A stretch of DNA of 36,016 bases, taken from positions 1-36,016 of the IMG/VR virus record IMGVR_UViG_3300025133_000333; one strand, 5' to 3'. The position numbers and the translations under genes were made by a program. The number at the start of each line of letters is the position of its first letter. The first letter of the stretch is position 1. The notes under the pieces are model-generated. The model did not search any database. It was not told the DNA's origin and saw only the letters and a list, made by a program, of their open reading frames with translations. Source of the DNA: a virus. Positions 1-36,016 of this stretch are shown piece by piece.

Positions 1-3000
1 TAAGTGTCCCTTGAACCAATATCTAGACTTTATAGGGTTCATGCCAGGGGCATAGTCTATACCCATGTCATCTTGTAAAATCTTATTTACAGCTGTGTCT
101 TTGGGTTTAGGTATAAAGGTAGTATGCGCGTCTCTGAGAGTTAATCTCATCATCTCTTTCGTTGCCCCTGACTCTTTGCCACTAAGTAAATAGTCGTACA
201 CCCTAGACTTGATGTAGTTAGCTGGGGTTATGTGCTCTAAAACATAGTTGCTTGTGTTGTACTCTCCAAACTCTTTTATCATTTCAGCCAACGTCATGTC
301 TGGCAACACGGCTAAAGAAGATGATTTCTTACCTAGACCTAGCATAGGACTAAACCATCCCTCTAATATAGACCTAACAGCTTTATGGCTTAGCTCGCCT
401 TTATCATAAGCTTTTTTTACTATCTCTATTGTTTCACTTAAAACCTGCTTGTTAAATTCTCCAGCTTCAAAAGCCTCCATAACCCTTTCCACGTCAAAAT
501 CCTCTCGTAGCTTAAGTTTGCCTTTGACTTTTTCAAAAGCAATATGTTTAAATAACCCAACCGCGTCGCCGGCTTTATCTGATATAGTTCTACCGGGAGA
601 GGCGCTTTCCGGTATAATAAAACCCTCAGCTTGTAACTCTTTAACTACGCTTTCAGACAAAAGACGCACGTCATCCCTAACCTCGAAATGAGCGTGCCTA
701 TTATCCTTTTTTGCGTTCTTCCCAGCTTTCATATCTGCCATGCTACGATATCGCCCAACACCCGCACCTCCAGCTATACCGCTGCCAAACATAGCGTCAA
801 AAACTTCAACCCCATGATTTAAAATAGTTTCACGAGCTATAGACCTGTAAAAACCTCGAACCTCAGAAACAGTTTCAAAGTCATAAACATCGTTAACTCC
901 GTACACAGGTAAACCCTTGCTATACTCAATAGCACGAACACCCTTAAAAGCGACTGACTGATTAGCTCTACGTAGCAAAGCTTCTGGTAATAGCTCTACC
1001 CCTGAAAACTTGAACTGCTGATTAAGTTGTCTCGCAATAGCTGATAAGTTAGCGTTGTGTGACAGTTTGTCTGTGGACAAATTAAAATCTTTGCCTTTTT
1101 CTGAAAGTTGGTATTCCGCGAAATGCTCCTTAAAAGAATTTACAACAGCTTGTTCTTTTGCTTTTATAAAATCCTCGGGATCTAAATTAGAGGGCACTTT
1201 TCTAAGGTTTCTTTCTAAAACCTCTTTCATGTTACTAAGTTGATCTAAAAACTCTAGTTGCTTTTCTACTCTAACTCTACCCAAGTTCTCACTAGCTAAC
1301 CTAGCTTTTCCTGCTCCTATTTGATTTGAAAGAACCTCTGTAGTGATACCTAGCTTTCTAGCCATCTCAGGTAAGTTATCCATAGAGGCTTGATAGTTCA
1401 TACCCCTAACAACCTCGTCCATGTAGTTCTTTCTTATACCCTCTATATTCCTTACGAGATCTTTAACTGGTTTAGCCCCTGGTTCTTTTGCCCATTCTTG
1501 AGCAAGTGATTTATCAACGTCATATGTGACTTCACCGCTACCTAGTTCAACCTCTTTAATACCCAACCTCTTCAACGTCTCAGCTTTACTTAGTTTAAGC
1601 AACTCTTTAGGGGTATTACCTTGCCCAGTTGGGTCAGCTTCAGCAGTTAACCTACCTGTCTCCTTAGAGGTAAATTCAGCGGATCTTTTAGGAGTTCCGT
1701 ATAATACCTCTTTATAGTTTGGTGTTTTACCTTTCTTAGAAATATTTATTGTCTGTAAGGTGTTAGCGACACCTATAGACTTACCTTCAAGTTTTTCACT
1801 TCCAGTTCTAACAGATAACGTACCTTGGGGAATCGCTGACTTTTTAGCAACATCTAACGTCTGCCCTATAGTGTTAACTCTTTCTTTAGTGTTTTTACCG
1901 AACACTTTATCTACTATGTCTTTAGGTGTTTTTATATTCTTAAGCCCTCTGTAAGATCCATCAATATCCGTAGACTTTTCAATGTAATCTTTAACGTTGT
2001 TGTTTAGATCTTTAACACCCTGTTCTATCTGCTCAATTCTTTCTGGTTGAGCTAGATCTGACATGCGGTCTCTTATGTCAATCTTTAAGCGACCGTCTGT
2101 CTTGACGTTCAGTTTCATATCCTCAGGTGTGTACGAGGGTTCTTGGTCTGGCCTCATGTCCGTTGTTGTACCAGTAAATTCCTTTTTTTGAATACCAGGT
2201 TTATTTAACGCTGTACCTAACTTGTTTGTAACATAACTGTTTAACCAACCATCAAGATCGTTATTTTCAACACCTTCCTTTCCTCCACTCTCTCTAAACA
2301 ATCTATTAAAAGTATCTAAATGTAATAAAAGCTCTGGTTGTGTAATACCCCAAACAAAATCTTCTTTATCTTTAGTTGACTCAAACTTTTCAAAGGTAGG
2401 GGTTTCAAATCTTCCTTGGCTTTTCGCTACCGCTATAGTCTTACCTCTGTAAGAGTTTATTATAGCATCAATAGCCTCCCCCTTGCGTTGACCGTCCCGT
2501 GACCTAGGATTAACGCTAGCATCGAATATAACATCTCGATGACCAGCTTCTATTTTGTTAACTCGTGTTTTTCGATCACTGTCTGACTCTCTCTCTGGGC
2601 CTCTCTCAATAGTTAAAGCATCATCTAACCCTCTGATCTTAGCAACATTAGCTTTCATAAGGTCCTCATAACCCTCAGGCTTTTCATTATGTAGTCTAAT
2701 ATTGTCCTGTATAAGCTCCTTGCGTCTGCTTAAGTTAACAGAAGCCATACCCCTTTCTCCAAACGCAATCCCAAGTTTCTCATATTCTCTCCGTAAGTTA
2801 GCGCCCTCTTCAGTTGCCTTAGTATCGATAACCTGGTCAAGATGCTTAAGCACACCAAGGCTACTACTACCTTTATTTATAGACTCAATATAGTTTCCAA
2901 AGAATCTAACTATATCGCTCTCTTTCGTTAGATTATATTTGTGATTTAACTCTGGCTCTAATTTATCTTTAACCAAGTCTTTTAGTTGAGAAAAAGCGCC

Positions 3001-6000
3001 GTTCTTTCTAAGCGCCCTTAAGTTTTCTGGTTTCTTTAATTCTTGCACAAGATGACTAAATACCTCCCAATCATTTAATTTAGCGGCTTCAAAATCACCT
3101 TTTCCAAATCCTCCATAAGCCTTTGTTAATCTCTCGTGCAGCGTAGTGCCACCACCCATTGGAATGGACTTAGTCATGTCCATCATTTTATTGAGGAAGT
3201 CACCTTTGAATCTAGCATCTCTACCAAATAACAATTGCATGCCTATGTGACCTAGCTCGTGAGGGGCTAACCCAGCTGCGTATCTGTCAACATTATATTT
3301 AACAACAGCCGTAGAACCTTTTTTTGGATCCTTTGTTTCCAAACCATCGGCATCTATATACCACACCTCAGCATCCCTATTCCCCATGGTCTCAGTGCTA
3401 CCTCTTTCAACCTTCACATCCATGCCGTACTCCTTAAAAATCTCACGCTGATTTTTAGTGTCCTGCTCCATTTTGAACTGCCCTAACTGCTCGTCAACAA
3501 AGTCAAGAGCGTCTTGAGATCTGCGTATTGCTCGAGCATGGTGGTCCGCCAACTCTTGGTACTTGACCGCATTCTCTATTGTAGCTTGTTCACTACTTAC
3601 TGTTCTCCCTTTCTCTATGATCTCACCTGTGATAGGGTTGACAACGTCTTCGGTTTTATACCCTTCTTTTTTCACAAGAGTTAAATCACCAGGATTTTCA
3701 AGTATAGTAAAGTCCTTTCCTTTGTAATTCCCTTTGCTTGGAGAGTTGAATTCCTCTCCGGTTTTATTATTACGTATTCGGTAGTCGGTTCTCTTTTCTA
3801 AGTACTTTCCTTCAGCCTCCGTTTTAGCCTCATTAAGACTGTTGAAGCTCTCTGACTTTGTGTAAGCACCCTTGTGTGTAAAACCAAATCCTACACCTGT
3901 TAAGTAGTTGCTTGCCCATCTTTTTCCCACCGAGTTTAGATCTGGATAGTGGTGCTCTAAGAAAGTACCCATCTCCTCTCCATTCATCATATCGTCTGAC
4001 ATAGCTAAAGACAACTCTCCTATCTCGCTTCCTATCATAAAGCTAGAAGGTCCCTTAAAACTAAGATTGTATATTTTTTCTAGTCTTTTGTGGTTTTCGG
4101 CTACAAACTTTGGGGTATATCCAAATAGATTTGTCTTAGAGGTAATAGTCCCAAGCCAAGGACTCACGACTTGCCCTGCTGCTCCAAACCCCATTCCAAC
4201 TGAAAAGTCTCCTCCGATGGCTTTAAACTTCAAACCCTCTATAACAGCTTCAGTGGCTTTAGCCGCCCATAAACCCTTCGTGCTAGCCGGAGCTTTCTGC
4301 CATCCTCCTTTTGGAGCGTTTTTTAACAACCACTTCTCGGTAGACATCCCCGCTTTAGCTGCGGCCGCATCAATTCGACCTTGTGTCCATAACTGTTTTG
4401 ACGTTGGGTGATAAAACCTAGGGCTCCTAGCTGAGCTGAGTATATCATCCAAAGACCTATACCCAGTTGTAACAAAGCGTTTTTGCTTGCTCACGCCCTC
4501 AACAACTTTGTAACCCTGCTTAAAAAGCTTAGCTGCTCTCAGACCAGCCGTAACCTTATTAGCTACGGCAAACTCAAGTAATATACCTGCCGATCCAGCT
4601 AACCCTTCACCTGCCATTTCACCTAAGCTCCTATCTACATACTCTTGCTGCTCATTAGTCAACTCTATACCGTTACTAGTGAACGTGTCAGCATAAGCAT
4701 CGACAACCTCTCTCTCTGTAAATCCCCCACCGAAGAAGTCTTCTCTAACATCATCTTGACCAAAGATGCTACTTAAAGCAAGGTTACCCGCATTCTGCCA
4801 TCCGCGTTTCTCTATACTAGTTACATCTTCATTTAACAAGTAACTACGCTTTAAAGCTTCTCTCTGTAATTCTAAATCTTGCTTCTGTGCTCTTCGTCTT
4901 TTTGTGTGTGCTAAGAACTCCTCCTTAGTCATTACTGGTTCACCCTTATCGTCTAAAGGGATAACATCATAATAACGATTTTCTCCATTTGATCCTTTAT
5001 AAGCGTATTCATGATACCCCTTTTCTTGATCCCTCATTATCTTAACCAAGTCCCCAAAAGAAGCTTTAGTATTCATGTTCGAGGAGAACGCTATCTTCCC
5101 ACTAGATCTTTCACGTTGTTGACGTGCTCCTTCAGCTCCGCTTTTTGTTGTTAGAACTCCGTCTTCATCTTGAGCGAGAGCGCTTAAGTTGTTTAAGTTA
5201 TAAGAGCCGACTTCAGACCACTCATTTTCTATATTAGCAAGAGCTAATGAAACGCGATTATATTCCGCTTCTAAAACATCTCCAGGCGTCAAATGCTTTT
5301 TACGAGCGCCAACTAGGTCGTTTAGGTTCTGCTGGTGTCTCTCTATATCACCCTCAACCTCCACAGCATCATCCCACTCTGAACCTTCAGGTTTTCTAAT
5401 AAGCTCACCAGTAGCTAAATCCCTAACCATAGTGTACTTATTATCTGATTCACTCTCTCGAGCTACACCGTTCCGATCATATTCGATGACAGGGGCGTTC
5501 ATAAGATCTACAACTTTATCACGCTCCTTTTTTAAAGCTATTAGCTCGCTAGGCGTGTGGTTACCGTGCAGTATACGAACATTAAGAGCTGCTAGATCTT
5601 TTTCGTTATCGTCTGAGAACGTAGATATATCTGTAGCCCTTCTGTTTTTTAACCAGTCCGCGTGACTAACTCCTTCTGGTAATTCTCCGTTTTCAATCTT
5701 ACTCAACCACTCAGCGGCCAACCCATCTCCCTCTCTAGTTTCTTGCTTGGATTTTTCTATATTAAACCGATCACCAATTATGTCTCTTAAATCCTGATCG
5801 CCCAGAGCACTAAACTGTGTTCGACCTTCTCCAAACCAGCTTGATGGACTAAGTATACCCCAGTCCTGTTTACCTATCAAATCAAAAACTTGCTCTTTAA
5901 CTTCTTCGTCAGTTAGATCTTGTGATGTTATTTTCTTGACATCATCATCTTCAAAAAATTGATCAAGGAATTGACCTTTAAACACCTCTTCTTGTTCAAC

Positions 6001-6432
6001 CCATTCAGGACCTTTTTCTTTAAGTTTAGTAGTGTCATCCTTTAAAAACCCTAATATATCATCACTTAATGCAGTTAGACTTTCAGAGTTGTTTGCCCCG
6101 CCATCCCAATTGAAGGTTTTTGAAACCTTATTGGAATTGGTTATTGTTAAACCATTTCCATACCACGTAGCTTCTTCTACCTTGTACTTCTTACCTAAAG
6201 TCTTCTTTAACTCATCCACAAGGTTCTCTTCTCCCCAAAACCCTTGAGCAAATTCATTGATGACATCTCTCACCCCTTGCTCCTTAGATACCTCCTTAGG
6301 TTCTTTAGGCTCTTCAGTAGTAGAGTTTACTTTATACTGTTTTATTACAGCTGCAATATTAGCTTCAGGTTCGTTAGCATTAACCATCTTTTGGACAATC
6401 TGCTCTAGTCCTGTGTCAACGGTTCCGTTCAT
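1..6432 (-). CDS. Giant putative ejected/polyvalent virion protein with HELGH zincin motif (3' end off the window)
   Basis: The reading frame opens at the ATG at 6432 and stays open for 2144 codons to base 1, so the C-terminus lies outside the window. The start overlaps the stop of the 455-aa gene as ATGA, suggesting translational coupling. A basic, helix-rich stretch lies near residue 500 and a hydrophobic Gly/Ala-rich stretch near 605-635. A zinc-peptidase motif H-E-L-G-H occurs at residues 1058-1062, followed by a long charged helical tail rich in Lys, Glu and Asn. Being the last and largest gene of the tail module, after gp14-like and 455-aa proteins, it fits the position of internal virion proteins that podoviruses eject into the host. 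Phage and conjugative-element 'polyvalent proteins' are known to carry zincin domains within very long chains. The peptidase call rests on the motif and its hydrophobic surroundings only; I see no lysozyme or polymerase signature. The ejection role is inferred. Confidence 0.75.
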   Translation of the reverse strand, partial: MNGTVDTGLEQIVQKMVNANEPEANIAAVIKQYKVNSTTEEPKEPKEVSKEQGVRDVINEFAQGFWGEENLVDELKKTLGKKYKVEEATWYGNGLTITNSNKVSKTFNWDGGANNSESLTALSDDILGFLKDDTTKLKEKGPEWVEQEEVFKGQFLDQFFEDDDVKKITSQDLTDEEVKEQVFDLIGKQDWGILSPSSWFGEGRTQFSALGDQDLRDIIGDRFNIEKSKQETREGDGLAAEWLSKIENGELPEGVSHADWLKNRRATDISTFSDDNEKDLAALNVRILHGNHTPSELIALKKERDKVVDLMNAPVIEYDRNGVARESESDNKYTMVRDLATGELIRKPEGSEWDDAVEVEGDIERHQQNLNDLVGARKKHLTPGDVLEAEYNRVSLALANIENEWSEVGSYNLNNLSALAQDEDGVLTTKSGAEGARQQRERSSGKIAFSSNMNTKASFGDLVKIMRDQEKGYHEYAYKGSNGENRYYDVIPLDDKGEPVMTKEEFLAHTKRRRAQKQDLELQREALKRSYLLNEDVTSIEKRGWQNAGNLALSSIFGQDDVREDFFGGGFTEREVVDAYADTFTSNGIELTNEQQEYVDRSLGEMAGEGLAGSAGILLEFAVANKVTAGLRAAKLFKQGYKVVEGVSKQKRFVTTGYRSLDDILSSARSPRFYHPTSKQLWTQGRIDAAAAKAGMSTEKWLLKNAPKGGWQKAPASTKGLWAAKATEAVIEGLKFKAIGGDFSVGMGFGAAGQVVSPWLGTITSKTNLFGYTPKFVAENHKRLEKIYNLSFKGPSSFMIGSEIGELSLAMSDDMMNGEEMGTFLEHHYPDLNSVGKRWASNYLTGVGFGFTHKGAYTKSESFNSLNEAKTEAEGKYLEKRTDYRIRNNKTGEEFNSPSKGNYKGKDFTILENPGDLTLVKKEGYKTEDVVNPITGEIIEKGRTVSSEQATIENAVKYQELADHHARAIRRSQDALDFVDEQLGQFKMEQDTKNQREIFKEYGMDVKVERGSTETMGNRDAEVWYIDADGLETKDPKKGSTAVVKYNVDRYAAGLAPHELGHIGMQLLFGRDARFKGDFLNKMMDMTKSIPMGGGTTLHERLTKAYGGFGKGDFEAAKLNDWEVFSHLVQELKKPENLRALRKNGAFSQLKDLVKDKLEPELNHKYNLTKESDIVRFFGNYIESINKGSSSLGVLKHLDQVIDTKATEEGANLRREYEKLGIAFGERGMASVNLSRRKELIQDNIRLHNEKPEGYEDLMKANVAKIRGLDDALTIERGPERESDSDRKTRVNKIEAGHRDVIFDASVNPRSRDGQRKGEAIDAIINSYRGKTIAVAKSQGRFETPTFEKFESTKDKEDFVWGITQPELLLHLDTFNRLFRESGGKEGVENNDLDGWLNSYVTNKLGTALNKPGIQKKEFTGTTTDMRPDQEPSYTPEDMKLNVKTDGRLKIDIRDRMSDLAQPERIEQIEQGVKDLNNNVKDYIEKSTDIDGSYRGLKNIKTPKDIVDKVFGKNTKERVNTIGQTLDVAKKSAIPQGTLSVRTGSEKLEGKSIGVANTLQTINISKKGKTPNYKEVLYGTPKRSAEFTSKETGRLTAEADPTGQGNTPKELLKLSKAETLKRLGIKEVELGSGEVTYDVDKSLAQEWAKEPGAKPVKDLVRNIEGIRKNYMDEVVRGMNYQASMDNLPEMARKLGITTEVLSNQIGAGKARLASENLGRVRVEKQLEFLDQLSNMKEVLERNLRKVPSNLDPEDFIKAKEQAVVNSFKEHFAEYQLSEKGKDFNLSTDKLSHNANLSAIARQLNQQFKFSGVELLPEALLRRANQSVAFKGVRAIEYSKGLPVYGVNDVYDFETVSEVRGFYRSIARETILNHGVEVFDAMFGSGIAGGAGVGRYRSMADMKAGKNAKKDNRHAHFEVRDDVRLLSESVVKELQAEGFIIPESASPGRTISDKAGDAVGLFKHIAFEKVKGKLKLREDFDVERVMEAFEAGEFNKQVLSETIEIVKKAYDKGELSHKAVRSILEGWFSPMLGLGKKSSSLAVLPDMTLAEMIKEFGEYNTSNYVLEHITPANYIKSRVYDYLLSGKESGATKEMMRLTLRDAHTTFIPKPKDTAVNKILQDDMGIDYAPGMNPIKSRYWFKGHL

Positions 6433-7796
6433 GAATATTTGTCTATTAAATCTTGGGCAGTTGTATCTGCGGGAGTTTTCTTAAATTGCAATCTCTCTAA
6501 TTCCGCTATAATAGCATTATAATCTCCGCCTCGCTTTTTAACATGATCTTTCACTCTTACTAACACTGGTGTAGACCCTCCAGGGTTATTATTCCAAACC
6601 CATTCTCCACTTGTTTCATCTTTAAAATATTGATCCACTGCAACGTGTCCCCATGGTTGACCTCCTATCACTAACGGTTTTTTCCTTGTCTCTATTTTCT
6701 CTAAACGATCTCGTTCAGCACGATCAAGGTTCTTTTCGTACGATGTTCGTGAATCTTTCCAGTTTCTTCTACGTTCCTCTTCCTCTAACCTGGTTTTTTC
6801 ATCAACACCTTTCTGCCAGTTCTGCTGGTTAATTCTACCCATCCAATCAGCTACGTAGTCTTTCGCAGTTTCAGGATTTTTCTCCATCTCATCTATAACA
6901 AGTTCCATATCGCTCTTGCTAAAACCCGCCATATCTGCTGATGTTAGCTCTCCATCGGGTGTTGGATCTATTGAACTCATAAACCCACCATCAACATATG
7001 CGGCTTTAAAATCTGGGTGGCTTTTGATATGATCTCTAAAAGATGCGCCTCCAAATGATTGATTCATAAGAGCAGGTAGTTTATCATTATCTATGGACAA
7101 TCGATTTCTCCTTATCTGCTCTTCAAGATTAAACATATCACCATTAAGACCAGCTTTAGTAAAAGCCGCATTTCCGTCCATAACTTTTAATTCTAAATCT
7201 AAAGGATTAGTACCTCGAGCAACCATTTCATCTATCTCTCTTCTAGTAACAGTTCTAATACCACCTTCTTCTGTAGGTATATCAAACACCATTTCCCCTC
7301 TTTCCCCCATTCGCATTTTAGCCGTTCCGTCATTCTTTGCGAGAACACCTAATATATATTTATCTTCAGGTTTCAATAAGTTATCACCCCAACCAACTCC
7401 ATCATTTATCTCTTTAGCTGTTTCCATAGTATCTTTCCAACCAGCTAATGCAGACGATCTATTACCTTGATCAGAGAGTAGTCTAGCCATAGTTTGTTTA
7501 TCTCCACGTTTAACAGCTTGTAGGTATTCGTCTCTATACTTAGCCTCTGATTTTTGGAATTGATCATACAACTCACCTGAGGCCCAAGAGCCTCTATCAC
7601 CCTGCATAGCAAACCCTTCGTCCCAACCTGCCATAGCTTCTTGACCCGCTTCTGCGCGATCGGTTATAGTCTGGCCTATACCAGATATAGCATCACCTAA
7701 TCCGAACTCTGGCCTTCTAGTTTTTCCAGCCTCCTTTACACGGTTTAGTATATCAGCTGATAACCCATAATTTAACCCCATTGATTGTTCTGCCAT
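6429..7796 (-). CDS. Putative internal virion protein (455 aa), unrecognised family
   Basis: This soluble, mostly helical, strongly charged protein has no signal peptide or membrane segment. Residues about 1-70 are Gly/Ala-rich. A charged segment around residues 325-370 (rich in Arg, Glu, Lys) looks like a coiled coil, and a tryptophan-rich patch (GQPWGHV, GEWVWNNN) follows near 375-405. It starts 12 bp after the gp14-like gene and its TGA overlaps the ATG of the giant gene as ATGA. In T7-like podoviruses this slot, between a gp14-like gene and the last giant gene, holds internal core/ejection proteins, so I infer a virion location. No catalytic motif was found and the family is not one I can name. 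Confidence 0.75.
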   Translation of the reverse strand: MAEQSMGLNYGLSADILNRVKEAGKTRRPEFGLGDAISGIGQTITDRAEAGQEAMAGWDEGFAMQGDRGSWASGELYDQFQKSEAKYRDEYLQAVKRGDKQTMARLLSDQGNRSSALAGWKDTMETAKEINDGVGWGDNLLKPEDKYILGVLAKNDGTAKMRMGERGEMVFDIPTEEGGIRTVTRREIDEMVARGTNPLDLELKVMDGNAAFTKAGLNGDMFNLEEQIRRNRLSIDNDKLPALMNQSFGGASFRDHIKSHPDFKAAYVDGGFMSSIDPTPDGELTSADMAGFSKSDMELVIDEMEKNPETAKDYVADWMGRINQQNWQKGVDEKTRLEEEERRRNWKDSRTSYEKNLDRAERDRLEKIETRKKPLVIGGQPWGHVAVDQYFKDETSGEWVWNNNPGGSTPVLVRVKDHVKKRGGDYNAIIAELERLQFKKTPADTTAQDLIDKYS

Positions 7797-7808
7797 TATT
7801 GCTTAATA

Positions 7809-8552
7809 TTATTGATAAGGTAACCCTGTGGCTGGATCGATATTCCCAAGTTGACTCATTAAGTCGTTAACGTCTCCTTCTCCACCACTCGGGAGTTGAG
7901 CTGTTTTACCTAAATCACTTCCCCCAGTTCCACCCATTTGACCCATACCCAAGTCCATAACAGCACTACCAGCTTCATTAATACCCTCGTACATCTGTGC
8001 TTTCGCGGCAGCCCTCTCTTTCTTAGCGTTAGCGACATCATCAGCGGCCATACCCATTAGACCAGTTACTTTACCATGTACAGCTTGTCTACTTATTAAT
8101 TCACCTTGGCGCTCTTGTCCTTGTATTTTACCGGCTTGAGCACGTTCAGCTTGTTGGTTAGATTGCTCTTGCATACCTATAGATGCCGATGCTTTTTGAG
8201 CATCTAAAGAACCTTGATTAGCTAAAGTTTGAGCTAGCGCCGCTATACCAGAACCACCTGCTGCGCCACGCATTTGGTCCATGATATTAGCCTGACTCTG
8301 CATAGACTGTTGTTTTTGAAATTCCGCTTGTTGAGTGTTTACAGTTAAGTCTTCCATAGTGTTCTCCATATTTGTATACGGATTACTTGTGTCTAGATTC
8401 GCAAAATTCTTTTTCTGTTTATCTAGTTCTACTTGAGCTTTCTCAGCCGCCTTTTTAGCTTTCTTAGCCTGCACGGCTCCGTCAATAGCTTTTGCTGTCG
8501 AACCAGCTGCCACAATAGAAGCGCCTACTATAGCTGTTATCGCAAAACTCAT
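7809..8552 (-). CDS. T7 gp14-like internal virion protein (putative)
   Basis: The 247-aa chain starts with a hydrophobic Ala/Gly/Ile segment (residues 2-25), continues into a Lys/Ala/Gln-rich helix typical of a coiled coil (27-55), then a Gln/Met/Ala/Ser-rich low-complexity middle (70-150) and a Gly-rich tail. An N-terminal hydrophobic segment followed by an Ala/Gln-rich body is what T7 gp14-type ejection proteins look like, and those form a channel in the outer membrane during DNA entry. The gene follows the cupin gene by a few bases and precedes two larger internal-protein candidates. The upstream leader is A/T-rich (AAAAATAAATAGGTT) with no clear Shine-Dalgarno. The assignment rests on composition and gene order, not on a specific motif. 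Confidence 0.6.
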   Translation of the reverse strand: MSFAITAIVGASIVAAGSTAKAIDGAVQAKKAKKAAEKAQVELDKQKKNFANLDTSNPYTNMENTMEDLTVNTQQAEFQKQQSMQSQANIMDQMRGAAGGSGIAALAQTLANQGSLDAQKASASIGMQEQSNQQAERAQAGKIQGQERQGELISRQAVHGKVTGLMGMAADDVANAKKERAAAKAQMYEGINEAGSAVMDLGMGQMGGTGGSDLGKTAQLPSGGEGDVNDLMSQLGNIDPATGLPYQ

Positions 8553-8555
8553 AAC

Positions 8556-9050
8556 CTATTTATTTTTAATATATTCTTCATATTCTTGATATGTTACCGC
8601 TACTATTTCTTTTTCTAATTCAACTAAATCTTCTGTGCTAGATGGGTTCTTATGTGTGTTATACCACACAGAATCTTCGTGAGAATATAGAACCCTCTTC
8701 ACGCCTGGTTCAGATACAATGTAGCATGGTGCTTTATAGTCTACCATACCTTCCTCGCTAACAACTGAGACGTGTCCAGACAACAAAAAACACATGTGTA
8801 AGTGTTTGTGTATAGCGCCTGTTACGATAGTATCTTTATACATAGTCATTTCCCTTATATAGACCCCATCCATAAAGAAGTGATTTATAGGAACTTGCTC
8901 TGCATCTGTTATTATCGGTTTTTCTTTTGCGCCAACGATTATGCTAACTCCATCAGCTATAGCGCGTATATCATCTTCTAGTTTAGTTATATTGGTTTTA
9001 AAATTTTTAGCTAATCCAGTATTAAGGTTTTGTAGGTGAGTGTTACTCAT
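8556..9050 (-). CDS. Cupin-fold protein in the tail module
   Basis: The 164-aa protein carries a cupin-like core. Motif 1 resembles G-x2-HxHxH-x6-G, with H81, H83 and H85 and a glycine at 92. Motif 2 resembles P-G-x2-R-x4-H-x6-NTH, with P115-G116, H124 and N131-T132-H133. Such His clusters usually bind a metal ion in a small beta barrel. The first 40 residues are a helical extension absent from minimal cupins. Cupin-like genes occur in phage structural blocks, where they may be virion decoration or receptor-facing pieces rather than enzymes; which applies here cannot be told. The start ATG has an A/T-rich leader (TATAATATAATTAAATCTA) and no Shine-Dalgarno. It lies 48 bp downstream of the stop of the small beta protein gene. 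Confidence 0.65.
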   Translation of the reverse strand: MSNTHLQNLNTGLAKNFKTNITKLEDDIRAIADGVSIIVGAKEKPIITDAEQVPINHFFMDGVYIREMTMYKDTIVTGAIHKHLHMCFLLSGHVSVVSEEGMVDYKAPCYIVSEPGVKRVLYSHEDSVWYNTHKNPSSTEDLVELEKEIVAVTYQEYEEYIKNK

Positions 9051-9098
9051 TAGATTTAATTATATTATACTAATATAGTTACACTTATAGCCGTTTGT

Positions 9099-9488
9099 TT
9101 ACCTTTGAGATTCACTGCTGCTATCATAAACTTCCATTCCAACGCTAAACATCTCTGATACAGTTTTAGAAGTGTTTACAAGCTTCACGCTAGCATAATA
9201 TCCTAGCGGAGAACTTAGGTTAGCTTTGTTGTCTTTAGTGAACATAATAAAACTGCCTGACGCGTTGTCAACTGTTTGATAAGATAGGGTGGTTTCAACT
9301 ATCATCACTGGAGCATTAGTGGTAGCACCTGTTATCTGCCTAATATCACCTATCTTTACAATGGGCTCATCAAGCCCAAGTCCAACCTCAAAACCACCAG
9401 CCGTATCCGTCTCCACGTAATATGCTATGTCACCTACTTGGCAGGAAGCATTTATAGGGGCTGAGAAGGTTAATGTTGCATATGCCAT
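9099..9488 (-). CDS. Small beta-rich putative virion protein (129 aa)
   Basis: The chain is rich in Thr, Ser, Val and Gly with alternating hydrophobic residues, typical of a beta-sandwich, and has two cysteines at most and no membrane segment. Its ATG overlaps the TAA of the 2690-aa tail gene by one base (TAATG), so its synthesis is probably coupled to that of the giant tail protein, suggesting a tail accessory or decoration role. I recognise the type as common in marine phage structural regions but cannot name a family or a function. Confidence 0.7.
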   Translation of the reverse strand: MAYATLTFSAPINASCQVGDIAYYVETDTAGGFEVGLGLDEPIVKIGDIRQITGATTNAPVMIVETTLSYQTVDNASGSFIMFTKDNKANLSSPLGYYASVKLVNTSKTVSEMFSVGMEVYDSSSESQR

Positions 9489-12400
9489 TATGTTTGATTT
9501 AAGATGTCGTCTGAATAAATTCTCAGAGTAGTATCGTATTTTATGTTATTAACCCTAAGATAACCTTGTATTTTAGCCTCTGTGTTAACAGCACTTACGT
9601 GAGCTTGTATATGTAGTAGTTTTATCCCCGTCTCTACACCTCCCGCTTCTATACCTGCGTCGAGGTCTCTTGTCTGGGTATTTTCACTGAACGTTAAAAC
9701 AGTACCGTCGGTCAACGATTGAGGGCTACTGAGTTGAATAACACTTGAACTTGAAGTGCCTTTTAAAAATGTGTAATCCTCAAGTCCTGATCCCACAATC
9801 CCATTACCTGTTACTTTTTGATTAGGCAAGAGACTACGCGTGTTGCCAGTTACCGTTACGTTAACAGTATCACTAGTATTTCCATCAACTGTAATAGATT
9901 TTGTTTTAAGACCTCCAACCATATCCTTCCACTCCACCCCGGTTTGTATAGCTGTTATATCATTTTCTCCACCAGCTTTAGTCACTTTAACCTCAAAAGG
10001 TTTAACAGACGCATTATTAGATATAAAATGTACCTGATCCCCATCTGCTAAAGCAACCTCTAAAGCGTTACTTATAGTTACTATATTACGCTCTACCCTA
10101 ACTACTTTAGTTAAATGTTTTATGGCATTAAAATCACTTTGCGTTTGTCCAAAAGGATTTATAACATACATACCAGCAACAACGTTTTTGGGTATATATT
10201 TTAAAACTAACCTCGTGCTACTAACAGCTTGCGTACCCTGTACGTTAGCGCGTTCTTCTGTAAAGTTACCAAAAGAACCTCCGCCATCCTTTAAACTAGA
10301 TCTTATCACAGTGTCTTCTACACTAGCATTTCCAGCGTGATCGTATGGTTTCACATCTATAGTAGCAGTCTTTATACCGCGTTGGATAATACTTAAATCT
10401 CCTGGTTGAGTAGGACACTGATCACTTATAACTGTAGTCGCGCCGTCTATTGGACCCCCATCTATAGTGACATCATATCTAGTTTTTACCACTACCCTAG
10501 GAATCATTATATCGTGATATGAAACCCCAGTATTTGGTATAGCACCTTGTATAAAAGTGGTCTCTGTCTGAAACGCGTCTGTCACAAAATTGTAATAACC
10601 ATAAGTACTTGCTGTAACACCGCTATCTACACTTATTTTCTTTTGCAGGTGTAAATTGTAATTTGATCCAATATCGCCATAAACCTCTATCTTTCCACTT
10701 CCACCTTGACTATCATAAGAGTTGGGACTCACTTTAACTACTGATATAAACCCAGCGTCTTCTCCATCTGGTCCATCACCAGGTGGTAAATCAGGGGTTA
10801 TTATATCGTGGACTATTATAGCTCTGTGACCTAGACCGCAGAAATCTTCTGGATCATTTATTAAACCACCATTTTGAGGTGGGGTATAATATAGATGTAC
10901 CGTGAACTCGGTTTTCAACCCGCTTGTAGTGACTTCATCTATAGAATGTGTGTAGCAACCAGAGTATTCACCTAGATTTTCCCACTTAACACTTACTTGT
11001 CCATAATAATGAGGTGCTATTCGCTCAAACTTAATCCTAGCAACTTCACTTGTAACCCCATCGGGGACTGTACCAGAGTGTTGGTTCACCGGTCCACTTT
11101 GTACTGATCCCTCATATAATGGGGCGTCTGCAATAAGTACTGTTTCAAGTATATCATCTCCAGCAACGTTTTCGACATCAGGTGATAATTGAAGATCTTC
11201 ATTACGTGCATATAAGGAGAGTAAACAGGTTTTCCTCTGGGGCTCAGTCGGAGTACCTGCCTTTATATCTATATCCACTCCGTAACTAACATTAGACTCA
11301 GGCCACGCTTCTCCTCCCTTAAATTTAACCGCTACTTTAACCGTATTTCCAGGGTCACCAGGCGTACCGTTATCTGAAAAAGTTATTGTATCAATATCTC
11401 CTTGGTATTGGTTAGCCCCAGTAGCACCCACGTTAGCACTACCTTCATTCGTGTATACATTCCCATTTGCGGTAGCTCCTTCTATTAGTAAATTCTCCGC
11501 ATGTAAAGGATAATTCCCAACAGGAGATACAGTAAATTCTACAATTTCTCCACCTTCATCGATCTGTTCTCCTCCTAATTTTACAAAAGAAGTAACACTA
11601 CTTGTAAATAACCCAGCTTCAGTAGTTGAAACAGCCGTAGTATCCCAAGCTGAAAAATTAGCGCTCGAGACGTTAATAGTTACGAGACCTGTATAACCGC
11701 TGTCGCTATGTGTCATAGTGGCACTACCTATACCCTGCGCTGTCATATCGCCCTTATTGTTTAATAGTATGTCGGAATCACCATCGCCCATAGCTTCTCC
11801 CGTAGGTGTGCCAAACCATTTACCTTCCTTTTCTATAAACTCTATCTCTCCACACGTTTGTAGATTAGTTGCTATGTTATCTACATACCAACCTGTTTTA
11901 GACTCAAGGTTGAAGTATTCTCCATCATAGGAATTCGCTGTAGTTATACCACCTACTCCCTCACTATAATCACCATTATACCAGTCTACGCTTTCGGTAT
12001 CAAATGCCGTAACTCGAGCTTGAGTTCCTTCATAGTTTATTGTAGTGAAGTTCTTGACCGTATTAGGCGTTTTATTAAATATTGTAGTTATATCGGAATT
12101 GTACGGTGAACCATAGAAGTTGTTTCTATCTACACTTTCATCATCGTGTTCATATATGTGCCCTTTATCAAAAGTATAGTAGCTGTTGTTTATACTTAAA
12201 CCGCTCTGTGGTATAAAAGACTTAAAGCTAACCCACCCCTTAGATCTCTCACTGTAAGATATTGTAGTTGCATCATGCCCAGTCTCTTGAGTTTCAGTTA
12301 ATTTTTTAGATATAGTTAAATTGTATTCACCTTTCTTCTCATCATGAGTACCTAAAGCTCTCCATACATAATCAGGTGTCGAACTATCCGTTGACCTCAT

Positions 12401-15400
12401 TTTATCCGAGAAGTAATCCCTCATTCCTAGTTTGGAAATCGAACGCACTCCTTCTCCAGATATAGCTAAAACTTGCCCACGTATCGCGTCAGTAAAATAC
12501 ACTTGCGTTGGAGTAGCTACCATAGACTCAGGATTAGTAGATATACCCCAATCCCCTTGGTACGGAGTTACATCTCCCACAACTGCGTTACTAGCCACGA
12601 CCTGTGGTTTACCATCAGCGTTATACAAAGCATCTTTATTAGTTTGTGCTCGTAAGATTTTATCTTCACAAAACATAACCAATCTAGTATCCCTATTTAA
12701 CAAAGCTTGGATGCTGCCATAACTAGGGTTTAAATCCTTAGTTATAGCTTCTGCCATTATGAATTGGTTAGTGTTATTAACCCCTACAGTGGAATTGTAT
12801 ATACCAGACCATATAAGACCATGCTTCCTTCTTTCCTCTTGAACTGGTTCAGCGATAACTGTAGATGCTTTAACCCCGTTATCCATTTGCGGAGCGTTAT
12901 AGTCATCTCGTATTCTATCTGACTCTACTCCATTACCAAAAGTCCAACAGTTGTTCCAATCCAACACATGACCCCTGTTATGGATTGAGGTGTCAAAATC
13001 GGATCGTTCACCTCTAACGCGAAGACTATCCGTTGGGTTTGCCGATCCAGCCCCTTGTAAACCTCCCACCAGCTTTAGTGTAAGAGAATAGTTATCCCGT
13101 TTCGTAAATACGACTAGTTGATTTGCATCAACTGCGTAGTACTCTGGAATAGCAGGGGTGAACTTAATTCTATTATACTGATCCCACTCTGTTATTGTAA
13201 ACTTATTGTCACCTAGACTAACAGCGTTTTCGCCTGTCACGCTGCCATCTTGAAGAGATAATGTAAATGTAGATCCTATAGGTAGTAATTCTTCGTTAGT
13301 GTTTATATTAAGATCTAGTGGAATTAAACCGCTAGCTTGGTAGTATATATCTAGTTCAACTGATTCTTTAGGTTCGGTTTCCCAAACAGCAGGATTGTCT
13401 GTAAAGTTACCGCTATCAACAGTGCTATCAAAGAAAGGTGCCATAATTTGTATATGATCCGTCTTACTCATACCAGGTAATACCTCTCCACCGTTTCCAG
13501 CTCCATCATGTTGGAGCGCTCTTCGATAGTCGTCATGATCAGAATCTGGTCCACCTTCATTTGCCGGTTTAGTTCCTCGTATAGGATTGTATCCACTGAG
13601 AGAATCAGGGCCCATGCCTATGCCAGGTTCTACGCATATAGTCCAACGCTGGCGAAAGTTGTATTTCTCAAATTGGGAGTTATTGCCTGAGCCTTTATAA
13701 TTACGAATCCCATATACTCCAGTATACCTAGTGGAACCTGCGTCATACACTCCAGAATTATACCCCTGCTCCATACCTATCGTGTTTTGATAACTAACCC
13801 AATCGCCTTCGTAATCAGGGTACCATCCATATACGATATTATAGTTATTTGGATCAGTTCCACCAGAGTCAGCAAAAGACATAGGAGCTTCACCATCGTC
13901 TGAACTAGCTGGATAAACTCCACCTGTAGGATGTGGCCTATCTGTAACCTTGTATAAAACCTTGTCTGGGTCTCTAGTAAATCTAAATCTAGTTCCAGGC
14001 GTGGTTAACTGCTCTATGAACTTCCAAGCTTTAAATTTCTCTGGATTACCCGTTTCAGTAAAATCTTGAAGTCGATATGTTATATCGGTATCGTCAGGTA
14101 GATTACCACTTCCATCATACGTGGAAGTGAAAGTACTCCAAGATATATCCATAAACGATTTTGTGGGATTTGTTTCCCATATACCTCTACTAGGTTGGCC
14201 TTTTCCACTCACAGAATTACCTAAATAATATTCACCAATACCACCATCGTCTTCTGCGTCATCATTACCGTTATCGGTCCACCCATCCCATTGGTTTGAG
14301 TTTAAAGATCCGCACCCAAATCTCCCGGGTCTATTTGTATTTTTACCACTATAACTAAAAACGGTACCGCAGTCTATAAAGAAGTTACCCGCGCCTCTCA
14401 TACCCTCCCAAAACTCTTCAGCTGCCCCAAATCCACCCGCTTGCTCGTCGTTAATAGCTAGTATAGGATTTTTATTAATATCGTTAGTCGTAACCTGCCA
14501 TGCTTCACTTGATGTGCTTGTGTCTGAACTCGCTCCTCCCCATCTATATATGTCTCCTCCTTCCGTGTCCACGTGATGAGGCCACTCTGTGGGATGTTGT
14601 GGTAATCCTTGGCCACTATAATCACTAGAGCCAGAGTTAACCTTCATGTAAGACCCTAATTTTGCCGCGCCATCTGATGTCACGCTGTTAGTTGCATAAC
14701 CATTATTGTGGAGATAACTAAGAGACCATTGATCACTCACCACCCATTGCTGTGGATTATAGGTAAGTACGTAGCTTTCTAATAACGTGTCTTTATATAT
14801 TTTAACAAAAAACCTACCATCAAATTCAGGTTTGTTTTTTACTTTACCCTCAAAAAGAGTTACCCGTAGATCGTCTATAGAGCTAGCAAAAGAGTTATCA
14901 GTACTCGTAAATAGAATATCAACTCCAAGTTTATCTTTTAAAGTTATCTTATAGACACTTCCGTCTAACGCGATTTTTGAAATCGCATATTCTTTAGATT
15001 GCTCCCCACCTCCGTAGAAAATGAGACTCATATTCTCAGGAGTGTCAAGTAAGAAATCCGCCCCAAAAGAATTGTTAAAAGCTGTTTCTTCTATAGTTAT
15101 AGCGCTACCATCTAACACAGGGAACCCGTAGTTACTATTTCCAATCTGCTCGTCGTTGTTAAACACCGTGCCGATTGAATCTTTATCCATTTTGATAAAA
15201 TCCGGAGCTTCACTTTCTATAGCTAAAACTTTATATCTAGCGTTTTCTTTAACTTCAGTTTCACTACCATGAGCTTTTTTAAGTTCCAAAAAAGTCTCTT
15301 CGTCAATCTTATTTCTATCTGATGAAGGGAAAGACAACCATATGTTTCCATCCCACGCATCATACCATCTATCCATGGATAACGTGTGGTAGTCGATAGA

Positions 15401-17560
15401 CGTCTCTTTAATATAGTATGTGTAATACTTAGCCCAACTTGGTATATCAGTGCTAGATTTTAATCGGCAATCTAATCTATTCCTTCTACCGCATACTTTT
15501 TTAGGCACTCTTATAGAAGACTTCTCGTGTGTTAATACTGGAGTCTCTCGACCATACCCATCGCTAAACACCACTCCCACTTGATACGTGCGGAGAGACT
15601 TAACAGAGGGTAAAGCTGGGTCTGAGGTTACATCCGATAATTTATCTGACACTAAACCCACCGCTATAATAGGGTCTTTGGTTACAGTATAGTTTTGTAC
15701 ATAATTACCGTATATAAGTCTATTAGCGCTTATCTCTTGAGCTAATGCTTTTCTAGGAACATTGTCCCACGGTCTAAGGAGTTGGTTAGACGGCACGACC
15801 GCATGCACCATGTCTGTCTCTAATTCATACTCACCCCTCCCTAAATGCAGAGGAGCTTTCCCCTCGAGGTTTGGCCAAATAGGAGTTTTATCAGACTGCT
15901 TCGCAGTTTTCACTGTATATACAGTTGGATTATTAGTTTCCTTATATAACAGATCTATCTCTACTACATCTTTTGGCATAGAGTACTTATCACCATGGTA
16001 ACCCTTTAGTAATAAACTCCTGATTTGATTAACCATACCAAAGTTGTAACCCTTCTTTGGAAGATACTCATATGGGGCGGGTAAAAAAGCTATACGCGAC
16101 CAGGGTGCAAAAGTAGAATATTCTCCATCTTGATACTTATATCTGTAAGAAAATCTAGGAAGTTTAAACTCAAATAACGGATCCGCTTGTTCTAGTCTAA
16201 CGTGGTAATCTTGTGTTATACCTACAACATTAGGCGTTGCTGATAAAATACTTAGTTCAAACCCCGTTGAGAAAAGATTATTTGGACCTTGTACGTTCGA
16301 TGCTATAACTTTAGCTCTAACATCATAACTAGTAAAGGTCGTGGGAAGTTCGGTGTCTCCGGTATTGACAAAAAGTAATACATCTCCTTCACGGAAGTCC
16401 ATTAAAGTGTCAAAAGAGATACTTTGTGTATCTTCGTCGCTAAACGTATGTGAAGATATAGTAGTGTAAGCGGGATTTTCAACCCCATCGCTATCAACGC
16501 GCGATGCGTTTGTTCTATACATCTCCAACTCTAAAGGTTGCGTAGGAGCTTTCTTTATAACTGTTACATGACTTTCATCTACATAAACCGGAGTTATATC
16601 GTCATCAACGCCAAGGTCGTCGTAAACACCATGAGCAACTTTAAGATTATCACTCTCGTCTTCTACAACAAGTCTAGTGTGAAAGTACGGGGTATCGCCA
16701 ATAAATATATTACCCTCGTTGTTTGCAATAACATCAACAACACCACCAGTACCTGCAATACACCTAGGTATATTTATTTTCTTTGGTTCAGTATTGTTAT
16801 CTGTCCAATATATAGAATCCTCTAGTATGTTTATACCAGTTATGATAACGTGTTTAGAGAAATTTAAAACCCTTGGAGCTTTAAACGTTATGTCATCTCC
16901 ATCTGATATTGTAAGAGACTTGCTAAGGTTGTACGTTCTTTTACTATCTGAGTAACCTAGACCCGTGACTAATACTTTATCTGCCTCAGTAACATTGTAA
17001 GTAGCTCCGTTAGCTACAGTTTTATTTAAGATAGTTATTGTATCTCCTGTGTGATTGGTAAACGTACCCTCCACCCACATATCTTTCCTTATACCTGTAA
17101 TATCCGTGCTGTTTGAAGCACCTAAGTCGACTTGAACCTCGCTGGAATTCGTTATGTTAGCATATACAGTCGTTTTAACACTATATATATCTACGAAAAC
17201 ATATTTATGCTTCTTGGTTAAAGCATTATATTCTAGTATATAATCTTTACGTGTAGAGTTATAGCCACCAGCATCAGATAAGGTACCAGCGTCTATAAAA
17301 TAGTAGATCTTATCTCTATCGACCGCGCTAATAGAAGCCACGCAGGTGCTGTTGTCTGCTACGTCGTAAACACCAGTGGCAGCCGCCATGGAATTGTGTT
17401 TAGCGTTTCCTAGTAAAGTCTGCACTGAGCCTACATCTGATCCGTCTGATGTTGCAATCTGAATATTTAAAGCGTCTCTATATTGACCATCAGGGATAAG
17501 GCGTTCGTCCATATCCTTGTTCATTATGGCTTTAGAAAAAACGTTTTTTAACTCTGCCAT
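9488..17560 (-). CDS. Giant tail protein, nozzle-like with long beta-rich extension (2690 aa)
   Basis: The N-terminus (residues 8-45) contains the run NKDMDERLIPDGQYRDALNI followed by a DGSDVGS segment, which I associate with large podovirus tail structural proteins in marine phages. Other landmarks are a PRFSYRYKYQDGEYS segment near residue 460, SANRLIYGNYVQNYT near 610, and a propeller-like stretch near 1620-1720 that contains MFCEDKIL (M at 1629), DWGISTNPES and GMRDYFSDKM. These suggest beta-propeller blades like those of T7 gp12/P22 gp10-type nozzle or tail-hub proteins. From about 1800 onward the chain is Gly/Thr/Asp/Asn-rich and beta-dominated, looking like stacked Ig-like or receptor-binding modules. 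It begins 3 bp after the connector-like gene and ends in a TAATG overlap. It is several times larger than T7 gp12 (about 800 aa), so nozzle and fibre functions may be fused. The role is inferred from sequence resemblance and gene order. Confidence 0.75.
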   Translation of the reverse strand: MAELKNVFSKAIMNKDMDERLIPDGQYRDALNIQIATSDGSDVGSVQTLLGNAKHNSMAAATGVYDVADNSTCVASISAVDRDKIYYFIDAGTLSDAGGYNSTRKDYILEYNALTKKHKYVFVDIYSVKTTVYANITNSSEVQVDLGASNSTDITGIRKDMWVEGTFTNHTGDTITILNKTVANGATYNVTEADKVLVTGLGYSDSKRTYNLSKSLTISDGDDITFKAPRVLNFSKHVIITGINILEDSIYWTDNNTEPKKINIPRCIAGTGGVVDVIANNEGNIFIGDTPYFHTRLVVEDESDNLKVAHGVYDDLGVDDDITPVYVDESHVTVIKKAPTQPLELEMYRTNASRVDSDGVENPAYTTISSHTFSDEDTQSISFDTLMDFREGDVLLFVNTGDTELPTTFTSYDVRAKVIASNVQGPNNLFSTGFELSILSATPNVVGITQDYHVRLEQADPLFEFKLPRFSYRYKYQDGEYSTFAPWSRIAFLPAPYEYLPKKGYNFGMVNQIRSLLLKGYHGDKYSMPKDVVEIDLLYKETNNPTVYTVKTAKQSDKTPIWPNLEGKAPLHLGRGEYELETDMVHAVVPSNQLLRPWDNVPRKALAQEISANRLIYGNYVQNYTVTKDPIIAVGLVSDKLSDVTSDPALPSVKSLRTYQVGVVFSDGYGRETPVLTHEKSSIRVPKKVCGRRNRLDCRLKSSTDIPSWAKYYTYYIKETSIDYHTLSMDRWYDAWDGNIWLSFPSSDRNKIDEETFLELKKAHGSETEVKENARYKVLAIESEAPDFIKMDKDSIGTVFNNDEQIGNSNYGFPVLDGSAITIEETAFNNSFGADFLLDTPENMSLIFYGGGEQSKEYAISKIALDGSVYKITLKDKLGVDILFTSTDNSFASSIDDLRVTLFEGKVKNKPEFDGRFFVKIYKDTLLESYVLTYNPQQWVVSDQWSLSYLHNNGYATNSVTSDGAAKLGSYMKVNSGSSDYSGQGLPQHPTEWPHHVDTEGGDIYRWGGASSDTSTSSEAWQVTTNDINKNPILAINDEQAGGFGAAEEFWEGMRGAGNFFIDCGTVFSYSGKNTNRPGRFGCGSLNSNQWDGWTDNGNDDAEDDGGIGEYYLGNSVSGKGQPSRGIWETNPTKSFMDISWSTFTSTYDGSGNLPDDTDITYRLQDFTETGNPEKFKAWKFIEQLTTPGTRFRFTRDPDKVLYKVTDRPHPTGGVYPASSDDGEAPMSFADSGGTDPNNYNIVYGWYPDYEGDWVSYQNTIGMEQGYNSGVYDAGSTRYTGVYGIRNYKGSGNNSQFEKYNFRQRWTICVEPGIGMGPDSLSGYNPIRGTKPANEGGPDSDHDDYRRALQHDGAGNGGEVLPGMSKTDHIQIMAPFFDSTVDSGNFTDNPAVWETEPKESVELDIYYQASGLIPLDLNINTNEELLPIGSTFTLSLQDGSVTGENAVSLGDNKFTITEWDQYNRIKFTPAIPEYYAVDANQLVVFTKRDNYSLTLKLVGGLQGAGSANPTDSLRVRGERSDFDTSIHNRGHVLDWNNCWTFGNGVESDRIRDDYNAPQMDNGVKASTVIAEPVQEERRKHGLIWSGIYNSTVGVNNTNQFIMAEAITKDLNPSYGSIQALLNRDTRLVMFCEDKILRAQTNKDALYNADGKPQVVASNAVVGDVTPYQGDWGISTNPESMVATPTQVYFTDAIRGQVLAISGEGVRSISKLGMRDYFSDKMRSTDSSTPDYVWRALGTHDEKKGEYNLTISKKLTETQETGHDATTISYSERSKGWVSFKSFIPQSGLSINNSYYTFDKGHIYEHDDESVDRNNFYGSPYNSDITTIFNKTPNTVKNFTTINYEGTQARVTAFDTESVDWYNGDYSEGVGGITTANSYDGEYFNLESKTGWYVDNIATNLQTCGEIEFIEKEGKWFGTPTGEAMGDGDSDILLNNKGDMTAQGIGSATMTHSDSGYTGLVTINVSSANFSAWDTTAVSTTEAGLFTSSVTSFVKLGGEQIDEGGEIVEFTVSPVGNYPLHAENLLIEGATANGNVYTNEGSANVGATGANQYQGDIDTITFSDNGTPGDPGNTVKVAVKFKGGEAWPESNVSYGVDIDIKAGTPTEPQRKTCLLSLYARNEDLQLSPDVENVAGDDILETVLIADAPLYEGSVQSGPVNQHSGTVPDGVTSEVARIKFERIAPHYYGQVSVKWENLGEYSGCYTHSIDEVTTSGLKTEFTVHLYYTPPQNGGLINDPEDFCGLGHRAIIVHDIITPDLPPGDGPDGEDAGFISVVKVSPNSYDSQGGSGKIEVYGDIGSNYNLHLQKKISVDSGVTASTYGYYNFVTDAFQTETTFIQGAIPNTGVSYHDIMIPRVVVKTRYDVTIDGGPIDGATTVISDQCPTQPGDLSIIQRGIKTATIDVKPYDHAGNASVEDTVIRSSLKDGGGSFGNFTEERANVQGTQAVSSTRLVLKYIPKNVVAGMYVINPFGQTQSDFNAIKHLTKVVRVERNIVTISNALEVALADGDQVHFISNNASVKPFEVKVTKAGGENDITAIQTGVEWKDMVGGLKTKSITVDGNTSDTVNVTVTGNTRSLLPNQKVTGNGIVGSGLEDYTFLKGTSSSSVIQLSSPQSLTDGTVLTFSENTQTRDLDAGIEAGGVETGIKLLHIQAHVSAVNTEAKIQGYLRVNNIKYDTTLRIYSDDILNQT

Positions 17561-17563
17561 ATT

Positions 17564-18496
17564 TTAGTGTTTAATCATTTTAGAGTTGCCTCTAAGTACT
17601 TGAGTTAGTTCCTCTAATTTAATATTAGATAGTCTTATTTTAGCTTTCCTTGTTTCAGCAAACCTCTCTCTTTTAAGTTGCGCTAACAACCCACCAGGAG
17701 TATCTTTTTTGGCAAGCAGCACTCCGTACAATATATGTTTGTATATGGCTTCTTCCGCAAGTTTGGGCACTAAACTGTTAGCGAGATTAATACCACCGTT
17801 ACTTGTAGAAGAAACACCGTCACTAATATATCTCAATACAAGAGTTTTACCGCTCATGTTAGAACTAAAATGAAATTTACCTTGAGCCTCATCTATAAAG
17901 AAAGTTCCATTAGCTTGAGCATATTGAGGGTCAATCCCGTGTCTACCACCCACTAAGTTACCATACTCATCATCTACATTGTCGGCATCAGTAGAACCAA
18001 TATCCGTGGCTGATTGCGCTTTATAACTAGCCCAAGTATCAGAACTGAAGTTACCATCAGAATCCGCTGTTGTTCTGGCTAAGTCATCGTCCACATCTAC
18101 ATCAAACCCACCGTATAACTCTACAGACTCATCTACGTTAAAAGCATTAGATGTTTTATTCGTTGGATATAAAACTCTCTCTATACCATTTCCATCACTC
18201 CAACCTAGTTTAACATAGTTGACGTAGTCTAAAGGCATAACTAGCACTAAAGAAGACGGCACTTCTACCTCCCAGTCTTTGGTTGACCTAAACGTGTCGT
18301 AACTTAACTCCTGTAACCCTCGTATAGCGTGAAACGTTATGTCATTTAAAATTACATTTTCACACAACTTTCCTTGACCTACGTATGTAGCGGCAAAAGA
18401 GTCTATAATCTCAGTTAGAGGTATATATCTATAATTACCAAAGTCTGGAGTTGTGTTATCGTAATACGCTTCAGGTTCTGATCTTAATATCCCCAT
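17564..18496 (-). CDS. Putative head-tail connector / tail tube A-like protein
   Basis: The 310-aa protein has an N-terminal helical part with a FHAIRGLQELSYDT segment (about residues 56-69), a central Asp/Ser/Gly-rich loop (about 130-195) that is probably exposed, a beta segment (FFIDEAQGKFHFSS), and a basic C-terminal helix rich in Lys/Arg/Glu. Its position between the head module and the giant nozzle-like protein is where podoviruses encode gp11/gp4-type adaptors joining portal and tail. The upstream gene ends 4 bp before its start, and the leader is A-rich (AAAAAATATAAATAG). The adaptor role is inferred from order, size and secondary-structure impression. Confidence 0.6.
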   Translation of the reverse strand: MGILRSEPEAYYDNTTPDFGNYRYIPLTEIIDSFAATYVGQGKLCENVILNDITFHAIRGLQELSYDTFRSTKDWEVEVPSSLVLVMPLDYVNYVKLGWSDGNGIERVLYPTNKTSNAFNVDESVELYGGFDVDVDDDLARTTADSDGNFSSDTWASYKAQSATDIGSTDADNVDDEYGNLVGGRHGIDPQYAQANGTFFIDEAQGKFHFSSNMSGKTLVLRYISDGVSSTSNGGINLANSLVPKLAEEAIYKHILYGVLLAKKDTPGGLLAQLKRERFAETRKAKIRLSNIKLEELTQVLRGNSKMIKH

Positions 18497-18500
18497 CTAT

Positions 18501-19241
18501 TTATATTTTTTGAATTTGCTGGTCAGCTGAACTCATTTGGGTTGCTGTTTGAGCAAGTCCCACTTTGTTCATTACTATACCTGCTAATGTGAGTATATTG
18601 TAAACTAAGTTATCCTCTTCTGATCTATGTAAATCAAAATCTACAGAAGCGTTAGAATTATAAAGAGCTTTTTTATTAGCGCCAACAACGACATACGCCC
18701 ATTCAACAACACGTGGTGCTACGAAGTATTCCGCATCAACACCGCTTGTTTCTGGAGCTACGTCCCCAGCGTACACCTGTATGTCATTACCATCCGTCCT
18801 ACTGTCAGTGTAAATTGGCGCTCGGCCAGCTGTAGTAGCCATATGTCTAGCTGAATTTTTTAGTCGCTGAGCTTCAAACACGTTCACTTTTTGACATGGT
18901 TCATTACCTGATAACACCATGCCCACTTGAAATACATCTCTAACTACACCGTCTATAGTTATCTGTGTAAGGAAAGTGGTGCCACCTGTTACTGCGCCTA
19001 TAGAGCTAAAGGGACTTAATTTTCTATCAAGCAACTCGTCTAAATTCTCCTCATCCACCTCGTTAGTTCTATCTTCTTCAGTTCTGTTTCTTTGGTTTTT
19101 GGCATAAAAATAAGATTCAAATATACTCATTTGAGCCTGGTTTGCCAATAAGTTAAACTCTTGTGGAGTTACGTAACCCCTTTGCTCTTTGTTAGCAAGG
19201 GTTAAAACTCTCTGATATATAGTGTCTACACTTATTGCCAT
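18501..19241 (-). CDS. Putative tail adaptor / structural protein (246 aa)
   Basis: The chosen start is the ATG at 19241 (MAISVDTIYQRVL), preceded by an A-rich leader (CTACAAAAAAAGAATT). The frame is open further upstream to 19292, but the extra 17 residues (MVMQLPFGWLQ...) look unlike the rest. The N-terminal segment with KEQRGYVTPQEFNLLANQAQ (residues 19-38) followed by a Phe/Tyr-rich helix recurs in marine phage structural blocks. The C-terminal third (DFDLHRSEEDNLVYNILTLAG) is helical. It sits directly before the connector-like gene in an operon with 4-bp spacing, so I infer a head-tail joining component. No enzymatic motif is visible. Confidence 0.6.
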   Translation of the reverse strand: MAISVDTIYQRVLTLANKEQRGYVTPQEFNLLANQAQMSIFESYFYAKNQRNRTEEDRTNEVDEENLDELLDRKLSPFSSIGAVTGGTTFLTQITIDGVVRDVFQVGMVLSGNEPCQKVNVFEAQRLKNSARHMATTAGRAPIYTDSRTDGNDIQVYAGDVAPETSGVDAEYFVAPRVVEWAYVVVGANKKALYNSNASVDFDLHRSEEDNLVYNILTLAGIVMNKVGLAQTATQMSSADQQIQKI

Positions 19242-19298
19242 AATTCTTTTTTTGTAGTTTTGCAACCACCCAAAGGGCAGTTGCATCACCATTGATTA

Positions 19299-20126
19299 TT
19301 AATTTAATCGTTTTTCTATGTTGGAGTATATCTCCATTCCCTCATCAGTTTTAAACCACTGAGCTAAAGCCGAGTATGGATGTTCGTCAAAAGGAACAGT
19401 CATTAACTTTCGGTCATTGTTTCCCCAATTAAAAGTTCTTTGGTCAGAGGATAGCTTTATAATCCCTAGCTCCACAGCTTTGATACCGAAGTTCCTAAGC
19501 ATCACATTATCGTCATTAACGAGTTCTAAGAACAGTTTAGGGTTCCTCTTAGCGTATAGCAACAGATCACGTTTAAGCTCCTTAGAACTCATCCCTGATA
19601 CCTTAGAACCAATCTCAACCCTCATAACAGCCTCTGCCATGTCTATATCTAAACTTTGAGCAGCGTTTAGAGCTTGAATCTCTAGTTCTATTAAATCTAT
19701 TTCACTAGCAGCTCGAACCGCTGGCTTATACTCTACGTATTTCATACCCAAACCTGGGTGGTATAGAGATAGCAGTTTTTGTAACGTTTGTTTATTTTTA
19801 GGAACAAAAAGTACCCCGTCTCTAAAAGTAATGTGTCCTAGTCTTTGATCACCTTTCATTTCATCCACGAAGGGTGTTCTTTGATTTTTACAGTACTTAA
19901 GTTCTCTTTCATAACCTTTATCTTCATCAAAGTAGTATATACCTGATGATCTTAAAGTGTGAGATAACGCAGCTCCATTTTTTAAAATATACCGTCTATC
20001 TTTCATTTCCCAAACGTCTTTTTTGGGTAATGGTTTTTCATAGTGTTGGACTGGAGTTTCCTCTAGCACAACAGTTTCCATTTGAGGTTCTTGAACCTCT
20101 AGTGTTTTTGTTTTCTTTTTAGCCAT
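19299..20126 (-). CDS. Conserved-type phage structural-module protein of unknown role (275 aa)
   Basis: The protein starts with a Lys/Thr/Glu low-complexity tail (residues 1-38), then a mixed alpha/beta part with several Tyr/Arg residues (WEMKDRRYILKNG) and a helical Leu-rich C-terminal half. It contains no recognised catalytic motif and no membrane segment. It is the first gene after the intrinsic terminator that follows the capsid gene, and its start is preceded by an A/T micro-repeat (TAATA units, 20126-20150) rather than a Shine-Dalgarno. A role in the virion or its assembly is inferred from position alone. Confidence 0.65.
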   Translation of the reverse strand: MAKKKTKTLEVQEPQMETVVLEETPVQHYEKPLPKKDVWEMKDRRYILKNGAALSHTLRSSGIYYFDEDKGYERELKYCKNQRTPFVDEMKGDQRLGHITFRDGVLFVPKNKQTLQKLLSLYHPGLGMKYVEYKPAVRAASEIDLIELEIQALNAAQSLDIDMAEAVMRVEIGSKVSGMSSKELKRDLLLYAKRNPKLFLELVNDDNVMLRNFGIKAVELGIIKLSSDQRTFNWGNNDRKLMTVPFDEHPYSALAQWFKTDEGMEIYSNIEKRLN

Positions 20127-20150
20127 AATATAATATAATATAATAAATAA
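20126..20150 (-). repeat. TAATA micro-repeat leader before the 275-aa gene
   Basis: Tandem copies of a TAATA unit run directly up to the ATG of the 275-aa gene. The stretch is unstructured and A/T only, and occupies the place where a ribosome binding site would be expected, as is usual for Bacteroidetes-type initiation. Confidence 0.5.
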
Positions 20151-20158
20151 TAAAAGTT

Positions 20159-20183
20159 AAAAACCGGGGAGCCGAAGCCCCCC
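20159..20183 (-). terminator. Intrinsic terminator after the major capsid gene
   Basis: Read on the minus strand, the sequence forms a 7-bp stem GGGGGGC / GCUCCCC (one G-U pair) closed by a UUCG tetraloop, then GG and a run of five U. It begins 26 bp downstream of the capsid stop codon, points in the direction of the operon, and separates head genes from the tail genes to its left. It is the only clear intrinsic terminator I found in the window. Confidence 0.85.
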
Positions 20184-20208
20184 AGTAGTTAACATACAGT
20201 CTATACAG

Positions 20209-21663
20209 TTAGTAAGTTAGTAACATAAAGTTATTAGCTCCTTGTGTGACCAAGCATCTTTCAGATAAGTGATGCACCTCCATAGCATCTAAGCTAGAAG
20301 TAGTGGCACCAACAGAACCTGTAACCCAAGTCTTCATCTTACGCGATTCAGTTTGAGAAGCTCTGTAACGAACGTGTAGGAAAGGACGCTTAAGGTTCTT
20401 ACCTAAATTTTGATCGTATACAGAAGACACTCCAGCTGGAACCATAATACCAACATACTCAGCGTCTGCTTCAGCGAAACCACCCCTTGTAGAAGCATCA
20501 TTTAAGTATTTCCAATCAGTCTTATAGAAATCATATGATCCACGACGGAACCCAGAGAACCCTAAGTTAAGAGCCATGTCCTCATCGTTGTCAAATACTC
20601 CCCAAGAAGTAGAACCGCCACCAGACCATGTTCCTCCATTTTGATCAGCAAGCATGTCATCAACATTTAACGCGCACGCTCGATTCAAAAACATCATATT
20701 TTCCTCGATAGAGCCTTGGCGATCAAATTCCGCTAAGATTAAATCAAATGCAGCTAATGTATCTGTGGCACTGTCTGAACTTAACCCATCAATAGAGTTA
20801 CCTCTTTCTTTTACGGCACTGAACAAACCTTGCGTTCCAGATCTCGCACCTAGCAAAGCTTCAGTAGCTGGTGCAGCGTCAGCTGCGTCGTCAGTTGATA
20901 ACTCACCTTCAATACACATCATCTCACAGTAGTCTGTGAAACGAGATACAGTATCACCAGCAGCCTTTAGATACCATAGATATCCGTTTTGCCCATCTTC
21001 ACCAGAAACTTCAACCCAACCAATTTGAGAAGCATCAGATCCTGATACCTCATAAAGGTCTTTTAAAATAACTGGTTTATTAGTGAACGACTTGAATTCC
21101 GGTTGAATTGAATCACCTCGACCTTCTTGACCTTTTTTGTACTCAGATCCAAAAACGAATCCTAATACAGCTCCATCAGTAAATGTGATATCACCTGTTT
21201 CGCTAGAATCCATTTTAGTTTGTGTATAAGGTACACAATCGTAAGTTGATCCATCTGCTGCTACAGCTGTAACATAACACCTAAGTGTTCCTACACCGGT
21301 TCGGTTTAATAACACATTATCCCCAACGCGTACTGCATGGGTCGTATCTGTAGTAGTAACTTGACCAGCGCCAACTGCAGCTCCACCATCAGCGTTGATG
21401 ACTCCAGCTGCTGATAGGTGTAATCGCCCTTGCTCTGACCAAATAACTTGATCTGCGCTCATTGCTTCTTCAGCACCTACTTGCGCTAAGAATCCTGAGA
21501 TAGTTCTGTTTCCAAAAACCTCAGCTTCTTTTTCCATTAAATCAGGTAAATACTGCGCTGTCCATCCGTCGTTTCTTAAATCTAAGAAAGCAGAGGCTAC
21601 AGTTTGTTTACCTGGTGCGGGTACAGAGTTTAATCCTGACCCGTTTACAACTCCATCACTCAT
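20209..21663 (-). CDS. Major capsid protein (putative, HK97-type position)
   Basis: The 484-aa protein follows the scaffold-like gene by 20 bp and portal/terminase before that, the standard place for the major capsid protein. The N-terminal part (residues 25-65) includes WTAQYLPDLMEKEAEVFGN, resembling the first helices of capsid subunits. A Gly/Thr/Val-rich beta section (90-170) could be an inserted domain, and the C-terminal portion is mixed beta (FLHVRYRASQTESRKMKTWV) ending in hydrophobic FMLLTY. There is no signal peptide or membrane segment. A strong terminator just after the stop fits a highly expressed head protein whose transcripts should not all read on into tail genes. The leader is A/T-rich (AAAAATTAAAAAATT). 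The fold itself cannot be proven from sequence by eye. Confidence 0.8.
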   Translation of the reverse strand: MSDGVVNGSGLNSVPAPGKQTVASAFLDLRNDGWTAQYLPDLMEKEAEVFGNRTISGFLAQVGAEEAMSADQVIWSEQGRLHLSAAGVINADGGAAVGAGQVTTTDTTHAVRVGDNVLLNRTGVGTLRCYVTAVAADGSTYDCVPYTQTKMDSSETGDITFTDGAVLGFVFGSEYKKGQEGRGDSIQPEFKSFTNKPVILKDLYEVSGSDASQIGWVEVSGEDGQNGYLWYLKAAGDTVSRFTDYCEMMCIEGELSTDDAADAAPATEALLGARSGTQGLFSAVKERGNSIDGLSSDSATDTLAAFDLILAEFDRQGSIEENMMFLNRACALNVDDMLADQNGGTWSGGGSTSWGVFDNDEDMALNLGFSGFRRGSYDFYKTDWKYLNDASTRGGFAEADAEYVGIMVPAGVSSVYDQNLGKNLKRPFLHVRYRASQTESRKMKTWVTGSVGATTSSLDAMEVHHLSERCLVTQGANNFMLLTY

Positions 21664-21683
21664 AATTTTTTAATTTTTAATTA

Positions 21684-22844
21684 TTAATTTTTGTTTTTAC
21701 TTTTAATTTTATACTTAAAAGAAGCGGAATCATCACCTAGCACTTTGAACTTCATACCCCCAGTCTGCGCTTCTCCATGAGAGGATCTAGCGGTTGTGTT
21801 GATATTCTTAGCTTTGGCTACACTGTCTTTCAGCGCATCTGCCTTGCCTTGTTCATAGAAGTGTTGAGCAACTGCATCTGCATTCATAGCTGTATACAAA
21901 CTCTTATGGTAACCTTTAGCATCTGACAACGTGTTATCTTCATCCAAAAACTTTTTGGTAAAGTTATTTATGTCGCTTTGGGTTTCCTTTACTTGGTTCG
22001 CATCCTTAACATTAAATCTAAACTTCTTATCTCCGACATTATATTCAAAACCTTTGAACTTGTCATTGAAAACCTGCTCGGTCTTCTTAGTAAATTTAAA
22101 CTTCTGCTCTTGAGCTGTTTTTCGCGTATGCTCCGACTCTTTATTGTATCTATCGAAGAAATTTATAGCTTTCTGCTGCTCTTCAGTGAGTTTACTTCCA
22201 GCTTTAATCTCTTCGTAATATTTAGACTTTTGCCCGTCTAAATAGGTCTTGGCCTCGGCAACTTGCTCTTTGAGGGCCAATTTTTTTCTTTTAATATCTC
22301 TTTCATCATCTACATCCTCGTCAAACGAGAAGTTATCTTCCATAAGGAAGTTAATCTCCTCCGAGTCTAGATGAGGTTTAGTTCTTTTGTAGTATTCAAG
22401 TAAAGCTTCTTGACTGTCTAAGTCCTCAACGTTTCTATTTAAGTTAACATAGTCCTGAAGGTCACCACCAGTTTCGTCCATAAAGTCCATTAACTTCTGA
22501 ACGTTTTCAGGTAAATCTCCACTTATCTCCTTAGCTTCAATACCCGGAAACAACTCCTCGGTAACCTCTTCTTCTGTTACTTCCTCAAGTGCGGGCGCTT
22601 CGTCATCAGCGACCTCTTCTTGTGCAACCTCTTCAATTGCTTCTTCGAGATCAGTTTGGTTTTCATCAACTACTTCTTCTTGTGGTTCTACTGGTTTACT
22701 TAAATCTACTTTAATGACGTCTGGGTCATCTTTGCTTTCAAATTTTTCTAGATCAGGTTCTACAACCTGTTCTTCTACAGCCTCTACCTGAGGCTCTTCT
22801 TGGATAACCTCTTCGGTTACCTCTTCATTTTTTACTTCTTCCAT
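21684..22844 (-). CDS. Putative capsid scaffolding protein
   Basis: Residues 1-105 are extremely acidic and repetitive in Glu, Val and Asp. Residues 150-300 are helical with many Lys/Glu/Gln and predicted coiled coil, and the last 30 residues are basic (KFKVLGDD..., KYKIKSKNKN). An acidic, helical protein with a basic C-terminal tip, encoded between portal and major capsid genes, is the usual profile of phage scaffolding proteins: the basic tip contacts the capsid subunit, and the scaffold leaves before DNA packaging. It starts 14 bp after the portal stop with an A/T-only leader. No protease motif is visible. Confidence 0.75.
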   Translation of the reverse strand: MEEVKNEEVTEEVIQEEPQVEAVEEQVVEPDLEKFESKDDPDVIKVDLSKPVEPQEEVVDENQTDLEEAIEEVAQEEVADDEAPALEEVTEEEVTEELFPGIEAKEISGDLPENVQKLMDFMDETGGDLQDYVNLNRNVEDLDSQEALLEYYKRTKPHLDSEEINFLMEDNFSFDEDVDDERDIKRKKLALKEQVAEAKTYLDGQKSKYYEEIKAGSKLTEEQQKAINFFDRYNKESEHTRKTAQEQKFKFTKKTEQVFNDKFKGFEYNVGDKKFRFNVKDANQVKETQSDINNFTKKFLDEDNTLSDAKGYHKSLYTAMNADAVAQHFYEQGKADALKDSVAKAKNINTTARSSHGEAQTGGMKFKVLGDDSASFKYKIKSKNKN

Positions 22845-22858
22845 AATATATTATATAA

Positions 22859-25228
22859 TTAATTACCAATTTGTGGGCTGAACTTATCTAAACCCATTCC
22901 GCCTCCTAGGATATCATTACCTGAAGACTCAAACTTTTTAGCTTGTGCTTTAACAGTTTCTCGCTTATCTTTACCAACCTCTTTCATGCCCTCTATCCTT
23001 TCTGTAGATTCTCTTTCTTGATCACGTAGACTTTGGTTAAGATCAAACTCAAATTGCATCAACTCTTTCTTCAGTCTAACTTCCTCTTGTAAGTGCATAA
23101 GTTTAGCTTGTGATTTAGTTTGCTCTAATTGAAGGTCTGTTTGAGCTTTTGCCTGATTTTTTTGCATCTCAGAATCAGCTGCTGCTTGCTGAGTTTGTGC
23201 ATTAGCCTCCGCTTGGGCTTTAATATTCTCTTGCTGGAGTTTTTGGTCACGTTCTTGCTTCTTCTTGCGTTTTATTTTTAATAACTGATTAGCGAGTTTT
23301 AGGTTCTTAACCTCCCGAATATCTATAGCATCATCTAAATCTATTAGTTGTTGGGCTAAAGCCGTTTGTATGTTATTCTCTAACATCTGTTTCTCCTCTT
23401 CATCAGGCTCTAGTTCTATAAATATACCAAAGTCATATAGATGTAATTCTGCCATCTCTTTGAGCGTAGCTACATTATGTGCTCCTATAGCTTGAACAAA
23501 AGCATCAGCCGTAGGTGAATACTCTAGTATATCTGAAATCCTAAGAGATAAAGCCTCCGCTATCTCCGATGTCAAGAACATGGAGCCAAGCAAAACGTGC
23601 CTTGTTGCTACATTAGAATTAGCTGCCGCTAACTTCTGCACTCCTACTAGTGACTTGGGATCTGGAACACTAGCGTCTCTAGCCTCGTTCAACCCTGTTA
23701 CATCCCGTATCATTTGAAGATAGTAGTTGTAAGTGTTTATTAAACTACCAATTTTATTTTGCCCAGCTCCGTTAGATATCTGCTGTATAGGAATTTTCCC
23801 TGGATTTGGGTCACCATCAGATGTTAAACTCCGACCTATAACACTACCCGTTTGGAAGAACATGTTAAGCGCTTCTTGCGGGTTATAGTTCGTGCCATTA
23901 CCTAAATCTACTTCAGCAAGTCCATCAGCATCAAGGTATACTCCGTCAGGTACCATACGCGACATCACTTGCTGTAACTTAAGATGCGTTAACTGAATAG
24001 TATCAGCAAACCCAGTAATTCTACTAACTATAGATTCAATGCGACCCTCATACATTCTAGGTGCAACTAAAGAGTAGTTCATTTTAACTTTATTAAAATC
24101 ACTCTTGCTACGCATCATATTTTCCGCTTTCTCCCACTTAAGCAATTTATCAGTACCTAAAATCATAGCACCTTCAAATATGCATTCTACAGATCTTTGT
24201 AATCTAGAGTATCCGCCTTCCTTGTCTACTGGAGGATTGAAAGTATCAGGTTTTTCTATAGCTTTATATCCACCACTACCTGTCTCTTTAATTTTATAAA
24301 CGTCATTAGTGTGTGTTCTAAAGTTAAAATATAAGACTTGAACTTTGTTTTTGTCCGTTTCCTGGGCACGTCTACCTATATTTCTTTTGCTGCTTCTAGA
24401 GTATATATCCTTTATATCAGATTCTGTTAGATTGTCAAATTCTCTAGCTAATTCGTTAATTGGAATTGTCTTAACTTCACCTATGTAGTATATATCCTCA
24501 AAGTATGGTGAATCCGTATATGAATAAACAATATTAGCGGGATCAACATACTCTATAGTAACTCCATCACTCCAATTAAAGTTGGTTTTAACACACGCAA
24601 TGCCAAGTACCGTTAAATCATATAAGAGCCGCTGTCTAGTTAAGTCATATTTATTTCCATCTAACAAAACGTTTATAGCTTGCTCCTCCGCTATTTCTAC
24701 AGCTTGTTTATAATCAAGTTGCATGTGCAAGTCTAACTCCTCTTGAGTGTCCGGTAAATCTTCTTTTTTATTTTCGTATAAATCTACATTAAATAAGCTA
24801 GCGGCTTGATCGTTATAAACTTTAGCTTCCATGTCTCTCATAACAGACTCCATATACTCAGTCCTTTTACTAACACCAAACTGGTCTTGTGAGTAGGCTT
24901 TTACGCTAAACATTCTCTCCGACATGCCATTTACTACTATATCTACAAACTTAGGTATAATAGGCACAGGTTTCCAATCTAAATTAAGATAGGATAAATC
25001 ACCATTAATAGACAACTCATCCTTATATTTCTGTATAGATTGCTCTCCTCTAGCATACAATCTTAAGTTGTGAAACTTTTGCTGAGCAGCACTGTATCTA
25101 TTGTTATAGGAATCTTTGAACCACTCTTGTTCAATAGCCCTAGCTACCTTAAGCCCATACTCAAGGCTCATTTTCTCTAAGTCGGGAACCGCTTGAGAAG
25201 GAAAATTAACATGTACTGACTCAGCCAT
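22859..25228 (-). CDS. Portal protein
   Basis: The 789-aa protein sits 3 bp after the large terminase gene. The N-terminal 150 residues are alpha-rich with FHNLRLYARGEQSIQKY and IPKFVDIVVNGMSERMF segments. The middle contains a YVDPANIVYSYTDSPYFED stretch (about residues 230-248) common in podovirus-size portals. The C-terminal part (about 630-750) is a Gln/Lys/Glu-rich helix with coiled-coil look, consistent with a portal barrel. Portals form the dodecameric ring through which DNA enters and leaves the capsid and which docks the terminase. Length and neighbours (TerL, scaffold, capsid) agree with this call, which I hold firmly. Confidence 0.9.
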   Translation of the reverse strand: MAESVHVNFPSQAVPDLEKMSLEYGLKVARAIEQEWFKDSYNNRYSAAQQKFHNLRLYARGEQSIQKYKDELSINGDLSYLNLDWKPVPIIPKFVDIVVNGMSERMFSVKAYSQDQFGVSKRTEYMESVMRDMEAKVYNDQAASLFNVDLYENKKEDLPDTQEELDLHMQLDYKQAVEIAEEQAINVLLDGNKYDLTRQRLLYDLTVLGIACVKTNFNWSDGVTIEYVDPANIVYSYTDSPYFEDIYYIGEVKTIPINELAREFDNLTESDIKDIYSRSSKRNIGRRAQETDKNKVQVLYFNFRTHTNDVYKIKETGSGGYKAIEKPDTFNPPVDKEGGYSRLQRSVECIFEGAMILGTDKLLKWEKAENMMRSKSDFNKVKMNYSLVAPRMYEGRIESIVSRITGFADTIQLTHLKLQQVMSRMVPDGVYLDADGLAEVDLGNGTNYNPQEALNMFFQTGSVIGRSLTSDGDPNPGKIPIQQISNGAGQNKIGSLINTYNYYLQMIRDVTGLNEARDASVPDPKSLVGVQKLAAANSNVATRHVLLGSMFLTSEIAEALSLRISDILEYSPTADAFVQAIGAHNVATLKEMAELHLYDFGIFIELEPDEEEKQMLENNIQTALAQQLIDLDDAIDIREVKNLKLANQLLKIKRKKKQERDQKLQQENIKAQAEANAQTQQAAADSEMQKNQAKAQTDLQLEQTKSQAKLMHLQEEVRLKKELMQFEFDLNQSLRDQERESTERIEGMKEVGKDKRETVKAQAKKFESSGNDILGGGMGLDKFSPQIGN

Positions 25229-25231
25229 ATT

Positions 25232-27445
25232 CTACTTTATTATTTGGGACATAAATCCCTTATTGTTATATTTTGCTATATTTAAATCTAAAGGTTGTAT
25301 TTCTACCTTAGCGTTAGACGCGTATAGATGTCTGTTGCAGGCCATGATAGCTAAACCAGAACTTATAGAAGCATCATGTTTAGTTCTCTTGTTTATATCA
25401 AATCTAGCCCAATCATTTAATAACTCATTAAAGTATAACGTACCATAATTGCCCTCGCCTAAATGACCTACATGTTCTTGTATATACATCTCTATAGCCG
25501 CTGCGTGAGCTTGTTTAATGTCTTCACTAGAGTTTGGTATACCACCAACCTCTTTTTCTGCCACTGACAGCTTCTTCCATACTTTATCTGGTCTGTTCAT
25601 GCTATACCCTCTGTATCCTCTTCGACGTAGATAATATAGTAATCTTGGTTTATTGTTCTCCGCAAGGAGTGGCATACCATAAAATACCAACGCCATAAGT
25701 ACATCCTCGAAAAACATCTCTGCGGTTTGGGGTCTTGCTATATATTCTAAGAAGAACGTACTCGAAGGAGCGTCTTCCATAGAGAATTTAGTTAATCCGT
25801 GGAGCGATCCTTTTGATCCTTTGCCATCAACAGTGCCGCTAATATCATAACTATCACAGCCAAACGCCCCAATATGATTATTGCCTGGGAACCTAACACC
25901 ATTCTTTATAACTTGTTTGTTTTGTAAAACCACGGGCGGAACCCAACTCACCTTAAACCTACCACTTGGATCTGGATAAAAGACAACTTTTGAATCTTTA
26001 ATACCATTCTCCCACTGAAAACTCCCAGTAGTAGTATGCGCTGCATGCCTACTACCTTCGTTATAGTCTATTTGCTCATATATCTTCATTAAATTGAAGA
26101 TGCTATTTTTACTCTCATCCCGGAACGCGTGTTCAGTAGTTCTAGGAAATTGACGATAAAACTCATTTAAAGCATCTGGATCATCTTTTAATCCCTCAAC
26201 CTCGTTGTCCCAGCTGTCTACAACACCAACGTCTATTAATTCACCGTCTGGTCCCAGTCGTTCTCCATCACGTGGATTATCAAAGACTGGAAATCCGTAC
26301 TCGTCAATAAATCCTTCATAGTTCCATTCCATTGGGACAAAGAGAGAATAAAGCCCAGACTTCGTTTGTCCATTACGGTTTCGCTTTGATACATCTGAAT
26401 CATTAAAAAGTTTCTTAAAATTGCTACCTCCCTTATCTAACGCGTTAGAAGTAGAACCCATGAGACATTTCCCTACGATTCTACTACCTAATCTCAAACA
26501 AGTTTTAGTAACCCTCCAATTGTTTAATATATTATCTGGTCTCTCCCATTTACCACTCTCATCATGTACTAATAGATTAAGTTTTTCACCATCATAGCTA
26601 TTATCTCCAGTGTTCTTCCAATCTATAGTAGTGTCAAGACCCACTATCTCCTCGAGCTTTTCATTGCTCTGTATTTTCTTTCTAGTAAACTTACTCGCCG
26701 GAACTCTATACGCTAATTCCGATTTCGGACGATCCATACCGTCCTGTATAGGTTTAAAAAAGAAAGGGTAGTTTATAGATATAGGTACTACTTTATCTGT
26801 AAACATCTTTTTAGCGTCGGCCCCAGACTTAGAGAGAATCCCATATCTACTATCACTCGATATAGTGGCTAAGTTAACTGCTTCTGCTGAACTCATAAAA
26901 GAGAATCCCGAACGGCGATTCTTAAGGTAGCACATTCCATAGCATCTCTTGTCAGCTTTACAAGCCTCCCAAAATATAAAGAATAGCCTATTGGCCTCCC
27001 TAAAGTCTGGAGCTCCGACGTCAATCTTGCTCCATTGAAGGTACATGTAGTGACTACCTGTTAAATAGGTTGGTGTTCCGTTATTGTTAAACCAAAAACC
27101 TTCCTCCCTTCGTCTAAATTCTTCGTCGATATAATCATGCCACTTCTCTTTTTGTTCGTCTGGATAATTTCTCCAATCGAATATAGTCTTTAAGCGACTT
27201 AGTTCTTTTGGCATCTCCATCTTCTCCCACTTTTTCTTCTTATGCTCAAAAACATTAGTGGGTTTAGGCAGCGCTATCTTAAAACCTTGTATATCGTATA
27301 TCTCTCCTATAACACCATTCTTAGATAACACCACTATATCGTGATCTTTATCGTATCCGTACTTCCACTTCTTGCCTTTATTAAGTCTACTTAAAGTAGT
27401 CTTCTTTATAGGTTCTATTATTTTTACTAGCGTCTGCTCGTACAT
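25232..27445 (-). CDS. terL: Large terminase subunit (packaging ATPase-nuclease)
   Basis: The ATPase domain shows a deviant Walker A-like stretch KNRRSGFSF (residues 175-183), Walker B NLLVHDE (catalytic D295-E296) and a coupling motif GSTSNA (330-335). The C-terminal RNase H-like nuclease shows GAFGCDSYDIS with D531, an LEYIARP strand with E567, and a later HDASISSGLA segment as candidate third acidic strand. Residues 1-100 form a basic N-terminal extension. The protein cuts concatemers and pumps DNA through the portal, and is encoded immediately before it. The start overlaps the putative small terminase stop as TAATG. At 737 aa it is longer than the T7 and P22 enzymes. The lack of the canonical GK[TS] in Walker A is odd and listed separately. 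Confidence 0.92.
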   Translation of the reverse strand: MYEQTLVKIIEPIKKTTLSRLNKGKKWKYGYDKDHDIVVLSKNGVIGEIYDIQGFKIALPKPTNVFEHKKKKWEKMEMPKELSRLKTIFDWRNYPDEQKEKWHDYIDEEFRRREEGFWFNNNGTPTYLTGSHYMYLQWSKIDVGAPDFREANRLFFIFWEACKADKRCYGMCYLKNRRSGFSFMSSAEAVNLATISSDSRYGILSKSGADAKKMFTDKVVPISINYPFFFKPIQDGMDRPKSELAYRVPASKFTRKKIQSNEKLEEIVGLDTTIDWKNTGDNSYDGEKLNLLVHDESGKWERPDNILNNWRVTKTCLRLGSRIVGKCLMGSTSNALDKGGSNFKKLFNDSDVSKRNRNGQTKSGLYSLFVPMEWNYEGFIDEYGFPVFDNPRDGERLGPDGELIDVGVVDSWDNEVEGLKDDPDALNEFYRQFPRTTEHAFRDESKNSIFNLMKIYEQIDYNEGSRHAAHTTTGSFQWENGIKDSKVVFYPDPSGRFKVSWVPPVVLQNKQVIKNGVRFPGNNHIGAFGCDSYDISGTVDGKGSKGSLHGLTKFSMEDAPSSTFFLEYIARPQTAEMFFEDVLMALVFYGMPLLAENNKPRLLYYLRRRGYRGYSMNRPDKVWKKLSVAEKEVGGIPNSSEDIKQAHAAAIEMYIQEHVGHLGEGNYGTLYFNELLNDWARFDINKRTKHDASISSGLAIMACNRHLYASNAKVEIQPLDLNIAKYNNKGFMSQIIK

Positions 27446-27720
27446 TACTTAGATCTTCCTTCGGCAAAACCTTTAAAAGCTTTATTTTTCTTCTCTTCAG
27501 GTTCTCGACCCTCTAGTAGGTTCTCTTCTTCTTGAATTCGTGTTAGTATCTCAAAAGCGTCAAATATAGCAAGCTTTTTTGTAGCGGCAGCGTTTTTGAG
27601 TCTATCTGCGGTGATATCATCACCTGAATCTACAATAGCTTCTTTAGCCACCTTGATCAACTCTTCAACTGCTCTATGCCCAGCTTGGATTATATTCCTC
27701 TTCGTCTCCTTGATGTTCAT
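27445..27720 (-). CDS. Putative small terminase subunit (91 aa)
   Basis: The chosen start is the ATG at 27720 (MNIKETKRNIIQAG). A TTG at 27771 would add 17 residues but lies deep inside the preceding gene. The short helical protein has an RNIIQAGHRAVEELIK helix, a DRLKNAAATKKLAIFDAFEI helix and a Lys/Glu-rich tail, the size and helical character expected of a DNA-recognising TerS. It is coupled to TerL by a TAATG overlap. The start lies inside the end of the two-domain GroES-like gene (47-bp overlap in another frame). The TerS call depends mainly on its position. Confidence 0.6.
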   Translation of the reverse strand: MNIKETKRNIIQAGHRAVEELIKVAKEAIVDSGDDITADRLKNAAATKKLAIFDAFEILTRIQEEENLLEGREPEEKKNKAFKGFAEGRSK

Positions 27721-28261
27721 ATTTAATTGTAATAAAATTAGATAACACTCTGTATAACTTTTGACCATCAACTATAAATTCAAACTCACTGCTAGGTCTA
27801 AATCCAATTAGATCGCCCTCTTCTACTGTACCATCAGTATACCTAACAACACCCATTAAAGGTCTCTCTGTTTCAGTGTCAAATTCATCTATAGACTGAA
27901 GAGGTTGAACAAAACAATATCCTTTAGGACAATTCCATTCACCACCCTCCCTTTTATACAAGTACACTTGATCTCTTGCTACTAGATATTTACCCTCTTC
28001 AAGAAACGATCTACTGTTTCTTTCTCTGCCTTTTACATCGTGCCATCTGCGAAAAACGTTGTGATGCAAGGTGATTACATCTCCCACGCGAGGATTTAAA
28101 GGAGCGCCAGCTCGAGGCACAGATAAAACCCGCGCCTCCCTGTTTATGTACTGATGGTTAAATATCTCAGTGTTTAATATCAACTCCTTGTCTCCAATTT
28201 TTTTGCTATTGTTATACCTATCACCTAGTGGTTCGACAATATAGTCGTAGACTGAATCCAT
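27674..28261 (-). CDS. Tandem GroES-like (Cpn10-fold) protein, putative second co-chaperonin
   Basis: The start is the ATG at 28261, which overlaps the TGA of the 73-aa gene as TGATG. The 195 residues look like two consecutive Cpn10 halves. The first (about residues 60-105) has RVGDVITLHHNVFRRW, a loop, then GKYLVARDQVYLYK. The second (about 115-185) starts with YCFVQPL, has a GVVRYTDG strand, then EGDLIGFRP, a DGQKLYRV strand and a final hydrophobic strand FITIKYE. This follows the GroES pattern of V-x-V-G-D-x-V, a loop, G-x-x-Y-x-V, D-x-[VI]-x-x-[IV]. The usual mobile-loop signature GG[IL][VL]L is not evident. The gene lies between small conserved-type genes and the terminase pair, 3.5 kb from GroEL/GroES. 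The fold is inferred by pattern, so GroEL partnership is a hypothesis. Confidence 0.55.
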   Translation of the reverse strand: MDSVYDYIVEPLGDRYNNSKKIGDKELILNTEIFNHQYINREARVLSVPRAGAPLNPRVGDVITLHHNVFRRWHDVKGRERNSRSFLEEGKYLVARDQVYLYKREGGEWNCPKGYCFVQPLQSIDEFDTETERPLMGVVRYTDGTVEEGDLIGFRPSSEFEFIVDGQKLYRVLSNFITIKYEHQGDEEEYNPSWA

Positions 28262-28482
28262 CAATACTCTAAATTATACTCCACAGATACCGCCATGTTT
28301 TTATTGAAATCCTTCCAAGGTATAACGGTTTTATCTTTTCTGATGTATATAGAGTACTTAGTCTCCTCTTCTAAGATGTCACATATAGTATGACCACCAT
28401 ACACTTCTTGCCCAACGGCATAATGCATGGAGTCATTCTTGTAGTCTTTACCTATCGTGATCTTACGAATCAGATGGCTCAT
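28261..28482 (-). CDS. Small protein of unknown function (73 aa)
   Basis: The sequence is beta-rich with a GKDYKNDSMHYAVGQEVYGG segment and a Tyr/Trp/Lys C-terminal half; there is no membrane segment and no catalytic motif. It overlaps the preceding coiled-coil gene by 20 bp and the following GroES-like gene by one base (TGATG), so it is embedded in a tightly coupled set. It resembles small conserved proteins near terminase genes of marine phages, but no function can be given. Confidence 0.65.
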   Translation of the reverse strand: MSHLIRKITIGKDYKNDSMHYAVGQEVYGGHTICDILEEETKYSIYIRKDKTVIPWKDFNKNMAVSVEYNLEY

Positions 28483-28747
28483 TCTCTTTGTATTTTATAG
28501 TTCCGTCGTTTATATTGACGTCTATATCTTTACCGTATTCTTCACGAATTTCATCTTGTAATATATTGAGTTGATCGTTACCTTGAAACAGAGTATTTAA
28601 AGCTCCATGTTTCTGCGCTTCGAGTTGCCCAATATCGAGTTTAAGCTTATTTAAAGCTTGAACGATGCTTTGTAACTTACCTAAATGCTCATCAGAGATC
28701 TTCTCTGGTTTTAGGTCTACAACCTTCTTATTTTTTGATTTACCCAT
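28463..28747 (-). CDS. Small coiled-coil protein (94 aa)
   Basis: A basic start (MGKSKNKKVVDLKPEK) leads into one long helix (residues 16-75) with heptad-like Leu/Ile spacing (LGKLQSIVQALNKLKLDIGQ), then a short beta/charged tail (DVNINDGTIKYKENE). This is a typical small phage coiled-coil protein, perhaps an assembly factor or chaperone helper. It starts one base after an A/T repeat shared with the GroEL leader and overlaps the next gene by 20 bp. Function is unknown. Confidence 0.65.
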   Translation of the reverse strand: MGKSKNKKVVDLKPEKISDEHLGKLQSIVQALNKLKLDIGQLEAQKHGALNTLFQGNDQLNILQDEIREEYGKDIDVNINDGTIKYKENEPSDS

Positions 28748-28748
28748 A

Positions 28749-28767
28749 ATTAAATTAAATTAAATTT
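28749..28767 (-). repeat. 19-bp ATTAA-type repeat, identical copy upstream of GroEL
   Basis: The stretch attaaattaaattaaattt on the plus strand lies immediately upstream of the coiled-coil gene start. An identical 19-bp copy sits five bases upstream of the GroEL start at 33372-33390. Both are leaders of genes that follow a non-overlapping junction. Confidence 0.6.
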
Positions 28768-28768
28768 A

Positions 28769-28999
28769 TTAAATAGTTGTTTCTGTATACCATTCTCCAT
28801 TTTCATTGTTTAGGATAGCTAGTATCTCGCTATGTGTATATTGTGTTTCGCCGTCTAGAAAAGATGGAGTGTCTCCCTCGAACTTCACAAACGTTTTAGT
28901 GTTGTTAATATTATAACGCAAAGTGTCAGAACTTGTCTCTAGTACTTGAGAGAAGTCCACCGAACCTATATCTGATGATTCTATAATTACATATTTCAT
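28769..28999 (-). CDS. Small conserved-type phage protein (76 aa), unknown function
   Basis: The start is the ATG at 28999 (MKYVIIESSDIGSVDFSQVL); a TTG at 29008 is possible but unneeded. The protein contains TSSDTLRYNINNTKTFVKFE and a LDGETQYTHSEILAIL helix. I recognise this type as a recurrent small protein in marine tailed-phage genomes, without an assigned function. It follows the LamG-like gene with a two-base gap. There is no membrane segment or cysteine pair. Confidence 0.7.
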   Translation of the reverse strand: MKYVIIESSDIGSVDFSQVLETSSDTLRYNINNTKTFVKFEGDTPSFLDGETQYTHSEILAILNNENGEWYTETTI

Positions 29000-29001
29000 T
29001 G

Positions 29002-29769
29002 TTACCAAGGTTTATCAGTGGACCAAGCCGCTCCGTTTACTAAAGTCATAGCCGCAAAGCTGTTTCCTGCTAAATCGTTTGCACTAGTGCCTTCATTTTC
29101 ATCCATCTTTAAATACTTCTGCAACCTAGCGGAACCTGTGTAATCTCCAGAATTACTACTTAGATTTGGATTGTCATTATATATAGCAGCTATATTATCT
29201 TCATCTAAAGCAGTATTCCATGTGGCTATCTGATCCAAGTATTGGTTGTAGTATGCTAAACCTGCCAAATTAGATGTGGTAAAGAGGCTAGTTCCAGTAT
29301 GAGATTCTAGGTTTGTTGAAGATGCTACAGAGCTTTCACTGTTAGTGGCCACAACATCACCGTTTATATAACATATAGTACTCCTGTTTGTTGCAGATCC
29401 GTCGCTTACAAAGGCTACGTGATACCAAGTATCAGCGTCCATGTTAGAATTAAACACAGCGTTGATAACAGTAGTACTTGTTCCTGTAGCTCCTACTATT
29501 TGCATATCCCCACCAGCACTACATGCTATCCATAGGTATTCACTAGGATATGTCCCTTTCCAAAACACCGTTTGGTTAGTAGTGGTAACAAATTTAACGT
29601 AGAAAGATAGCGTCCAACTACCAGTCGCCAAAGTATCAAAAAGATTATCTCCATCAGGTTGCGACAGATAGTCATTAGTACCATCCATAAGGATAGAGTA
29701 CGAGTTGGTATTAGTCGATGGCGGTAATGATTTTACTAAACTACCGATACTAGATCTTAATCCTAACAC
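29002..29769 (-). CDS. LamG / concanavalin-like lectin-fold virion protein
   Basis: The start is a GTG at 29769 that overlaps the TAG of the preceding gene by one base (TAGTG), matching other junctions here. The alternative TTG at 29823 would need a 55-bp overlap. The chain (255 aa) contains SILMDGTNDYLSQPDG, a SWTLSFYVKF strand, DADTWYHVAFVSDG, TICYINGDVV and a DQIATWNTALDEDNIAAIYN segment, all characteristic of LamG/laminin-G-like domains (Concanavalin A-like fold). Such domains bind sugars, and in phages they decorate capsids or tail fibres. The N-terminal 25 residues (LGLRSSIGSLVKSLPPS) are a short helical anchor. It lies beside another small virion-like gene. Confidence 0.8.
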   Translation of the reverse strand: MLGLRSSIGSLVKSLPPSTNTNSYSILMDGTNDYLSQPDGDNLFDTLATGSWTLSFYVKFVTTTNQTVFWKGTYPSEYLWIACSAGGDMQIVGATGTSTTVINAVFNSNMDADTWYHVAFVSDGSATNRSTICYINGDVVATNSESSVASSTNLESHTGTSLFTTSNLAGLAYYNQYLDQIATWNTALDEDNIAAIYNDNPNLSSNSGDYTGSARLQKYLKMDENEGTSANDLAGNSFAAMTLVNGAAWSTDKPW

Positions 29770-30125
29770 TAGCCTAGGTATGCTATAAAGGCTGTAGCCC
29801 CAGATGTTGATATCTCTGACCAACGACCATAAATAGTGATACCCGCTGGAAACTCTGTCCCAGTGGCAATCTCACCTTTCGTGCCTTCGGTTCTTGTAGG
29901 TGCGTTATCAGCGTCTGCATCAGTTCTATCGTGAGAGGCAGGGTTTCCAATACACTGCACCTTCCCGCTTCTGTCATCTTTAAGCACATCAAAGGTGCAA
30001 GCATCTACGCATGTTATAGCTGTAAAAACTTTTCCAACTGGAGGTTTTACAGTGCTTGCGGCGGTTTTACAGAACACAGATCCCAGTTGCCCAAGACCAA
30101 ATGCTGTTGTTGAGTTCATTCCCAT
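29769..30125 (-). CDS. Small putative virion protein (118 aa)
   Basis: The start is the ATG at 30125 (MGMNSTTAFGLGQLGS), one base after the holin-like gene; an ATG two codons later is equally possible. The chain is beta-rich and Gly/Thr/Ala-heavy with four cysteines in the N-terminal half (CKTAAS, CVDACTF and a CIGN site) and ends GITIYGRWSEISTSGATAFI, a short pattern I have seen in phage minor capsid/decoration proteins. Its stop overlaps the GTG start of the LamG-like gene. Role inferred from composition and neighbours. Confidence 0.65.
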   Translation of the reverse strand: MGMNSTTAFGLGQLGSVFCKTAASTVKPPVGKVFTAITCVDACTFDVLKDDRSGKVQCIGNPASHDRTDADADNAPTRTEGTKGEIATGTEFPAGITIYGRWSEISTSGATAFIAYLG

Positions 30126-30126
30126 T

Positions 30127-30564
30127 TTATTTTTTTACTTTTTCTATTGTCCTACCCGCGAAGTATGCTCCAAAGGCAGTTAACATTAATATTTCTAATA
30201 AAGACACATATGAATCTTTAACGTTGAAAGGCAGCGTGTCTATACTGTCAAACACCATAGTCGCCACAAACATAGTCATAAGAGCTAATAGAGTTAGGGG
30301 TCTAATCAGCTTAGCGAGTTTAACATCACTACCCATATCTGCCACCCATCTATTTGTTACATTCTCTTGGAATTTTACTTCCGCGTCTATCATTTTTTGA
30401 GCTTCTCCAGAATCTATAGTTGGATCTTTGTCTATAAGATTTTTTACTATACCCAAAGCTCCCTTGTCCGGGAGAAGATCTCCTACTACACCTAAGATAT
30501 CTGGCGCTTTATTGGCTAACCAAGCACCTAGCTTAGTGTCTTTTATTTTCTTTTTATCACTCAT
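30127..30564 (-). CDS. Holin-like membrane protein (GTA-type 3TM holin resemblance)
   Basis: The chosen start is the ATG at 30564, which overlaps the TAA of the HEAQH gene (TAATG). An upstream in-frame ATG at 30612 would overlap that gene by 49 bp. The 145-aa protein has a charged N-terminus, an Ile/Leu/Val stretch (APDILGVVGDLLP), then two good membrane segments: RPLTLLALMTMFVATMVF (about residues 89-106) and SLLEILMLTAFGAYFAG (about 121-137), ending basic (RTIEKVKK). This layout is like small phage holins of the 3TM family, which open the inner membrane at lysis. Pairing with a putative metallopeptidase and a 51-aa membrane protein just upstream supports a lysis module, but no classical endolysin is visible in the window. 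Confidence 0.6.
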   Translation of the reverse strand: MSDKKKIKDTKLGAWLANKAPDILGVVGDLLPDKGALGIVKNLIDKDPTIDSGEAQKMIDAEVKFQENVTNRWVADMGSDVKLAKLIRPLTLLALMTMFVATMVFDSIDTLPFNVKDSYVSLLEILMLTAFGAYFAGRTIEKVKK

Positions 30565-30935
30565 TATCTCTCCGCTTTCATAGCCGATTGCTCCCAAGGA
30601 AACCCCTCCCATCCCTCTTCATTCCACGTACCGTTGTATTTTATCTTACCATCCTTCCTCTGATAAGTCTTACCTTCCCATCTTACCCAGTCGTCCCCAA
30701 AAGCGGCTTTACCGCTATCCATATCCCTTACGTGTTGGGCTTCGTGAGAGATCACTTTTCTCTCTTGAGCGCTACCTGGTTCAACGCCCTTATCTACCAC
30801 TACTCTACCTGGATGAGCTTCACCTAAAACACCATCCTCAAGTTTTTTGCGCTCAATTTTAAAACCGTGCTTCTTATTAAGTTTACCACCATGAGCGATA
30901 CCTGGTAGTGGTTTATTCCCAAGTTTAAAAGCCAT
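30564..30935 (-). CDS. Small HEAQH putative metallopeptidase (123 aa, MAFK start)
   Basis: Residues 64-68 read H-E-A-Q-H in the context KVISHEAQHVRDMDSGK, a classic zincin zinc-binding and catalytic helix, and a PWEQSA segment near residue 113-118 (E115) could supply the third ligand as in other minimal gluzincin-like proteins. The protein is small, soluble and rich in Lys/Gly/Trp. It begins MAFKL, like two other proteins of this operon, and overlaps the holin-like start by TAATG. It may be a lysis peptidase, a virion maturation protease or a peptidoglycan-directed enzyme; the sequence cannot decide. Peptidase activity is inferred from the motif alone. Confidence 0.65.
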   Translation of the reverse strand: MAFKLGNKPLPGIAHGGKLNKKHGFKIERKKLEDGVLGEAHPGRVVVDKGVEPGSAQERKVISHEAQHVRDMDSGKAAFGDDWVRWEGKTYQRKDGKIKYNGTWNEEGWEGFPWEQSAMKAER

Positions 30936-30940
30936 AGTGT

Positions 30941-31096
30941 TTATTTACGTCTATCTGTGATGATAGCGTTAATAAATGTGTCAACCCATCCGAAGATTTT
31001 GTTGTCCGCCTCCGTAGGTGTTAAGTTCACCACTACCTTCGCTAAGGCCATTAGGGCTATAAGTAATGCAGCCCAGTTTTCTAATAAAAATTCCAT
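30941..31096 (-). CDS. 51-aa single-pass membrane protein
   Basis: An ATG at 31096 (or 31099, adding one Met) opens a frame of 51 codons. The protein MEFLLENWAALLIALMAL... has one hydrophobic helix (residues 9-24) followed by a short polar segment (NLTPTEADNKIF) and a basic tail ending TDRRK. A short TM plus a charged tail is typical of phage small holin/antiholin or membrane proteins. It lies 5 bp before the HEAQH gene and 20 bp after the winged-helix gene, without overlap. The name is not known; a lysis role is a guess from context. Confidence 0.7.
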   Translation of the reverse strand: MEFLLENWAALLIALMALAKVVVNLTPTEADNKIFGWVDTFINAIITDRRK

Positions 31097-31116
31097 CATA
31101 TTATATTGATTTGTTA

Positions 31117-31557
31117 TTATCTATCTTTATCTCGTATCATATCATCTATAGACTTATTCATGACTTTATCTGTATATGATACGTTATTGTAAAAAACACT
31201 ACGCTCTGAGGTAGGTAAATCTTCCTCACCTAGTAGTATTCGGTATATGCGACTCACGAGTTGAGAGCATTTAAAAGAGGTTTTAAATATAGAGTATTTA
31301 ATACTCGTTCGGTTTCTATGTCGCCAGACTTCTATCCACCCGGCTGATCGCAGTCTCTCCCACCTTTTCTTATCCCAAGAATACGTGTAAGCGCCGTCGA
31401 TGAATTCGTTTCGGGTAAATCTACCCTTATGATCTAGATATATCAACAACTCTAGATCAGCATCTGTTAACCCGTAAGTCTTACAGGCCCACTTCCTCGT
31501 GAGCCTGTAGTACTTAAGGATGTTCATCTCTTTAAGATCTTGAGATGTAATTCTCAT
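31117..31557 (-). CDS. Winged-helix DNA-binding-like protein (146 aa)
   Basis: The ATG overlaps the GroES stop (ATGA). The middle reads as a winged helix: a helix with DADLELLIYLDHKGRF, a TRNEFIDGAY segment, a recognition-like helix SWDKKRWERLRSAGWIEV, and a beta wing RHRNRTSIKYSIFK. This matches MarR-type winged-helix patterns. Two cysteines and a basic N-terminus are also present, and the C-terminal 40 residues are polar. Being co-transcribed with GroES suggests a regulator or a virion protein with DNA contact; no partner operator was identified. Confidence 0.6.
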   Translation of the reverse strand: MRITSQDLKEMNILKYYRLTRKWACKTYGLTDADLELLIYLDHKGRFTRNEFIDGAYTYSWDKKRWERLRSAGWIEVWRHRNRTSIKYSIFKTSFKCSQLVSRIYRILLGEEDLPTSERSVFYNNVSYTDKVMNKSIDDMIRDKDR

Positions 31558-31811
31558 TCCACTAAAACCACATCTCTTGCTCGGATTACATGGTACATTG
31601 TATCCGCCCAGGTTATACCATGCCCAGCGTGTTTGTCGTAATATATAATGTCTTCATCTTTTAGACCTTCCACTAGATTACCTGTAGAGATAATCGTAGC
31701 TTTTACGTACCTATTCGTTTCGTCTAATTCTTCTGTGAGAAGTAGACCACCAACTTTTTTAGGCCCTGCTTTCTCTATATCTACTACTATGTAATCGTTA
31801 ATGGCTTTCAT
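31554..31811 (-). CDS. groES: GroES co-chaperonin (phage-encoded, 85 aa)
   Basis: The start is the ATG at 31811 (MKAINDYIVVDIEK); an ATG four codons upstream at 31823 gives the same frame. The protein has the Cpn10 N-terminal strand (DYIVVDI), a mobile loop with the GGLLLT hydrophobic tip (corresponding to GGIVLT in E. coli GroES), a TIISTGN strand, a KDEDIIYYD segment and the closing strand VIRARDVVLVE. It is about 12 residues shorter than E. coli GroES, the shortening falling where the roof beta-hairpin lies. It overlaps the end of GroEL by 14 bp, so both are co-translated. It should cap the GroEL ring; partner specificity is untested. Confidence 0.88.
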   Translation of the reverse strand: MKAINDYIVVDIEKAGPKKVGGLLLTEELDETNRYVKATIISTGNLVEGLKDEDIIYYDKHAGHGITWADTMYHVIRARDVVLVE

Positions 31812-33366
31812 CTGCTCTAGCATTTGAGATTACACAATCTGCGGATATAATGGTTGATACCACTGATACCGCGTTTTTTAGAGCTGACTTAGTTACAAGC
31901 ACTGGATCTACAATCCCAGCCTCTAACATGTCAACGCATTTACCAGATATAACATCTACTCCACAGGATTCCTTATCTTCACACACCATGTCCGATATAC
32001 CTGCGTTATCTAATATAGTGTAGAAAGGAGATCTAATAGCTTTAAGAAGTATCTCTTCCCCTACGTTTGTAGGTTTAATTTTTTCAGATGCCCATAACAA
32101 GGCGGCTCCACCACCAGCCACGATACCTTCTTTTAAAGCGGCTTTAGTTGCGTATATAGCATCTTCGGCCCTATCTTTCTTTTCTTTGAGTTCGACTTTA
32201 GAATCAGCTCCAATTCGTACAATACCTACAGATCCAGATAAAGAAGCTAATCTTTGCTCTAACTTCTTCTTTATAAATCCATTTTTCTCTGTAGCTATTT
32301 TTTTAGTTACTTCTGCTATCCTTTCAGTTGTTTCCTCAGTGATCTCCTCTAAGGTTATTACTGTAGAACTATCGTCTGTAACAACTGTCTCCGCCCTCCC
32401 CAAGTGATCTACACTTATAAGATCTAAATCATCTCCCAATTCCTCATTTATAACTGTGGCCCCAGTGAGGATAGCTAAATCCTCTGTAGCATCCTTCTTC
32501 GTGGGGCCAAATCCTGGTAGGTCTATAATATTAATCTTTATATTCCCTTTTACCTTATTCATAAGTAAAGCACTCTTTACCTGTTGTGCTACAGGCGCTA
32601 TAATTAAAAGGGCTCTCCCTTTCTTTATAACATGTTCTAATACCGTTTGTATCTTTCGTACGTTGGGAATCTCGCTAGACACGATTAAGATATATGGATC
32701 TTCTAATTCAGAGATATGTTTCTCTGTATTCGTTACCCAGTGCGGAGATGTTAATCCGCAATCTATCTGAACTCCATCAACTAATTCCACATATGTTTCC
32801 TCTGTCTCACTTTCTTCCATGAGAACAACGCCTTCTTTCCCAACTTTTTGATACGCTTCTGATATAATAGCACCGAGAGCTTTATCATTATTACAAGAGA
32901 TAGCGCTAACACTCTCAAGCATATCTCCCACAACTTCAATAGCAGAGGTTTCGAGGTACTCATTGACCTTTTGAAGTCCCGAGTTAATACCCTCTTTAAT
33001 ATCTCGAATTGAGTTGCCACTATACTGTTCTGAATTTACTGTTTTAAGTAGTGATTCAGCAAGTACAGTAGCTGTAGTAGTTCCGTCCCCTGCCTCTTTC
33101 ACGGTATTGCTAGCGGCTTCCTTTATTAGGGTGGCCCCTATGTTTTCAACCGGATCATACAAGACTACGCTTTGAGCAACGGTTACACCGTCTTTTGTTA
33201 TGACCGGCTTTCCGCGCGCGTCCTCATATATTACACACTTCCCAGAAGCGCCTAATGTAGATTTCACGGCTTTAGCTAATTTTTCTACTCCGGCTATGAC
33301 TTTGTCTTTAGCCTCCTCGCCGAAGTCTAGTGATTTTATTAACTCACTAGGTAAGTTATATTCCAT
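31798..33366 (-). CDS. groEL: GroEL chaperonin (phage-encoded, 522 aa)
   Basis: The hallmark ATP-site motifs are TKDGVTVA (residues 57-64, D59) and AGDGTTTATVLA (92-103, D94), equivalent to E. coli D52 and D87 regions, and AEDAIYATKAALKEGIVAGGG (400-420, D402), equivalent to the catalytic D398 region. The apical domain has the expected VELVDGVQIDCGL and VLEHVIKKGRALLIIAP segments. The usual TLGPKG is TLGASG here. The C-terminus ends NARADESH without the GGM repeat. It is upstream of GroES with a 14-bp overlap. A phage GroEL in the late operon suggests folding of capsid, portal or giant tail proteins that the host chaperonin serves poorly; phage-encoded GroEL is known from Pseudomonas phage EL and from virioplankton. 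Confidence 0.95.
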   Translation of the reverse strand: MEYNLPSELIKSLDFGEEAKDKVIAGVEKLAKAVKSTLGASGKCVIYEDARGKPVITKDGVTVAQSVVLYDPVENIGATLIKEAASNTVKEAGDGTTTATVLAESLLKTVNSEQYSGNSIRDIKEGINSGLQKVNEYLETSAIEVVGDMLESVSAISCNNDKALGAIISEAYQKVGKEGVVLMEESETEETYVELVDGVQIDCGLTSPHWVTNTEKHISELEDPYILIVSSEIPNVRKIQTVLEHVIKKGRALLIIAPVAQQVKSALLMNKVKGNIKINIIDLPGFGPTKKDATEDLAILTGATVINEELGDDLDLISVDHLGRAETVVTDDSSTVITLEEITEETTERIAEVTKKIATEKNGFIKKKLEQRLASLSGSVGIVRIGADSKVELKEKKDRAEDAIYATKAALKEGIVAGGGAALLWASEKIKPTNVGEEILLKAIRSPFYTILDNAGISDMVCEDKESCGVDVISGKCVDMLEAGIVDPVLVTKSALKNAVSVVSTIISADCVISNARADESH

Positions 33367-33371
33367 ATTGT

Positions 33372-33390
33372 ATTAAATTAAATTAAATTT
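33372..33390 (-). repeat. 19-bp ATTAA-type repeat (second copy, GroEL leader)
   Basis: The plus-strand stretch attaaattaaattaaattt is identical to 28749-28767 and ends five bases before the GroEL start. It is A/T only and unstructured. The neighbouring gap 33391-33428 shows nothing else. Confidence 0.6.
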
Positions 33391-33428
33391 TGGTTAGATG
33401 GTTTTATAGATACTCACATTGAAGTTTG

Positions 33429-33602
33429 TTATCTTGTTATTTCTGCGTCCGTAGACAGCGAATCAATATATGCTTGATTTTGATGATATACTTCGTCGCT
33501 GACGAATTCAATTTCAGTATTACTAAGTTTAATCTCCTCATCGATCTGCGTTTTAGGGGTGCATGACGCGAAAATCACGCCGATTAGTAATATTGTCCTC
33601 AT
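33429..33602 (-). CDS. Small phage lipoprotein (57 aa)
   Basis: The ATG at 33602 gives a positively charged start (MRT), a short hydrophobic core (ILLIGVIFA) and a lipobox-like F-A-S-C with Cys at residue 14, followed by a Thr/Pro/Lys linker and an acidic, Glu/Asp-rich mature part. The SC residue pair before the polar part is frequent in Bacteroidetes lipoproteins, supporting that host group. The gene starts one base after the stop of the 96-aa gene and lies 62 bp before GroEL. Plausible roles are an outer-spanin, a superinfection-exclusion lipoprotein or a lysis helper; none is demonstrated. Confidence 0.65.
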   Translation of the reverse strand: MRTILLIGVIFASCTPKTQIDEEIKLSNTEIEFVSDEVYHQNQAYIDSLSTDAEITR

Positions 33603-33603
33603 G

Positions 33604-33894
33604 TTAGAACGTTTTTACCACTTTCGGCCCTTTTGTAGCCTCTAACTTCTTCGAGAAGTAGTCGATGCTTCCGTCAATAGCAGATTCTGCGCCTTCCATA
33701 GTCTCTCTACGGGTTACAGAGTGCCAATTCTCTTCATCTTTAGGGTTGGATACTTCCGTTTGGTAGAATCCGTTGGGTAATTGGGTAATTCGCCACTTAC
33801 TCTTGTCCGCCATGTGCGTCCATTCAGTGATCTCTTGTTTCCCAGGTTTCATAGTATGCGTCGTAGACGTACTATTGTAGTATAAATAGGTCAT
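33604..33894 (-). CDS. Conserved-type small protein (96 aa), unknown function
   Basis: The chosen start is the ATG at 33894, preceded by an A-rich leader (CATAAAACCAAAAACAC). ATGs at 33852 (MKPGKQEITEW) and 33813 (MADKSKWRI) are alternatives and the domain proper begins near the latter. The core reads KSKWRITQLPNGFYQTE, a beta hairpin rich in aromatic residues, followed by a helix (EGAESAIDGSIDYFSKKL) and a basic end (GPKVVKTF). I recognise the pattern as recurrent in marine phages but know no function. Confidence 0.6.
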   Translation of the reverse strand: MTYLYYNSTSTTHTMKPGKQEITEWTHMADKSKWRITQLPNGFYQTEVSNPKDEENWHSVTRRETMEGAESAIDGSIDYFSKKLEATKGPKVVKTF

Positions 33895-33936
33895 GTGTTT
33901 TTGGTTTTATGACTGTTTATGGTATAGGGAGTTTCC

Positions 33937-34356
33937 CTATGTTCTATTCCTTGCTTTCTTTTTCGCTCTATCTTCTTTTCTACGCTCGCTTGGTGACAAA
34001 GCGTTCCTCCGAGCTATTTCAGCTTTATTTGCTTCAATCTCAGCTTTCCTTTCATCTTCTTTCTCTGCAGATGCAGCACTTGAAGCTTGCATCTTAGATA
34101 ACTCAGCAATATACTGCTCGTCAGATTTAGCCTCTAGCGCTTTGCTTGACTCTTCATTACCTGATTCGCGGGATATCACATTCCCTTCCGCGTCTTCTGT
34201 TCCAGTACCAGCGGCTCTTTCCGCGACTCTATATGCTTTATCTGCAAGAACCTCCTCGGAATTGCTGAGATTACGTAGTAAGTTTTCAGTTACTGATGTG
34301 CTTGGTTCCCCTTCTTTGGCTTTGAACCCGGAAAATCCTTTCATTTTAAATGCCAT
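33937..34356 (-). CDS. MAFK-start charged coiled-coil protein (139 aa)
   Basis: The chain begins MAFKMKGFSGFKAKEGEP, then is almost entirely helical and charged: Glu/Lys/Ala/Ser-rich with coiled-coil-like runs (KEDERKAEIEANKAEIARR) and a basic end (DRAKKKARNRT). It starts 4 bp after the lysine-rich gene and ends 42 bp before the 96-aa gene. The shared MAFK head with the 291-aa and HEAQH proteins is notable. A virion or assembly role is possible but not shown. A frame on the opposite strand (33893-34372) is an artefact of this composition. A SD-like AAGGA lies 10 bp upstream of the ATG, one of few in the window. Confidence 0.7.
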   Translation of the reverse strand: MAFKMKGFSGFKAKEGEPSTSVTENLLRNLSNSEEVLADKAYRVAERAAGTGTEDAEGNVISRESGNEESSKALEAKSDEQYIAELSKMQASSAASAEKEDERKAEIEANKAEIARRNALSPSERRKEDRAKKKARNRT

Positions 34357-34360
34357 ATCT

Positions 34361-35236
34361 TTATCCTTTTGAATTTATAGCAGCGACATCTTTTTCAAGT
34401 TGGGCGCTAGCTGCTTGTGTGTTAGCTTTTTTATTACTTTTTGCGGCTTGGTCTGCAGCCTTTTTTACGTCGCGTCTAGAACCGCCAGATTCGCTTTTAG
34501 CTTGCTGTCTTAATCGCTTACGGCCAGCTCTATCGCTAGCTTTGTACTCATCGCTTTGTTTTACCTCCTTTTTAGCTTGACCTTTAGTCAATGTCCTCTT
34601 ACGAGCAGTCTCAGCTATAAGCGCTGCCTCTTTCGCATCGGCTGTACCAGCTGCCTCCTTCTTTCTGTCTTCACGTTCTTTACCTCTAGTAATTGCAGCC
34701 TGAGCATCTCGCTCTCCCTGGCCTGACGCTTTCTTTTTTGTACCTTTGTAGTCACTAGCAACTACTGTGCTACCTCCTTTAGTTCTACCTTGTGATTCTA
34801 CGAGAGTATCTGATTTATCTTTATTGCTCTTCTTTGTTGTAACGTTTCCGCTTTTCCCACTACCAGTTTTATCACCATGTGATTTATCCACATTGCCAGC
34901 TTTACCGGGTGCCGTAGTTTGTAAACCTGGCTTTTCAACACCAGTAGCTATTTCAGAAGCTTTTATTGACGGTTTCGCAGCTGGTTTATTAATTCTCTTA
35001 CCTGCAACTGTATCGTCTGACCCCTTAGTGACCCTTGTTTTACCGTATGCGGCATTAATTTTAGCTTGCGCTGTCTCGTACGCTTCGGATCCAACTTCGT
35101 TAGCGTTCCTAGTTTTAATGTAAGAATCTAAATTAGCGTCTTTAGCTTTTGCGTCTGCATAAGGATTCGCTTTTAAAGCGGAGGATCCCATCTTTTTAAA
35201 TGAGGTTGTATTCCCCGATCTTAATTTAAATGCCAT
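34361..35236 (-). CDS. Very lysine-rich low-complexity protein with MAFK start (291 aa)
   Basis: The first residues MAFKLRSGNTTSFKKMGSSA are followed by about 270 residues dominated by Lys, Ala, Ser, Gly, Thr, Asp and Arg with very few aromatic or large hydrophobic residues. Segments such as GKSGNVTTKKSNKDKSDT and RAGRKRLRQQAKSESGGSRR are strongly basic, so much of the chain is probably disordered. Basic disordered phage proteins may bind nucleic acid, be packaged with DNA or be host-directed; nothing decides between these. It is 21 bp downstream of the first gene of the operon, with an A-rich leader (CAAAATAAATAAAACAAC). Confidence 0.65.
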   Translation of the reverse strand: MAFKLRSGNTTSFKKMGSSALKANPYADAKAKDANLDSYIKTRNANEVGSEAYETAQAKINAAYGKTRVTKGSDDTVAGKRINKPAAKPSIKASEIATGVEKPGLQTTAPGKAGNVDKSHGDKTGSGKSGNVTTKKSNKDKSDTLVESQGRTKGGSTVVASDYKGTKKKASGQGERDAQAAITRGKEREDRKKEAAGTADAKEAALIAETARKRTLTKGQAKKEVKQSDEYKASDRAGRKRLRQQAKSESGGSRRDVKKAADQAAKSNKKANTQAASAQLEKDVAAINSKG

Positions 35237-35257
35237 GTTGTTTTATTTATTTTGTTA

Positions 35258-35650
35258 CTACTGATCCGTGCCTACAACCATAAACTCTACGATAGTCCCG
35301 CTTGTGGTAGCCCATGCTTTTAATGTATCATCAGCGATTAAAGGTAAGAAAGCCCAATCTCCACCAGCTAGTTTTAGTAAGTTATCAACTCCCCCGTCTT
35401 TGTAGACATAGATGTAGTCCGTAGCGGTGTCATCCGTGTTCTTAACATACAAATATGCGATAGCAGCGAAGTCATCTCCTGTGTATAGCGTCACCTGACC
35501 TGAGGCTGTTCCTACGGCTGTAGACGTTATTGGTTGTCTAGCTAAACCAGTGGTATGGCTAGCCGTGATACTTGTATTAGTCGACAAACTCAAAGAGTCC
35601 GTAACCAGATCTGTACTAGCTAATGTAAGTGTCGGTGTTAGTGTTGCCAT
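35258..35650 (-). CDS. Beta-rich putative virion decoration protein (130 aa), first gene of the block
   Basis: The protein (MATLTPTLTLASTD...) is rich in Thr, Ser, Ala and Val with alternating strands, an AYLYVKNTDDTATDYIYVYKDGG hairpin-like segment and a LAGGDWAFLPL segment near residues 94-104. This composition and pattern resemble small structural proteins in marine phage genomes. It is the first gene of the minus-strand block, with a hairpin-forming leader just upstream and the G-rich control region beyond. Function is inferred as virion-associated. Confidence 0.65.
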   Translation of the reverse strand: MATLTPTLTLASTDLVTDSLSLSTNTSITASHTTGLARQPITSTAVGTASGQVTLYTGDDFAAIAYLYVKNTDDTATDYIYVYKDGGVDNLLKLAGGDWAFLPLIADDTLKAWATTSGTIVEFMVVGTDQ

Positions 35651-35660
35651 TGTTGAAGTG

Positions 35661-35675
35661 TTATACTTCGTATAA
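35661..35675 (-). promoter_or_regulatory. Leader hairpin before the first gene
   Basis: TTATACTTCGTATAA is a perfect 6-bp inverted repeat with a 3-base centre, 11 bases upstream of the ATG at 35650. A competing 5-bp repeat GAAGT/ACTTC (35655-35659 and 35665-35669) overlaps it, so two mutually exclusive hairpins are possible in the transcript. Confidence 0.4.
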
Positions 35676-35734
35676 TCACATGATTAATAATATTTTTACA
35701 AAACATGACACTAGCCTGCTACTCTTAACCCTTA

Positions 35735-35779
35735 TACCTTATGTCACCTATAGATATTAGGGACTAATATCCTAAGGTA
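35735..35779 (-). promoter_or_regulatory. Nested inverted repeats in the leader region
   Basis: An inner perfect stem GATATTAG / CTAATATC with a GGA centre (35753-35771) is enclosed by an outer 7-bp stem TACCTTA (35735-35741) and TAAGGTA (35773-35779). In addition CCTATA (35747-35752) can pair with TATAGG (35786-35791). The unit could be an operator or structured leader RNA; function is unknown. Confidence 0.4.
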
Positions 35780-35800
35780 CCCGTATATAGGAGGTACCCG
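35776..35800 (-). repeat. Direct repeat GGTACCCG x2
   Basis: GGTACCCG occurs at 35776-35783 and 35793-35800, a 17-base period, each containing the GGTACC palindrome, next to the nested inverted repeats. It may be a protein-binding pair. Confidence 0.4.
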
Positions 35801-35836
35801 CGAAAAGGACATTGTAAATATATAGAGTTTGTATTG

Positions 35837-35907
35837 CCCCCTCCCCCCTCCCCCGCCCCATCCAAAATAAAAACCCCAACTTTTACCCCACCCCACCTTC
35901 TCTCCCC
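35837..35907 (-). other. G-rich, G-quadruplex-forming tract
   Basis: Minus-strand G-runs include four consecutive ones of 5, 6, 5 and 4 (plus-strand C-runs at 35837-35841, 35843-35848, 35850-35854 and 35856-35859) separated by a single base, the tightest possible G4 arrangement. Further G-runs follow at plus-strand C 35874-35877, 35886-35889, 35891-35894 and 35904-35907. It stands out sharply in an A/T-rich genome and lies in the control region upstream of the minus-strand operon. Confidence 0.6.
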
Positions 35908-35915
35908 ATATATCA

Positions 35916-35944
35916 TTTCTACAAACTAAATACGACTACATTTG
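35916..35944 (+). promoter_or_regulatory. Candidate Bacteroidetes-type promoter (plus strand)
   Basis: TACATTTG at 35937-35944 matches the Bacteroidetes -7 consensus TAnnTTTG exactly, and TTTC at 35916-35919 (17 bp upstream; consensus TTTG) could be the -33 element. It would drive the plus-strand ORF from 35957 off the right edge. The leader would be only about 5-10 bases. Confidence 0.4.
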
Positions 35945-35956
35945 GATAATATATAT

Positions 35957-36016
35957 ATGAAAACAATAATACTAAATCTTTTATACAATTTATATCTCGT
36001 AATTCTATTTACTATA
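35957..36016 (+). CDS. Plus-strand hydrophobic ORF start, off the right edge
   Basis: The ATG at 35957 opens a frame that remains open for 20 codons to the last base, reading MKTIILNLLYNLYLVILFTI, which is strongly hydrophobic like a membrane protein or signal segment. It lies 12 bases after the promoter candidate's TTTG. It is the only plus-strand frame I consider possibly real, and its truncation at the window edge keeps confidence low. The A/T-rich composition alone can produce such frames. Confidence 0.35.
   Translation, partial: MKTIILNLLYNLYLVILFTI

Follow-up and report, generated by a model that had tools for sequence, protein, structure and literature searches.

A G-rich tract in an uncultured phage lies within a conserved element that is probably a late-operon promoter

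The G-rich tract near one end of viral record IMGVR_UViG_3300025133_000333 (the window analyzed here, i.e., the whole 36,016-base contig) is the upstream portion of a longer conserved element that extends to position 35810 and is kept in over a hundred relatives, counting contigs found through GroEL together with those found by motif scan. We put at roughly 0.68 the probability that this element is the conserved promoter from which all virion and packaging genes are transcribed as a late operon, one that probably depends on an activator and whose G-rich upstream region is unusual. What the sequence itself shows is a conserved layout that occurs once per genome, at a constant place, and with a start-site signature; from these we infer promoter activity, use of the host polymerase, an activator, and late timing.

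The G tract and its genomic setting

Eight G runs of 4 to 6 bases each lie on the minus strand inside 71 bases (35837 to 35907). Given as C runs of the plus strand, four follow one another with single-base spacers (35837 to 35841, 5 bases; 35843 to 35848, 6 bases; 35850 to 35854, 5 bases; 35856 to 35859, 4 bases), and four further runs of 4 bases lie beyond them (35874 to 35877, 35886 to 35889, 35891 to 35894, and 35904 to 35907). With four G runs close together, the tract is a candidate quadruplex-forming sequence, and its G4Hunter score is 2.77 over 30 nt. The GC content of the window is about 40%, and the one four-run G4+ tract observed compares with none in 300 simulated 36-kb sequences (first-order Markov model on the window's own dinucleotide frequencies, 300 replicates). 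A tract with slightly different run lengths was also independently assembled, at the same location, in contig L003 from a different metagenome (GroEL 91% identical). The verified run coordinates, the simulations, and the recurrence in L003 all bear out the earlier note in its claim that the tract is plain in the sequence. Because the L003 tract was assembled independently from another metagenome, the tract is not an artefact. The chance that it arose in sequencing or assembly is close to nil: although one contig, L008, opens with 31 G (positions 1 to 31), probably a read artefact at the tract, similar tracts occupy the same location in independent metagenomes, and conserved non-G sequence flanks both sides.

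The tract is located between two divergent gene blocks, and the window stops 109 bases past it. The minus-strand block below 35650 encodes GroEL, GroES, terminase, portal, and virion proteins. The same note had described a block of about 30 codirectional genes, which is roughly correct, nearly all long open reading frames (ORFs) from 35650 down to 1 being on the minus strand. The first ORF of this late block in the ORF list (35258 to 35650, minus strand, 130 aa) has no family match, and a search for relatives of the second late gene (34361 to 35236) found none. The GroEL and GroES genes lie at 31554 to 33366 (minus strand), the GroEL matching uncultured contigs at up to 91% versus under 60% for any phage record. 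A Laminin_G_3 domain (concanavalin A-like lectin) is encoded at 29002 to 29823 (minus strand), in what may be a virion protein that binds the host.

No DNA similar to the window was found in the phage collection, and the window had no Rfam 15 match at E values up to 1, the only matches in relatives being tRNAs, in seven of them. The terminase and portal best match those of Elemovirus, Callevirus, and related phages. The host is likely a member of the Bacteroidetes, since the nearest annotated relatives are the Manatee Spring podovirus (terminase 63% identical), Flavobacterium Elemovirus, and Cellulophaga phi38:1 (family Pervagoviridae).

Fourteen bases beyond the tract, and facing away from it toward the other block, is a motif of early type, ACAAACTAAATACGA-N6-TTGGATAATATATAT (35921 to 35957, plus strand). 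Eight of nine related contigs carry it in its repeated form, ACAAACTAAATACGA-N6-TTGGATAATATATATG, with 2 to 10 copies per genome that nearly always lie in the opposite block and share one direction. The sequence pattern makes it likely that the copy at 35921 to 35957 is an early promoter.

The conserved element and its predicted start site

Among the 80 related contigs gathered via GroEL, many had a G-rich stretch upstream of that gene. A first alignment gave a core of roughly GGGGG-C-WACRC-N3-ACYCC-WAWATTTRYAAY, and the core consensus is GGGGG-SNRCRC-N3-ACYCC-WAWATTTRYAAY-R. Scanning 2.9 million viral contigs for the core motif returned 61 contigs with one site each, versus none for the reversed motif; the scan and GroEL sets partly overlap, some contigs being common to both, and two extra contigs with the element, from bacterial genome bins, brought the 61 to 63. 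The ORF downstream of the element points away from it in 59/61 contigs, the last ORF upstream is on the other strand in 32/32, and a GACA/TGTC dyad lies downstream in 52/63. Searched with the core profile, none of nine long contigs had more than one convincing site, and this lay where the divergent blocks adjoin. Elemovirus, phi38:1, Panino, and the Manatee Spring virus, all of them partial records or sequences, gave no detectable core. Contigs L186 (NZMJ01000080.1, binned as Maricaulis) and L187 (NYWC01000123.1, binned as a gammaproteobacterium) carry the phage element with the same flanks and are for that reason probably misbinned phage contigs.

In order, the single-copy element consists of box A, which is G rich; box B, which is T rich; a stretch that varies between G-rich and palindromic sequence; and the core. 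Box A, identified by wide alignment, is GGTGGGGTGGGGTAAAAG (35880 to 35897, minus strand), its GGGG being found in 85% of 46 nonredundant sequences versus 4% in the flank. Box B, GTTTTTATTTT in the window (35863 to 35873, minus strand) and GACTTTT or CGTTTTT in relatives, is present in 91% of the same number of nonredundant sequences versus 6.5% in the flank. Both boxes, which lie some 80 bases before the predicted start, are conserved in sequences outside those that defined them. The stretch between box B and the core holds either extra G runs or palindromes such as CTGGGTACCAG. The upstream part of the core, GGGGGCAATACAAACTC (35823 to 35841, minus strand; profile match E value of 8e-8, and alignment), consists of a G run and then a CWACRC-type motif, and the spacing from the G run to the ATTT that follows is rigid in the alignment of relatives. 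An RNA hairpin in the core pairing GGGG with CYCC was also considered; all of its pairs are G-C or G-U and none shows a double change, and it was discarded as unsupported.

Next to this upstream part is a predicted -7 box, TATATTTA (35815 to 35822, minus strand; consensus WAWATTTR), placed by the alignment of relatives and by the position of the sigma-A box; its ATTT is invariant (34/34 aligned relatives). The base after the core motif, which had been left unspecified in the motif scan, is a purine in 53/53 distinct and 34/34 aligned sequences, and in all 34 of the latter a pyrimidine precedes it. The Flavobacterium sigma-A box TAnnTTTG spans -12 to -5 (PMC9723704), so that the predicted transcription start falls exactly at this conserved purine, a G at 35810 (minus strand). 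Numbered from there, the tract occupies about -27 to -97 and its nearest G run -27 to -31. Compared with TAnnTTTG, the final G is present in only 4/34 sequences (mostly A instead) and the first T in 17/34. The upstream TTG at -33 is absent, and a G run lies about there instead: a motif search that left G unspecified still found at least 4 G immediately before the motif in 40/51 distinct sequences. A single run is thus favored, and further ones are optional.

Downstream of the start, a leader dyad TGACA...TGTCA (35706 to 35746, minus strand) forms a stable hairpin in most relatives and is degenerate in the window lineage, with z-scores of -3 to -4.8 in several relatives and near zero in the window's own lineage. 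Because the outer pairs hardly vary, covariation cannot prove this hairpin and speaks neither for nor against it. Extra inverted repeats of GGTACC type are found in the leader of the window (35763 to 35805, minus strand), L007, and L017, i.e., in a few related lineages, most relatives being without them.

Alternative readings: a quadruplex, a genome end, or a replication origin

The emphasis of the earlier note on the G-quadruplex is not supported by the comparison of relatives. The multi-run G pattern is not preserved in them, an outcome that the note itself had named as refuting; the position, the core, and usually one adjacent G run are kept. A four-run G3+ pattern was found in 20/49 relatives with the full region and in 22/57 from the scans (33 to 41%), and on the GroEL tree tracts switched between strong and weak at least 7 times on well-supported branches (11 by parsimony). 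With the pattern restricted to 33 to 41% and at least 7 changes on the tree, the quadruplex is optional: this phage may form one, but it is not what is conserved. That it is nonetheless a working part, the nontemplate strand folding and so controlling late transcription or fork passage, would agree with the very high score in the window, with the recurrence of strong tracts in several branches, and with the breaking of contigs at strong tracts, as though polymerases struggle there. We consider this unlikely given the repeated gain or loss of the four-run pattern, its replacement by palindromes in other relatives, and the fact that a run of 4 G beside the core is missing in about 22% of them. 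No phage late promoters with G-quadruplexes were found in the literature searched. Contig breakage also bears on the possibility that the packaged genome physically ends at the tract. Of 57 contig ends in the vicinity, 11 lie within a zone of 110 bases at the tract, and two near-complete contigs, G001 (67,551 bases) and G010 (61,584 bases), both listed as linear in IMG/VR, begin on one side of it and end on the other. Against a genome end, which we regard as very improbable, contigs end at strong tracts only (7/30 versus 0/26 for weak ones; P = 0.012, uncorrected for relatedness), the element is crossed by several contigs, and it lies in the interior of G005, a 66.9-kb contig whose two ends overlap each other. 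The pattern looks as if short reads or assembly fail at strong G tracts while the map itself is circular. Gap closure in the 67.6- and 61.6-kb contigs would then yield circular maps, and a recurrent phage assembly gap would be explained by contigs broken at this promoter.

As a further alternative, replication could begin at the element, with the G tract either belonging to the origin or serving as an R-loop or primer site. It would then be comparable to mitochondrial conserved sequence block II, where a similar sequence, G5-6/A/G5-6, is found at a divergent control region. In 9/9 contigs the minimum of cumulative GC skew falls no more than 250 bases from the element, with the maximum where the blocks meet again; both gene blocks run away from the element, and its flanks are A/T rich. 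The skew minimum fits an origin and equally simple gene orientation, which by itself accounts for it, and no iterons were found near the element, the only repeats being the early-promoter motif and AT-rich pairs. Furthermore, the tract would stay untranscribed from the late promoter because the predicted start is downstream of it, and, unlike the mitochondrial block, the phage tract is not conserved as a quadruplex. An origin thus seems doubtful to us. We find it quite unlikely, too, that the two functions are joined in a combined late promoter and replication start, at which the G-rich nontemplate strand would fold on opening (as a quadruplex or R-loop) and couple late transcription to replication; if so, the palindromes that other lineages have there would act as structural replacements.

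The proposed late promoter in relation to known systems

Interpretation of the element as a late promoter is favored by several features: its single copy at the divergent-block junction in nine long contigs; the ORF orientations, together with the 61 sites of the blind scan versus 0 for the reversed motif; the rigid spacing between G run and ATTT and a purine start where the sigma-A box predicts it; and the conservation of boxes A and B beyond the defining set. It is weakened by a box that ends mostly in A and the missing -33 TTG, by boxes A and B lying farther upstream than a simple promoter needs, by the GC-skew minimum, since some of the conservation could be due to an origin, and by the failure to detect the core in the cultured relatives examined, some of them only partial. 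The earlier proposal that the tract is placed before the late block and could affect transcription initiation is supported, the tract ending at a conserved promoter-like core.

In such a promoter, the polymerase of the host, carrying its main sigma factor, would open the DNA at the WAWATTTR box and begin transcription at the conserved purine, 35810 in the window. The G run and the CWACRC-type motif would replace the missing -33 TTG contact, and boxes A and B would probably be bound by a putative activator, encoded by the phage, which switches the operon on at a late stage. The resulting RNA would start with a leader able, in most relatives, to form the TGACA/TGTCA hairpin. Additional G runs, and hence the quadruplex potential, would be extras in the upstream region that are tolerated or play an auxiliary part. 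The signature suggests that a G-run site stands in for the usual -33 contact in these phages, which points to a putative late activator. No description of late promoters in this uncultured phage group was found in the literature searched, and the signature with its predicted start provides a concrete, testable candidate for common uncultured phages of probable Bacteroidetes hosts.

Compared with the Flavobacterium/Bacteroidetes sigma-A promoter, the element shares an A-nn-TTT box properly spaced from a purine start and an AT-rich start region; unlike it, the element has a box that ends mostly in A and no TTG, and it carries upstream, besides a G run and a CWACRC-type motif, two more boxes. Activator-dependent late promoters such as those of phage Mu with protein C are alike in having one switch before the virion genes, in which a good -10-type box is paired with a weak upstream contact; the upstream boxes of the element are G rich, unlike those of Mu, and the likeness is one of working only. 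The genome plan resembles the Crassvirales type in its divergent blocks, its skew inversion, and its late virion genes kept together (PMC10136315), although the nearest matches of the window are Elemovirus and Pervagoviridae. In crAss-type phages, late genes are thought to use the host polymerase (PMC10136315).
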